A stretch of DNA of 64,000 bases from Sulfurimonas sp. (GTDB lineage: Bacteria; Campylobacterota; Campylobacteria; Campylobacterales; Sulfurimonadaceae): positions 1 to 64,000 of the forward strand of contig JALWTK010000061.1 of NCBI GenBank assembly GCA_027082875.1, read 5' to 3'. Positions 1 through 64,000 of this stretch are shown here, piece by piece (position 1 is the first letter of the stretch; every line of letters begins with the position of its first letter). Position numbers and translations under genes: made by a program. The notes under the pieces were generated by a model. That model saw only the letters and a list, made by a program, of their open reading frames with translations, made no database searches and was not told the DNA's origin.

Positions 1-149
1 TGCTATTACTACTTTCTTTAAACTTTGTTAGCTTACATGTGTAGGCTCTTTAGTTTCTTCTTGCGTTTAACTCTTTGTACTTTTCTTCTTTTTAAAGCTT
101 TTGCTTTTTGTGAAAAAAGCTCACTCTAAACAAGGTGCTTATGATAGAG

Positions 150-279
150 ATATAACGGTCGAGTATAGAAATAAATGCCATTAGCAGTTTCTCAACTCTT
201 TTAACTTCTTACTGATATTCTATCAGAATAGTTCTAAAAAACCTGAGGGCATTTATTTCTCTACTACATTTTGTTATGC
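150..279 (-). repeat. attC: attC recombination site (VCR-like, ~130 bp)
   Basis: Read on the minus strand: R'' GCATAAC (279-273) directly after the cassette gene stop codon; 13-bp perfect inverted repeat AGAAATAAATGCC (167-179) / GGCATTTATTTCT (248-260); inner hairpin CTGATA-ttc-TATCAG (212-226); R' GTTATAT (156-150). Confidence 0.82.
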
Positions 280-687
280 TTATCGTTGTAGTAGCAGTTT
301 GATTTCTTTAACTACTGTATTTAAGTCAAGGTTTATTTCTCCAATTTCTACTAAATTATAAGACTCTGGATCTAACCAATAATCACTTTTTTCAAATGAA
401 ATTTTAGATAACTCACTATCTATTCCTCGTAATGCAAATCCTACTGTTTTCCATAATGTTGACAACTCTTTTTCTTTTTTAGAATTTTGAGCTTTACCAT
501 TAGCGATAGATTTTAAATATAATCTTGTTTCATTTGATGCACTTTGTAAAGCAATAAGTGCTAAATTATATTTTTGGTCTTCTTCATATTCAATCATATT
601 TTTTGATTGTTTAAAATAATCAATAAACTGAATAATGCTCTTTGCTAGTCCACCTAGCTTAAAATTTATTGTAATATTAGTATTCAT
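280..687 (-). CDS. Cassette-encoded hypothetical protein
   Basis: ORF 135 aa; start overlaps the upstream stop (TAATG); stop abuts attC R''. Confidence 0.7.
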   Translation of the reverse strand: MNTNITINFKLGGLAKSIIQFIDYFKQSKNMIEYEEDQKYNLALIALQSASNETRLYLKSIANGKAQNSKKEKELSTLWKTVGFALRGIDSELSKISFEKSDYWLDPESYNLVEIGEINLDLNTVVKEIKLLLQR

Positions 688-1214
688 TATTTACATGCCC
701 ACGGACTTTCTTTACAAAGTGAATCTAAAGCATTTTGAGAATCTTTATTTCCCATCTTAGCAGCTTCTAAATAATATTTATATGCTAAAATTTTATTTTG
801 TTCTACCCCTAATCCAAATCTATAAAAGGCTCCAAGTTTATGCATTACATCAGACTCTCTTTTGTTGTATTTAACTTTATATGCACTTAAAAACATATCA
901 AAAGCTTTTTTATAGTTTTTATTTTCTTTTCCAAATGTATATATTATTCCTGCATTATAATATGCTTCACCATAATTTTTTTGCTCATCCGTAGATAGTT
1001 TTTTTTGTTTTTTATATAAATTTGCACTATCTATACAGATTTGAGGGGAACCATAGTCTATATGATTAACAGACTCATTTTCACACATTAGTGTATGTTT
1101 CGTTAATGGATTTTTTTCTTCTTTAATCCATTTATCATATTGTTCATCCGTATATGCAAAAATATTTTGTACTAACATTAAAAGTACACTTATTCCTAAA
1201 ACTATTTTTTTCAT
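687..1214 (-). CDS. Cassette-encoded Sel1/TPR-like repeat secreted protein
   Basis: N-terminal signal peptide; Sel1-like motif KLGAFYRFGLGVEQNKILAYKYYLEAAKMGNKDSQNAL; RBS-like CGGAG upstream. Confidence 0.7.
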   Translation of the reverse strand: MKKIVLGISVLLMLVQNIFAYTDEQYDKWIKEEKNPLTKHTLMCENESVNHIDYGSPQICIDSANLYKKQKKLSTDEQKNYGEAYYNAGIIYTFGKENKNYKKAFDMFLSAYKVKYNKRESDVMHKLGAFYRFGLGVEQNKILAYKYYLEAAKMGNKDSQNALDSLCKESPWACK

Positions 1215-1294
1215 TGAGAAACTCCGAAAACTAAACTAACTATTTCAAAATAGCTGTGTTCAAACTTCAGGAGTATTTGAAATGTGAGCATAAC

Positions 1295-1547
1295 TATTTA
1301 TTCAACGAACATTATAGCATAAGTCACTCATACATAAAAATAAATAAACACTAAAAATGCAAGTTGATTTCAATTTATATTGCATTTTGCAATATTTTTG
1401 ATAGTTATTTAAAATATTGACTATTATACTTAAAAATAAAGTGTGTTTTTATTCTGAAATCGGTTGATATTTGAACATTATGTTCCTTTATTTGTTCAAA
1501 ATAGTAATGAACACACACTTTGTTCCTTAAGAATAGGAGAAGATATT
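1295..1547. promoter_or_regulatory. attI: Putative attI / intI promoter region
   Basis: Lies between the first-cassette junction (1288-1294) and the intI start; contains hairpin ATATTGCA-ttt-TGCAATAT (1377-1395) and GAAC..GTTC dyads (1473-1485, 1509-1525). Confidence 0.5.
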
Positions 1548-2516
1548 ATGCATATTAAGAAAAAATTACTTGATATTGTTCGTGAGAAGATCCGCTTTAA
1601 GCATTATAGTATTTCGACTGAAAAAACATATGTGCATTGGATTAAGCACTATATATTTTTTCATAATAAAAAGCATCCTATAGAAATGGGTAAGAGTGAG
1701 ATAGAAGAGTATCTTACATTTTTGGCAACAAAAAAACAGGTGAGTCCAACTACACAAAACCAAGCTTTTAATGCTATTTTATTTTTGTATAAAGAAACAT
1801 TAGGTATTGATACCACAGAGTGGAATGTGCAAGCTCTTCGGGCTCAAGAGAGAAAACATATTCCCGTAGTTCTTACAAAGGATGAAGTGCAAAAAGTACT
1901 GCAAAACCTTAGTGGTATCTATAAATTAATGGTAACACTGATGTATGGATGTGGACTTAGAATGAATGAACTTCTCAATATACGGTTAAAAGATGTAGAC
2001 TTTGGGTTTGACAAGCTCTATATCTGGGATTCTAAATCTTTACAAGATAGAACGATTCCGCTACCGTTAAAGTTAAAAGACGAACTGCAAGTTCAAGTAA
2101 AAAGAGTAGAAGATATACATAAGAAAGATCTTGAAGATGGCTTTGGAAGTGTTTTTTTACCATATGCATATGAGAAGAAATATCCAAAAGCAAAATTTGA
2201 GACAAAATGGCAATATCTCTTTCCAATGAAAAACATATCAACTGATCCAAGAAGTAACACACAAAGACGCCATCATATACATCCACAAACACTAGGCAGA
2301 AATATAAAAACAGCTGCACAAAAAGCAAGTCTGAACAAAAGAGTGACTTCACATATTTTTAGGCACTCTTATGCTACTCATCTTCTTCAATCAGGCATAG
2401 ATTTAAGAAGCATCCAAGAGTTATTAGGGCATAAATCTGTCGAGACTACTATGATATACACTCATGTCGTCTCTGAGATGAACAAAACAAAACTCATAAG
2501 TCCACTAGACTTCTAA
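1548..2516 (+). CDS. intI: Integron integrase (tyrosine recombinase, IntI family)
   Basis: Tyrosine recombinase catalytic motifs ([62 protein letters not shown]) plus the IntI-specific insert ([10 protein letters not shown]...[30 protein letters not shown]) and C-terminal SPLDF. Preferred ATG at 1548 with AGGAGA RBS; the supplied ORF opens at 1464. Confidence 0.93.
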
Positions 2517-2527
2517 AAGGCGAAAAA

Positions 2528-4063
2528 ATGATAGAGAGATTTTACTTAAAAGATTACCTTAGTTTTCAAGAGACTGAACTGAACTTAGAGACGGGTCTTG
2601 TGGTGTTTACAGGACCTAGTGGGAGTGGAAAGTCTATACTTATGAACTCTATACTTGCTTCTGTTGGGGGTGCTTCTTGTGAGGCGACTCTTTGTGAGTC
2701 TAGTGTTACTTGGGATATCGACGAAGATGCTACAGGTATAGAAAACGAAGATATAAATGTCTTCAAGCACATCAAAAAAGAGAAATCGCGTTACTTTGTA
2801 AATGCTCAGAGTCTTTCTAAAAAGGCTATAGGGGGCATAGCTTCTAAATACTTACGACACCTGAGTCTCAAAGACTTTAGTGACTTTGAAAATGCAAATC
2901 TGCTAGAGATACTTGACGAGCGAGTCGCTTCTAAATCTAAAAAGATTATCAAGCTCAAAGAAAATTACAAAAAGGCATTCAACTCCTATACAAATGTCAA
3001 AAAAGAGCTCTCAAAGCTTGAAGAGGAAGAGAAAAAGATAGTCGAGCTCAAAGAGTTCGCTGCATTTGAGATAAAAAAGATAGAAGATATAAATCCTAGC
3101 GAGGGAGAGGATGCAGAGCTCTCTGAGATAAAAAAAGAGCTCTCTCGTAAAGAGAAGGTTTTAGAATCTTTAGAAGCAGCTATGGAGATCTTTAACCATG
3201 AGTATTTGGTCTCTTCAGCATTAGACTCTTTAGATGTCGATAGCTCATTTTTTGATGACACTATGAATGAACTTCGTGCACATTTTGATGCGGCTACAGA
3301 GAAGTTTTCAGCTCTGGATGAAGTAGACATAGAAGAAGTGCTCAACCGTATAGAAGCCATCAGCGGTCTTAAGCGCAGATATGGAAGTGTCGAGGAGGCT
3401 CTAAGCTACAAAGAGCAGAAGAAAGAGGAACTTGCGAAGTATGAGAACATAGAGATAGCCAAAAGTGACCTTGAAGAGCAGTATAAAAAACTTGAAGTAG
3501 AGATACAAAAACTTGCAGAGGAGCTTAGTGCGCTGCGTTTGAAGGAGTTACCTCTGTTTGAGCATGCTCTTAATGACTATCTTCGTTTACTCTATCTTCG
3601 TGATGCTACTGTTGTACTAGAGAGCCAAGAGTATGGAGCTCTTGGCTGTGACCACCTGAGTATCAAGCTTAACGGTACCGAGCTTAACAAGATAAGTACA
3701 GGAGAGTTCAACCGCCTACGTTTAGCTATTTTGGCGTTAAAGTCTGAGTTTATGAGTAAAAATGGTGGAGTCTTGATGCTCGATGAGATAGACGCAAACC
3801 TCAGTGGAGAGGAGTCTATGTCAGTGGCAAAAGTGCTTCGTACACTCTCTAAACATTTCCAGATATTTGTCATATCTCATCAGCCTCAGCTCACTTCTAC
3901 AGCAGATCAGCACTTTTTGGTCTATAAAGATGGTACTATTTCAAAAACAAAAGAGCTTAGCTTCGATGAGAAAGTAGATGAGATCGCCCGTATCATAAGT
4001 GGGGAGAACATCTCAAATGAAGCGAAAACCTTTGCTCGAGAACTTTTAGAGGCAAATGGATGA
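2528..4063 (+). CDS. recN: DNA repair protein RecN-like ATPase
   Basis: Walker A GPSGSGKS, coiled-coil, signature STGEFNRLRLAILALK, Walker B GGVLMLDEIDANLSGEES. Confidence 0.85.
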   Translation: MIERFYLKDYLSFQETELNLETGLVVFTGPSGSGKSILMNSILASVGGASCEATLCESSVTWDIDEDATGIENEDINVFKHIKKEKSRYFVNAQSLSKKAIGGIASKYLRHLSLKDFSDFENANLLEILDERVASKSKKIIKLKENYKKAFNSYTNVKKELSKLEEEEKKIVELKEFAAFEIKKIEDINPSEGEDAELSEIKKELSRKEKVLESLEAAMEIFNHEYLVSSALDSLDVDSSFFDDTMNELRAHFDAATEKFSALDEVDIEEVLNRIEAISGLKRRYGSVEEALSYKEQKKEELAKYENIEIAKSDLEEQYKKLEVEIQKLAEELSALRLKELPLFEHALNDYLRLLYLRDATVVLESQEYGALGCDHLSIKLNGTELNKISTGEFNRLRLAILALKSEFMSKNGGVLMLDEIDANLSGEESMSVAKVLRTLSKHFQIFVISHQPQLTSTADQHFLVYKDGTISKTKELSFDEKVDEIARIISGENISNEAKTFARELLEANG

Positions 4064-4833
4064 TAATAGATACACATATACACTTAGATGATGATAGATA
4101 CGATGAGGACTTAGATGCAGTGCTAGAGCGAGCTATAGAGGGTGGAGTGAAGCAGTTTATCATCCCTGGTGCTGATGTTACTACTCTTGATAAGGCTGTA
4201 AGTATCGCTGAGAGGTACGATAATGTTTTTTTCGCTGTAGGTGTGCACCCTTATGATATGAAACAGTTTGATGGACTTGCGTTTGAGAACTATGTGGGGC
4301 ATGAGAAGTGTGTAGCTATTGGTGAGTGTGGGCTTGACTACTTTCGACTTGAAGGTTCAGATGAGGAAAAGGAGGCGGAAAAACAGGAGCAAAAGAGGGT
4401 CTTTCGTGCACAGATAGAACTAGCTAAGAAGTACAAAAAACCTCTTATAGTTCATATCCGTGATGCGTCCCGCGACTCTAAGGAGTTGATGCTCGAAGCT
4501 GGTGCTGGAGAAGTAGGAGGAGTGCTACACTGTTTTAATGCAGATGAGGAGCTTCTCTCACTTGCAAATGAGGGTTTTTACTTTGGTATAGGTGGGGTAC
4601 TTACTTTTAAAAATGCAAAAAAACTTGTCAATGTTCTGCCTAAGATTCCAGAGGAGAAGCTTATCATAGAAACAGATGGACCATATCTTACTCCAACACC
4701 CCACAGAGGGGAGAGAAATGAGCCTTTTTATACGACATTTGTCGCAGAAAAAATGTCTGAGATTTTAGAGACACCGCTAGAAGAGATAAAAGAAAGTACT
4801 ACGATAAATGCAAGAACATTGTTCCATATATAG
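4060..4833 (+). CDS. tatD: TatD family DNase
   Basis: IDTHIHLDD, GVHPYD, GECGLDYFR, HIRDA, ETDGPYLTPTPHRG motifs; 4-bp overlap with recN. Confidence 0.92.
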   Translation: MIIDTHIHLDDDRYDEDLDAVLERAIEGGVKQFIIPGADVTTLDKAVSIAERYDNVFFAVGVHPYDMKQFDGLAFENYVGHEKCVAIGECGLDYFRLEGSDEEKEAEKQEQKRVFRAQIELAKKYKKPLIVHIRDASRDSKELMLEAGAGEVGGVLHCFNADEELLSLANEGFYFGIGGVLTFKNAKKLVNVLPKIPEEKLIIETDGPYLTPTPHRGERNEPFYTTFVAEKMSEILETPLEEIKESTTINARTLFHI

Positions 4834-4891
4834 AAGATTAATCTATTTTTAGATAAAATAAGAGCTATTAATTAAAAATCCAATATAAAAG

Positions 4892-6127
4892 TTGAGCATG
4901 TTTAAATACTTATTTTTTTTTCTTTTCCCACTGTTCCTCTCTGCTAGCTTAACCTATGAGTCTAACTCTAAAAATGAGTTGGCATTACTGAACTCTTTTG
5001 ATATAGAGCCTTCCTTTCTTTATGACCCTATTATGAATGATATGAGAAGAAAAAGTAGCTCTAGGCAAAAAGGGAAACACTTCTTTCGTGCTATGAAGGA
5101 TGCGTATATCTTTATTCCTGCTATTAAGAGTACTTTAGCAAAGTATGATGTTCCGCAAGAGTTCCTCTATCTTGCCATGGCAGAGTCAAATTTTCGCACA
5201 AAAGCTTACTCACATAAACGTGCAGCAGGTTTGTGGCAATTTATGCCCAGTACTGGACGAGCTTTTCATCTTCGTATAGATGAGTATGTAGATGAGAGAC
5301 GTGATCTTATCAAGTCTACTGAAGCTGCTGCGAAGTATCTCGCTTCTTTACACAAACGGTTTGGTAAATGGTACCTTGCTGCTATCGCTTATAACTGTGG
5401 TGGTGGCCGTCTGAGTCAAGCTATAAAAAAAGCAGGTAGTGATGATCTTTCAATTCTTTTAGATGAAAAGAAAAGGTATATTCCAAGAGAAAGCCGTTAC
5501 TATATTCGTAAGATTGTCGCATTAGCACTTATTGGGACTGATGAGCAACATCTTCTCTCTAATGAGTATGAGTATCTTCTTAATCGTGCAAATGCCTACT
5601 CTATTGCAACTGTGAAAATTTCTAGTGGTGAGTCTCTCAAGCGTGTAGCAAAGCTCATAGACCTTCCACTCAAAGACCTAAAAAAGCTCAACCGTCATCT
5701 TAAGTATGATTTTGTGCCTCCTTACTCTAAAAAGTATGATATTTATATTCCATACATTAAGCTTGCTGATTTTAAACGTAAGTACTATGAAGCACCTATG
5801 AAAAATATTTATAAGATTCACATTGTCAAAAGTGGAGATAATCTTTCCCATATTGGGAAACAGTATGGGGTCTCTTATCTTGTGATAAAAGATTTTAACC
5901 ATCTCAAAAATGATAAACTACATTTGAGACAGAAGCTCATCATTCCCATCACTAAGTCGAGTCATAAGAAGAAGATAAACACAAGAAACTACTATATGGT
6001 AAAACGTGGTGACTCTCTTGACTCCATCGCTAGAGCACATAGAGTGAGTGTGAGAAATATTAAAATGCAAAACCACATAAAAGGTTCTTTGATAAAAGTT
6101 GGTGAAAGGTTAAAAATTTATGAATAA
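4892..6127 (+). CDS. mltD: Membrane-bound lytic murein transglycosylase with LysM repeats (MltD-like)
   Basis: SLT motif AMAESNFRTKAYSHKRAAGLWQFMPSTGR; two LysM domains. Confidence 0.88.
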   Translation: MSMFKYLFFFLFPLFLSASLTYESNSKNELALLNSFDIEPSFLYDPIMNDMRRKSSSRQKGKHFFRAMKDAYIFIPAIKSTLAKYDVPQEFLYLAMAESNFRTKAYSHKRAAGLWQFMPSTGRAFHLRIDEYVDERRDLIKSTEAAAKYLASLHKRFGKWYLAAIAYNCGGGRLSQAIKKAGSDDLSILLDEKKRYIPRESRYYIRKIVALALIGTDEQHLLSNEYEYLLNRANAYSIATVKISSGESLKRVAKLIDLPLKDLKKLNRHLKYDFVPPYSKKYDIYIPYIKLADFKRKYYEAPMKNIYKIHIVKSGDNLSHIGKQYGVSYLVIKDFNHLKNDKLHLRQKLIIPITKSSHKKKINTRNYYMVKRGDSLDSIARAHRVSVRNIKMQNHIKGSLIKVGERLKIYE

Positions 6128-6905
6128 AATATATATTTTATGGCTCTATGGACTCATTCTTTTTATAAGCGGATGTAGTACAAGAGGAATGGGCACATAC
6201 AAGCATAAAACTTACTCACAACACAAAAGTTATTCTGATAAAAACTACTCTCATCCTACTATGCGACCTTATACTATACGGGGTATAACATACTATCCCA
6301 CAGTTGTGAGTGTTGGTGATGAGTTTAGTGGAAATGCATCATGGTATGGTCCTGACTTCCATGGTAAGCTTACATCTAATGGTGAAATATATAATATGCA
6401 TGCAATGACAGCTGCACATAAAACACTACCTATGAATACTATAGTCAAAGTAACAAACAGAAGAAATGGTTTAAGTACAGTGGTACGTATCAATGATAGA
6501 GGTCCTTTTGTAGCGACTCGAATCATTGATCTTTCCAATGCTGCTGCAAAAAAGATTAATATGATCGGGCACGGTACAGCACCTGTTACCTTAGAAGTTT
6601 TAGGATTTGAGACAAAAGGTAAAAGAAGCATACCAAGCTCGAAGCAGATGAAAAAAGCTCCACAAACTCGTTCTATTGGTAACTTTGCACTGCAGATAGC
6701 TTCTTTTTCCCATATAGAAGGAGCTATCTCTACACAAGAGAAATATAATGGCACCGATGGTTATAAAACAATTATAAAAGATGTTGAGAGCTCAAATGGA
6801 CGTATGTTTAAAGTTATACTTACGGGCTTTAAAAGTGAACAAGAGGCAAGAGACTATAAAACAAATAGTCAATTTAATAGAGCATTTATAATAAGAGAGG
6901 ATTAA
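6120..6905 (+). CDS. rlpA: Septal ring lytic transglycosylase RlpA family lipoprotein with SPOR domain
   Basis: Lipobox ISGCS; GNASWYGPDFHGKLTSNGEIYNMHAMTAAHKTLPMNT; VRINDRGPF; C-terminal SPOR. Confidence 0.9.
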   Translation: MNKIYILWLYGLILFISGCSTRGMGTYKHKTYSQHKSYSDKNYSHPTMRPYTIRGITYYPTVVSVGDEFSGNASWYGPDFHGKLTSNGEIYNMHAMTAAHKTLPMNTIVKVTNRRNGLSTVVRINDRGPFVATRIIDLSNAAAKKINMIGHGTAPVTLEVLGFETKGKRSIPSSKQMKKAPQTRSIGNFALQIASFSHIEGAISTQEKYNGTDGYKTIIKDVESSNGRMFKVILTGFKSEQEARDYKTNSQFNRAFIIRED

Positions 6906-6908
6906 AAT

Positions 6909-7481
6909 ATGATAAGTAAAATAAGAACAACTAAAGAGACAGATATTAGTGTAGAGCTAGAGCTCAATGGTAGTGGTAACAGTAATATTGAGACTGGTGT
7001 AGGTTTTTTAGACCATATGCTAGAGAGTTTCTCGAAGCATTCACTTATAGACCTAAACATCACATGTAAGGGTGATACTCATATTGATGATCATCATAGT
7101 GTTGAAGATGTTGGTATAGTGATTGGCTCACTACTTGCAGAAGCACTCTATCCTATAAAAGAGATGGAGCGCTTTGGAAGTGCAAATATCGTTATGGATG
7201 AAGCTTGTGTCTCTTGTGACTTAGATCTAAGTAATCGTCCTTTTTTAGTCTTTGAGCTCTCTCCAACGGGTAAGGTTGGCAATTTTGACACAGAACTTGT
7301 AGAGGAATTTTTTCGTGCATTTGTTCTTAACTCTCGCATTAGTGCACATATCATAGAGATTCGTGGAAAAAATAAGCATCACATTATAGAAGCTGCATTT
7401 AAATCTCTAGCAGTAGCTATTCGCCGTGCTACTGCTAGAAATGAGCGAGTTGGTATTCCTAGTACTAAAGATGTTTTATGA
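6909..7481 (+). CDS. hisB: Imidazoleglycerol-phosphate dehydratase
   Basis: GVGFLDHMLESFSKHS, DDHHSVEDVGI, KNKHHIIEAAFKSLAVAIRRA. Confidence 0.96.
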   Translation: MISKIRTTKETDISVELELNGSGNSNIETGVGFLDHMLESFSKHSLIDLNITCKGDTHIDDHHSVEDVGIVIGSLLAEALYPIKEMERFGSANIVMDEACVSCDLDLSNRPFLVFELSPTGKVGNFDTELVEEFFRAFVLNSRISAHIIEIRGKNKHHIIEAAFKSLAVAIRRATARNERVGIPSTKDVL

Positions 7482-7978
7482 TTAAACTTATAGTTTTAGA
7501 TGTAGATGGTTGCCTTAGTGATGGTACACTTATCTATGATGCCAATGGAGTTGAAAGTAAAAACTTTAATGTTAAGGATGGTCTCGGTATCACTACTTGG
7601 ATAAAGATGGGACATAGTGTTGCTATCATTACTGGTAGAAACTCAAGCATAGTCAAAAAGCGTGCAGAGGAACTGGGTGTAACACACTTACATCAAGGAA
7701 TTCGAGATAAAGATAGAGTACTCAAAGAGATTATAGATTCTTTGGGTCTAAAACTTTATGAGGTTGCGGCCATTGGTGATGATCTTAATGATTATGGTAT
7801 GCTTAATCTTGTAGGCAGAAGTTTTACACCAAAAAATGGAGTGAAAGAAGTACAAAAACTAGTAAATACAACTCTTACAAAAAATGGTGGTGATGGTGCT
7901 GTTCGAGAGATGATAGATACCTTAGTCCTTGAAAATGACCAAAAAGAAGAGTTTTTATCTGTCTGGATCAAAGGATAA
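7478..7978 (+). CDS. kdsC: 3-deoxy-D-manno-octulosonate 8-phosphate phosphatase (KdsC)
   Basis: LDVDGCLSDG, NVKDGLGI, IITGRNS, IGDDLNDYGML HAD motifs. Confidence 0.93.
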   Translation: MIKLIVLDVDGCLSDGTLIYDANGVESKNFNVKDGLGITTWIKMGHSVAIITGRNSSIVKKRAEELGVTHLHQGIRDKDRVLKEIIDSLGLKLYEVAAIGDDLNDYGMLNLVGRSFTPKNGVKEVQKLVNTTLTKNGGDGAVREMIDTLVLENDQKEEFLSVWIKG

Positions 7979-8500
7979 ATTATAAATATCAATATCTTTT
8001 TTGCAGCTGTCTTTAGTGGACTAATGATTATTTACTTTCTTTTTAAGCCTATAAAAATAACTGAGCAAAAGTTTGTGGATGTACCACTACTTAATGTTAA
8101 AAAATTCACACTTTACGAGTTAGATACACATGGACTTAAAACAATCATGGCCGGAGAGAAAGCACTACGTTTCAGTGATAGATATACTGTAAGTAACATG
8201 GACTATACAGATAACTCTAAGAAATTTGTCTCAAATATGAAAGCAAATTATGGAGTCTATAAAGCAAACTTAGTACACTTAAAAGGCGATGTAATGTATG
8301 TTAGAGAGGATGGGATCACTTTTAACACTAATACAATGTTCTATAATACTGTAACAAAAATAGCAACTACAAAAGATCCATATACCTCAAATAAAGGTGA
8401 AAGCCATATGAGTGGACATGGTTTAGTGTATAATGCCAAGTTGAAGCAGATGAAGTCACAATCAGTACAGATAATATATAAACTAGATGAGGAACAATAA
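7979..8500 (+). CDS. lptC: LPS export ABC transporter periplasmic protein LptC
   Basis: Position between kdsC and lptA; LptC-like fold sequence. The ORF track starts at 8024; an in-frame extension to ATT 7979 restores an N-terminal TM segment (IINIFFAAVFSGLMIIYFLF) after AAAGGA. Confidence 0.75.
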   Translation: MININIFFAAVFSGLMIIYFLFKPIKITEQKFVDVPLLNVKKFTLYELDTHGLKTIMAGEKALRFSDRYTVSNMDYTDNSKKFVSNMKANYGVYKANLVHLKGDVMYVREDGITFNTNTMFYNTVTKIATTKDPYTSNKGESHMSGHGLVYNAKLKQMKSQSVQIIYKLDEEQ

Positions 8501-8502
8501 TA

Positions 8503-8973
8503 ATGAGATATATTTTACTAATAGCAATTTTTTGTAGTAATATTTTATTGGCACAAGAGCTTAAGATTGTGGCAGATAAATTCTCTGCAGATGAGATGAA
8601 GGGTATCTCTATATTTACAGGAAATGTAAAAATTAAAAAATATCACGATGAACTTAATGCTACAAAGGTCACTATCTATACAGATGAAAACAATAAGCCA
8701 ACAAAATTTATAGCTCTTGGAAATGTTTCCTTTAAAGTAGAGACAGAAGCTCTTGCAAAGTATGAAGGTGTCGCACAAAAAGTGGTATATTTACCTCTTA
8801 AAAAAGAGTATAGATTTTATGGAAATGTGCATTTAAAGCAAATAAATGAAAGAAAAGAGATTCTTGGTGACGAAGTGATACTCAATACTATTGATGGCAA
8901 AGCAAATGCAAAAGGGCTGAAAAAGGCACCAGTTATCATGATATTTGATATGAAAGATGAGGAAAAAAAATAA
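8503..8973 (+). CDS. lptA: LPS transport periplasmic protein LptA
   Basis: Signal peptide plus OstA/LptA pattern (IVADKFSADEMKGISIFTGNVKIKKYHDELNATKVTIY). Confidence 0.87.
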   Translation: MRYILLIAIFCSNILLAQELKIVADKFSADEMKGISIFTGNVKIKKYHDELNATKVTIYTDENNKPTKFIALGNVSFKVETEALAKYEGVAQKVVYLPLKKEYRFYGNVHLKQINERKEILGDEVILNTIDGKANAKGLKKAPVIMIFDMKDEEKK

Positions 8974-9602
8974 TGGTAGAAATAGTAGAAGCGAAGTTTA
9001 TAACATCAGCACCAACAGTAAACCTAGCACCCGAATCGCTTGAACAGAATGAAGTGGTCTTTATGGCGAGAAGCAATGTAGGTAAAAGTTCACTCTTAAA
9101 TGCACTTACAAATCATAAGGGACTAGCAAAAGTCTCTTCTACACCTGGTAAAACTCGTCTTATAAACTACTTTGATATTACATTCATAGATAGGGATAAT
9201 GAAAATGAAAAACTTATAGCGAAGTTTGTTGACCTTCCTGGTTTTGGATATGCAAAGGTCTCTAAGTCTATGAAGTATGACTGGGAGAAAAATCTTACTG
9301 ATTACATCGCAGAGCGTGAACAGATAAAACTTTTTATACACCTTATAGATTGTCGTCACCCTCATTTAGAGATTGATACAGAGGTAAGTGAATTTCTTTT
9401 TGAACATGTGCGTGAAAACCAAGTTATATTGCAGATATTTACAAAAATAGATAAACTCAACCAAAAAGAGCAGAGTGCTCTTAGACGAGAATTTCCACAT
9501 GCTATGACAGTTTCTAGTTCTAAAAAACGTGGGACACATAAAATCAATAAAGTAATCTTTGATATTCTCAAAGAATCAGAACTGGTAGCTGATGCAGATT
9601 AA
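8973..9602 (+). CDS. engB: Ribosome biogenesis GTP-binding protein YsxC/EngB
   Basis: ARSNVGKSSLLNALT, SSTPGKTRLINYF, VDLPGFGYAKVSK, TKIDK. Confidence 0.95.
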   Translation: MVEIVEAKFITSAPTVNLAPESLEQNEVVFMARSNVGKSSLLNALTNHKGLAKVSSTPGKTRLINYFDITFIDRDNENEKLIAKFVDLPGFGYAKVSKSMKYDWEKNLTDYIAEREQIKLFIHLIDCRHPHLEIDTEVSEFLFEHVRENQVILQIFTKIDKLNQKEQSALRREFPHAMTVSSSKKRGTHKINKVIFDILKESELVADAD

Positions 9603-10056
9603 ATACCAAAAAGCAAAGCTTTCAAATATTGCTGAGATGAGAGAACTCATTCTTCCTGAAGTTGAAAGTGGTGTAATTCTTGATAGAAATGAAGATGAAA
9701 TCGCTACAAATATTCGTTCTTATATCTTAGCTTATAAAGAAAATATGCTTGTAGGTTTTACTGCTCTGCACATTCATACAAATGATTTAGCAGAAGTACG
9801 TTCACTTATAGTTAAAGATGGTTTACGCGGACAAAAAATAGGAGAAAACTTAGTTAAAAGTGCTTTGAAAGAAGCAGTTGATTTAGGGATACAAAGGGTA
9901 TTAAGTCTTACCTATAAACAGACATTTTTTGAGCGTTTAGGATTTTTCGAAATTCCTAAAGAGTCCCTCCCAGAACATAAAATATGGGCTGATTGTATTA
10001 AATGTAAACACTTTCCAGTATGCAACGAAGTCTCTCTCATCAAAACCCTCTTATAA
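9592..10056 (+). CDS. GNAT-family N-acetyltransferase (ArgA-like)
   Basis: VRSLIVKDGLRGQKIGENLVKSALKEA acetyl-CoA binding motif; FFERLGF. Confidence 0.85.
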   Translation: MQIKYQKAKLSNIAEMRELILPEVESGVILDRNEDEIATNIRSYILAYKENMLVGFTALHIHTNDLAEVRSLIVKDGLRGQKIGENLVKSALKEAVDLGIQRVLSLTYKQTFFERLGFFEIPKESLPEHKIWADCIKCKHFPVCNEVSLIKTLL

Positions 10057-10472
10057 CACTACTTTATGTAGTCGGTTTTATTTTTTACAGTAGTTTGAGT
10101 AGTATATACCCTATGCTACCACCAATGTTTGCAGTACTTCTTGTGCTTTTTTCTAGAGCATTAGCAGAAAAAGACACTTTGTATATTGCTCTTTTATCTT
10201 TGTGTTTAGTTGTTTTTGAAGCCAATTATGGATATACACTTTTTAGTTCTATTATCTACTTTTACATAGTTTATAAATTTATCTTACCAAAAATATCACA
10301 GAGTTTTTCTTGTACTTGGTGTGTTCGAGTTTCGAGTGTTATTCTTGCTTATGTAGGTTATTTTCTTTTTCTGTCACTTATATCAAATATCTTTTTACTA
10401 CCATGTCCTAATTTGAGTTACTATATAGTATACTATATAGTAATAGAATTCTTTTTTGTGAGTCTACTATGA
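10020..10472 (+). CDS. Membrane protein, MreD-like position upstream of PBP2
   Basis: Polytopic membrane protein overlapping the mrdA start; position inference only. Confidence 0.55.
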   Translation: MQRSLSHQNPLITLLYVVGFIFYSSLSSIYPMLPPMFAVLLVLFSRALAEKDTLYIALLSLCLVVFEANYGYTLFSSIIYFYIVYKFILPKISQSFSCTWCVRVSSVILAYVGYFLFLSLISNIFLLPCPNLSYYIVYYIVIEFFFVSLL

Positions 10473-12253
10473 AATTAAAGTTTATAATTTTCTTTTTTGC
10501 TATTACATGGTTGGCACTACTTGTTCGTGTTTTTTCTTTGAGTATTCAGTCACATAGTAAGTATTCAAAGCTCTCCGAACGCAATACCATAAGGTACGAG
10601 CAGATAGCACCTGTTCGTGGTGAGATTGTAGATAGAAATAATAGGGCAGTTGCTATCAATCAACTTGGATTTAAAATTTTACTAGCACCACATTTGAGTT
10701 CTAAGAAAAAGAAAGAGGAGTTTGAAGAAGAGCTAAAAGTTCTAACATCATTGCTCCCTTCGCTCAATGAAGAAAAGATACGAAAAAACTATAGTAAAAA
10801 AGAGTCTTTTTATAATCATAACTATATAAATATTGTTCCCTTTATTGACTACAAAGAGATGATGCCCGTTTATTCCATTTTAAACTTGAGAAAAAATATA
10901 AAAATCCTTCCTGCACCTAAACGCTACTATCCATATAAAAATATAGCTGCACACATGATAGGCTATGTAGCGCGTGCAAATAAAAAAGATATAGATAAGG
11001 ATCCTTCTCTTGAACTCATTGGATATACTGGTAAAACAGGTTTAGAAAAGTATTATAACTCTTACTTGCAAGGTAAAGCAGGTAAAAGGAAGATACAGGT
11101 CAATGCAAATAATCAAGAGGTTGCTGAACTTATGCATGAGAGTGCAGATGAAGATAGAAAACTTACACTCTCCATAGATATGCAACTTGAGGCTTATATT
11201 GCATCCCTTTTTGAGGGGAAAGTAGGTGCGATAGTAGTTATGAAGGTTGATGGGTCTATCTTGGCTGCGGGAAGTTTTCCAAATTATGATCTGAATATTT
11301 TTGTAAATGGAATGTCCTATAAAATGTATGATAAGCTCTCTTCAAGTCTTGATCATCCTTTTACTAATAAGCTCACACATGGTCTTTATCCACCAGGATC
11401 GACAATAAAGCCAATGCTTGGACTTCTTTATATAACAACAGTATTGACTCCAGCAAAAACGGTAAACTGCAAATCTGCACTCCCTTTAGGTGGAAGGATT
11501 TTTCGCTGTTGGAAACATAGAGGCCATGGAATAACTAATATAACTAAGGCTATTAGAGAGAGTTGTGATGACTACTTTTATAAGGGAAGTTTATTACTTG
11601 GAAACAAAAAGATGAGTGCAGGTCTAAAACGTTATGGTTTTGCACATAAAACAGGAGTGGATCTTCCTAATGAGTTTATCGGTGTTATCCCCTCTCGTGA
11701 GTGGAAACTGAAAAAGTACCATAAAATATGGAGTATTGGAGAGACAGCTAATATGTCTATCGGTCAAGGTGATGTGCTTGTTACTCCTTTACAAATCGCA
11801 CAGCAGACAGCTCTTATTGCTACAGGGAAACTGCCAACCCCACATTTTGCAAAGATGATAGGTGATAAACTTTTTAAGCCAGAGATAAAAGATGTGCTCA
11901 CAAAAGCTGAAAAAAAGAAATTACCTTTTATTCAACAAGCTATGTACCAAGTATGTAATCACATAAAAGGAACAGCAACACACTATGTACACTCTAAGGT
12001 AATTATTGCTGGTAAAACAGGAACAGCACAGGTTATTGCTATTAAACAGGATATTAAAAAAAGAAAGCTTGAGCATGAATTATCTTACTATAATCGTTCA
12101 CATGCATGGTTTACATCTTATGGACCATACAAAAATCCTCAGTATGTTGTTATGGCAATGGTTGAACATGGTGGACATGGTGGACATGCAGCGGGAAGCA
12201 TTGTTTCAAAAATATACAACAAGCTACTAGAACTTGGATATATAAAGAAATAA
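10469..12253 (+). CDS. mrdA: Penicillin-binding protein 2
   Basis: PPGSTIKPMLGLLYI (SxxK), SCDDYFY (SxN-like), GKTGTAQV (KTG). Confidence 0.93.
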   Translation: MKLKFIIFFFAITWLALLVRVFSLSIQSHSKYSKLSERNTIRYEQIAPVRGEIVDRNNRAVAINQLGFKILLAPHLSSKKKKEEFEEELKVLTSLLPSLNEEKIRKNYSKKESFYNHNYINIVPFIDYKEMMPVYSILNLRKNIKILPAPKRYYPYKNIAAHMIGYVARANKKDIDKDPSLELIGYTGKTGLEKYYNSYLQGKAGKRKIQVNANNQEVAELMHESADEDRKLTLSIDMQLEAYIASLFEGKVGAIVVMKVDGSILAAGSFPNYDLNIFVNGMSYKMYDKLSSSLDHPFTNKLTHGLYPPGSTIKPMLGLLYITTVLTPAKTVNCKSALPLGGRIFRCWKHRGHGITNITKAIRESCDDYFYKGSLLLGNKKMSAGLKRYGFAHKTGVDLPNEFIGVIPSREWKLKKYHKIWSIGETANMSIGQGDVLVTPLQIAQQTALIATGKLPTPHFAKMIGDKLFKPEIKDVLTKAEKKKLPFIQQAMYQVCNHIKGTATHYVHSKVIIAGKTGTAQVIAIKQDIKKRKLEHELSYYNRSHAWFTSYGPYKNPQYVVMAMVEHGGHGGHAAGSIVSKIYNKLLELGYIKK

Positions 12254-12272
12254 ATTTAAAAAGAACTCCTCC

Positions 12273-13199
12273 TTAAGCGAAAGAGTTTTGAATGAAAAGT
12301 GCTAAAATGGCTAAAAGAAAGATTGCTCCAGCCTTATTGTAAAGTTTATTTGCAAGTATAAATAATAAGGCAACAGATGCTGCACTTAATATGATAAGAT
12401 CAAAACTATTTTCTTGAAGGTTTATTGTCAAAGGCTTAATAAGTGCTGATCCACCAAGCACCATAGAAAAGTTTGCAACATTTGATCCAATAATATTACC
12501 AATACTCATATCTGCATTTCCTTTTTTTATAGCTACAAGAGAGACAACAAGCTCCGGTAATGAAGTGCCTAAAGAGATAAGGAAGAGTCCTATTATCCAC
12601 TCACTTACACCAAGCTGGTGTGCTATATTTGTACCACTCTCTACAACAAAGTTTGCTCCTCCTAAAGTAAAAGTAAAACCGATTGCTAAAAGGAGTATAC
12701 TTTTTCCCCAGTTAAACTTTTTCGCAAGAGACTCATCTATCTCTCCCTCTAAATCCTCTTTTGAACTTGTAAATAAAAAGAAGAGATAAGAAACCATGAT
12801 AAAGAGAAATATTATAGCATCAACTCTCCCAACAACACCATCTTGAATCATTACTAAAAAGATGATGAGAGGCACAACTACCCAAGCACTATCAAGTCTA
12901 AAGAGATCACGCTCTGGGTTCATAGACTTAGCTATAAAAAACACTATCCCGAGAACTAAAGTAATATTAAAAACTATACTTCCTATGACATTGGCTACTG
13001 CCATATCTGTTTTACCTTGACTTGCAGCCATCATAGAAGCTGCCATTTCAGGGAGACTCGTGCCAAATGCCACTAAAGTCGCTCCAATCACAAAGTGAGA
13101 AATATTAAAATGCAGGGCAATACGCTCAGACTCTTTAATAATAAAATCGGCACCGTATATAAGTGCAGCCATCGCCACTATAAAAATCATATAATCCAT
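12273..13199 (-). CDS. Calcium/sodium antiporter (CaCA family, YrbG-like)
   Basis: Two alpha repeats: GATLVAFGTSLPEMAASMMAA and GLFLISLGTSLPELVVSLVAIKKGNADMSIGNIIGSNVANF. Confidence 0.9.
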   Translation of the reverse strand: MDYMIFIVAMAALIYGADFIIKESERIALHFNISHFVIGATLVAFGTSLPEMAASMMAASQGKTDMAVANVIGSIVFNITLVLGIVFFIAKSMNPERDLFRLDSAWVVVPLIIFLVMIQDGVVGRVDAIIFLFIMVSYLFFLFTSSKEDLEGEIDESLAKKFNWGKSILLLAIGFTFTLGGANFVVESGTNIAHQLGVSEWIIGLFLISLGTSLPELVVSLVAIKKGNADMSIGNIIGSNVANFSMVLGGSALIKPLTINLQENSFDLIILSAASVALLFILANKLYNKAGAIFLLAILALFIQNSFA

Positions 13200-13203
13200 T
13201 TAT

Positions 13204-13623
13204 TTATCCTTCTGTTCTTACTATTAAACTTTTTGGTAAGTTGAACTGCTCAATTAGTCTTTTCTCTTCTTCTCTCATTTCACCAGTATCTACTTCATGG
13301 TCAAAGCCAAGTAGGTGGAGTAGTCCATGTATAAAAAGAAGTGTATACTCATCTTGTTGGCTATGCCCTAACTCTTTTGCTTTTGACTCTACAAACTCTT
13401 GAGCGATAACTATACTTCCTAATGGAGTCATAGGCATATCTTCATAGGGAAAACTAAGTACATCAGTAGGTTTATTTATACCTCTATGAGTTACATTTAT
13501 CTCTTGTATTTCATCATTAGTTGTGATTATAAGCTCTATCTCTTTATCTGTGAGACTCTTAGCTATAGTGTTTAAAAGAGATTCATCGATCTGAAGTGAG
13601 GTTCTATTATCTAGTTCAATCAT
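13204..13623 (-). CDS. ybeY: Endoribonuclease YbeY / rRNA maturation factor
   Basis: HGLLHLLGFDHEVD zinc motif; NKPTDVLSFPYED. Confidence 0.93.
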   Translation of the reverse strand: MIELDNRTSLQIDESLLNTIAKSLTDKEIELIITTNDEIQEINVTHRGINKPTDVLSFPYEDMPMTPLGSIVIAQEFVESKAKELGHSQQDEYTLLFIHGLLHLLGFDHEVDTGEMREEEKRLIEQFNLPKSLIVRTEG

Positions 13624-13655
13624 AACGTGAATTATATCGAACTAGACTTAGAAAA

Positions 13656-13829
13656 TTATGCAGTGAGGTTTAAATTTCTTCCTACACCAGTTTTTTGTGC
13701 AGTTACTTGCTGAGACTGCTGATTTACACTCTCTAATACTTTAAGAACCTGTTGTGCTTGTACATCTTGTGCTTTTTTTTGAACTTCAAGACCAACTGCC
13801 GAACTGTTTGTAGATGCTGAAACTTCCAT
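13656..13829 (-). CDS. Small putative motility protein (YjfB-like), 57 aa; not in the supplied ORF track
   Basis: Minus-strand translation MEVSASTNSSAVGLEVQKKAQDVQAQQVLKVLESVNQQSQQVTAQKTGVGRNLNLTA*; RBS AAGGAG upstream (ttataagaaaaaaggagatggcATG). Confidence 0.75.
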   Translation of the reverse strand: MEVSASTNSSAVGLEVQKKAQDVQAQQVLKVLESVNQQSQQVTAQKTGVGRNLNLTA

Positions 13830-13911
13830 GCCATCTCCTTTTTTCTTATATTACACATTGTAGTATCTCTTTGTTTTAAAGAAGATTAAAAAATTATGTT
13901 AAAATTACTCT

Positions 13912-14589
13912 ATGAAAAAAATAAATAAAAAAATTGCTGTTTGCATTATGAGTGGTGGAATGGACTCTACTCTTAGTGCATATATGATGCAAATAAGAGG
14001 CTATGAGATCATAGCTATCCACTTTAACTATAATCAAAGAACAGAGACAAAAGAATTAGAGTGTTTTCACAATATATGTGATAAATTAAATGTGAAAGAG
14101 AAGTATGTCTTAGACTTAGATTTTTTTAAACAGCTCGGGGCTTCTGCACTTACAGACAAAAGTATAGAAGTGCCTACAGATGGAGTAGAGGAGGGTGTCC
14201 CAGTTACTTATGTTCCTTTTCGTAATGGTATCTTTCTCTCTATGGCCGCTGCTATTGCAGAGAAAGAGGTTGCAGAATGTATTAGCATTGGGGTAGTCCA
14301 AGAAGATAGTAGTGGCTATCCTGATTGTAGGGAGAGTTATATCCACTCGATGCAAAATGCGATAAACCTTGGTACTAAAGATGAGACAAATATTAAAATA
14401 GATATGCCACTCGTACATCTCATGAAATCTGAAATAGTAGCAAAAGCATTAGAACTTAAAGTACCACTAGAGCTTACTTGGTCTTGCTATAAGAGTGAAG
14501 ATGTGGCTTGTGGTGTTTGCGATAGCTGTAGACTGCGTTTAAGTGGGTTTCATAAAGCTGGAGTAACTGATCCCATAAAATATGCTTGA
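13912..14589 (+). CDS. queC: 7-cyano-7-deazaguanine synthase
   Basis: SGGMDSTLSAYM PP-loop; CGVCDSCRLRLSGF zinc site. Confidence 0.93.
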   Translation: MKKINKKIAVCIMSGGMDSTLSAYMMQIRGYEIIAIHFNYNQRTETKELECFHNICDKLNVKEKYVLDLDFFKQLGASALTDKSIEVPTDGVEEGVPVTYVPFRNGIFLSMAAAIAEKEVAECISIGVVQEDSSGYPDCRESYIHSMQNAINLGTKDETNIKIDMPLVHLMKSEIVAKALELKVPLELTWSCYKSEDVACGVCDSCRLRLSGFHKAGVTDPIKYA

Positions 14590-15106
14590 TACTAAACAAT
14601 ATAAAAATTACAATCTCTCTATAGTTATCAACAAAAAGTTAAAACACAGTTATCTTAGCATTACAAAAGAGGGTGTAGTAAAGATAAAAACACCTTCTAC
14701 CTCAGAGCAATTTATATACTCTTTTGTAGATGATAAAGAGCAGTGGATAAAAAAACAGTTAAAAAAGATAGAAAATTTTACTGAGTTAAGTCCAATACCA
14801 TTGCATAGTATAGAGTCAGTAGAAAATAGAGTTGTATATTTTGCACAACTTATGTCTCTGCATTATTCACAGCTTAAGTTTAGAAAAATGAAGCGAAGAT
14901 GGGGTTCTTGTAGTTCTACTGGTGTCATAACACTTAATAAAGCACTTTTCTTTGTAGAAAGCGAACTTTTAGACTATGTTATTGTGCATGAGCTTGCACA
15001 TCTTCGACATATGAACCATTCAAAAGAGTTCCATGCTTTAGTAAGGGAGTATCTTCCCAAAGAAAAAGAGTACAGAAAAGCACTATATCAGATAAAACTT
15101 ACTTAG
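14582..15106 (+). CDS. YgjP/DUF45-type metallopeptidase
   Basis: RRWGSCSSTGVITLN and VHELAHLRHMNHSKEF (HExxH). Confidence 0.88.
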   Translation: MLDTKQYKNYNLSIVINKKLKHSYLSITKEGVVKIKTPSTSEQFIYSFVDDKEQWIKKQLKKIENFTELSPIPLHSIESVENRVVYFAQLMSLHYSQLKFRKMKRRWGSCSSTGVITLNKALFFVESELLDYVIVHELAHLRHMNHSKEFHALVREYLPKEKEYRKALYQIKLT

Positions 15107-16325
15107 CTAAATACTCTTTATTATATCTACTTGATGGTGACCACATCATCCAACCATTAGTATTGAGTTGTTCTGTTGCTCGTATCTGCTCTTGTATCTC
15201 AAACTTTTTATAAGCTCTTCTCTTGCATGTATAGTCTTTAAAATATTGCAACCAAGGGCGGACTCTTGTAATATCTACTCTATCTTTAATATTTTTAAGA
15301 CTTCTATAAATAACACTGTAGGGATGATCTGCAGGATGATCAAAATGAAAAGAGCCTGGAGCAAAGCCAGATGGGTAGAGCATAGGTGCTATGTAGTCGG
15401 AGTGCTTTGTAAGTGATAGGAGCATCTGACCAATGTTGTTATCATCTTTCTTACTCCATAATATATTACCATAAGTATCTACTGAGATAAAAACACCATA
15501 AGGTTGGAGGTTCTCTTTTGCACTATCTAAAAATCTCTCTATTGTCTTTACACGGTTCTTTTGAGTATTTGCTTTTGAAAAACGAAGCCCTTTTTTGGCT
15601 GGAAAACGGATATAGTCAAAGTTGATCTCATCAAAACCGACTTTTGCAGCTTCCTCTGCAATCCGGATGGTATACTTATGAGCACGAGTATCAAAAGGGT
15701 CTACCCATGCCATTTTGTCATGGTTTCTCCAGATAGTGCCATTATTGTCACGCTTGAGAGCATAGTCAGGATTATGTGCAGCCTGTATCTCGTCCTTAAA
15801 CGTAACTATACGAGCGATTGTATAGATATGATGCTTTTTCATCTCTGCAATAAACTTTTGAATATTTCGATTTGTTCTATGCTTCTGTGCACCATAGGAA
15901 TTTGCTTGTGCAAAACCCGTCAGAAAAGAGGTTGAACCAAACTCATTTTTAATATCCATGACTATAGCATTAGCTTGTGTCTCATCTATGAGTTTGAGAA
16001 TATTTTTGAGTGTTTTTGAGTTGTTACTTGCTCCCCAAAAAGTAAGATAGAGAGCTTTCACTTTTATAGCTTGAAGTTTGAAGCTATTTTGTGTAGTATT
16101 CGTCTCTATTACTAAGGGTCTGTAACCATAAGCTTTAATATGAACCCTAGTATCTTTGTTTTCTATAGTAAAAGAGCCATTAGTATCACTAGTCGCCGTA
16201 GTGTTACCATCAATAACTAAGGCATTTTCTATAGGTTTTCCACTAGTTTCATCCAGTAAAACACCACTAAAGGAAGCCAGCAAAAAGCTAGGAAGGAGAA
16301 GAGAAAGAAAAGAGAGTTTATTCAA
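15099..16325 (-). CDS. Putative glycoside hydrolase (DUF4015-like) with N-terminal carboxypeptidase-regulatory-like Ig domain
   Basis: GVLLDETSGKPIENALV...TDTNGSF-type domain, then ANAIVMDIKNEFG, FDEINFDYIRFPAK, DYIAPMLYPSGF. Confidence 0.8.
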   Translation of the reverse strand: MNKLSFLSLLLPSFLLASFSGVLLDETSGKPIENALVIDGNTTATSDTNGSFTIENKDTRVHIKAYGYRPLVIETNTTQNSFKLQAIKVKALYLTFWGASNNSKTLKNILKLIDETQANAIVMDIKNEFGSTSFLTGFAQANSYGAQKHRTNRNIQKFIAEMKKHHIYTIARIVTFKDEIQAAHNPDYALKRDNNGTIWRNHDKMAWVDPFDTRAHKYTIRIAEEAAKVGFDEINFDYIRFPAKKGLRFSKANTQKNRVKTIERFLDSAKENLQPYGVFISVDTYGNILWSKKDDNNIGQMLLSLTKHSDYIAPMLYPSGFAPGSFHFDHPADHPYSVIYRSLKNIKDRVDITRVRPWLQYFKDYTCKRRAYKKFEIQEQIRATEQLNTNGWMMWSPSSRYNKEYLAK

Positions 16326-16375
16326 AAGATGCTCGTATATTTAATTTGTGAAATAATACAGTAAAAAGATAAACT

Positions 16376-17506
16376 TTATCGTTCATTAAGAAAATTTCGT
16401 AAACCTACATCACTCCACGCTTTAGAAAGATCTAAATACTTTTTTATATCTGCATATACTTTTGCAAAGTCTTCGTTTTTATTGCTTAATTCTGTCACAA
16501 CTTCTACAAGAGCTTTTTTACCAGCACTGTTTACATCTTCTGGAAATTTTGAAAGTGTCACACCTAAACCTTTAAGTTTTTGTAGAGCATAGATATTATC
16601 ATGATGAAACTTTGAAGTCATGTTTGCATTCATTTCAGAAGAACATACTTCTATAATAGACTGATGCTCGAATGCAAGCTTAGAAAAAGAGTGTTTGTTA
16701 AATGTCAGTTCCAAGATAGAACCCGGCTCATGCCACCCAGAATAGTAGTAGGGTGCTACTTTATAAAAGCCCATCTTTATATCAAGTGCAGGCCCAACCC
16801 ACTCAGTCGCGTCAATCACTCCGCGTTCAAGAGAAGTGTATATCTCTCCAGCAGGTAATAATACAGGGTTTACACCCATTTTTGAAAAGACTTCACCTCC
16901 TAGTCCCGGTATCCGCATTTTCAAACCTTGCATATCTGCAAGTGAATTTATAGGTTTTCTAAACCACCCGCCCATCTGAATGTTGGTATTTCCCCCTAAA
17001 AATGGATGAAGATTATACTTCGTATACTGCTCGCGCCAGAGTTTTAGTCCATCACCATAAGTCATCCATGAGTTAATCTCCTCAGCAGTAAAGCCAAAAG
17101 GAATACCACTATAGAGAGAAAAGGCAGAGTTTTTCCCCTTCCAGTAGTAGGGTCCAGAGTGAAAGGCATCTATCTGACCACTAGAGCATGCATCAAAAAC
17201 TGCTAGAGCTGGAACAAGTACATTTTTAGGATAGATCTTTATCTCTAGGCTACCTCCACTCACATCTTTTACACGCTGTGCAAACTTCTCAACACCAGTT
17301 CCCATTATTGGAAAGTGTGCAGGCCATGAAGTGGCGAGTTTAATAACCGTTTTTTTATTACGGTTGATATTTACATGCTTTTGTTCACTCGATTTTTTTG
17401 GGTGTTTTGAGTAGTCTATGGCTTTCCGGTTACTCTCATTACAGCCACCAAGAGCAAGAGCAGCACCACTAGTTGTTGCAGTAGTTAGAAAGGTTCTTCT
17501 GTTCAT
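16376..17506 (-). CDS. TRAP transporter substrate-binding protein (DctP family), Tat-type leader
   Basis: MNRRTFLTTATTSGAALALGG leader; GLKMRIPGLGGEVFSKMGVNPVLLPAGEIYTSLERGVIDATEWVGP. Confidence 0.9.
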   Translation of the reverse strand: MNRRTFLTTATTSGAALALGGCNESNRKAIDYSKHPKKSSEQKHVNINRNKKTVIKLATSWPAHFPIMGTGVEKFAQRVKDVSGGSLEIKIYPKNVLVPALAVFDACSSGQIDAFHSGPYYWKGKNSAFSLYSGIPFGFTAEEINSWMTYGDGLKLWREQYTKYNLHPFLGGNTNIQMGGWFRKPINSLADMQGLKMRIPGLGGEVFSKMGVNPVLLPAGEIYTSLERGVIDATEWVGPALDIKMGFYKVAPYYYSGWHEPGSILELTFNKHSFSKLAFEHQSIIEVCSSEMNANMTSKFHHDNIYALQKLKGLGVTLSKFPEDVNSAGKKALVEVVTELSNKNEDFAKVYADIKKYLDLSKAWSDVGLRNFLNER

Positions 17507-17510
17507 CTGA

Positions 17511-18527
17511 TTATCCTATATCAAAAAGTGTGAGTTGTCTCTGAGAAACTAAAGGTTTAGCAAGTATACTTTTATCTACTCCCACTATAAGGGCAAAGTG
17601 AAAATTATTTTCATGTAGGATATTGAGTATCTCATTTTGACTTTTATAGAGTATAACATCCTCTCTATGTTTCACTTTGTTACTTATGTTTTCATAAGAG
17701 AGTGGAAGGACATAAAGTGTCTTTGCCCATGTCACTTCGCGTTCGAGAAAAAGTACCTCAGACTCGATAAGCTCACTACTTTTTTCAAAGATAAGTACCT
17801 TATCACTTGTACCGAACTCTTTTATCTCAAACTTCTTATTTGTAAATACCGCTTCAAAGTGATCTATAGGCATAAACTTTTTAAGTCTATAGTTAATATC
17901 TAAGTTTTTAAAAAGATGCAGAAGTATCTCTAAGTAGGGAATAAAAAAAGGAGAGATAAGTTGGCGTTCATAAAAAACATCGCTATAGATAAATGAAGTC
18001 TCAAAAAGAGTCTGCTCGATGATGTTAACATGTTTATAAGCACGATCTGAAAGCTCTATAACATTGGTAAAGATCTCTTTATCACAGAGAGTAGGGCAAA
18101 AGAGTACAGTTGTACCCTCTTCAATATCCCATAATTGTTTACTCAGAGTCTGAATATCTCCTAAAACAGCGATAAAAATTTGCTCTGTTATAACTTGAAG
18201 AGCGAGTTTTAAAACTATTTCATTTGTCTCGTAAGCTTTGATATTTTTATCAATAAGTCTAAAACGCAAGAGTCGTTTAAGAGCATCTTCTATACTTGAT
18301 ACTTTTATCCAAGCAATTTCACTATCACTTATCTGCGTAGGCTTAGAAAATATAATGCCGTAAGCACCATTGAGAATAGCTTCTTCAATGCTTATCTCAT
18401 CAAATGCCATGAAAAGATCACCGCGTTTGACTGCTTTGGCTTCAAAGATAACATTGGTAAAGATTTTTACAAAGGGCTCATTTACTAAAGAACCTTTTGT
18501 AAGTGCAAGGATATTTTCAAGTCTCAT
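17511..18527 (-). CDS. MurF N-domain-like protein lacking recognizable Mur ligase motifs
   Basis: N-terminus VIFEAKAVKRGDLFMAFDE...GAYGIIFSKP resembles Mur ligase N-domain; no GxxGKT/S P-loop seen. Confidence 0.5.
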   Translation of the reverse strand: MRLENILALTKGSLVNEPFVKIFTNVIFEAKAVKRGDLFMAFDEISIEEAILNGAYGIIFSKPTQISDSEIAWIKVSSIEDALKRLLRFRLIDKNIKAYETNEIVLKLALQVITEQIFIAVLGDIQTLSKQLWDIEEGTTVLFCPTLCDKEIFTNVIELSDRAYKHVNIIEQTLFETSFIYSDVFYERQLISPFFIPYLEILLHLFKNLDINYRLKKFMPIDHFEAVFTNKKFEIKEFGTSDKVLIFEKSSELIESEVLFLEREVTWAKTLYVLPLSYENISNKVKHREDVILYKSQNEILNILHENNFHFALIVGVDKSILAKPLVSQRQLTLFDIG

Positions 18528-20476
18528 CCAATAGGTGTGCCTGCCTTTTTAGGTTTTTCTGGTCTGACTAAACAGAGACCATTTTCATCTTTAGCAGCAA
18601 GAAGCATTCCCTCACTCATGATACCCATCAGTTTTGCAGGTTTAAGGTTTGCTACAACACAAACCTGTGTTCCAATAAGAGTCTCTGCAGGATATGACTC
18701 ACGGATTCCAGCAACTATCTGACGAGTGTCATTTTCTCCAAGGCTAATTTTTAACTTGAGGAGTTTTTTACTCTTTGGTACTTCCTCAGCTTCAAGCACA
18801 GTTCCTACTTTGAGCGATGTCTCAAAAAATTGTCCTATCTCTATAAGGTTATCATCAAAACTCGCAGCAGACTCAAACTTCTCTTTTTTCTTAGAAGCTT
18901 TTTTCTCCTCTTTTGGAGGGTTTGACTCAGATTTTGGAGCCTCTTGCATAAGTGGCTCTTCAACGCGAGGAAAGAGAGGTGGTACTTTTTTAATATTAAA
19001 TAGTTTTAGAAGTTTTTTCTCTAGTACAAGTTCATTATAACTTGCATTATTTATCTCAAAGTTTAAAGCATCAGCGATAGTTGCAGTTGTCTTAGGCATA
19101 ACAGGGGAGAGCATGATGGCAGCTTTTGCTAAAATATTTGCAACAAGAGCAACAGTTGCTAAGGCTTCATCTTTCTGCTCATTTTTTATCTTCACCCATG
19201 GCTCATGCTCTGTGATGGCAGTGTTTCCGATAGAGAAGAGTCTCCATAACTCTTCAAGATACCTATGTGTCTGCATCTCACTCATGTAATGATCAAGAGA
19301 GTCAAGCACTTTGTTCATAGCATCAAGCTCTTTTGTGTGGTACTTGGCAACATCAACACTATCTATCTCAAACGCAGAGTACTTGCCACTCATACCGATG
19401 ATACGATTAAGAAGATTACCCAAGTCGTTAGAGAGTTCGGAGTTGATACGGTCTATAAATGCACGCTGAGAAAAGTCTCCATCTTGACCAAATGGTACTT
19501 CACGGAGCATAAAGTAGCGAAGGTTCTCAACACCATAAGCATCTGAAACCTCTTTAGGTGATACTACATTACCTTTTGACTTAGACATTTTTTCACCATC
19601 ACGAGTCCACCAACCATGAGCACCAATAGTTTTTGGAAGAGGTAAGTCAAGACTCATTAAAAATGCAGGCCAGTAGATAGCATGAAAACGCAGAATATCT
19701 TTCCCAACAAAGTGAGTTGAAGCAGGCCAGAAGTCCATATTTTCCTCATCACCTCCATAACCTAATGCCGTTACATAATTAAGTAAAGCGTCAAGCCAAA
19801 CATACATAACGTGCTTATCATCATGGAGAGACTCAGGCATTTTCACACCCCAAGTAAAAGATGTACGAGTAACAGAGAGGTCGCGAAGTCCACCTTTTAC
19901 AAAGTTCTTTACTTCATTTGCACGTGAACGAGGCATGATAAAGTCAGGGTTGTCTTCGTAGTGTTTAAGGAGTTTATCTTCATACTCAGATAGTTTAAAG
20001 AAGTAGCTCTCCTCTTTTACGATGCTAGTTGTACGTCCACAGTCTGGACAGAATTCACCATCGACAAGCTGTGTTTCAGGAAAAAAAGTTTCACAACTTA
20101 CACAGTAGTGACCCTCATAAAAATCTTTGTAGATATCACCTTTTTCAAACATCTTCACAAATGCTTTTTGAACACCGTGCATATGGTCTTTGTCTGTTGT
20201 ACGGATAAACTTATTATAAGATATCTCAAACTCATCCCAAAGATCTTTAAAAGTAGCACTAATCTCATTTGCAAACTCTTGAGTAGGTTTGCCAGCTTTT
20301 TGTGCTGACTCTTCTATCTTTTGACCGTGTTCATCAGTTCCAGTTAAAAAGTAAGTTTCATTTCCTTTTAAACGCTCGTATCTCGCAGTAGTATCTGCGA
20401 TAAAAGTCGTATAAGCATGCCCAATATGAGCCTCTCCGTTCACATAGTATATAGGTGTTGTTATGTATTTACTCAA
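18524..20476 (-). CDS. metG: Methionyl-tRNA synthetase
   Basis: TPIYYVNGEAHIGHAYT (HIGH), GEKMSKSKGNVV (KMSKS), C-terminal tRNA-binding domain. Confidence 0.97.
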   Translation of the reverse strand: MSKYITTPIYYVNGEAHIGHAYTTFIADTTARYERLKGNETYFLTGTDEHGQKIEESAQKAGKPTQEFANEISATFKDLWDEFEISYNKFIRTTDKDHMHGVQKAFVKMFEKGDIYKDFYEGHYCVSCETFFPETQLVDGEFCPDCGRTTSIVKEESYFFKLSEYEDKLLKHYEDNPDFIMPRSRANEVKNFVKGGLRDLSVTRTSFTWGVKMPESLHDDKHVMYVWLDALLNYVTALGYGGDEENMDFWPASTHFVGKDILRFHAIYWPAFLMSLDLPLPKTIGAHGWWTRDGEKMSKSKGNVVSPKEVSDAYGVENLRYFMLREVPFGQDGDFSQRAFIDRINSELSNDLGNLLNRIIGMSGKYSAFEIDSVDVAKYHTKELDAMNKVLDSLDHYMSEMQTHRYLEELWRLFSIGNTAITEHEPWVKIKNEQKDEALATVALVANILAKAAIMLSPVMPKTTATIADALNFEINNASYNELVLEKKLLKLFNIKKVPPLFPRVEEPLMQEAPKSESNPPKEEKKASKKKEKFESAASFDDNLIEIGQFFETSLKVGTVLEAEEVPKSKKLLKLKISLGENDTRQIVAGIRESYPAETLIGTQVCVVANLKPAKLMGIMSEGMLLAAKDENGLCLVRPEKPKKAGTPIG

Positions 20477-20641
20477 TTTTCTGTCCTGTCAAATATATTG
20501 ATGTTATTTTATCTAAATAGCCTTAGATTTATCAATATTTTACTTTAGTATTGTAAAAAATATTTTCTACTGCTCATTTAAACAGACATAAAGATGTCAA
20601 GACAAAGGTATAAACTTTTATATTCAAAACGAAGGATAAAT

Positions 20642-20995
20642 ATGTATGTATTTGTATATGGCACATTAAAACGAGGGTTTAGCAATCATTATTTTTTAGA
20701 AGATGCAAAATTTATTGCAAAAGCTACAACGAAAGATAAATTTCCAATGGTAAATATCATTCAAGCATACCCTTACATCATAAATGATGCAGGAAATGGG
20801 CATAATATAGAGGGTGAACTTTACAAAATTAATGAAATAATCTTAGTAAAACTTGATATGTTAGAGGGCTATCCTGAACATTATGATAGACGAAAAATTA
20901 CAATAGTTGTAGAAAATCAAGAGTATAGAGCTATTGTTTATTTTATAAAAAAGAACATTGATTATACACATCTTGAACTTTTAAAAAAGTTTTAA
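20642..20995 (+). CDS. Gamma-glutamylcyclotransferase (AIG2-like) family protein
   Basis: MYVFVYGTLKRGFSNHYFL; IEGELYKI; LDMLEGYPEHYDR. AAGGA RBS precedes ATG 20642 (ORF track start 20594). Confidence 0.85.
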   Translation: MYVFVYGTLKRGFSNHYFLEDAKFIAKATTKDKFPMVNIIQAYPYIINDAGNGHNIEGELYKINEIILVKLDMLEGYPEHYDRRKITIVVENQEYRAIVYFIKKNIDYTHLELLKKF

Positions 20996-21001
20996 ATCGT
21001 A

Positions 21002-21928
21002 TTAAAATTGATGTGATTTTTCAGTGTAAATTACTAAATCTTCTTGAATAATCTCTTGAATCCACTGAGGTTCAATCACAAAAAGATGGGGTATCCAATA
21101 TTTAATGATTGGTAGTATCTCCATTTCATGGGTGATTGTAACACTAAATTCCATAGTCCCATCACTATTTAGTGACTCAAGTGTTTGTGTTGGAAGGGGT
21201 CGGCGTTTGAAATATTTTGTAGCTAATTTATCTGCAAACAGTTTTACTTCAAAGGGTTCTATATCTCTTTGAAACCAAATAGATATGGATTTATCTAGTA
21301 AAGTATCTAATTCTCTCTCTTTTTCAAATGTAGTATCTGTCATAATCGGATGAGAGATATTTTTCAAATAGTATTTTTTGAATATCTCACCTCTCAGAGC
21401 AATAAGATACCAAAAACCTTCAAAATTGACTATTTTTAATGGCTGAATAGTTACAGTATAAATATCCTGTCTTTCATCATCATAAGAGCATAGCAGCTCT
21501 TTTTTCTCTCTAATAGCAGTTTCTAAAATTTGAATATCCTCAAATTTATCACTTATATCTTCAATATTGAGTTTCGTATAGATGGGATTGAAATCTTCAT
21601 TTTTAATTTTTGAGAGAAGTTTATGAGCCTTAGCAGAAAACTTACCACCAATACCCTCAGTGATTTTTTCAATGATATCAAGCACTAACTCATCCTCAAG
21701 AGATTTAGTTTTTTCAACGCGAAACCCCTCTTGCATCTTCCACTTTTTATTCTCTTGATAGATTGGAAATGAGACTAAACGCTCATTAAAATCTCGTTGG
21801 ATTGTTCTATCACTAGTGTTAAACTCTTTTGCTAACTCTTTGACCGATAGAGCTTCTCCATCATTTAGCTTAGAAAGGATTACAGTTAGTCTTGTTAAAA
21901 TTTTATCATAGTCGTGTTTATATGCCAT
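21002..21928 (-). CDS. HTH + WYL-domain transcriptional regulator
   Basis: N-terminal HTH (SVKELAKEFNTSDRTIQRDFNERL); central PLKIVNFEGFWYLIALRGEIFKKYYLKNISHP typical of WYL proteins. Confidence 0.85.
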   Translation of the reverse strand: MAYKHDYDKILTRLTVILSKLNDGEALSVKELAKEFNTSDRTIQRDFNERLVSFPIYQENKKWKMQEGFRVEKTKSLEDELVLDIIEKITEGIGGKFSAKAHKLLSKIKNEDFNPIYTKLNIEDISDKFEDIQILETAIREKKELLCSYDDERQDIYTVTIQPLKIVNFEGFWYLIALRGEIFKKYYLKNISHPIMTDTTFEKERELDTLLDKSISIWFQRDIEPFEVKLFADKLATKYFKRRPLPTQTLESLNSDGTMEFSVTITHEMEILPIIKYWIPHLFVIEPQWIQEIIQEDLVIYTEKSHQF

Positions 21929-22003
21929 ATTTGTAACTCGCTTTCAGAGATTAGGTGTTTGAGAAGTTTTATTTATCTAATTTTCACGATAAACATATAT
22001 ATT

Positions 22004-22834
22004 TTAATTTGTATGTGTTTCCAAAAAATTCACAATGTTATCTAATTGCTTTTGAATGTTCTCAATCACCATTTTATCTTTTAAATTACTTGTAATTCCT
22101 AAATAATAATAGTCTTCATCTTTAAAAAAACTTTTGAATAAAGGGCTTTTTTTAAGGATAGATTCCTTAATGGCTTCTTTAGCTATTCCAATAACTAATG
22201 GTATATTTTCATCATTCCAAATTTTATAATCTATACCAAAAAAAATATTATCATTCTCTTTAATATCAAATCCATAAATTTCATCTGTATCTTCAACTTT
22301 AACCGATTGAATTTCTGCTAATTGTTCTACTATTTGAATATTTACAAAATCATTCCAGTAATAACCACTTGTTAATTGTGGATAAATATTTTTATAATCA
22401 TTTATATTATTTACTGAGTAAGCTTCATCTATATATTTTCTACCTACACTTTTTATGTTTGATGAGTTTAAAGCAGGTTTCATCGCATTAATTAGCAAAA
22501 CTTCTGCATATTCAATTTGCTCATACTCTTCTTCTATAGTAAGATTATTTTCAGCATCTGTAAAAATTGTTCCTAAATAAATTTTCACATTTGCATTATC
22601 ACTATCATATATTGTTTCCCATCTATTATATAATCTACTTGCAAAACCATTATTGTCTCTAGTTCTTCCTATGTAGAGTAAAACATCATTTCCATAAAGT
22701 GGATGGGTTCCGTATATTTGATATAAACCAATTCTGTCAGCTGTATTATCATACTCATTTGAGTCTATTTTGTTATCTACTACTGCTTCCTTAGAGAATG
22801 GACCTTCCCACCAAATATTAATATCTTTATTCAT
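22004..22834 (-). CDS. GIY-YIG nuclease-domain protein
   Basis: GLYQIYG...LLYIGRT...ASRLYNRW...YAEVLLINAMKPALNSSN: all GIY-YIG signature positions (Y, YIG, R, E, N) present. Confidence 0.8.
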   Translation of the reverse strand: MNKDINIWWEGPFSKEAVVDNKIDSNEYDNTADRIGLYQIYGTHPLYGNDVLLYIGRTRDNNGFASRLYNRWETIYDSDNANVKIYLGTIFTDAENNLTIEEEYEQIEYAEVLLINAMKPALNSSNIKSVGRKYIDEAYSVNNINDYKNIYPQLTSGYYWNDFVNIQIVEQLAEIQSVKVEDTDEIYGFDIKENDNIFFGIDYKIWNDENIPLVIGIAKEAIKESILKKSPLFKSFFKDEDYYYLGITSNLKDKMVIENIQKQLDNIVNFLETHTN

Positions 22835-23376
22835 TTTTTTCTCCTAAATTCAATGTTATTCACTACCATATTTTCAAGACTCTTTTTTTCAAGTCCAGTA
22901 AAAAAAATAGTAGCTTTTACATACTTTTCACTAACAGATTTATCAGTTGTTGTTCCCCAAATAATATCCGCTTCATAGTGAGTATTTTCATTTATTATCT
23001 CCATTGCTTCGGCAATCTCTATAATTAGTAAATCAGGATGCATTGTAAAATGTATCAAAATACCTGATATTTTATGCATCAAATCATAATCCAGTGATGA
23101 ATCTCTAATAGCTAATTCTATTGCTTTATTTGCTGAATTTTCACCCTCATACTCCCCAATACCACTAAATGCTACACCACCATGATTCATGATATTTTTC
23201 ATATCAATAAAATCAAGAGTTATATCATTTTCTTCACTTGGTATTACTACTCCGAGCATATCTTTTATTGACTCTTTTATTTCATCACTAAACTCGGTAT
23301 TGTTTATATATTTATAAAACTCTTTTTTAACTAAATCTGTATTCGTATTTGCTTCTGCTACTGTAAATATTTCCAT
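22831..23376 (-). CDS. Stand-alone FtsZ C-terminal (GTPase-activating) domain-like protein, no GTP-binding domain
   Basis: EIKESIKDMLGVVIPSEENDITLDFIDMKNIMNHGGVAFSGIGEYEGENSANKAIELAIRDSSLD..KISGILIHFTMHPDLLIIEIAEAMEIINEN...ADIIWGTTTD...VKATIFFTG aligns by eye with the FtsZ H7/T7-loop/C-terminal domain (LINVDFADVRTVM...GMGSGVASGEDRAEEAAEMAISSPLLE...GVLVNITAG..LRLDEFETVGNTI...VVIGTS...VTVVATG). The GGGTGTG signature is absent. Confidence 0.8.
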   Translation of the reverse strand: MEIFTVAEANTNTDLVKKEFYKYINNTEFSDEIKESIKDMLGVVIPSEENDITLDFIDMKNIMNHGGVAFSGIGEYEGENSANKAIELAIRDSSLDYDLMHKISGILIHFTMHPDLLIIEIAEAMEIINENTHYEADIIWGTTTDKSVSEKYVKATIFFTGLEKKSLENMVVNNIEFRRKK

Positions 23377-23423
23377 TACACTTCTCCTAAAATTTTATAG
23401 AAAAAGTATAAGATTTGGGAGTG

Positions 23424-23450
23424 ACACCTTTATGTCTGGTTAAAGGGTGT
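23424..23450. promoter_or_regulatory. Inverted repeat, candidate operator for the FtsZ-like/GIY-YIG operon
   Basis: ACACCTTTA-N8-TAAAGGGTGT, 48-74 bp upstream of the 23376 start; TATACT -10-like hexamer between it and the start codon. Confidence 0.5.
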
Positions 23451-23499
23451 TTTTTAATTGGTGTAAGATTGATAAGAGAAAATAGATAGATTTTTCATG

Positions 23500-23706
23500 T
23501 TAAAATTCAAATCCACCAGTATCGCCCTTAGACATACTGTTATAGACTGCTTTGACATACTCATCTCTAAGAGGACAGCCAAAGTAGGACTCACAGAGAC
23601 TACAGCTCTTGTGACCCTTATTTACTTGACAATCTTGAAGCTTTTTTACCATCTCATCGAGGAAAAGCTCAAACTTGTCTTTTTGTTCGCTATGCATTTT
23701 TTGCAT
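23500..23706 (-). CDS. Small cysteine-rich protein downstream of fbp
   Basis: [25 protein letters not shown]; 17-bp overlap with the fbp 3' end. Confidence 0.65.
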
Positions 23707-24532
23707 AAACCTCTTTTACTCGCTCTATCTCGTACTTTGAACCAAAGAAACAGATAGCAGTATCGTGGATGTGTGAATGACCTAGTGACATAAGATCATT
23801 TTTACCATCTATTGCATAGCCACCTGATTTTTCATAGATGAAGGCAAAAGGAAATACTTCAAAAAGACGACGTAGTTTTCCTTCTGGTTTATCACTAGTT
23901 CCAGGGTAAGAGAAAAGTCCACCACCTTTGAGAAGTATCTGATGAAGGTCAGGAACCATACCACCAGAGTAACGAAGTCTATAACCCTCTTTGAAAAAAC
24001 CATCTATCATATCTTTATGGTAAGGAGCCCAGTTTTGTTGTGTTCCACCCGGAGCCATAAGTTTACCTTTCTCAGTTACTCTTATCTCTTTTACAAACTC
24101 AAACTCGCCATCTTGAAGAAGATAAAGTTTTGTTTTGTTTTCAGCAAACACCATCTCAACGCGAGGACCATGCACGATATAACATGCTGCTACCATATTT
24201 GCTGTACCAAATGCATTTTCATAGATACCATAAATAGAACCAACACTAAGATTTACATCGACTAAAGATGAACCATCAAGAGGATCATAAGCTATGTAGT
24301 ACTTTCCATCTTCATGCAGAAGCATCTCTTTTTCTTTCTCTTCACTTGCTATTGTGTGAATAGAAGCTACCTTAGAAAACTCTTCTTGAATAATTAAATC
24401 ACATTGAATATCAAGCTGTAGCTGCGTTTCACCAGAACTGTTCTCTAGTTGTGAATACCCTATATCTTTTACATCTATAGCATTTTTAATTCTTTTAGCA
24501 CTTCTCTGTATTGCGTCAAATATATCTCTCAT
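23690..24532 (-). CDS. fbp: Fructose-1,6-bisphosphatase class I
   Basis: [69 protein letters not shown]. Confidence 0.95.
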
Positions 24533-24547
24533 GTTTTTCCTTTTTTT

Positions 24548-25051
24548 TTAAACTTTTTTGGCGTTTTTTAGTATCCAGTCTATTACTGCATCTGTATCAT
24601 TTAGATCAAGCTGCTCAATATTGTCTGGAATATCGTAGTTTTGTGTATTTATACTGTAGTCCGTTGCTAAAGCATTCATATAGGGAATATAATCCTTATC
24701 TATATGGTTACGAAATACACTTATTCTTGGAAGAGGAAGGTTTTTAAGCCCTTCAACTAGTAGAACATCAAACTTATCGAAAAGTCTTATCATATCATCG
24801 AGTTCTGATTGACGTTGTGAAAAGTAAGTTGTGCGGTTAGGGGAGGTTACTATCACCTCTGCCCCTGTATCGCTAAACTTATAACTATCTTTTCCCTCTA
24901 CATCAAAACGAGCCTTATCTTTTGGATCATGTTTAATAATGGCTACTTCAAGCTTGTACTCATGAATAAGTTTTCTTGCTACTTTTAAAATAAGAGTAGT
25001 TTTTCCACTGTTAGATGGACCAGTAAATGCGACTGCTAATCTTTTGCTCAA
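24548..25051 (-). CDS. mobB: Molybdopterin-guanine dinucleotide biosynthesis protein B
   Basis: AFTGPSNSGKTTLILKVARKL; IKHDPKDKARFDVEGKDSYKFSDTGAE; LLVEGLKNLPLPRISVFR. Confidence 0.92.
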   Translation of the reverse strand: MSKRLAVAFTGPSNSGKTTLILKVARKLIHEYKLEVAIIKHDPKDKARFDVEGKDSYKFSDTGAEVIVTSPNRTTYFSQRQSELDDMIRLFDKFDVLLVEGLKNLPLPRISVFRNHIDKDYIPYMNALATDYSINTQNYDIPDNIEQLDLNDTDAVIDWILKNAKKV

Positions 25052-25136
25052 TAGATAAGTCCTAAAATAAAATTTTAGTGATTATACAAAAGAAGAGTTT
25101 AATAAGATATAATTTCGACTATACAAAAGGGAGAAA

Positions 25137-25595
25137 ATGAAAACTTTTTTACTAATTACTCTGATATCAGCACTTTTTACAGGATGTTCAAGCTCAAATG
25201 CCTTTTCTCAGTTTAGCCTTACTCCAGAACAGTCCAAAAGTGAAAATAGTATTTTAAGCTCTAAAATTCATTTTCAAAACAAAACTGTAGGCACTGTAAG
25301 TGCAGTCTACCTTAATCAAGTACTTCCTAAAATATATAATGAAAATGAATGGTTCTATGTTTCTATGTATACTAAAGATAGCGAAAAGGATGTAAAGTTC
25401 TTTCTCAATGGAGAAAAAGCACTAAATGTCAAAAAGCTACAAGTAGAAAATAAATTTTCTCATCTCCTCTCTTCAGTAGAAGAGTGGAAAACATACTATC
25501 TTGTGGAGTTTAAGCAGCTTGGTAATACTTTAAGTTTTATAGTTAAGAATAGTAATGCCAGTTCAGCCCCTCTTATATATAAAAAAGAGGACTAA
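25137..25595 (+). CDS. Hypothetical lipoprotein
   Basis: Lipobox LFTGCSSS. Confidence 0.65.
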   Translation: MKTFLLITLISALFTGCSSSNAFSQFSLTPEQSKSENSILSSKIHFQNKTVGTVSAVYLNQVLPKIYNENEWFYVSMYTKDSEKDVKFFLNGEKALNVKKLQVENKFSHLLSSVEEWKTYYLVEFKQLGNTLSFIVKNSNASSAPLIYKKED

Positions 25596-25876
25596 AGCGA
25601 ACGGAGGAGGGTGCTTAGTATAACGGTCACTACTTGAAGACCTACTATAAGTACTAAAGGTGCAAGGTCAAGTCCGTTGTAGTCAGTTCTCATAAATCTT
25701 CTTATAAAGCCATAAGCTGGAGCAGTTATACGGTGTAAAAATTGAACCACAGGATTGTAAGGATCTGGGTTTACAAAACTTAGGAGTGCTTGGATAATAA
25801 GTACCCAGATATAAACGCCAATAAGGCTAATAAAAATACTACCGATTCCTTGAGTTATTTCTATAAGTGCTTGCAT
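25592..25876 (-). CDS. YggT family membrane protein
   Basis: ALLSFVNPDPYNPVVQFLHRITAPAYGFIRRFM...GLDLAPLVLIVGLQ. Confidence 0.9.
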   Translation of the reverse strand: MQALIEITQGIGSIFISLIGVYIWVLIIQALLSFVNPDPYNPVVQFLHRITAPAYGFIRRFMRTDYNGLDLAPLVLIVGLQVVTVILSTLLRSL

Positions 25877-27150
25877 TATTTTACAATCTCCCCAATATAA
25901 TTTTTAAGATGCTGATATATCTCAGCGATATCTGGACCCTCTGTCGCGTTTGTTAAAAGTAAACGCAGGGCTCTCATATAAGACTCTTCTTCTAAACTAG
26001 ACTCTTTCATAGTGTAGTTTTTAAATGCAGTATACTCCTCGAAGTAGGGTGCATCTTTAATAACACTAGCGAGTGTTGCACACTCTTTTTGGAATATTTC
26101 TGGAATATTTCTCTCTGTAAATATAAGAGCAATTTTCTCTTTGAGCTCTTTTGTAGTAGATACTTCATCTAAGTAAACACGAGCAAGTGCTCCTATCTCT
26201 GCATCTGCAAAACCTACATATCTAGAAAGCTCTTTTGCATCAAGTGATTTTAGATGGGCTCGATTTAGCTCTTTAAGCAGATCTATATCAAACACTACAG
26301 AACTCTTTGATATTTTACTTAAGTCTAGAAATTCTATAGCTTCTTCTAAAGAAAAAATTTCTTTAGAGACTTTATTTCCGATTGATACTAAATAATTTAA
26401 AATTGCCTCAGGAAGAAATCCCTCTTTGAGTAACTCTTTGATACTTGGAGCGTTCTCAAGGTTCTTCATAGGTGGTAGGTGAGCATACTCTACTTGTTTT
26501 GCATACTCTAGAGCTAATCGCACATGCTGCTGCTTAGCAGACTCTTCTAAAAACTCCTCAGATTGGATGACAAGAGAGATGTCGCTAAGCATATCATCAA
26601 CAGCCGTAGCAAAGGTATATGTCGGTGTTTTATCTTGGTTAAGAATGACAAAGCTATCTACACTATCAGGAGAGAAACGTTGCTCACCTAATACTTTATC
26701 CTCTATCACTGTAGCTCTATTTGGCCGTGCTATACGAATACGAAATGGATTAGTATTGTCTATGATTAGCTCAGCGGGGAGGTTTCTACAAGCATCATCG
26801 TAACTATACTCTTTGCCTGCTGCTTTTGCCTCTTCGCGTTTGTTATCTAACCAGTTGTCTGAACAAAAACAGCTAAATGCCTTTCTCTCATGTACAAGTT
26901 GGAGTGCCATAGCAGAGTGAAAACGCACATTTTGACTCTGATGGATGACTTGAGAGCCATGCACCCCAAAAAGTGCAAGAAGATCTAAAATCTCATCATC
27001 CATCTTCTCTATGTTTTTCTCTTTATCCATATCTTCTATACGGATAATAAAATCCTCTTTTCTCTGCTTAGAGACTATATAGTTATATAGAGAAATACGA
27101 AGAGTATCTAGTTGTAAATCCTGAGTAGGACTAACTGTAAATCTTAACAT
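25876..27150 (-). CDS. Glutamyl-tRNA synthetase paralog with degenerate active-site motifs (predicted pseudoenzyme)
   Basis: GluRS-like along its full length (SPT..., RIEDMDKEKNIEKMDDEIL, FCCFC-like FSCFCSDNW, TYTFATAVDDMLSDISLVI, GFLPEAILNYL). HIGH is replaced by QLDT, RGEDH by QSEEF, and the KMSKS segment is missing (AHLPPMKNLENAPSIKELL). Confidence 0.85.
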   Translation of the reverse strand: MLRFTVSPTQDLQLDTLRISLYNYIVSKQRKEDFIIRIEDMDKEKNIEKMDDEILDLLALFGVHGSQVIHQSQNVRFHSAMALQLVHERKAFSCFCSDNWLDNKREEAKAAGKEYSYDDACRNLPAELIIDNTNPFRIRIARPNRATVIEDKVLGEQRFSPDSVDSFVILNQDKTPTYTFATAVDDMLSDISLVIQSEEFLEESAKQQHVRLALEYAKQVEYAHLPPMKNLENAPSIKELLKEGFLPEAILNYLVSIGNKVSKEIFSLEEAIEFLDLSKISKSSVVFDIDLLKELNRAHLKSLDAKELSRYVGFADAEIGALARVYLDEVSTTKELKEKIALIFTERNIPEIFQKECATLASVIKDAPYFEEYTAFKNYTMKESSLEEESYMRALRLLLTNATEGPDIAEIYQHLKNYIGEIVK

Positions 27151-27159
27151 TAAACTTCC

Positions 27160-29409
27160 TTATTGTAACTTCTGTGCAAGAAGTTGATTGACTATTTTTG
27201 GGTTTGCTTTGCCATCTGTGGCTTTGAGAACTTGTCCAACAAAGAAACCTAGTAGCTTTTTATTTCCCGCTTTGAACTTCTCAACATTATCTGGGTTTTT
27301 CTCCATTACTTCATCGATAATCTTCCCAATAATTTCAGGGTCACTAATCTGTACAAGTCCCTTACTCTCTACTATCTCTTCTGGGTTGGCTCCGGAGTTT
27401 ACCATCTCTTCAAAAACCTGTTTTGCGATTTTGTTAGAGATAGTAGTATCATCTACCATTTTTATAAGCTCTGCAATCTGCTGAGGAGTAAACTTTAACT
27501 CCTCTTTTGTATGCTGTTTCATCTCACGTGCTACTTCATTTGTGATGATATTTGCTAGATTCGTAGGACTGTTCAGGACAGCAAGTGCCTCTTCAAAAAA
27601 TGCTGAGAGATCCTCATCACGAGCGAGTGTGTTAGCTACTTCCCCATTAAGCTTGAGTCCCTCTTTGTATCTAGTAAAGAGCTTCTCTTGTTCTGATGTC
27701 ATTGGCACTACTTCACCATCGATCTGTACTTTTTTCTCTTTAGCCTCTGGCTTTGGTGGAGTAGGTTTTGTCTTTTTACCCCATGAGTCTTTAAGTCCTA
27801 CTATCTTGTTATAGACTGGTTTCTCATCTGTGTAGTCGATAGGGTCAGCAAAAAAGTACCCCTGTCTCTCAAACTGAAATCTCTCATCAGGTCTTTCTTG
27901 AACTACAGCAGGCTCAATAAGTGCATCTTTTATAACTTGTAAAGAGTTAGGGTTAAGATCTTCTATCCCCTCTGGCATCTCAGAAGAGTAGAGTCTATCG
28001 TAGAGTCGTACTTCTACCTTTTTCGCCTCATCTGCGCTCACCCAATGGATTGCACTTTTCACTTTTATGCCACTTGTGTCCGAACCACTTTTAGAAGTAG
28101 GGTAGTACTCTGCTTTTATCTCTATAACCTTTCCATCACTGTCTTTGATAATCTCTTTACAAGCAATGATATACCCGTGCTTGAGTCGTACTGGTTGCTC
28201 TGGTGTAAGACGGAAGTAGCCTTTAGGCGGATTCTCTTCAAAATCATCGCGTTCTATATAAATTTCACGAGAGAAAGGTAGTTTACGTGATCCCTCTTTA
28301 GGAACATCATCAGGATAGTAAGAGGCATTAAGCTCTTCGCTTCCTTCGTAGTTCTCTATAGTAATTTTGAGAGGATCAATCACACACATAACACGAGGTA
28401 CTTTAGGGTTTAAATCAGCTCTTATAGTAAACTCAAGTTGTGCAACATCCACCATAGAGTTTGCTTTGGCAATACCTACTTGATCACAAAAAGTGACTAT
28501 AGACTCAGGTGTATAACCCTTTCTGCGTAATCCTGCAATCGTAGGTAAACGTGGATCATCCCAGCCATTTACATACTTTCCTTCAACCAGCTCTAAAAGC
28601 TTGCGTTTACTCATCACTGTATAGTTTATCCCAAGACGAGCAAACTCATGTTGGTATGGGCGAGGGGGCTCAAGCTCTAATGTATCTAAGACCCAGTTAT
28701 AGATATCACGGTTGTTTTCAAACTCTAATGTACAGATGGAATGAGAGACACCCTCTATATAGTCAGAAAGACAGTGTGCGAAGTCATACATAGGGTAGAT
28801 GCACCACTCATTTCCCGTTCTAAAGTGCTCAGCATGGCGAATTCGGTACATAAGAGGATCTCGCATCTTCATATTTGCTGCAGACATATCTATCTTTGCA
28901 CGAAGTACATGCTCTCCATCTTGAAACTCACCTTTTCTCATACGCTCAAACATATCAAGGTTTTCTTCTACTGTTCTGCTTGCATACTTACTACGTTTAC
29001 CAGCTTCAGTAACAGTACCACGAAGTTCTCTCATCTCCTCTTCATCAACACTATCAACATAGGCTTTACCCATTTTGATAAGTTGCATAGCATACTTATG
29101 AATTTGAGCGAAGTAGTCAGAAGTAAAACGAACATTACCTTCCCACTCATAGCCTAACCATGTCACGGCATCTTTGAGTGCTTCAACGTATTTTGTATCT
29201 TCTTTTGTTGGGTTTGTATCATCCATTCTGAGATTACAGTGACCATTGTAGTCACGAGCAATACCAAAGTTAATAAAGATAGACTTTGCATGTCCAATAT
29301 GTGGAAATCCATTTGGTTCAGGAGGAAATCTTGTTACTATTTCTTTGCTCTTTCCTGATTGTAAATCTTTTTCGACTATTGTTTGTAGAAAATTTTTGCT
29401 CTCTTTCAT
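27160..29409 (-). CDS. glnS: Glutaminyl-tRNA synthetase with C-terminal YqeY/GatB-tail domain
   Basis: PPEPNGFPHIGHAKSI; VMSKRKL; C-terminal ~180 aa MTSEQEKLFTRYKEGLKLNGEVANTLARDEDLSAFFEEAL...NPEEIVESKGLVQISDPEIIGKIIDEVMEKNPDNVEKFKAGNKKLLGFFVGQVLKATDGKANPKIVNQLLAQKL. Confidence 0.93.
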   Translation of the reverse strand: MKESKNFLQTIVEKDLQSGKSKEIVTRFPPEPNGFPHIGHAKSIFINFGIARDYNGHCNLRMDDTNPTKEDTKYVEALKDAVTWLGYEWEGNVRFTSDYFAQIHKYAMQLIKMGKAYVDSVDEEEMRELRGTVTEAGKRSKYASRTVEENLDMFERMRKGEFQDGEHVLRAKIDMSAANMKMRDPLMYRIRHAEHFRTGNEWCIYPMYDFAHCLSDYIEGVSHSICTLEFENNRDIYNWVLDTLELEPPRPYQHEFARLGINYTVMSKRKLLELVEGKYVNGWDDPRLPTIAGLRRKGYTPESIVTFCDQVGIAKANSMVDVAQLEFTIRADLNPKVPRVMCVIDPLKITIENYEGSEELNASYYPDDVPKEGSRKLPFSREIYIERDDFEENPPKGYFRLTPEQPVRLKHGYIIACKEIIKDSDGKVIEIKAEYYPTSKSGSDTSGIKVKSAIHWVSADEAKKVEVRLYDRLYSSEMPEGIEDLNPNSLQVIKDALIEPAVVQERPDERFQFERQGYFFADPIDYTDEKPVYNKIVGLKDSWGKKTKPTPPKPEAKEKKVQIDGEVVPMTSEQEKLFTRYKEGLKLNGEVANTLARDEDLSAFFEEALAVLNSPTNLANIITNEVAREMKQHTKEELKFTPQQIAELIKMVDDTTISNKIAKQVFEEMVNSGANPEEIVESKGLVQISDPEIIGKIIDEVMEKNPDNVEKFKAGNKKLLGFFVGQVLKATDGKANPKIVNQLLAQKLQ

Positions 29410-29558
29410 TATTGTTAGACCTTTTTTATTAAAAACATTTATATGGATAGTATTTTAGCAAAAAAGAGCTTAGAATTTGTGTAGTAATAATAAGTAATTT
29501 TAATGAATCTAAATCTTTTGAAGTTTCGTAAAATAGGGGAGTTTTGATTATTTGTGAG

Positions 29559-29633
29559 TGGTGACCCCGAGGAGAATTGAACTCCTGTAACATGGATGAA
29601 AACCATGGATCCTAACCGCTAGACGACGGGGCC
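29559..29633 (-). tRNA. tRNA-Glu (anticodon TTC), CCA encoded
   Basis: Minus strand GGCCCCGTCGTCTAGCGGTTAGGATCCATGGTTTTCATCCATGTTACAGGAGTTCAATTCTCCTCGGGGTCACCA folds as a cloverleaf; anticodon stem CATGG/CCATG, loop TTTTCAT. Confidence 0.95.
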
Positions 29634-29674
29634 ACTCTGTAGTTTATTTTTACAACTTGTTTTGTTGAGCCGAA

Positions 29675-29680
29675 ATTATA
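29675..29680 (-). promoter_or_regulatory. Candidate -10 element for tRNA-Glu
   Basis: Minus-strand TATAAT about 40 bp upstream of the tRNA. Confidence 0.45.
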
Positions 29681-29727
29681 GGGATTTTATGCTTAAAAAA
29701 ACATAAAATCCTTGTAATATTTATTGA

Positions 29728-30270
29728 TTAGTCGTAGAAACTACGTAGTGCTCTAATGATTACAGCATTTTTAGAGATACTTTCTGCTTTTGCATTTTCA
29801 TTTACAGTGTCATAGATATCTAAAGGTAGAGAGATAGAGAAAGTTTTTGTCTCTACTTTTTTCTTTTTAGCGATCATTGCTGTTACACCTGTAAGTAGCT
29901 CGATAATTTTCTTTGTATCTATAGGCTTTTGGATGAAACTGTTCACACCAACTTCGATAGATTCAGAGATTTTTTCAATATCATTACTTGCAGAGATAAC
30001 AATGATAATTTGAGCAGGGTTGATCTCACGAATCTTTCGAGAAAGTTCAATACCGTCCATTCCTGACATAATGATGTCTACAAAAACTACATCTGGTTTA
30101 TTATCAAGATATACTTTTAAAGCACTCTCTCCATCAAAGCAAGACTCAACACTAGAAAAGAAGTTCTTGAATGTCGAACTTAAAAGCTCATTAGTTACCT
30201 TCTCATCTTCAACTACCATAGCTGAAAGTTTTTTTGTTTGTTCTGTAAGTTGAATTAGATCTACACTCAT
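29728..30270 (-). CDS. Response regulator: CheY-like receiver + C-terminal ribbon-helix-helix domain
   Basis: Receiver VVEDEKV...PDVVFVDIIMSGMDGIEL...VISAS...FIQKPID; C-term ETKTFSISLPLDIYDTVNENAKAESISKNAVIIRALRSFYD (RHH pattern). Confidence 0.85.
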   Translation of the reverse strand: MSVDLIQLTEQTKKLSAMVVEDEKVTNELLSSTFKNFFSSVESCFDGESALKVYLDNKPDVVFVDIIMSGMDGIELSRKIREINPAQIIIVISASNDIEKISESIEVGVNSFIQKPIDTKKIIELLTGVTAMIAKKKKVETKTFSISLPLDIYDTVNENAKAESISKNAVIIRALRSFYD

Positions 30271-30436
30271 AAATATCCTTTGTGATTAATTTGATTTAAC
30301 GGAATTATACTATAAAATAAATGAAGATTAATAACAGTTAGTAACTAAAATAAAATTGTTATTTTTATCTAAGCCTAAAACAAGACTTTAGAAGAGGATT
30401 TGGATGTTAAAAGATATTTGAATTATATATTGTTAT

Positions 30437-30646
30437 TTAGATAGTTTCTTTTTTAAACTGTTCTAACCACTCTATATCATCTTCTTTAGAAACTTCTTTT
30501 TGATCCAACAGTGATCCTATAATACTTTTGAGCGTATTTTCATCCATAAATTCTAAGAGATGAGGGTTTATAGCAGTTATAGTCACTTTTTCATGAGTGT
30601 TTAACAGATTTTGTATATCTAGAATAAGTTGTTCTTTTTTACTCAT
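30437..30646 (-). CDS. Hypothetical protein
   Basis: 69 aa ORF with coding-like composition; no recognized family. Confidence 0.5.
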   Translation of the reverse strand: MSKKEQLILDIQNLLNTHEKVTITAINPHLLEFMDENTLKSIIGSLLDQKEVSKEDDIEWLEQFKKETI

Positions 30647-30697
30647 AGTACCTCTTTGTTTGCATATTGGTTAACATAATGTAAATTCTCTTGAAAA

Positions 30698-31306
30698 TTA
30701 TTTATAGAGAGAAGGGGTAACTTTTGTAAGAATTCCATCAAGAATTATATTCTTTTGATTCCAACTACTATTAATATATGTTTCAGGGTCAAATGCCAAA
30801 GTTCTTTTCTTTTTAGTGAAATTTTCTAAAACAATATTTCTATCATTATTTACTATAGCATTATACAAACTCTCAAATGTTTTTTTGTCAAACCCATATA
30901 CAAGTTTTACCCTCTTTTTGTTCATATTGTCTACTATTAAATAAAGTGTTTCATGATAGTTAGTCAGTTTAAAAAAATGTATATTACCTTTATGACTTAT
31001 ACTTTTAACATTATAATCAGTAAAGACTATATCAATAATTTGAGGTATACCATAGTTTAGTCTATATTGGGTTGCTACAATAGCATCTTCATAGGTTAAA
31101 ACAGGTCCGCTATCCATTGTATAAACATATTGATATATATTAATATTAGATAAGTTAATCTTCCTCTCAAAACTTTTATTTCCATAAGCATTAATTGTTC
31201 TATTGTTTTCAAGAGTAATAGAGAGTGTGTAATCATTAACATTGATATGTGGAGAGGCACAGGAACTTAGCAGTGCTATGAGTGATGTAAGTATAATTTT
31301 ATTCAT
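30698..31306 (-). CDS. Hypothetical lipoprotein
   Basis: Lipobox LLSSCASP; 202 aa ORF. Confidence 0.6.
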   Translation of the reverse strand: MNKIILTSLIALLSSCASPHINVNDYTLSITLENNRTINAYGNKSFERKINLSNINIYQYVYTMDSGPVLTYEDAIVATQYRLNYGIPQIIDIVFTDYNVKSISHKGNIHFFKLTNYHETLYLIVDNMNKKRVKLVYGFDKKTFESLYNAIVNNDRNIVLENFTKKKRTLAFDPETYINSSWNQKNIILDGILTKVTPSLYK

Positions 31307-31333
31307 ATTGTTTTTTCTTTATAGTTTTAAATA

Positions 31334-31649
31334 GGTACAAGTAAGCCGAGTTTTGTAGTGATAGTTATTAATCTACTGTACATCTTGCGTTGTACCTCTA
31401 GCGAAACAGAAGCATTGTAAGACGCTAACCATCTGTTTCTTGCTGCCATGTTGGGTTTTCAAGCTCTCTGTATCGCTACAGAGACTGGTGGTCTCTTACA
31501 CCACCTTTTCACCTTTACCACTCTGAAGTGGAAGTAATATTTCTGTTGCACTTTCCCTCGTATTGCTACGGCCATTCGTTAAATGGAACACTGTCTTACA
31601 GCAGCTCGGACTTTCCTCTTGAAGAGTTTCAAGTAACTATCCTTGTACC
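31334..31649 (-). ncRNA. rnpB: RNase P RNA (class A)
   Basis: Minus strand: P1 GGTACAAG/CTTGTACC closing ends; GAGGAAAGTCCGAGCTGCTGTAAGACAG; AGGTGAAAAGGTGGTGTAAGAGACCACCAG; AAACCCAACATGGCAGCAAGAAACAGATGG; CAAAACTCGGCTTA. Confidence 0.95.
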
Positions 31650-31697
31650 TGTGTAATTCTACTCAAATTATCCTTTATTTAGCTTTTTTTAGATTAA

Positions 31698-31804
31698 GAA
31701 CACTTGTTCATTGAATTGATTTGTTATATGAACAAGTGTTCTTTTTATATAAGTATATATTAACAAGTGTTCATATATAATACATTTACAGTTAACAAGT
31801 GTTC
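31698..31804. promoter_or_regulatory. Array of four 12-bp operator-like motifs (GAACACTTGTTC / GAACAAGTGTTC)
   Basis: Copies at 31698-31709, 31730-31741, 31761-31772 and 31793-31804, immediately upstream of the TetR-type gene and upstream of rnpB. Confidence 0.8.
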
Positions 31805-31823
31805 ATTTGATATAAAAGGAGTT

Positions 31824-32447
31824 ATGATGCCCAACAGTAGGACAATCAATAAACGCAGCGGTACAAAAGAGAAGATACTCAAAGTATCAACTACCCTCTT
31901 CTCAGAACTTGGATATAAGGGTGCAAGTGTACGTAAAATTGCGAAAGAAGTAGGAATAAGAGAGAGTGCCATCTATAATCACTATAAAAATAAGGAGGAG
32001 ATCTTTCTTGAGGTAGCAAAGGATATATTTTCATCGCCCTTCTCTATTTCTGCTGAGGAAATGAAAGAATTAGCACTTAGAGGAAAACCCTTTTTAAATA
32101 AATTTGCACTGCAATATAAGATGCTTACCTTTGATAAAACAAACGAAAATATGTTTAGACTTTTGATGATTGAATTGATGCAAAATAGAGATATACGTGA
32201 GCAGTTTCAGAGTGAGTTTCATGATAAAAATATTAAATTGCTTTCTGAAGGGTTTTTCATCATGATGCAGAATTCTATGATCAAGTCTAGTGATCCAATG
32301 CTGATTGCATATGAGTTTATTAGCACCCTATTCTATATTCGTTTACAGGTAATGCTACTTCGTTTTGATACACTCTCTACAAATAGTCTTGCAACTCAGT
32401 TTGAAAAGCATGTAGATTTTTTTTGGGAAAGTATTAAAGTTCAGTAA
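31824..32447 (+). CDS. TetR/AcrR family transcriptional regulator
   Basis: KEKILKVSTTLFSELGYKGASVRKIAKEVGIRESAIYNHYKNKEEIFLEV; RBS AAAGGAG before ATG 31824 (ORF track start 31767). Confidence 0.93.
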   Translation: MMPNSRTINKRSGTKEKILKVSTTLFSELGYKGASVRKIAKEVGIRESAIYNHYKNKEEIFLEVAKDIFSSPFSISAEEMKELALRGKPFLNKFALQYKMLTFDKTNENMFRLLMIELMQNRDIREQFQSEFHDKNIKLLSEGFFIMMQNSMIKSSDPMLIAYEFISTLFYIRLQVMLLRFDTLSTNSLATQFEKHVDFFWESIKVQ

Positions 32448-32670
32448 CTTACTCGAGTGCCCTACTCTTCGTAATTAGCACTTTAGTATGAATATCGAGT
32501 ATTGAGTCAAGAAATAATTATTTGTTGCTTACAGGGCAAGTATAGAACAATATTATCAGAAATATTTAGATATTTATTAATATTAATAGTAGCTACTCTT
32601 TTGAGTATTTACAAATAGAATATTTCAAGAAAATAAATATTAACTAATATTAAAATGAGGTTTAAAAAAC

Positions 32671-32695
32671 AGGATAAGCTATAAAAGCTTATCCT
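32671..32695 (-). terminator. Rho-independent terminator of the oor operon
   Basis: AGGATAAGCT/AGCTTATCCT 10-bp stem followed on the minus strand by GTTTTTT. Confidence 0.8.
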
Positions 32696-32709
32696 TTAAA
32701 ATATGCTAA

Positions 32710-33270
32710 TTAAGCCATAGCTTCTTTAGCATATTTTTCACCAAGCTCATAAGCTTTTTTATTTACTTCATGGACTTTAGCAGGTACTTTTGAAAGCATG
32801 GTATCAACAAGTGCTGTTTTATCAATAGCATTCATCATCGTATTTGCAATCGCAAGAGCAACAACAGATTGAGTAATTACATTACCAACCTCTTCTTTTG
32901 CTATTGTGATGATAGGAATTTCATGGATATTCCATTTTTTTCTATCTTCTTCAGTTGGGTGAACAAGATTTGGATCAACAACAATGGTCCCACCAGGTTT
33001 CACACCATCTTTAAATAGTACATAACTCATCTGTGCAACCGAAAGCATGAAGTCAACATCACCATCAACAGCATATGGATAATAAATCTCTTCATCATCA
33101 AGTTGAATATCAACAACAGTTGGTCCACCACGAACTTGTGATGTATATGTAGCAGTTTTTAGTCCTTGCCCACCAGTTTTAATCTTTGCAGCTGCAAAAA
33201 TCTCACCAGCAAGAAGAACACCTTGACCACCAACACCTGTAAATCTCATTAATAGTTTAGAATCACTCAT
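32710..33270 (-). CDS. oorC: 2-oxoglutarate:ferredoxin/acceptor oxidoreductase gamma subunit
   Basis: FTGVGGQGVLLAGEI; SQVRGGPTVVDIQ; operon context. Confidence 0.93.
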   Translation of the reverse strand: MSDSKLLMRFTGVGGQGVLLAGEIFAAAKIKTGGQGLKTATYTSQVRGGPTVVDIQLDDEEIYYPYAVDGDVDFMLSVAQMSYVLFKDGVKPGGTIVVDPNLVHPTEEDRKKWNIHEIPIITIAKEEVGNVITQSVVALAIANTMMNAIDKTALVDTMLSKVPAKVHEVNKKAYELGEKYAKEAMA

Positions 33271-33279
33271 TCGTCTTCC

Positions 33280-34137
33280 TTATATTTTCTTAGCAAAGTC
33301 AGCTTGTGTAATCTTAGCACGTTGACCTTGGTGAACTTTTTGAATCTCTGCATACATATCACAGTACTCATCTGCATCAGTATCTTCTTTTAAAACACCA
33401 GTTGGCAATAAGTTAAGTTGTTCTTCTTCACTCATAGTATCATATTTCTTTTTAGAAACAGTAATACTATCGATCCACTCAAGATTTTCCATAGCAGAAA
33501 CCATCTTGTTTTTACGACCAAGGTTAATATGACAGTTAGAAAGTACTTCCATCATTGAGAAACCTTTGTGTTTCATAGCTTTAATAAGAACTTTTTCAAG
33601 TTTCTTTGGCTCAAGCATAGTCTCACGTGCAACAAAAGAAGCACCAGCTGCAATAGCTAAATCACAAGTATCAAAAGTTGGGTCAATATTTCCAGCTTTT
33701 TGAGAAACTGTCCACATACCCTTAGGAGTAGTTGGAGAAGTTTGTGAGTTAGTAAGACCATAAATAAAGTTGTTAATAATGATCATAGTCAAATCAATAT
33801 TACGACGACAACCATGAATAGTATGATTACCACCAATAGCAAGTGCATCACCATCACCAGCAACACAAACAACTAATTTATCAGGACGAGCAAGCTTGAT
33901 ACCTGTAGCATAAGCAACAGTACGACCGTGAGTTGTATGAACAGTATTAAAGTCTACATAAGAAGAAAATCTTCCTGAACACCCAATTCCTGAAACAACA
34001 CATATATCATCTTGTGCTATATCCATCTTTTCAATAGCTCTAACGAATGCTTTTAAAATAACACCGTCACCACAACCCCAACACCATAGTGTTGGCATCT
34101 TCTCTAATCTTAAATATTTATCATAATTAAATGCCAT
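33280..34137 (-). CDS. oorB: 2-oxoglutarate:acceptor oxidoreductase beta subunit
   Basis: WCWGCGDGVILKAF; GIGCSGR; GDGDALAIGGNHTIHGCRRNID TPP motif. Confidence 0.95.
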   Translation of the reverse strand: MAFNYDKYLRLEKMPTLWCWGCGDGVILKAFVRAIEKMDIAQDDICVVSGIGCSGRFSSYVDFNTVHTTHGRTVAYATGIKLARPDKLVVCVAGDGDALAIGGNHTIHGCRRNIDLTMIIINNFIYGLTNSQTSPTTPKGMWTVSQKAGNIDPTFDTCDLAIAAGASFVARETMLEPKKLEKVLIKAMKHKGFSMMEVLSNCHINLGRKNKMVSAMENLEWIDSITVSKKKYDTMSEEEQLNLLPTGVLKEDTDADEYCDMYAEIQKVHQGQRAKITQADFAKKI

Positions 34138-35273
34138 TAGTATAACTCCTTAACTTTTGCAGCAATTTCATGTGGTGAAATTGCTCTACCGTTTACTTTG
34201 AATAGTCCATCAATATCTAATCTTGCAGTAGCGCGTTGCACTTCTGAATGGTATTGACCAATATTTAATTCTACTACTAAAACATTTTTGATTTTATCAG
34301 TATACTCTTTCATCTTAGTTGCAGGTGATGGCCATAAAGTAATAGGTCTAAATAAGCCAGCTTTAATACCCTCTGCACGTAAGTTACGAATAGTCTCTTT
34401 TGCAGCTAGAGAAACAGAACCGTATGCTACAAGCATAACATCTGCATCATCCATCATAAACTCTTCATAAGACTCAAGCTCATCTTCGTGCATAGCAACC
34501 TTATCTTCTAAACGCTGAATAAGTTTACGACAAGTCTCAATTTCCTCAGTTGGGAAACCATTTTTATCATGGTGAAGACCTGTAAAGTGGTATCTATATC
34601 CTGTAAACATTTGATTGAGAACTGCAGGTTCATCAGCTTCACACTCATACGGAAAGTACTCTTCAGCGGGACCATCAAATGATTTACGTGGAACGATTGC
34701 AGCTTCTACTGCCTCAGCAGTTGGAATAACAGCTTTACCGTGCATATGACCAATAGTCTCATCAAGTAGCACGATTACTGGTTGCATGAAACGGTCAGCA
34801 AGATTAAATGCTCTTACAGTTTCTGTATAACATTCAGCTAGTGAACCTGCACATAGAGTGATTGATTTATAATCACCGTGTGATGGGTTCTTTGCTTGAA
34901 GAACATCACCTTGAGATACACGAGTTGGAAGACCAGTTGATGGACCACCACGCATAACATTTACAAGAACTAAAGGAACTTCTGCCATTTGAGCAAGACC
35001 CAAGTTTTCAGCTTTAAGTGATACACCAGGACCAGATGTGGCAGTAAGTGCACGATCACCTGCCATTGCAGCACCGATAACACAACAGATACCTGCTATT
35101 TCATCTTCCATTTGAATCGCAGTACCACCATTCTTTGGTAGTAAATCAGAGATAACATGCATTACTTCTGAAGATGGTGTAAGTGGATACCCACCAAAAA
35201 ATCTACAACCAGCATCAACTGCTGCGATTGCAGCGAGTTCATTACCAGTAGATATTACTTCTCTAGTTGACAT
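34137..35273 (-). CDS. oorA: 2-oxoglutarate:acceptor oxidoreductase alpha subunit
   Basis: GNELAAIAAVDAGCRFFGGYPLTPSSEVMH; TSGPGVSLKAENLGLAQMAEVPLVLVNVMRGGPSTGLPT. Confidence 0.95.
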   Translation of the reverse strand: MSTREVISTGNELAAIAAVDAGCRFFGGYPLTPSSEVMHVISDLLPKNGGTAIQMEDEIAGICCVIGAAMAGDRALTATSGPGVSLKAENLGLAQMAEVPLVLVNVMRGGPSTGLPTRVSQGDVLQAKNPSHGDYKSITLCAGSLAECYTETVRAFNLADRFMQPVIVLLDETIGHMHGKAVIPTAEAVEAAIVPRKSFDGPAEEYFPYECEADEPAVLNQMFTGYRYHFTGLHHDKNGFPTEEIETCRKLIQRLEDKVAMHEDELESYEEFMMDDADVMLVAYGSVSLAAKETIRNLRAEGIKAGLFRPITLWPSPATKMKEYTDKIKNVLVVELNIGQYHSEVQRATARLDIDGLFKVNGRAISPHEIAAKVKELY

Positions 35274-35623
35274 TATTTAGCTCCTTGTTCACTAAGTGAC
35301 ATATAGTTATTCGCAATTACTGCTGCTTGACGCTCTTTAGCATCATCAGTAAGTTTAGCAAAACTTAATCCTGCTGCTTTTAATTCTTTTCTATCTGCTA
35401 CAAAGATAGCAAAATCTGGACATGAAAGTTCACACTCATTACATCCAATACAAGCTTCTGGATGGTCAATAGAGATCATTGCACCAAGAGTTGATGTTGA
35501 CTCATATCTCATACCAAGAACACCTGAAGGACATACTGAAACACATATATCACACGCTTTACAGTTATCTGTATTTACCCATACTGGTTGATCACCAGGG
35601 TTTACCATTGGACTAGCTGCCAT
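35273..35623 (-). CDS. oorD: 2-oxoglutarate:acceptor oxidoreductase delta subunit (ferredoxin-like, 4Fe-4S)
   Basis: CKACDICVSVCPSG and CIGCNECELSCPDFAI. Confidence 0.93.
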   Translation of the reverse strand: MAASPMVNPGDQPVWVNTDNCKACDICVSVCPSGVLGMRYESTSTLGAMISIDHPEACIGCNECELSCPDFAIFVADRKELKAAGLSFAKLTDDAKERQAAVIANNYMSLSEQGAK

Positions 35624-35640
35624 ATTTTCTCCTAATTATT

Positions 35641-35687
35641 AAAGTATAGAGTTAATTCTATACTTTACTCTTTAATGAAAAAAGAGT
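35641..35687 (-). promoter_or_regulatory. Two abutting stem-loops in the sucD-oorD intergenic leader
   Basis: AAAGTATAGA/TCTATACTTT (35641-35666) and ACTCTTT/AAAGAGT (35667-35687), just upstream of the oorD RBS. Confidence 0.55.
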
Positions 35688-35782
35688 ATCTAAGTTTTCA
35701 TAATTTATCTCTAAAATGTGCTACTATCGCACTATAAAGGCAACAACTGTTACATTTAGTGTGCTCACACAAGGTATAAAGA

Positions 35783-36658
35783 CTATTTTTTACCTAAAAC
35801 TTCCGCGATTGCTTTACCAATTTCAGCAGGACTAACTACGACTTTAACGCCAGCAGCCTCAAGTGCTTCCATCTTTTCTTTGGCAGTACCAGCAGAACCA
35901 GAAACGATTGCACCAGCATGACCCATTGTTTTACCCTTAGGAGCTGTTTGACCAGCAATAAAAGCAACAACAGGTTTAGTAATCTGTTCTTTAATAAGCT
36001 TTGCAGCTTGAATCTCAAGATCTCCACCGATTTCACCAATCATAACGATTGCTTCAGTCTCGGGATCTGCTTCAAACATTGGTAAAATTTGGTTGTACGA
36101 AAGACCAATAATTGGATCTCCACCGATACCAATAGCAGTAGTGATACCAAAACCTTCATTACAAACTTGGTTAGCACCTTCATAAGTAAGAGTACCAGAC
36201 TTAGAAATAAGTCCAACATTACCTTTTTTGAAGATTGAACCAGGCATGATACCTATCTTACACTCTTCTGCTGTGATAATACCAGGACAGTTTGGCCCTA
36301 ATGTTTTCATTCCATGTTTAGTTGCATGAGCTTTTGCCATTTGCATATCTTTAACTGGAGCACCTTCCGTAATGATTACAGCAAGTTCTATCCCAGCTTC
36401 AGCAGCTTCCATAACAGCATCACCAACAAAAGCAGGTGGTACAAAGATCATAGAAACAGTTGCACCAGTAGCTTTTATAGCTTCTCCAACTGTATTAAAT
36501 ACAGGCTTATCAAGGTGAGTTTGTCCACCCTTGTTTGGTGTAACACCACCAACGATGTTAGTACCATACGCTATACACTGCTCAGCATGGAAAGATCCCT
36601 CTTTTCCTGTGAAACCTTGAACGATTACTTTTGTATCTTTATTTATTAAAATTGACAT
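35783..36658 (-). CDS. sucD: Succinyl-CoA synthetase alpha subunit
   Basis: [21 protein letters not shown]; active-site [18 protein letters not shown]. Confidence 0.96.
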
Positions 36659-36664
36659 ATTTAA

Positions 36665-37837
36665 TTACTCTCCTTTTGCTGCAGCCACAGCTTTTGCTGC
36701 ACCGTCACCTAAGTCATCACCAACTATTAAGTTAGCTATATTTGCATTTTTAAGAATTTCTGCTGCCTCTGGTGCATTTGTACCATCAAGACGGACGATA
36801 ACAGGAACATTAACATCAGTAATCTTAGTTGCTTCAATAATACCATTAGCAATACGATCACAACGAACGATTCCACCAAAAATATTTACAAAAATTGCTT
36901 TTACTTTAGGGTTTTTAAGAATGATCTCAAAACCTTTTGCAACAGTCTCTGCATTTGCACTACCACCAACATCAAGGAAGTTAGCAGGTGTTCCACCCAT
37001 GTAGTTAATAGTATCCATAGTACCCATAGCAAGACCAGCACCATTTACCATACAACCAATCTCACCATCAAGTGCTACGTAAGAAAGACCATATTTTGCA
37101 GCTTCTAACTCATCTGCATCCTCTTCACTTAAGTCTCTCATCTCAGCGATATCTGGATGACGACCTAGTGCTGAGTTATCAAAGCCCATTTTACCGTCAA
37201 GTGCAATAAATTCACCCTTTCCAGTTTTTACAAGTGGGTTGATTTCAATCATCTCTGCATCATTTTCCATGTAAAGAGTATAAAGCTTAGAAGCAAATCT
37301 AATGATATTTTTCTGTTCATCTTTATCTGTAAGACCAAGCCCAAATGCTAACTCACGCCCATGAAAGCTCTGAAAACCAATAGCTGGATCTACCGGAACT
37401 GTAATAATCTTTTCAGGAGTATTTGCTGCAACATCCTCAATATTCATTCCACCTTCAGTAGAAGCCATGATTAAAGGCATTTCTAATTTTCTGTCAAGAA
37501 CTACAGAAAGATATAACTCTTCTTTAATATCTGCACCATCTTCAATGTAGAGTTTTTGAACAAGTTTACCCTCAGCAGTAGTTTGGTGTGTGACAAGTGT
37601 CATTCCAAGAATTTCATCTGCAAGTGTTTCCACCTCTTCTAAAGACTTAGCAAGTTTAACACCACCACCAAGACCACGTCCACCTGCATGGATTTGTGCT
37701 TTAACAACCCACACTGGACCGCCCAATTGTTCTGCAGCTTTAACAGCATCTTTTACGCTCTCAACCATTATACCTTTTGGTGTTGGCACTCCGTACTTCT
37801 TAAAAATCTGTTTTGCTTGATATTCATGTATATTCAT
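36665..37837 (-). CDS. sucC: Succinyl-CoA synthetase beta subunit
   Basis: MNIHEYQAKQIFKKYGVPTPKG; QIHAGGRGLGGGVKL; FVNIFGGIVRCD. Confidence 0.97.
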   Translation of the reverse strand: MNIHEYQAKQIFKKYGVPTPKGIMVESVKDAVKAAEQLGGPVWVVKAQIHAGGRGLGGGVKLAKSLEEVETLADEILGMTLVTHQTTAEGKLVQKLYIEDGADIKEELYLSVVLDRKLEMPLIMASTEGGMNIEDVAANTPEKIITVPVDPAIGFQSFHGRELAFGLGLTDKDEQKNIIRFASKLYTLYMENDAEMIEINPLVKTGKGEFIALDGKMGFDNSALGRHPDIAEMRDLSEEDADELEAAKYGLSYVALDGEIGCMVNGAGLAMGTMDTINYMGGTPANFLDVGGSANAETVAKGFEIILKNPKVKAIFVNIFGGIVRCDRIANGIIEATKITDVNVPVIVRLDGTNAPEAAEILKNANIANLIVGDDLGDGAAKAVAAAKGE

Positions 37838-37863
37838 CTATTCTCCTTAATTTAAAATGGAAA

Positions 37864-39255
37864 CTACGCCTTTGGCGCAATCATATCCTCTGGTACTACA
37901 TACTTGTCAAACTCTTCAGCTGTAAGCAATCCTAACTCAATAGCAGTCTCTTTAAGTGTTGAGTTATTTTTGTGTGCTGTTTTAGCAATTTTTGCTGCAT
38001 TGTCATACCCAACATAAGGATTAAGTGCAGTCACTAGCATTAATGAGTCATGTAAAAAATGATCTATTTTGTCTGCAACTGGTTCAAGACCAACTGCACA
38101 GTGATCGTTAAATGAAACGATAGAGTCACCTAAAAGACGACAAGATTGTAAAAAGTTATAAGCAATAACTGGCTTATAAACATTTAATTCAAAGTTTCCT
38201 TGTGAAGCTCCCATTGATATAGCTACATCATTACCAAAAACTTGGCAAGTAACCATAGTTACAGCTTCTGCTTGAGTAGGATTTACTTTTCCTGGCATAA
38301 TAGAACTTCCAGGCTCATTTGCAGGGATCTCTATCTCACCTAGACCACAACGTGGACCTGATGCTAGCCATCTTACATCATTTGCTATTTTCATCATATC
38401 AGCAGCAAGTGCTTTAAGTGAGCCATGTGCAAATACAAGTGCATCATGAGAAGTTAATGCATGGAACTTATTTGGTGCAGTGACAAAATCATGCCCTGTA
38501 AGTTCAGTTAATTTTTCAGCAACTCTTTTACCTAATTCAGGGTGAGCATTCAGTCCTGTTCCAACTGCTGTTCCACCAAGTGCAAGTTCACGAACTGCCT
38601 CAAGTGAATCTTTAGCCATCTTTTCACATTTGTTAAGCATCTCAACCCAACCACTAATCTCTTGACCGAGTGTAATAGGTGTTGCATCTTGAAGGTGTGT
38701 ACGACCGATTTTTACTACTGATTCAAACTTAGCTGATTTTTCTGCTAAAGTAGCTTTTAGTTTAGCAATAGCTGGTAAAACTTGAGTTTCAACGGCAATA
38801 ACAGAAGCAACATGAAGTGCAGTTGGATAAGTGTCGTTTGAAGATTGAGATTTATTAACATCATCATTTGGGTGAATAAGTTTTTCAACTCTAAAATCTC
38901 CACCTAAAATTTCAGTAGCACGGTTTGCAAGAACTTCATTATTATTCATATTAGACTGTGTACCTGATCCTGTTTGCCATACCACAAGTGGATAGTTTCC
39001 ATCAAGCTTTCCAGCTAACATATCATCAGCAGCAGCGGCAATAGCATCTGCTTTTTTTGCATCTAATTTGCCGAGGTCTTTGTTTACTAAAGCTACGGCT
39101 TTTTTAAGGTAAGAAAATGCACGAGTAATTTCGTATGGCATAGTCTCTTGACCAATGGCAAAATTTTGTATACTTCTTTGAGTTTGTGCTGCCCAATAAG
39201 CATCAACTGGAACCTCGATTGGTCCCATCGTATCTTTTTCTATTCTTGTACTCAT
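37864..39255 (-). CDS. fumC: Class II fumarate hydratase
   Basis: [26 protein letters not shown] signature. Confidence 0.95.
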
Positions 39256-39258
39256 ATA

Positions 39259-40209
39259 TTACACTCCTGTAAAAAAATTATTTTCTTTTAGTATATTAAT
39301 ACCATCTTCTATAGATTTTACTGAAATTGCGAATTTTTCTTTCGTTTCTTTGTCTAAATCTAACTCAATGATCTTTTCAACACCATTTGCACCTAAAACC
39401 ACTGGTACTCCAACAGCGACATCAGAGTAGCCATATTCACCATTTAGTACAGTACATGAAGAAACGATTGCCTTAGAATCATTTAAAATAGATTCAACCA
39501 TATGTGCTATAGCACGACCTGGTCCATAATAACCAGATGTTCCAAGATGTTTTACTATTTCAGCACCACCGTTTTTCGTTCTTTCTATGATACCTTGCAT
39601 ATCTTCTTTAGATACTAAAGAAGTGAGTGGAATATCTCCGACAGAAACCTTACTTGGTAGTGGAATCATATTTTCACCATGATCACCAATCACTAAACTT
39701 CCAGTCTGGTTTGATGCATATCCTGTAAGTTTAGAGATTTGATATGCCATACGAGAACCATCAAGTGCACCAGCAAGACCAATTATTCTACTTGAATCCC
39801 AACCTGTAACTCGTTTTGTCACATAAGTCATAACGTCAAGTGGATTTGACACACATATAATGATAGCATTTGGAGAGTTCTCTTTTATGTTTTCAACTAC
39901 CTGCTTTGTGATCTTTGCATTTATCATTAAAAGGTCTGCTCTTGTCATATCACCTTTACGAGGAACACCCGCAGTGACAACAACGATATCACAATCCTTA
40001 ATATCTTCAGGTTTCTCAGCTGCTGTGATTATAGTTCCCTGTTGGGAGTAGTAAGAAGCTTGAGCCATGTCAATAGCTTTTCCTTTTGCTACTCCCTCCG
40101 CAATATCAAAAAGCACTATTTCATGACAAGTGCCCATCATTGCTAGTGTATATGCAGTAGTAGCACCAACAGCACCAGCTCCTACAATTCCAACTTTTCT
40201 ACTTTTCAT
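39259..40209 (-). CDS. mdh: Malate dehydrogenase (NAD-type Rossmann loop)
   Basis: GIVGAGAVGATTAYTL...IVLFDI; SNPLDVMTYV; GDHGENMIPLP. Confidence 0.9.
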   Translation of the reverse strand: MKSRKVGIVGAGAVGATTAYTLAMMGTCHEIVLFDIAEGVAKGKAIDMAQASYYSQQGTIITAAEKPEDIKDCDIVVVTAGVPRKGDMTRADLLMINAKITKQVVENIKENSPNAIIICVSNPLDVMTYVTKRVTGWDSSRIIGLAGALDGSRMAYQISKLTGYASNQTGSLVIGDHGENMIPLPSKVSVGDIPLTSLVSKEDMQGIIERTKNGGAEIVKHLGTSGYYGPGRAIAHMVESILNDSKAIVSSCTVLNGEYGYSDVAVGVPVVLGANGVEKIIELDLDKETKEKFAISVKSIEDGINILKENNFFTGV

Positions 40210-41186
40210 TATTTTTTCTCACCTTTTTTTACTTCTTTTAAGTCATCAAAGAAACCATTAGAATACAAAACATCTACCATCTCTTCAACTGAAGCAACAG
40301 AGTTTTTAAATCTCGTTTTTTGAAGTGTTTTTAGAGTCATCTCAATAACTTGTTCTGCACCACCAGCACCAAGCATAACAGGAACACCGCTAACTATATT
40401 AGAATACCCATAGTCATTATCAAGCATTACTGCACACGAGTGAATCTGTTTTGTGTCTTTTAATATAGCATCTACCATAACAGCTGTTGATTTTGCAGGA
40501 GCATAGTAAGCAGAACCATCACCGAGGAGGTTAACGATTTGAGCACCACCATTTCTAGTTTTTTTAACAATGTCTCCTATCTCTTCGGAGTCAAGTAAAT
40601 CATCAATAGGTACACCTGCTACAGTTGTAAACTTAGGAAGTGGTACCATAGTATCACCATGTCCACCCATTACAGTCGCACGAATCTGCCCTGCTCCATA
40701 ACCTAGCTTTTCATAAATAAAGTGAGCCATACGAGCAGCATCTAAAATACCTGCCATACCTATAACCCTCTCTCTAGGAAAACCTGTATACTTTTTTGCA
40801 ACATAAGTCATAACATCAAGAGGATTACTTACAACAATTACTATAGCATTTGGTGCATACTCCTTTATCTCTAAAGAATATGATTTTACTATTTCTGCAT
40901 TTTTTACAAGGAGATCATCTCTACTCATGCCTGGTGTTCTTGGAGCACCTGCAGTAATAACTACTATCTCGCTATTTATCATATCTTCTGGGCCATTTGC
41001 CGCTCTTACAATAGTATGCTCACGTGCAGCATTTGCTGCTTGGGACATATCTAAAGCCTTGCCCCTTGCTACATCTATATTTCTTCCGCGAAGTATAACT
41101 TCGTGACATGATCCACGCATAGCGAGTATAAATGCCACAGTAGACCCAAAATTACCCGTTCCGATGACTGTTACTTTGCTTGCCAT
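40209..41186 (-). CDS. Second malate dehydrogenase-like protein (non-acidic beta2 loop)
   Basis: VIGTGNFGSTVAFIL...EVILRGRNIDVARGK; SNPLDVMTYV; GGHGDTMVPLP. Confidence 0.88.
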   Translation of the reverse strand: MASKVTVIGTGNFGSTVAFILAMRGSCHEVILRGRNIDVARGKALDMSQAANAAREHTIVRAANGPEDMINSEIVVITAGAPRTPGMSRDDLLVKNAEIVKSYSLEIKEYAPNAIVIVVSNPLDVMTYVAKKYTGFPRERVIGMAGILDAARMAHFIYEKLGYGAGQIRATVMGGHGDTMVPLPKFTTVAGVPIDDLLDSEEIGDIVKKTRNGGAQIVNLLGDGSAYYAPAKSTAVMVDAILKDTKQIHSCAVMLDNDYGYSNIVSGVPVMLGAGGAEQVIEMTLKTLQKTRFKNSVASVEEMVDVLYSNGFFDDLKEVKKGEKK

Positions 41187-41312
41187 TGATTTCCTTTGAG
41201 TGAATTTTTTAACTTTTGATTTTTAGCTAATCATTATAAATATTAGCTAAAAACGAAAAGTTATAACTCTCTGCAGAACTTCTGCAAAGAGCATAAAGAT
41301 TAAAACTTTAGA

Positions 41313-43505
41313 CTATATTGTGTCGATAATAGCATTTAAAGTTGCAGATGGACGCATTGCTTTTTCAGCAAGAGCTTCATCTGGGTTAAAGTAACCACCG
41401 ATATTTTGCGCTTTACCTTCAACAGCTAAAAGCTCAGAGATAATTGTCTCTTCATTTTCAATAAGTGCTGCTGCGACTGAAGCAAACTTAGATGCAAGTG
41501 TAGCATTCTTAGACTCAGCAAGTGCTTTTGCCCAGAATTGAGCCACATAGAAGTGAGAAGCTTTGTTGTCTGGCTCACCAGCTTTACGTGATGGTGATTT
41601 GTTTTCACCTAAGTATCTATCATTTGCCTCATCAAGTGCAGCAGTAAGAGTAGCTAACTCATCAGAGTTGTTCTTTTTAGCAAGAAATCTTAAAGACTCT
41701 GCAAGTGCTAAGAACTCACCAAGTGAATCCCAACGAAGATGACCCTCTTTTAAGAACTGGTCAACATGCTTAGGAGCAGAACCACCAGCACCAGTTTCAT
41801 AAAGACCACCACCAGCTAATAAAGGAACGATAGAAAGCATCTTAGCCGATGTTCCAAGCTCTAGAATAGGATACATATCAGTTAAGTAATCTCTTAAAAC
41901 ATTACCAGTTACAGCAATAGTGTTTTTTCCTTCTCTAACACGAGCATTAGAAAATTTAGTAGCTTCTTCAACTTCCATAATACGAATATCTAAGCCCTCT
42001 GTGTCGTGGTCTTTAAGATACTCATTTACTTTTTTAATCATATTTGCATCGTGTGCACGGTTTTCATCTAACCAGAAGATTGTTGGTACTTTTTCAATAC
42101 TTGCACGTTCAACTGCAAGGCGAACCCAGTCTTTGATTGGAATATCTTTTGCACGACTCATTCTGTAGATATCACCTTTTTCAACAGTATGACTCATAAG
42201 AACTTTTCCAGATGCATCTTTTACTTCCACAACACCATCTTCTTCTACTTCTATAGTAGTAGGATGAGAGCCATACTCTTCAGCTTTTTGTGCCATAAGA
42301 CCAACATTTGCAACTGAACCCATAGTTGTTACATCATATTGTCCATTTTTAACACAGTCTTCCATCATTGGACGGTAAAAATTTGCATAACAACGGTCAG
42401 GAATAACAGCTACACACTCTTCAGTTTTTCCATCTTTGTTCCACATTTTACCACCATCGCGAATAACAACAGGAAGAGAAGCATCAATAATAATATCATT
42501 TGAAGCATGTAAGTTTGTGATACCATTATCAGAATCAACCATAGCGATATTGAGGTCACCATCATTTATTACTGATTTAAGTGCTGCTAAGATTTCTTCT
42601 TTTTTATCAGAGTTCTCAAGTTTCTTTTCTAAGTCTCCAAGACCCAGATTTGCATTTACACCAAGTTTAGCAAATTCATCTGCATACTTTGTAAATACTT
42701 CTTCAAAGAATATTTCAACTGCATGACCAAACATAATAGGGTCTGAAACTTTCATCATTGTTGCTTTAAGGTGAAGTGACCATAAAACACCTTTCTCTTT
42801 TGCTTCTATAATTGACTTTTTTAAGAATGCACGAAGTGCTTTTGCTGACATATATGTTGCATCAAGAACTTCTTTATCTCTAGCATCAACATCTCTTAAT
42901 ACTTTTCCATTAAGTTCTATTGTTATGTTTTGTTCACCATTTACTATAATTGATTGTTCATTTTCGTAAAAATCTCCACCACTCATAGAAGTGACATAAG
43001 CTTTAGAGTTTTCTGAAAACGGGCGAAGTTTATGAGGATGATTTTGTGCAAATTTCTTTACTGCTGCGGCTGCACGACGATCTGAGTTTCCTTCACGAAG
43101 AACAGGGTTTACTGCTGAACCTAAACAAGTAGCATAGAGAGTTGATAAAGCTTTCTCTTCTTCCGTTTTTGGATTTTCAGGAAAGTTTGGTATATCATAT
43201 CCTTGTTCTTGAAGCTCAGCAATACACTCCATAAGTTGAGGAATTGATGCAGAGATATTTGGAAGTTTAATAATATTTCCATCTGCTTGTTGCACAACAT
43301 TTCCTAGCTCAGCTAAATTGTCATCAATTTTTTGAGCATTTGTTAATCTCTCTGGGAATTTAGAGATAACTCTAGCTGCTAATGAAATATCACTACTTAC
43401 TACATCTATTCCCGCAGCTTTAGTAAAAGCATTTACGATAGGTAGTAATGAATACGTTGCTAAAGCCGGAGCCTCATCAATTTTAGTCCAAATAATTTTT
43501 GACAT
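41313..43505 (-). CDS. icd: Isocitrate dehydrogenase, monomeric NADP type
   Basis: 730 aa; [70 protein letters not shown]. Confidence 0.96.
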
Positions 43506-43635
43506 ATATTGTCCTTGTGAATAATTTTTATCTCATGAATGAATAATTTCATGGAATTTACAAGTTCAATAGTAACACAACTATGTCAACATTGTGCGAG
43601 CTTTAAAAAATATTGAGTTTAATTTCTATTTTGTT

Positions 43636-44580
43636 TCATTTAGTAGCATGTCTTATATTGTATAAATGAGTAGAATAGTTACGTGAAAAATCATGGACTC
43701 CATGACTATTTTTCATAAAATAAAGATAATCTGTTTTAGCAGGAAATATAGCAGCTTTTATAGCACTAAAACTCACATTGCAAACTGCAACACTAGGGAC
43801 ACCCTTATATAGGTAGGTATTAAAGATTGATCTATCATTTCGAATACGATATGGTGTAACTTTCATATGAGAATATTTTCCATAGTTCAAACTTCCATCC
43901 ATCTGAAGTTTCATACCTTTTTTTATTCTATTATAGATTACTGAACTTACTATAGGCATTTCTTGTTTATTTGCAGACTCTTTTTGGATTATAGAAGCGA
44001 TTGCTACATATTGAAACCATTTTTTCTTATTATATGTACCAAATATCTTCATAGAAAGTGCTTTCATCTTTTCATGTGATACTTTTAGTAGCAGATATAC
44101 AAGTTCTTTCTCTGTAATTCCTATTGGCATTTTGTATGTATCTGGCACAAAAGCCCCCTCTTTTACTGGGGCTTGATTCGTGTACTCAGAATACAATTTC
44201 TTGATGTTTAGATCTAAATTAATCGCTAATTGTCTCAAAAAGACATAAGTTGTTTCACCTGGAATAAGTGTTACATTTTGTAATGCAGCTTTTGCTCGTG
44301 TTAGTTTATATAGAAAATCTGCTTTCGTATTGCATGTAGTTCCTATATTTACCCAACCACTTTGTGGAGATCCAATAAAGCGAAGGATTAGGGAGTCAAG
44401 TTTACTTACATCATATTTTTTAGCCTGCATTTGTGCTATAATTTGATTAATAGACCCCTCTTTTATATAGAGTACTTTAGGGGTTTTAATTGGCTTATTT
44501 AGGTAGTACATGAACGATAACATAATTATTAACATTATCTCTAAAACATATTTTACGATTATTAGCTTTTTTATCTTCAT
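43636..44580 (-). CDS. mltG: Endolytic murein transglycosylase MltG (YceG-like)
   Basis: ASIIQKESANKQEMPIVSSVIYNRIKKGMKLQMDGSLNYG; start at 44580 preferred over 44598 (GGAAAG RBS). Confidence 0.92.
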   Translation of the reverse strand: MKIKKLIIVKYVLEIMLIIMLSFMYYLNKPIKTPKVLYIKEGSINQIIAQMQAKKYDVSKLDSLILRFIGSPQSGWVNIGTTCNTKADFLYKLTRAKAALQNVTLIPGETTYVFLRQLAINLDLNIKKLYSEYTNQAPVKEGAFVPDTYKMPIGITEKELVYLLLKVSHEKMKALSMKIFGTYNKKKWFQYVAIASIIQKESANKQEMPIVSSVIYNRIKKGMKLQMDGSLNYGKYSHMKVTPYRIRNDRSIFNTYLYKGVPSVAVCNVSFSAIKAAIFPAKTDYLYFMKNSHGVHDFSRNYSTHLYNIRHATK

Positions 44581-47500
44581 ATTTGCAGTACTTTCCATTA
44601 TTTTTATAATACTTCAAAATGGTCTTTTCATTAATGAGTTAACTATTTCAAATATTCATATTAAGCAATTATACATAAAATGGAATGAAAGAATAGATAT
44701 TTCACTCCAAGAGATTGATATTCAAGAAAATAGTCATCCAAGTACAAAAAAACTTGATACTTCCAAAGTTAATCAATACTTTACTTTACTCTCAACAACA
44801 AAAGGATGGTTTAACTCTTTCATTGTCGAAAAAATTATTTATAAAGATATTGTAGGTTCATTTAAGTATAGAATAGGAGAGAGTGGTTTTTTTCTAGCAC
44901 ACTCTCCAAGTTTAAATATCGATACAACACTAGATTTAAGTCCACAAAGTATTCAACTCACTCTTAATAGTTTCAAAGATGAGAAACAACAAGTCTATAT
45001 GGATGGCTTTTTGTACTTTGACACAAGAAAAAGTGTACTTTACACAGATCTCCATGCCAAGCTCTCTAATGTTGCTGATTTTACTCTATATACAGTCGCA
45101 AGTAACAAAAAGCTTTTTTATAAGCTAAGAAGTAACAAAAAAATACAAGATCTCGAGTATCTTATAAATTTAGCACACTTACCCAATGGTATTCGATACT
45201 GGGCATATGATGCTATTACAATGTCCTATGCTACACTCAAAGATATTACAGGATATATAAAGTATGACGACATAAAAAATGCTTATAAAAATATACATGT
45301 GCAAGCAACACTTTATGATGCTAATTATACTTACAATCCGAAACTCGATGCTATTCATACTCAAAAAATCGAATTAGAATTTAAGAATGGACTCTTTTCT
45401 ATACGACCAATGCAAGCCACTTCTTATGGAATGGATCTAGGTAAGAGCTGGGTACTTATTGACTTTACTGCTAAAAAAGAGATATTACTCACACTCTCTC
45501 TACTCTTTGATGCTAAACTCAATAAACCTATACTTAAGATACTTGAAGCTTATAAAATAAAACTTCCTTTTTTACAAAATAGTGGGAATGTGGCAACTAA
45601 CTTGAAGATTGAAGTAGGATTAGAAACTATCTCTGTAAACGCAAAAGGTACATTTTTTACAAAAGAAGCAAATTTTGACTATCTTGGGCTCAATATAGAT
45701 ATCCATAATGCAAGAATACTCTTGGATAATTATGATGTTTCCATAAAAGATATGAATGCAAGTTACCTAGATATTGCCAAAGCAGTTGTAGATGTTAAGT
45801 ACAATGCGAAGAGAGAGGAAGGAAAAATAGACTTTAAGCTTAATAGCTTTCAGCTACTTGATATTAAACTAGCTCAAGCACTTCATATTACTTATAATAT
45901 TTCTCCTAAGAAAGATACAATCAATCTAGTAAATTCTAAATGGAACTATCAAGGACAGAGTATCTCTTTAGATAGTGTAGTTCTTCCTTTTAGCTTAGAA
46001 ACATTAGAGTTAGATATCCCAGCTACTTTAATTACCTTAGATGGGCTTGGAAATGCTTTTGTCTCTGGAAAAGTAAATGTTAAAAGTTTTATCACTGATC
46101 TCAATATTGATGTCCTTAACTTTAACTATGATGGTTTTAAGTTAGCACAATCGAATGCTCCACTTCATTTACACTATGAAGATACACTTAAAATAAAATC
46201 AGATAGACCTATATACTTCGATGTAAGTGGATCTAGATATCAGTTTAATGATTTTTGCCTTGAACTCAAAGATAATAATCTTTATCTCAAGCATACACTT
46301 GTACATATTGGTAAATATATTGAGATGAAAATTTATGCAAAACACAATCTTCAAACAAAAAAAGCACATGTTAGTTTAAATAACTTCATTTTAAAAGATC
46401 CAAATACAAAAAAAGTGCTCTATAAGAAAAATAAAATACTTCTTTCCTCTGAAATAATAGATAATATGCTTAAAATATCTTCTCCTGAAATATCATCAAG
46501 TTTTATCGCCCAAGATACTGGTTGGCGACTTAATGTCAACTCAATCAGTCATATATCCAAGAACTCTGATTTACTCAAAGAACTTTATATTACAAATGGA
46601 GAATTTGTTCTCTTTAAAAATAAAAATGATAAATATACTCGCTTCAAAGCAAAACTCAAATACCCTTATAAAATACTACTTAAAAACGGGGAACCAACAG
46701 ACCTATATACAGTAAAAGGGAAAATTTATAAAGAGAAGGTCTATCTTAATATTAACGATAAGCTCTTTTTTACCATAAAAGAAGATATGAAAGTGAGAAT
46801 GAATAATAGTAGTGTCAATATTATAGCCCTTCTTGATGCAGTAGAAAACTTCAGTGCAAAAAAAAATAAAACCAAAAAATCAATAAATATTACGCTTGAA
46901 GCTAAAAACTCTTCTCTATATGTTTCTAAAGACCGATCTATACTTTATGATAAATTGAATCTTCAATACTACAATAATATTCTCACAGCACAACTTAAAC
47001 ATGATCAAGGAAAAGCAGGATTAAAACTTAAAAAGAAAACTTTTCATCTTTATGGAAAAAAGTTTAACGATCAGTTTATGAACAAGCTTTTTTCCCTCTC
47101 AAAATTTCATGGTGGATCATTAGATTTTTCACTAGATGGGACATTAAGCGACTATACAGGTGTAATATATGTACGTAAGACAACAATGAAAAATTATGCA
47201 ATTTTAAATAATATACTTGCCTTTATCAATACTATCCCTTCCCTTGCGACTTTTAGTCTTCCTGGGTACAATAAAAGTGGACTTTTTGTAAAACGAGCAT
47301 TTATCCACTTTAAATCAAAAAACAATAGTTTTAATTTAGAAGATATTTATCTTGATTCAAAAGAGATTAAGGTTGTAGGAAAAGGAACAATGGATCTGCC
47401 AACTGATAATATGAATATAATACTTAATCTTAAATCAGACTTAGGAAGTGACTTAGCAAAAGTACCTCTCCTTGGTTATGCTATTCTTGGACAAGATACT

Positions 47501-47665
47501 ATCTCTACAACACTTAAACTAAGTGGGAAGATAGAGAATCCAAAAATACGATCTATGGTAGCCAAAGATATCGTTGTTGCACCTCTTAACATTATAAAAA
47601 GGACACTCACTCTTCCATATAAATTGATTCATGATGTAATCGATAAAAAGAAGGAAATGAAATAG
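44510..47665 (+). CDS. Large AsmA/YhdP-like (DUF3971) membrane-anchored protein
   Basis: N-terminal TM anchor, very long beta-rich periplasmic region, C-terminal LPGYNKSGLFVKRAFIHFKSKNNSFNLEDIYLDSKEIKVVGKGTMDLPTDNMNIILNLKS. Confidence 0.8.
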   Translation: MNDNIIINIISKTYFTIISFFIFIFAVLSIIFIILQNGLFINELTISNIHIKQLYIKWNERIDISLQEIDIQENSHPSTKKLDTSKVNQYFTLLSTTKGWFNSFIVEKIIYKDIVGSFKYRIGESGFFLAHSPSLNIDTTLDLSPQSIQLTLNSFKDEKQQVYMDGFLYFDTRKSVLYTDLHAKLSNVADFTLYTVASNKKLFYKLRSNKKIQDLEYLINLAHLPNGIRYWAYDAITMSYATLKDITGYIKYDDIKNAYKNIHVQATLYDANYTYNPKLDAIHTQKIELEFKNGLFSIRPMQATSYGMDLGKSWVLIDFTAKKEILLTLSLLFDAKLNKPILKILEAYKIKLPFLQNSGNVATNLKIEVGLETISVNAKGTFFTKEANFDYLGLNIDIHNARILLDNYDVSIKDMNASYLDIAKAVVDVKYNAKREEGKIDFKLNSFQLLDIKLAQALHITYNISPKKDTINLVNSKWNYQGQSISLDSVVLPFSLETLELDIPATLITLDGLGNAFVSGKVNVKSFITDLNIDVLNFNYDGFKLAQSNAPLHLHYEDTLKIKSDRPIYFDVSGSRYQFNDFCLELKDNNLYLKHTLVHIGKYIEMKIYAKHNLQTKKAHVSLNNFILKDPNTKKVLYKKNKILLSSEIIDNMLKISSPEISSSFIAQDTGWRLNVNSISHISKNSDLLKELYITNGEFVLFKNKNDKYTRFKAKLKYPYKILLKNGEPTDLYTVKGKIYKEKVYLNINDKLFFTIKEDMKVRMNNSSVNIIALLDAVENFSAKKNKTKKSINITLEAKNSSLYVSKDRSILYDKLNLQYYNNILTAQLKHDQGKAGLKLKKKTFHLYGKKFNDQFMNKLFSLSKFHGGSLDFSLDGTLSDYTGVIYVRKTTMKNYAILNNILAFINTIPSLATFSLPGYNKSGLFVKRAFIHFKSKNNSFNLEDIYLDSKEIKVVGKGTMDLPTDNMNIILNLKSDLGSDLAKVPLLGYAILGQDTISTTLKLSGKIENPKIRSMVAKDIVVAPLNIIKRTLTLPYKLIHDVIDKKKEMK

Positions 47666-47677
47666 AGTATACCCTTT

Positions 47678-48922
47678 TTATTCGTTTCTTAAAACTGTCA
47701 ATATGTCTACTTCACTGGCTTTTTTTGCTGGATAATAAGAAGAACCCACTACAATAGCAAAAGCACCAGTTACAATAAGCGTAAAATCGACTACACTTAA
47801 GTCTAAAGGCAGTGTAGAGGTTGGGTAAACATCTTTTGGAAGCGAAACTATATCAAAAGTACTTAATATCCAAATACCACTGAGACCTAAAAAAATCCCA
47901 GCAGCAATACCACTAATTCCAATAATTATTCCGAGATAAAGGAATACTTTTTTAATCTCTACATTTGTAGTTCCTAAAGAGAGAAGTAGTGCTATCTCAG
48001 AGCGTCTATTCATTACGGTCATAAGTAGTGAAGATATAATATTTATAGCAGCTATAAGGATAATAAGCATAAGCACTATAAAAAGTGACATTTTTTCCAT
48101 CTCTAAGGCTGCGAAAAAGTTAAGGTTGTCCTGCCACCATCCTTTTACAGCTACACTCACAGGTAAGTCTTTCTCTATTTTAAGAATATCTTTACGAGGT
48201 TTTGAAGAGTAGACATGTATACCATCGTAGAGATTACTTGGCATATGCATGAGTATTTGCATAGCTTCTAAACTCGTATAGCTGTAAGCTTTATCATATG
48301 CTGAGAGACCTGAATCAAAGACAGACTTTATCTTAAACCGTTTTATCTTTGGGGTCATAGAGAACCCACCTGGTTCTACATTGGTAAAAATATACATTAG
48401 CTTATCATCTCTATAGAGAGAGAACTCTTGTTTCAAACTCTTACCGATGATAACATCAAATTTTTTAAACTGAGTGTCTTTTATCGCTTTTGCTAAAACA
48501 CTATTTACCTTCGCTTCATCAGAGAAGTTTACACCAAATAGATAGCCACCTTCTAGTTCTGAACCACTGCGTATCATAACTGAAGACTGGATATAAGGGC
48601 TAAAGGTAAGTGTTGGAAATTTTGTTTCTAAATCTATAAGAAGGTCTCTGTTTACTGCACCATAAAATTTAGGTATGATCGTTAATGGGTAGTTCATAGT
48701 CGTGAGTTTATTTTTAAACTCTTTATCAAAACCATTCATAAGAGCCATGGCAATAAGAAGCACCATAACACCAAGGGTAATCCCTAAAAATGCGAGAAGT
48801 GCTGATAAAAAGATAAAAGGTTGTTCTTTATCAAAACGTAAAAATCTTTTGACGAGGTAAGGTACTATAGATGTTTTCAAGAAGCAAAAATACCTTTTTT
48901 GGGACCACTTTTTCCACAGCAC
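47678..48922 (-). CDS. Lipoprotein-releasing ABC transporter permease (LolC/E-like)
   Basis: [73 protein letters not shown]. 3' end of secA overlaps. Confidence 0.88.
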
Positions 48923-51447
48923 TGCTTGTACTTTTTACCACTACCACAAGGACAAGGGTCATTGCGTGCAACTTTTTTCTCTGAGAACTCTTCTAGTTCT
49001 ACATGACTAAGTTGCATCTGAGCCTCTTGTATCCTCTGTTCTTGTGCTAAACGCTCTGCAACTGCTGCAGCTTCTTCTTCCGCACTTTCTACTTTAAACT
49101 GTATAATTTGCAATGTTCTAATAGTGTTAAACTTAATTTCATCAATAAGTTCTGTAAAGAGATTAAAACTCTCTTTTTTATACTCGACCAAAGGATCTTT
49201 TTGGTTATAAGCACGTAAACGTATACCCGTTTTCATACTATCCATAGCATAAAGATGATCTCTCCATGCACTATCTAGCTCTTTTAGATAGAACTCTTTT
49301 TCGATGTCTTGCTGTATACCATCTTCTAGGATACTCATTTTTTCATCATAAACACTTTTTATAAGAGCAACAACTTTTTCTAAAAGCTCTTCATACTCTA
49401 AGCCTTCAACTTCTGTAATAGTAAGCTCATAGTTTATCTTCTCTAAAAGGTGTTCTTTCAGTGTTTCAAGATTAAAGTCCTCTCTTGCTCCACCATCAAA
49501 TATATCTGAAAGATCTAGGAGATGTACCATATACTCTTGACGTATTTCATTTATCTTTGCATCTATATCATACTCACTACTTAAAAGTTGATTTCTAAAC
49601 TTATAGACGATCTTGCGTTGCTCATTTGCTACATCATCGTATTCAACAATCTGTTTACGACCCTCATAGTGCATATTTTCGACTTTTTTCTGTGCTTTTT
49701 CTACGGCACGAGTCACCATCTTAGACTCTATATACTCCCCATCTTCAACACCTAAACGCTCCATAATAGACTTGATTTTATCTGAGCCAAAAATACGAAG
49801 TAGATTATCTTCTAGTGAGAGATAAAACTGAGTAGTTCCAGCATCACCTTGACGACCTGAACGTCCACGCAGTTGGTTATCTATACGACGGTTTTCATGG
49901 CGTTCTGTACCTACAATATAAAGCCCTCCAAGTGCACGAACATCATCATTTACTTTGATATCAACACCACGACCAGCCATATTTGTAGCAATCGTTACAG
50001 CACCCTTAGTACCAGCAGATTTAATAATCTCACCCTCTTGAGCATGGTTCTTTGCATTAAGTACTGTATGGACTATTTTCTCTTTTTTGAGAACAGCATG
50101 TAGAAGCTCTGATTTTTCAATACTTGCAGTACCAATAAGCACTGGCTGACCAGTTTCACTTAACTTTTTAATAGTAGCAATCACTGCCGCAAATTTTTCC
50201 TCTTCTGTCTTGTAGATAAGGTCATTGAGATCTTGTCTTGCAATAGGAATATTTGTAGGGATAGAGACAACATCAAGATTATAAATCTGAGCGAACTCTG
50301 TCGCTTCAGTTTCTGCTGTTCCTGTCATACCCGCTAGTTTATCATACATTCTAAAGTAGTTTTGAAATGTGATATCAGCAAGAGTCTGTGTCTCTTCTTT
50401 TATCTCAACACCCTCTTTAGCTTCAAGTGCTTGATGCAAACCGTCTGAAAAACGACGACCTTCACTGATACGACCAGTAAATTCATCTACGATCATCACT
50501 TCACCATCACTGACAACATAATCAACATCAATTTCAAAAATATAGTTTGACTTTAGTGCTTGATCTAGTACATGAGAGAGAGAAGCATTTTCTAAACTAA
50601 AGAGGTTTTCTACACCAAAAAGTTCTTCTGCTTTTGTGTTCCCCTCTTCTGTAACAAGTACTATTTTATCTTTCTCATCTACGGTGAAGTGTTTATCTTT
50701 AACTAATGCTTTTGCAACTTGGTCTGCACGAACATAGTCTTGCATATTACGATTAGTAGGTCCAGAAATAATAAGAGGTGTTCTGGCTTCATCAATTAAA
50801 ATAGAGTCAACTTCATCAACGATAACAAAGTTATGCTCGCGTTGTGCCATATTCTCTTTTGTATAACTCATATTATCTCTAAGATAATCAAAACCAAATT
50901 CATTGTTTGTCCCATAAGTAATATCTGCGTCATAAGCAGCTTTTTTCTCAGCAGGGTCATTTACAGTTTCTAAAACAGTTCCAACACTATAGCCTAGAAA
51001 ATTATACAGAGGTGACATCTCATTCGCATCGCGAGAGGCAAGATAATCATTAACAGTAACTAAATGAACACCTTTTCCAGTCATCGCATTCAGAGTAATT
51101 GCAAGAGTAGCAACAAGAGTTTTACCCTCACCCGTTTTCATCTCAGCAATTCTCCCCTCATGAAGAGTCATACCACCTATAAGCTGTACATCGAAATGAC
51201 GCATGCCAAGAACACGCTTACTCGCTTCTCGTGTAATAGCAAAAGAGTCTAAAAGCACATCATCAAGTGTTTTACTTTCATCTATTACTGCAGATTTTAG
51301 TGTTTCAAAAGCTGTTTGAAGCTCTTCATCACTCATAGGTTCATATTTCGACTCTAAACTATTGATCTCTTTTACACGTTTGTTATATTTTTTCAATTCG
51401 CGGTCATTTGATGTTCCAAAGACCTTCCCCATAAATGCTTGTAGCAT
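48877..51447 (-). CDS. secA: Preprotein translocase ATPase SecA
   Basis: [45 protein letters not shown]-terminal [17 protein letters not shown] zinc motif. Start [11 protein letters not shown] at 51447 preferred over 51504. Confidence 0.97.
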
Positions 51448-51582
51448 TGGCACCCTTATATAAGTTACTATATAGTTTATTATATAGTAAACATGAAATT
51501 GCATTTATTTTATCACGTATTACCTAATAAGAAGTATAAATGGATAATTCGATATAATTTCTATTCAAAAAAAAGGATAAAC

Positions 51583-52098
51583 TTGCACAAATTACTTTCA
51601 TTACTTTTCGCTGTTTCACTTAGTTTCGCAAATATGATACATATTAACTCTTTTGAGGCTGATTTTACTCAAACAATAGTAAACGATAAAAATCACACTC
51701 TTACATATCAAGGTCATGTGCTGGCGAGAAAACCACAACTTGCACTCTGGCAGTATACAAAGCCTGTTGAGAAAAGTATCTATATTACACATACTCAAGC
51801 AGTTATCATCGAACCTGAGATAGAACAAGTCTATATACAAAATATTAAAAGTAGTTTTGATTTTTTTAATGTTATAAAAAATGCTAAAAAAGTAAGTAGT
51901 AACACCTATATTGCAGAGTTTCAGGAGACGAAATATACTATTACGATAAAAGAAAATAGACTCATCTCTATCTCTTACCTTGATGAACTAGAAAATAGAG
52001 TTCTTATTGTTTTTTCAAAGCAGGTACAAAATAAACCTATAGATAAAAAAATATTTACTCCAAATATTCCTCTTGATTATGATATTATTAGAGGCTAA
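51583..52098 (+). CDS. lolA: Outer-membrane lipoprotein carrier protein LolA
   Basis: FEADFTQTIVNDKNHTLTYQGHVLARKPQLALWQYTKP; likely TTG start at 51583 after AAAAGGA (ORF track start 51493). Confidence 0.85.
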   Translation: MHKLLSLLFAVSLSFANMIHINSFEADFTQTIVNDKNHTLTYQGHVLARKPQLALWQYTKPVEKSIYITHTQAVIIEPEIEQVYIQNIKSSFDFFNVIKNAKKVSSNTYIAEFQETKYTITIKENRLISISYLDELENRVLIVFSKQVQNKPIDKKIFTPNIPLDYDIIRG

Positions 52099-53830
52099 GG
52101 GAAGGTTTTCCCACATAATAACCTTGTGAATAATCTATTCCTAGTGATTTAACTATTTCATAAATCTCTTCACTTTCTACATGTTCCGCTATGGTTTTAA
52201 TACCACTCTTTTTTGCAAAGTTTACTATGCTTTGCACTATAAGTTGATGTCCACTGTCGCTGTTTAATTCTTTTATAAAAGTACCATCTATTTTAATATA
52301 CTCTGCTTCAAGTTCAAACATACGACTATAAGCAGACTTATCCGTTCCAAAGTCATCAACTATTACATGAAAACCTTTGTTTTTTAAGCCTAAAATCTGC
52401 TTATCAACTTGAAGCTTTTTATTTACAATGATATCTTCTACTATCTCTAAATGGACACGAGAAGAGGCGATGTTATACTTCTCACATTTATACTCTAAAA
52501 ATTCTAAAAGATAATTTTCATGTAAATCATGCATACTAATATTTATAGAAAAATTATAATCATTATTCTTAAAAAGTTTAAATGTTTTATCAATGACAGT
52601 TTTTGTTATCTGAGTAATAAGACCAACTTGTTTTGCACTCTTAATAAATTTATCAGCATCTATAAGTTTATTATCACTATCCATTAATCGACAAAGTACC
52701 TCATAATGTTTTTTCTTTGTATCATCATTTGAGATGATAGGCTGATAATAGGTGAAAATTTTATCTTCATCAAAAGCTTTTTGCAGGATACCAACCCAAT
52801 AAAGGGATTCACGTTGTTCTTTCATATACTCTGAATAGATATCAAATATTACAATTTGATTGCCACCAAAGAAACGGGCCTCTTTTGATGCAGCTTTTGA
52901 GTTTATAAAAAGTTTATTACCTACACCATTATCTATTCCTATAGAAAAAACTATATAATGGGTATGTCCATCAAATTCAATAGGAGACTCTTTAAAAAGT
53001 GACTGTATTTGATTAGAGAGAAGTAGAGCCTGATCAACTACCGGATTATCCAGTAAAATAACATATTCATCTGCTGTAATATGATAGAGAGTAGCATTTG
53101 TAGGTAAAAAAAGTTTAAGATTATTGGCTGTCTCTTTTAAAAGTTTATTGGCTTTACCCATACCGTATGTTGTATTAACAAAATCAAAATGATCGATATT
53201 TAGATAAATAATTGCTTGCTCATTCTCACCAATAGCCTCTTGCAATGCATATCTACTAGGAAGTTTTGTAAGCTCATATATATATTTATTTACATGAACA
53301 TTTTTTTTATAAATATCTATTTGCTTAGTAAGATTTTTTTCATTGAGCATAAAACGCCCTATACGCTTTCTTTCATACTGTAGATCATTATTAAGTCTTT
53401 CTATCTGTGGGCTTAAATACTTTCTTTCATTAGCCTGTTTTGAAAGGAGAACAACAATGGCCTCTAAAAAATCTGCTGTTTTAAAGGGTTTTATCTGTAG
53501 TGAAGATATACCAAATCTATAGTAAGAGAGGATTTCATCTTTTGACTTTGAAGCAGTAGTCAAGATAATCTCTTGGTATTTATTAGCAGATCTAATATTT
53601 TTTACTAAATTTTCTGTGCTCATTATCTCTGAAGAGGAATCTATAATAACTAAATCATAAGTATGTACTTTTAAGTATCCAAGCCCTAATGTAGCATCAA
53701 CGGCATCATCGACACGAGCAAATACTTTTTTGAGTCCCGTTGTAATAGTTCTAAGAAAATCTTCGTTTTCATCTATATAAAGTAATGATAATGATTTTGA
53801 AAAGGGAAGTAAATCTTTTAACTCAGCCAC
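52088..53830 (-). CDS. Receiver-GGDEF-EAL protein (degenerate GGDEF, EVL-type EAL)
   Basis: Receiver LSLLYIDENEDF...LVIIDSSS; GGDEF position reads HITADEYVILL; EAL domain YEVLCRLMD and VIVDDFGTDKSAYSRM. Confidence 0.88.
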   Translation of the reverse strand: MAELKDLLPFSKSLSLLYIDENEDFLRTITTGLKKVFARVDDAVDATLGLGYLKVHTYDLVIIDSSSEIMSTENLVKNIRSANKYQEIILTTASKSKDEILSYYRFGISSLQIKPFKTADFLEAIVVLLSKQANERKYLSPQIERLNNDLQYERKRIGRFMLNEKNLTKQIDIYKKNVHVNKYIYELTKLPSRYALQEAIGENEQAIIYLNIDHFDFVNTTYGMGKANKLLKETANNLKLFLPTNATLYHITADEYVILLDNPVVDQALLLSNQIQSLFKESPIEFDGHTHYIVFSIGIDNGVGNKLFINSKAASKEARFFGGNQIVIFDIYSEYMKEQRESLYWVGILQKAFDEDKIFTYYQPIISNDDTKKKHYEVLCRLMDSDNKLIDADKFIKSAKQVGLITQITKTVIDKTFKLFKNNDYNFSINISMHDLHENYLLEFLEYKCEKYNIASSRVHLEIVEDIIVNKKLQVDKQILGLKNKGFHVIVDDFGTDKSAYSRMFELEAEYIKIDGTFIKELNSDSGHQLIVQSIVNFAKKSGIKTIAEHVESEEIYEIVKSLGIDYSQGYYVGKPSLSL

Positions 53831-53957
53831 ATTAATATCCTAGAAATATAAGTTTATATTATTGTATCACATTTTTATTAAGTAAGTTTGAAAAAAGAAG
53901 GATTTAGAAGAAGGAAGAGTAGATAACACACAAGTGTGTATTATCTAACAGAAATGA

Positions 53958-56549
53958 TTAAACTGGTTTAACAGTTACACCATATTTACTCTCAGCAGTT
54001 TCACGTGCTTCTAAGTGGTAACCAGCAATTTCATTGAAGTTAAGATATTTATAAATATCTGCTTCTTTTCCAGCTATCTTAGCAGGAACGATATCCATGT
54101 ACTCAGCTGGTGTTGGGATACGTCCAAGTTTAGCACATACTGCAGCAAGCTCAGCAGATCCAAGATAAACTTGAGTACCTTTACCTAAACGGTTATCGAA
54201 GTTACGAGTTGAAGTTGAGAAAACAGTAGAGTCAACACGAGCAGAAGCTTGGTTACCCATACATAAAGAACAACCAGGAACTTCTGTGTGTGCTTCTATA
54301 GCTTTATACACATCATAGTAACCTTCGTTAATAAGTTGTTGCTCATCCATTCTAGTTGGTGGAACTATCCAGAACTTCTCAACATTTACAGCAGACTCAC
54401 CGCGCATAACTTCACCAGCAGCACGATAGTGACCGATGTTTGTCATACAAGAACCTAAAAATACTTCATCAATTTTTGTTCCAGCAACTTCAGATAAAAG
54501 TTTTACATTGTCTGGATCATTTGGACAAGCTAAAATTGGTTCAGTGATAGTATTAAGGTCGATGTTAATTACTGCTGCATACTCTGCATCAGCATCTGGT
54601 TGCAGAAGAGAAGGGTTTGCTAACCACTCTTTCATTTTTCCAACACGACGAGCTAAAGTACGCTTATCTTCATAACCATCTTCAATCATAGACTCTAAAA
54701 GTACAACATTTGATTTTAAATACTCTTCAATCGGTGCAGTATCTAAAAGAACTGTACATGCAGCAGCAGAACGCTCAGCAGCTGAATCAGAAAGCTCAAA
54801 TGCTTGTTCAGCTTTAAGTTGGGGAAGTCCTTCTATCTCTAAAACACGTCCAGCGAAAATATTTTTCTTTCCAGCTTTAGGAACAGTTAAAAGACCATCT
54901 TGGATCGCTTGGTAAGGGATCGCGTTTACAAGGTCACGAAGAGTGATTCCAGGTTGCATCTCACCGCTAAATCTTACAAGAACAGACTCAGGCATAGTAA
55001 GTGGCATACTTCCAGTTACTGCAGCAAATGCAACAACACCAGAACCACCAGGGAATGAAACACCAAGTGGGAAACGTGTATGGCTATCTGCACCAGTACC
55101 AACAGTATCAGGAAGAACCATTCTGTTTAACCATGAGTGAATAACACCATCACCAGGACGAAGAGCAACACCTGAACGGTTAGAGATAAAGTCTGGAAGT
55201 GTGTGGTGCATTTTTACATCAGATGGCTTTGGATATGCCGCTGTGTGACAAAATGACTGCATAACTAAATCAGCATTGAAACCAAGTGCAGCAAGTTCTT
55301 TAATCTCATCACGAGTCATAGGACCAGTTGTATCTTGAGAACCAACTGTACTCATCTCAGGCTCTACATACATACCAGGACGAACACCTTTCATGCCAGA
55401 AGCCTTACCTACCATTTTTTGTGCAAGTGTGAAACCTTTACCAGTATCAGCAGGTTGCTCAGCCGTTAAGAAAATATCAGTTGCAGGTAGACCTAAACAA
55501 GCACGAGCCTTAGAAGTTAGACCACGACCAATGATAAGTGGAATACGACCACCAGCACGAACTTCATCGGTAATAGTGTTAGGGTTAAGTTTGAAAGTTG
55601 CTATGCACTCACCATCTTTGTGAGCCTCACCTTTGTAAGGGTAGATAGTAATAATATCACCAGTTTCCATTTTAGAAACATCAAGCTCTAAAGGAAGTGC
55701 ACCAGAATCTTCACAAGTTGCAAAGAAAATAGGAGCGATAGTGTTACCAAGAACAACACCACCTGTACGTTTGTTAGGAACACCATCGATGTCTACACCC
55801 ATGTGCCATTGTACAGAGTTTACACCTGACTTACGGCTAGATCCAGTACCAACAACATCACCAACATAAGCAAGAGGATTCCCTTTTTTCTTAAGTTCTA
55901 CAAGAGTTTCTAGTGGATTTTCCATTCTATTTACAAGAAAAGAGTTTGCATGTAAAGGGATATCTGAACGTGTGAATGCTTCAGATGCTGGAGAAAGGTC
56001 ATCTGTATTTGTTTCACCAGGAACTTTATAAACAGTTACAGTAATCTCTTCTGCAAGAGCATCTTTTAGCGTAAACCACTCAGCATTTGCCCATGAAGTC
56101 ATAACTTCAGTTGCTGCTGCATTTCCAGCCTTGTGTAATTCTTCTACATCGTTAAATGCATCATATACTAGAAGTGTCTTGTTAAGTGCAGTAACTGCCT
56201 CTTTTACAACAGCTGCATCAGAAGATGAAAGTGCATCAATCATTGGCTTAACATTGTAACCACCAAGCATCATTCCAAGCATTTCAACTGCTTTTGAAGG
56301 TGTAATAGCTGCAACTGTTACATTACCTGCTGCTACATCATTTAAAAATGCCGCTTTTACGTATGCTGAGTCATCAACACCAGGTGCTACACGATTTCTA
56401 AGTAAATCAAGTAACTCATCTGTACAGTCCGCTTTGATAAGCTCTATTAACTCTGCTGTTTGTTCAGCAGAGAGTGGTAATGGTGGAACACCAAGTGTTT
56501 CACGCTCAGCAACATGTGCTTTGTAATCTTCTAAAAATGCCATTGTCAT
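53958..56549 (-). CDS. acnB: Aconitate hydratase B
   Basis: [60 protein letters not shown]. Confidence 0.97.
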
Positions 56550-56665
56550 TCCTGTAAATTTAATTTTGATGATTATATCTAAAGAATAGGTAACGGAGAG
56601 AAGAGTGCTACAAATAGAAACACCATTAGTTAGTCTATCTGTTTTTATGTAGAAAATAGTAACAT

Positions 56666-57058
56666 TTAGAGTTTTCTCAATTTTATCTCTTGAAGAATGA
56701 TAGATTTATCTTGCCCAGAATAGTTTCCCTGCAACCATAATAGATAAGAGTCTGGAAGTTCAGAGTACTGCATACCTTTGTACTGACCAAACCCTACTCT
56801 AGGTTTTTCTTTTCTTACAATAGGATTATTGCTACAATTCACATCTAATGAAAGTGAGTTTATAAGTTTCACAAACTCGCGATATTCCATTCGTTTTTGA
56901 ACACTAAAGGTATAAGTGCTAAAGTCAAAAATACCTTTGCGCTTTTGTACAAAACTCTCTATCTCTTGAATTTGTTCTACACAAAGTGACTCAAGATTTG
57001 GAATATGTACTGAAAATGAATTTTTAAACGAGGTAAAAACGAAAGATGCTTTAGCCAC
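56666..57058 (-). CDS. DUF3820-like protein
   Basis: C-terminal [25 protein letters not shown]. Confidence 0.65.
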
Positions 57059-59271
57059 TACAGTATCTCTCTTATACCTTTAGCATTAGGAGCAGAGAGT
57101 ACACCTTCATTTTCTAGTTGTTCTATAACACGGGCTGATCTATTATATCCTATCTGAAGTTTGCGTTGTAGATAAGATATAGATGTTTTTTTATCTGTTA
57201 ATACAACATTTTTTGCCTCTTCATATAGCTCATCCAGTTCTTCATAAGACTCTGAACTTCCAGTACTTACACTATTTTGAGTTTCTTCAAGTAAAAAACT
57301 TTTATCATAGTTTGGTTCTCGTTGTGCTTTAATAAATTCTACTATCTTGTCAATCTCCTCTTCTGTTGCCCATGGGGCATGTAAACGCACAAGTCCAGTG
57401 GATCCAGGAGGAGTAAAAAGCATATCACCACGTCCTAAAAGTGACTCAGCACCCATCTGATCTAAGATGATTTTAGAGTCTATCTTCTGCCCTACTCTAT
57501 AAGAGATACGAGAAGGAAGATTTGCTTTAATGAGACCAGTTACAACATCTACAGATGGGCGCTGTGTTGCTACTATAAGGTGAATACCACAAGCACGAGA
57601 CTTCTGTGCAAGTCTTGCAATAGAGATCTCTACATCCTTACCACTTGTCATCATAAGGTCTGAAAGCTCATCGATGATAACAACTATGTAAGGAAAAGAT
57701 TCTCCACCAGTTTTTTTCATCTTTTCATTATAGTTTTCTATATTTTTAGTTCGTGTATCTGCCATAAGTTCATAACGGCGCTCCATCTCTGCTACCATGT
57801 TGTTTAGAGCAGCTATTGCTTGTTTTGGTTTTGTAATCACTGGTGTTAATAGATGTGGAATATCATTGTAGCTTGAAAACTCTAGCATTTTTGGGTCTAT
57901 CATGAGTAAACGCAGTTGATCTGGGGAGTTTTTGTAAAGTAGTGAAAGAATCATACCGTTAATACCAACACTCTTACCACTTCCTGTAGTTCCAGCAATA
58001 AGAAGGTGTGGAAGTTTTTTAAGATCTGTAACAAAAGGCTTACCAACGATATCTTTTCCCAAAACCATAGTCAAAGGTGAAGAGGAGTCTTTAAAGAGCT
58101 TATCATCTAAGATCTCACGTAGGTAGATAGTATCTACAGTTTCATTTGGTATCTCTATTCCTACAACATCTTTTCCAGGAATAGGAGCTTGAATACGAAT
58201 AGTTTCAGCTGATAGTGCCATAGCAAGATCATCTTGTAGACCAAGTATCTTACTTACTTTTACATTTGCAGCTGGCTTAAACTCAAAGGTAGAAACAACA
58301 GGTCCTGTATAAGTACGAACCACATCTCCATCTATCTTAAAATGTGCAAGTTTTTCTATAAGATAGCGGATTTTATCATCAAGTTCTCCTTCATCTACAC
58401 TCTTAGTTTTTTTAGGTGGCTTTTGTAAAAAATCTACAGATGGGAGTTTAAAGTTTTTTGGTTTTTCAACTTTACCTGTATCTATGTCAGCAAGGAGCTT
58501 TGCATTTTCCTCTAACTCTTCTACTATTATGGCATTCTTTTGCTCTTTTACCTCTTCTACAAGATCTAAAATATTTGTAGTTCTTTTCTCTTTTGAAGTT
58601 TCTTCTTTACGAAGATAAGCAGGTTTATCAATTTCAGCTTCTTCAACTATTAACTCTTCTTCTTTTTGCTCTTCTAAACTATTTACCTCTTCTAGGTCAG
58701 CACAAATTACTTCTTCCTTCGGGCTAGATTCATCTATAGAAACTTCAATAATCTCTTCTACTTGAGCTTCTTGATAAGTGATCTGCTTTTTCTTATTTGA
58801 TAACATACTCTTTTTCTTCTGTGATAGATATCCAGAAAAAAGTGAAAAAATTTCTGAAGCACTTTTATCTAAGATAATAACAATGGAAATAAGTGTGATA
58901 ATCGCCCAAAAGACCCATAAACCAAAGTAGCCAATGTAAGGACTTAAAAAGTCTACAAAGTCTGCACCAAACTTCCCTCGAAGTTCATCACTAACAAGAA
59001 GCCCTTGAGCAAGTAAAAAAGAGAAAAATATTAAAAATGTAGCAATGCTTAGCTCTGCTTTTCGAAAATCAAAGGTACTGTTTTTGTATAAGAAATAAAG
59101 AGGAAGTAGTAGTCCAAAGAGATACACAAATGAGAGATACCCAAAGTAAAGCTGGTTAAATGCAGAGAAACCAACCCCATAGCTTCCCATAAGTTCACTG
59201 TCACCTAAAAGAGTAGAAAATCCGAGGTAAACTAAAAGTCCTGTAACTATAATAAAAAAAGTATCTTTCAA
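57058..59271 (-). CDS. ftsK: DNA translocase FtsK
   Basis: N-terminal TM region; LLIAGTTGSGKSVGINGMILSLLY; VVIIDELSDLMM; C-terminal gamma winged helix SYLQRKLQIGYNRSARVIEQLENEGV. Confidence 0.96.
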   Translation of the reverse strand: MKDTFFIIVTGLLVYLGFSTLLGDSELMGSYGVGFSAFNQLYFGYLSFVYLFGLLLPLYFLYKNSTFDFRKAELSIATFLIFFSFLLAQGLLVSDELRGKFGADFVDFLSPYIGYFGLWVFWAIITLISIVIILDKSASEIFSLFSGYLSQKKKSMLSNKKKQITYQEAQVEEIIEVSIDESSPKEEVICADLEEVNSLEEQKEEELIVEEAEIDKPAYLRKEETSKEKRTTNILDLVEEVKEQKNAIIVEELEENAKLLADIDTGKVEKPKNFKLPSVDFLQKPPKKTKSVDEGELDDKIRYLIEKLAHFKIDGDVVRTYTGPVVSTFEFKPAANVKVSKILGLQDDLAMALSAETIRIQAPIPGKDVVGIEIPNETVDTIYLREILDDKLFKDSSSPLTMVLGKDIVGKPFVTDLKKLPHLLIAGTTGSGKSVGINGMILSLLYKNSPDQLRLLMIDPKMLEFSSYNDIPHLLTPVITKPKQAIAALNNMVAEMERRYELMADTRTKNIENYNEKMKKTGGESFPYIVVIIDELSDLMMTSGKDVEISIARLAQKSRACGIHLIVATQRPSVDVVTGLIKANLPSRISYRVGQKIDSKIILDQMGAESLLGRGDMLFTPPGSTGLVRLHAPWATEEEIDKIVEFIKAQREPNYDKSFLLEETQNSVSTGSSESYEELDELYEEAKNVVLTDKKTSISYLQRKLQIGYNRSARVIEQLENEGVLSAPNAKGIREIL

Positions 59272-59364
59272 ATCAATGTATCCATAATAATAAAATTTAA
59301 AAGAAGTATAGCCAAAAATGTTCCAGAAAGGATTTTTTTGGCAATTTGTAATATTTTTTACATA

Positions 59365-61464
59365 TTACATGTAATTTACTAGGCTCAATTGTGAAACTTT
59401 ACTCACAGTTGATAGCATTGCTTTATAATTAAGTGTTAACTGTGAAAGTTTTAAAGAGGATTCTGCTAGATCCGTATCTATGACAGAAGAGCGAAGACTC
59501 ATTGTCCCCACTTCTAATATCTGTGTACGTTCAAGAGAAGTCGAAAGTGTGTTTGATTGAGCACCTGCAACAGATTGTGTTCTAAATACATGATCTTGTA
59601 AGTCATCCATCATTACAATTGCATTTTGGATGCCTACATTACGGATTGTAGTATCATTAGCATCCGGTTTATTATTATAACTTTCAACACCTTGAATCAT
59701 ATCATTTATCGTTTTAAAAAAATCTGTCTTAGGATCTCTAACAGTGATAGCATTATTAGCATTAAATGAGGCAAAAGCAGCTTTATTTGAACTAAAATCA
59801 TCACTTTTTGTATCATAAAGAGCTATAGAAGCCTTTGTAATAGGTTGTGTCAAATCTTTAAACTTCATTTTGCCATCATACGTTAATTTTGTTATACCTG
59901 AGGTTGTTGCATTTTGAACTGCCGCATGATAACTATCTGCATCATCTGATGCTGGAAAACTACCAGTGACTGCCATATTCGTAACATCCATAAGCTGCTG
60001 GTATGTCATTTTATCAGGGTCTACTCGTGTCCCATCAACATTATAAACATGATAATCTGTTCCATTTAGAGTAAATTTCACACCACCACCATCATTGTTT
60101 GCACCTGACACTGGTTCAAAACTAATCTTCCCGTCGTAAATATTCCCAGTAATATCAGATCCAGAAAGAGTTAATTCTTCACCTGCTATAGTGTATGTTT
60201 TAGGAGTTGTTGATGGTGTTATTTCTGTTTGTGTATCTACTACTTCAGAAAGTAAAGTATTAGGTTTTGCAAAAGCATTACGGTCACCATCTGCAATAGT
60301 ATCTACTACCTGCCCATTTAATGATGCAAAATGTGAACGTTTCATTACTTGTGGTATACTAGAAGTTAAAGAAGCACCATTTTTTGTGAAATTTGCTCTA
60401 TCATACACAATACCTTCTATATTTTTCGCTGCCCCAGATGCAGGATTAAGACCTGATTTCATAAATTCTTGTACAAATAGATTTCCATTTGGAGGATATG
60501 TGGTTTCCCCTCCATCAAGATTATCTATATCTGTAACATCTGCTGCGCTGCCTCCACTATAATCAACTGCCCCAACTATATGAAAATCTAATTTACTAGA
60601 ACCCTTAATTTTGTCAGCGACGGTTATCTGTCCACTACTATTCATAGATACATTTACTGTTCCCGAACCATACGAAGTTTCTATTTGATCAAGTAAATCT
60701 TGAACTGTAGCATTGCTAGCAAGTGAAAATTTTTCTTTTATTGATGTACCGTCACTCTTTGTTCCACGCATATAAAAGTAATTTGTATTTATTGTTGATG
60801 TGTCCTTGTCTTTATCGCCCATAAGGTCATCAAGAGTACTTGTATTTGTAAAAGTATTACCAGTTACGAGTGCATTATGCACTACATTTGTTGTAATTTC
60901 TCTCTTCACACTGGACTCTTCTCCTAAAAAAAGTTCAGCCCCTGTAATATTATATTTTTGCTGATTATTAGAACCAACAAAAGCTTTCATATCAATATCA
61001 TTACCATTATAACTACCATCTGCAGAGATAGGTTTTACACTTACAGCTGAGCCAGAAAAAAGGTACTGCCCATTTATTGAAGTGTTAGATAAACTCTTAA
61101 GATTCTCCTCTATCCCTCGAAGCTCTTTGACAATTGCATTTCTTGAGGTGTTATCATTTGTATCATTTGCCGCTTGAACAAGAAGTGTACGCATTCTATT
61201 CATATTATTTGTAAACTCATTCATAGCGACATCAGTTTGATTGGAAACCTTATACCCACTTTCAATACTCTTTTTTGTCTGTCCAATAGTAACCATTTCA
61301 TTATCAAGACGCATTGTTTCAGTAAAAGTACGCACATCATCACTAGCATACTGAATCTTCAATCCAGAGGCGATTTGCTTGTTTACATCAAAAAGTTCTT
61401 TATTTAACTTTGAGTTATTATTACCAAAAATATTATTGTAGTACATACTCTGTGTAACTCGCAT
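59365..61464 (-). CDS. flgL: Flagellar hook-associated protein FlgL / flagellin-like
   Basis: MRVTQSMYYNNIFGNNNSKLNKELFDVNKQIASGLKIQYASDD; C-terminal DTDLAESSLKLSQLTLNYKAMLSTVSKVSQLSLVNYM. Confidence 0.9.
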   Translation of the reverse strand: MRVTQSMYYNNIFGNNNSKLNKELFDVNKQIASGLKIQYASDDVRTFTETMRLDNEMVTIGQTKKSIESGYKVSNQTDVAMNEFTNNMNRMRTLLVQAANDTNDNTSRNAIVKELRGIEENLKSLSNTSINGQYLFSGSAVSVKPISADGSYNGNDIDMKAFVGSNNQQKYNITGAELFLGEESSVKREITTNVVHNALVTGNTFTNTSTLDDLMGDKDKDTSTINTNYFYMRGTKSDGTSIKEKFSLASNATVQDLLDQIETSYGSGTVNVSMNSSGQITVADKIKGSSKLDFHIVGAVDYSGGSAADVTDIDNLDGGETTYPPNGNLFVQEFMKSGLNPASGAAKNIEGIVYDRANFTKNGASLTSSIPQVMKRSHFASLNGQVVDTIADGDRNAFAKPNTLLSEVVDTQTEITPSTTPKTYTIAGEELTLSGSDITGNIYDGKISFEPVSGANNDGGGVKFTLNGTDYHVYNVDGTRVDPDKMTYQQLMDVTNMAVTGSFPASDDADSYHAAVQNATTSGITKLTYDGKMKFKDLTQPITKASIALYDTKSDDFSSNKAAFASFNANNAITVRDPKTDFFKTINDMIQGVESYNNKPDANDTTIRNVGIQNAIVMMDDLQDHVFRTQSVAGAQSNTLSTSLERTQILEVGTMSLRSSVIDTDLAESSLKLSQLTLNYKAMLSTVSKVSQLSLVNYM

Positions 61465-61518
61465 AGTGCACCTCCCGATAAATTCTTTTGTATCTTATCA
61501 TTTTATTACTAAAACACC

Positions 61519-61534
61519 AGCAATAAAAGTTCCA
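61519..61534 (-). promoter_or_regulatory. Sigma-54 (-24/-12) promoter upstream of flgL
   Basis: Minus strand TGGAACTTTTATTGCT; matches TGGCACN5TTGCW with one mismatch, ~55 bp upstream of the flgL start. Confidence 0.7.
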
Positions 61535-61605
61535 TACACACATATCGACACTATGTTATTTACTTTTAAGTAAGATATGACTATTATTCTACTAGTTTAT
61601 TATTC

Positions 61606-61689
61606 GCCAGAGTGATGGAATGGTATACATAGCGGATTCAAAATCCGCCGCCGCAAGGCTTAGGGGTTCGAGTCCCCTCTCTGGTACCA
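61606..61689 (+). tRNA. tRNA-Leu (anticodon CAA), CCA encoded
   Basis: GCCAGAGTGATGGAATGGTATACATAGCGGATTCAAAATCCGCCGCCGCAAGGCTTAGGGGTTCGAGTCCCCTCTCTGGTACCA; anticodon stem GCGGA/TCCGC with loop TTCAAAA; class II variable arm. Confidence 0.96.
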
Positions 61690-61795
61690 CAATAAAATTA
61701 ACTTTCAAACAAATACTGCTACACTAATAACAGAATATTACAAATCATGAAGTATTCAAATGAGCTGGAAACTACAAATTTAGATAAGCCTTCAT

Positions 61796-62878
61796 CTATG
61801 GTCTTAACTCTTTTATAACTTCTTTACTTTCCATTGGAATTGTCACTATTTTTTTAGCGTTTAAGTTCATCTTGTTTAAATCTACCATTTTTATCTGTGA
61901 GTTGTTATACACACGGAAGTAAAACTTTTTCGCTTTAAGATCACTTGCACTTGTCCATGTTGTGAAATCTGCTACAATATTTCCATGTTTATCTTTATGT
62001 GCTTCTCTTGCTGAGCCCTTAGGAATGTCAAAATTATTTAAAATATGAAATGCCTGAAGAACAGTCTCTCTTCCATTGAGTGTTGGGACACATGAATGTG
62101 AAAAAGCAACTGCTCTTACAAAACGTGCAGGTGGTGTAAAATCACCAGGCATACCTGTTAAACCAGCACCTAACCCAAAAGGTTTCAATTCAACTCCACC
62201 AACACTTCTAGTTTTTGGTTGCACTGCACCTAAGTTTGGATAGTTACGAAGGTTTGTCATCTGCCAATCAAATGAAGGAGAGTTTGTTATAACACCAAGA
62301 GGATTATCAAAGACATTGAGTTTCCCTTTGAGGTACTCGATAACTATACTTTTACCTTTGGCATCTGTAACTATAAAGTGTACAGGTGGTACAAATCCCC
62401 ATGCCTTAAAAACGACAGAGGGAACTATGATTTGATGGATATGTTCTTTTACTTCCTCTACTGTTGCAAAGTTTTCAAGTAGATATGAACCTAACTCCCA
62501 TGGTGCAAGTGTATTTTTTGCATCACTTTTTTTATAGGGCATATACACGGCTGTCGTTGGATGATAAAAAAGTCCCATAGATAAACCTTTTTCATTAAAA
62601 CCATCAAAAATCCAAGGAACACCAGCACCATTTGCACCCACAGAAGCATACTTAGATCTCCACCGCTTTCCATTTCGACCATCTGGTGTCATCCCTTGGC
62701 GTTTGTATCCACGAGGCACTACTATAACATTTGACCCCATATCTACTTCAAACTCTAAGGTACGTGCATGAATAACACTTCCATCTTTTGCTGTTAATGT
62801 GATTCCCGTACAAGCCTCACTTGTTGTTGCTAATAATATTGCTGTTAGAGCAATGCTTTTTATATATTTTTTAAACAT
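61796..62878 (-). CDS. Linear amide C-N hydrolase (choloylglycine hydrolase / penicillin V acylase family)
   Basis: Signal peptide then SEACTGITLTAKDGSVIHARTLEFEVD (N-terminal Cys nucleophile context); GVITNSPSFDWQMTNLRNY. Confidence 0.88.
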   Translation of the reverse strand: MFKKYIKSIALTAILLATTSEACTGITLTAKDGSVIHARTLEFEVDMGSNVIVVPRGYKRQGMTPDGRNGKRWRSKYASVGANGAGVPWIFDGFNEKGLSMGLFYHPTTAVYMPYKKSDAKNTLAPWELGSYLLENFATVEEVKEHIHQIIVPSVVFKAWGFVPPVHFIVTDAKGKSIVIEYLKGKLNVFDNPLGVITNSPSFDWQMTNLRNYPNLGAVQPKTRSVGGVELKPFGLGAGLTGMPGDFTPPARFVRAVAFSHSCVPTLNGRETVLQAFHILNNFDIPKGSAREAHKDKHGNIVADFTTWTSASDLKAKKFYFRVYNNSQIKMVDLNKMNLNAKKIVTIPMESKEVIKELRP

Positions 62879-62889
62879 TTTTTATCCTT

Positions 62890-64000
62890 TTATTGTTCGT
62901 GTTTTACTAAACTACTATAACTCTTTCCATGATAAACTACACCTAAAACTTTTATATCTTTTATGTGCATAGGTTTTACTTTAAGAGGATTCTCTGCAAG
63001 TAGTGTAAAGTTAGCAACCTTACCCACCTTGATAGAGCCTAAACTTTTCTCAAGACTCAATGTTCTCGCTGCGTTTATCGTGATACCTTTAAGTGCACTG
63101 TACACATCTATTTTTTGGTCTTGGGAAACAAAATTTCCTCCACTTGTCATACGGTTTACTGCTGTCCATGCAAGAGTCAGTGGCTCTAGTGGTGCCATTC
63201 CAAAGTCAGAGTGTAGAGAGAAAGAGATATTTCTATCGAGAAGTAACTTCATAGGTACCATGTTTTCTGCACGCTTTTTACCAAGTCCATATTGTGAATA
63301 TTTATCTGTTAATGCCCATAAATAGTAAGGATTCACAGAAGCTTCTATACCTAACTCTTGCATCTCATCAGCTTGTGCAGCAGTAAAGTAACCAAGATGA
63401 TGCAGAGTTAGTTGATGATTTTTACGAGGATGGCGTTGCATCATTTTACGAGTGATGTCAAGACAACGCTGTATGCCTAAATCACCATTAGCATGAATAT
63501 GAATCTTATAACCCTTATCCCAGTAAAAGTTCATCTGCTCTTCAAAAAGCTTCAACGGTGTCATCCACTGTCCCTTAAAACCATCACTATAGCCACCCTT
63601 CATCTGCATTGCGAGTGAGTAGATTGCACCATCAGCATAAAGTTTTACCTCTTTAGGGAGCATTTTAATGTTCTTCGTATTGTACTTGGAAGCTTTCTCC
63701 ATCCACTCATAAGCTTTTTCGTTTGAGTTGCCATTTGCATTATAGAGTTGTGTACCATTAAAAACATTGTAGACATCATAAGGAGGATTCTTCGCCATCT
63801 CAGATTTGAGCATGCTATATTCCATTTTAAAGTTAGACTCGGGAAATCCTTGTTCTGCTACTGTTGTAATACCATTTTGTGTAATAAGTATACTCATATC
63901 ATGCAAACCTTTTTTATAACGTGTAGGGTTAATTAAATAAGGAGCAATACGAGGTACAAGTGCTAACCAACCACCTTCAAAGAAATGTCCACGTTTAAAT
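62890..64000 (-). CDS. Amidohydrolase family protein (YtcJ-like), 5' end truncated by the window
   Basis: HANGDLGIQRCLDI; LHHLGYFTAAQADEM; LHSDFGMAPLEPLTLAW. The frame stays open past 63906 to the window end (...FKRGHFFEGGWLALVPRIAPYLINPTRYKKGLHDM). Confidence 0.88.
   Translation of the reverse strand, partial: FKRGHFFEGGWLALVPRIAPYLINPTRYKKGLHDMSILITQNGITTVAEQGFPESNFKMEYSMLKSEMAKNPPYDVYNVFNGTQLYNANGNSNEKAYEWMEKASKYNTKNIKMLPKEVKLYADGAIYSLAMQMKGGYSDGFKGQWMTPLKLFEEQMNFYWDKGYKIHIHANGDLGIQRCLDITRKMMQRHPRKNHQLTLHHLGYFTAAQADEMQELGIEASVNPYYLWALTDKYSQYGLGKKRAENMVPMKLLLDRNISFSLHSDFGMAPLEPLTLAWTAVNRMTSGGNFVSQDQKIDVYSALKGITINAARTLSLEKSLGSIKVGKVANFTLLAENPLKVKPMHIKDIKVLGVVYHGKSYSSLVKHEQ

Follow-up and report, generated by a model that had tools for sequence, protein, structure and literature searches.

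Why would a bacterium keep a complete GluRS-like gene that has lost the motifs expected of such a synthetase? The question is raised by an open reading frame in the window, by which we mean the whole stretch of Sulfurimonas DNA analysed here (64,000 nucleotides). A preliminary description of this DNA had suggested that the frame may be a former tRNA-Gln-charging GluRS2, released from its duty by GlnRS and repurposed. We examined the frame, its neighbours and its orthologs in the genus and class, and find that GluRS2 has lost its catalytic motifs repeatedly where GlnRS is present, while its reading frame has been kept under purifying selection.

An undisrupted GluRS2 ortholog beside glnS

The features of the locus are as follows.

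25592..25876, minus strand: yggT, whose ATG overlaps the gltX2 stop codon (TAATG)
25876..27150, minus strand: gltX2, an eroded GluRS2 ortholog of 424 amino acids, catalytic motifs lost and frame intact
26443..26469, minus strand: site of the KMSKR loop (about codons 228-236), with MKNLENAPSI for IILNNEGKKMSKRDDASSV
26533..26565, minus strand: site of RGEDHxSNTPK (codons 196-206), which reads QSEEFLEESAK
26788..26871, minus strand: zinc-domain motif CxCx20Yx3C (residues 94-121), retained
27097..27135, minus strand: site of the HIGH motif (codons 6-18), VSPTQDLQLDTLR versus PSPTGDMHIGNLR in intact relatives
27160..29409, minus strand: glnS, encoding GlnRS with a C-terminal GatB/YqeY domain, HIGH and MSKRK intact (NF011291, 1205 bits)
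29559..29633, minus strand: tRNA-Glu(TTC), upstream of glnS
29728..30270, minus strand: response-regulator-like gene, whose counterpart lies directly upstream of gltX2 in the GlnRS-lacking genomes G030 and G232

The window gltX2 runs from ATG to TAA without interruption across 424 codons and is GluRS-like along its full length (PF00749, E 2e-43), as the preliminary description had claimed with exact coordinates. Its score against TIGR00464 (gltX_bact) is 284.4 bits, just below the curated equivalog cut-off of 289.95. It is not a GluQRS (YadB), for which it scores 120 bits against a cut-off of 276.7, and it has a C-terminal domain. All the altered motif strings first reported for this frame (SPTQDLQLDTLR, RIEDMD, VIQSEEFLEESAKQQ and HLPPMKNLENAPSIKELL) are present, and comparison with intact relatives bears out the loss of HIGH, RGEDH and KMSKR: HxGN of the HIGH-type motif has become QLDT, RGEDH has become QSEEF, and the KMSKR loop is gone entirely, about 8 residues being deleted relative to intact GluRS2. 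An assembly or sequencing artefact is ruled out by relatives at 54-79% identity, which have the same erosion with open frames.

The gene lies straight after glnS, as had been stated, and a gap of 9 bp separates the two. Relatives that lack GlnRS have a response regulator, then gltX2, yggT and further genes, followed by homologues of mobB and fbp (named by their sequence resemblance to window ORFs); in the window, glnS together with the tRNA-Glu gene sits between the response regulator and gltX2. Many genomes have glnS next to gltX2, in one orientation or the other. Nearly all members of families f1, f4, f7 and f10 show an overlap of 1-4 nt or similar between the gltX2 stop and the yggT start, whether the copy is eroded or intact, which suggests translational coupling. 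A GluRS2 tree built with the motif columns removed tracks family structure, and eroded copies fall beside intact ones of the same family or genus. This grouping and the common gltX2-yggT junction establish the frame as a GluRS2 ortholog.

The preliminary description had also called for a search of the genome for a second intact gltX and for gatCAB. Both gatA and gatB were found, and a GluRS1 is encoded on another contig, C14, where it is cut by the contig end and has SPTGYLHIGGLR, RGDDH and KKLSKRD intact. Among the 40 genomes checked, GatA exceeded its cut-off in 40 and AsnRS in none; GatCAB is thus presumably still required for Asn-tRNA(Asn). One genome that is 99% complete (G040) has a single PF00749 match, so that GluRS1 is seemingly missing, probably because of an assembly gap.

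Motif loss follows GlnRS across the class

Erosion is not confined to the window genome and recurs across the class. A gltX2 ortholog is present in 111 of 121 genomes of the genus, all with open frames; among those of good quality it is present in 71 of 73, with no internal stops. GlnRS occurs in 78 of the 121, and GlnRS with a GatB/YqeY domain is patchy in the class (22 of 58 sampled genera). Where GlnRS is lacking, all three motifs are found in 29 of 32 genomes of the genus, and they are intact in 22 of 22 genomes from other genera. Where GlnRS is carried, the gene is eroded in 68 of 70 genomes of the genus and in 38 of 40 from other genera, all three motifs being found in 2/70 and 2/40, respectively. 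These counts took in full-enough GluRS2 copies. A Pagel-type test of correlated evolution on the tree gave a likelihood ratio of 55.8 (p ~ 2e-11). With erosion treated as irreversible, the full tree requires 20 independent erosions; collapsing nodes below 0.9 lowers the count to 13, and collapsing those below 0.95 lowers it to 10.

The order of events can be read from the exceptions. Five genomes carry GlnRS together with intact or near-intact motifs (G041, G106, G393, G289 and G331), consistent with a recent arrival of GlnRS, and no complete genome without GlnRS has a fully eroded copy. GlnRS therefore came first and erosion followed, so that the proposed release by GlnRS holds class-wide and over 10-20 independent events. 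Fully eroded copies occur without GlnRS in two genomes: G018, where the gene starts 20 bp from a contig end at the place where close relatives carry glnS, and G029, which is 79% complete. We also note G081, 99% complete and with no GlnRS found, whose only GluRS2 (L113) has KMSKQ for KMSKR.

The losses in eroded copies strike ATP-site residues, and HIGH, RGEDH, KMSKR and their neighbours have gone. In-frame deletions of differing length, most commonly 8 to 11 residues, have taken out the KMSKR loop. Also missing are several lysines conserved in the C-terminal domain and, in part, R404. Retention is 85-100% for R3, R37 and D40 and 84/76% for hydrophobic core positions; R139, the DDM stretch and mostly E39 persist as well, and R196, which we take by homology to be the glutamate side-chain contact, is retained in only about half. 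Loss is heavier at conserved Lys/Arg sites than at others, and net charge drops from about -9 in intact to -18 in eroded copies, which makes strong tRNA binding doubtful. At position 264 (intact GluRS2 numbering, L065), 51 of 55 intact copies have Leu and none has Ser, and Ser appears there in several separate eroded lineages; this change may represent compensation for, or repair of, packing after loss of the loop. The zinc-domain motif CxCx20Yx3C, as defined in PMC4381286, is present in 64 of 66 eroded copies of the genus and in only 15 of 34 outside it.

With HIGH, RGEDH and KMSKR lost, the eroded protein is, judging from its sequence, almost certainly no longer able to activate glutamate with ATP, and it would have lost aminoacylation activity. 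Annotations that name such genes glutamate-tRNA ligase are probably wrong as to function.

Selection on the eroded protein and what it implies

We next consider whether the eroded gene is decaying. Between close pairs of eroded copies (dS 0.16-0.7), dN/dS is 0.11-0.32, with a median of 0.20 over all usable pairs; for intact copies the close-pair range is 0.03-0.09 and the median 0.085. The window gltX2 gives 0.12-0.20 against its nearest relatives, and glnS, as a control in the genomes of the eroded pairs, 0.05-0.12. The N-terminal domain alone, the former catalytic half, gives 0.04-0.31 in eroded copies. Selection is thus relaxed 2-3 times relative to intact copies, yet still present. These values rule out neutral decay. 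Nor does the window gene look like a pseudogene: its dN/dS is far from 1, and the frame is open both there and in relatives.

An AF2 model of the window protein (pLDDT 88, pTM 0.84) predicts a complete GluRS fold, with TM scores up to 0.85 against solved GluRS structures; the zinc-domain stretch is modeled less confidently (pLDDT 55-70). The protein thus has the features of a regulatory aaRS paralog of the HisZ kind, in that the adenylation motifs are gone and a predicted fold has been kept under selection.

The gene is nevertheless dispensable in some lineages. It is missing from five GlnRS-carrying genomes, all of which still have GatA, a finding that weakens the idea of an essential, obligatory GatCAB subunit. 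In G351 (L247), yggT stands straight after glnS and gltX2 has been cleanly lost. A true gltX2 pseudogene, the only disrupted copy, with TAG and TAA inside, occurs in G177 (L216, G177:C1:932403-935777), a GlnRS-carrying genome of another family that still has GatA and in which the pseudogene lies about 20 kb from glnS. The repurposing put forward in the preliminary description accordingly stands as regards retention, with dN/dS well below 1; the new role itself we infer from selection, and it is not needed universally, since gltX2 has been lost or pseudogenised in some lineages.

Could the frame be kept open for something other than a folded, non-catalytic protein? It might serve mainly as a translational coupler, in which ribosomes ending gltX2 restart on yggT, with the yggT ribosome-binding site lying within the conserved end GGNGAGATTGTAAAATGA. 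The stop/start overlap in nearly every genome of the four families agrees with this, as does the resemblance of the terminal IGEIVK codons to a Shine-Dalgarno sequence plus ATG. We nonetheless judge the idea improbable as the main reason, because dN/dS stays far below 1 along the whole protein, including its N-terminal half, the final codons show only mild constraint at third positions, and G351 manages with yggT after glnS. The mildness of that constraint also rules out a C-terminus conserved solely for the ribosome-binding site. Coupling to yggT probably helps to keep the frame open, but cannot explain constraint at the protein level.

A new kind of enzyme, one that works with a different cofactor or substrate in a glutamate pocket where R3, R37, E39 and D40 mostly persist, would account for the high retention of R3, R37 and D40 and for the clear constraint that still acts on the N-terminal domain. 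We think this quite unlikely, given that the class I fold has lost its ATP-binding signatures here and that R196 persists in only about half of the eroded copies.

It is very improbable that we have caught a decaying gene midway, with GlnRS recent in each lineage and the frame not yet gone. Erosion is indeed graded, with motifs partly preserved in G063, G069, G100 and G329, and five genomes have lost gltX2 while G177 holds a pseudogene. Against this stand the dN/dS values after erosion, the depth of the divergence (across the genus, most eroded copies share 55-65% identity with the window protein, with synonymous sites near saturation), and the fact that indels are in-frame and the frame is kept in nearly all GlnRS-carrying genomes of the genus. 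That GluRS2 still works with unusual motifs is scarcely credible on its sequence: the presence of GatCAB would in principle allow a Glu-tRNA(Gln) route, but KMSKR is wholly absent, the histidine, glycine and asparagine of HIGH are replaced, and erosion occurs only where GlnRS exists.

A probable displaced synthetase and its known counterparts

GluRS2 of Helicobacter makes Glu-tRNA(Gln), which GatCAB amidates. The explanation that we hold to be very likely is that GluRS2 was displaced in this role by an acquired GlnRS, then lost its catalytic motifs, and was retained as a folded, non-catalytic pseudo-synthetase under purifying selection. A glnS encoding the GlnRS/YqeY fusion would have been acquired and inserted just upstream of gltX2, and direct charging of tRNA(Gln) by GlnRS would have made the GluRS2 reaction unnecessary. 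That reaction would then probably have become harmful, because GluRS2 misacylates tRNA(Gln); HIGH, RGEDH and KMSKR would have been lost after GlnRS arrived, and the folded, eroded protein kept by selection. Counting against this explanation are the gene losses, the scarcity of the zinc motif in eroded copies outside the genus, the drop in charge and the two- to threefold relaxation of selection.

How might such a protein act? In the Gln-transamidosome of Thermotoga maritima, the zinc domain (pZBD) of GluRS2 contacts GatCAB (PMC4381286). Because this domain survives in the eroded protein, we tentatively suggest, by analogy, that it may dock either with GatCAB or with the GatB-like tail that GlnRS carries, and act as a scaffold or gate, directing tRNA(Gln) to GlnRS and GatCAB to Asp-tRNA(Asn). 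Among mechanisms for the eroded protein, docking appears to us the likeliest. A more specific version, which we regard as rather doubtful, is that eroded GluRS2 has become, in many independent conversions, a dedicated non-catalytic subunit of the new GlnRS (or of GatCAB), perhaps with its zinc domain on the YqeY tail.

These genomes amount to a natural experiment with at least ten repeats: an enzyme gained by transfer takes over from the resident route to Gln-tRNA(Gln), and the displaced synthetase becomes a selected pseudoenzyme. On this view GlnRS should be the enzyme that does the work in these bacteria, and a testable question follows, namely what role is left to a GluRS once it has lost the ability to charge tRNA. 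That GlnRS and GluRS2 occur together in epsilonproteobacteria was noted in 2014, with the inference that GlnRS was possibly non-functional, as GluRS2 was always present (PMC3927822); the erosion of GluRS2 argues against that inference and indicates the reverse. We found no report of GluRS2 erosion in the openly licensed papers searched.

Several known systems resemble the window gene in part. Helicobacter pylori has no GlnRS and an active, tRNA(Gln)-specific GluRS2 (PMC9976931), which shares the fold and domain order and is, like the window gene, an ortholog of the class gene beside yggT; it differs in the window gene's loss of HIGH, RGEDH and KMSKR. The T. maritima GluRS2 (PDB 3al0) matches the window model with a TM score of 0.79 by query length, and its zinc domain is retained in the window protein; unlike the latter, it is an active enzyme in a GlnRS-free pathway. 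GluQRS/YadB is likewise a GluRS paralog, but it has no anticodon domain and has kept the activation chemistry. A parallel in kind is HisZ, a non-adenylating HisRS paralog that was retained as a regulatory subunit of HisG (PMC9437257). HisZ has a class II fold and a known partner enzyme, whereas the window gltX2 represents an established enzyme that would have died catalytically after its replacement by another enzyme. Non-catalytic aaRS paralogs are thus already known (HisZ and others, PMC9437257), and it is the evolutionary pattern that is unusually clean and repeated here.
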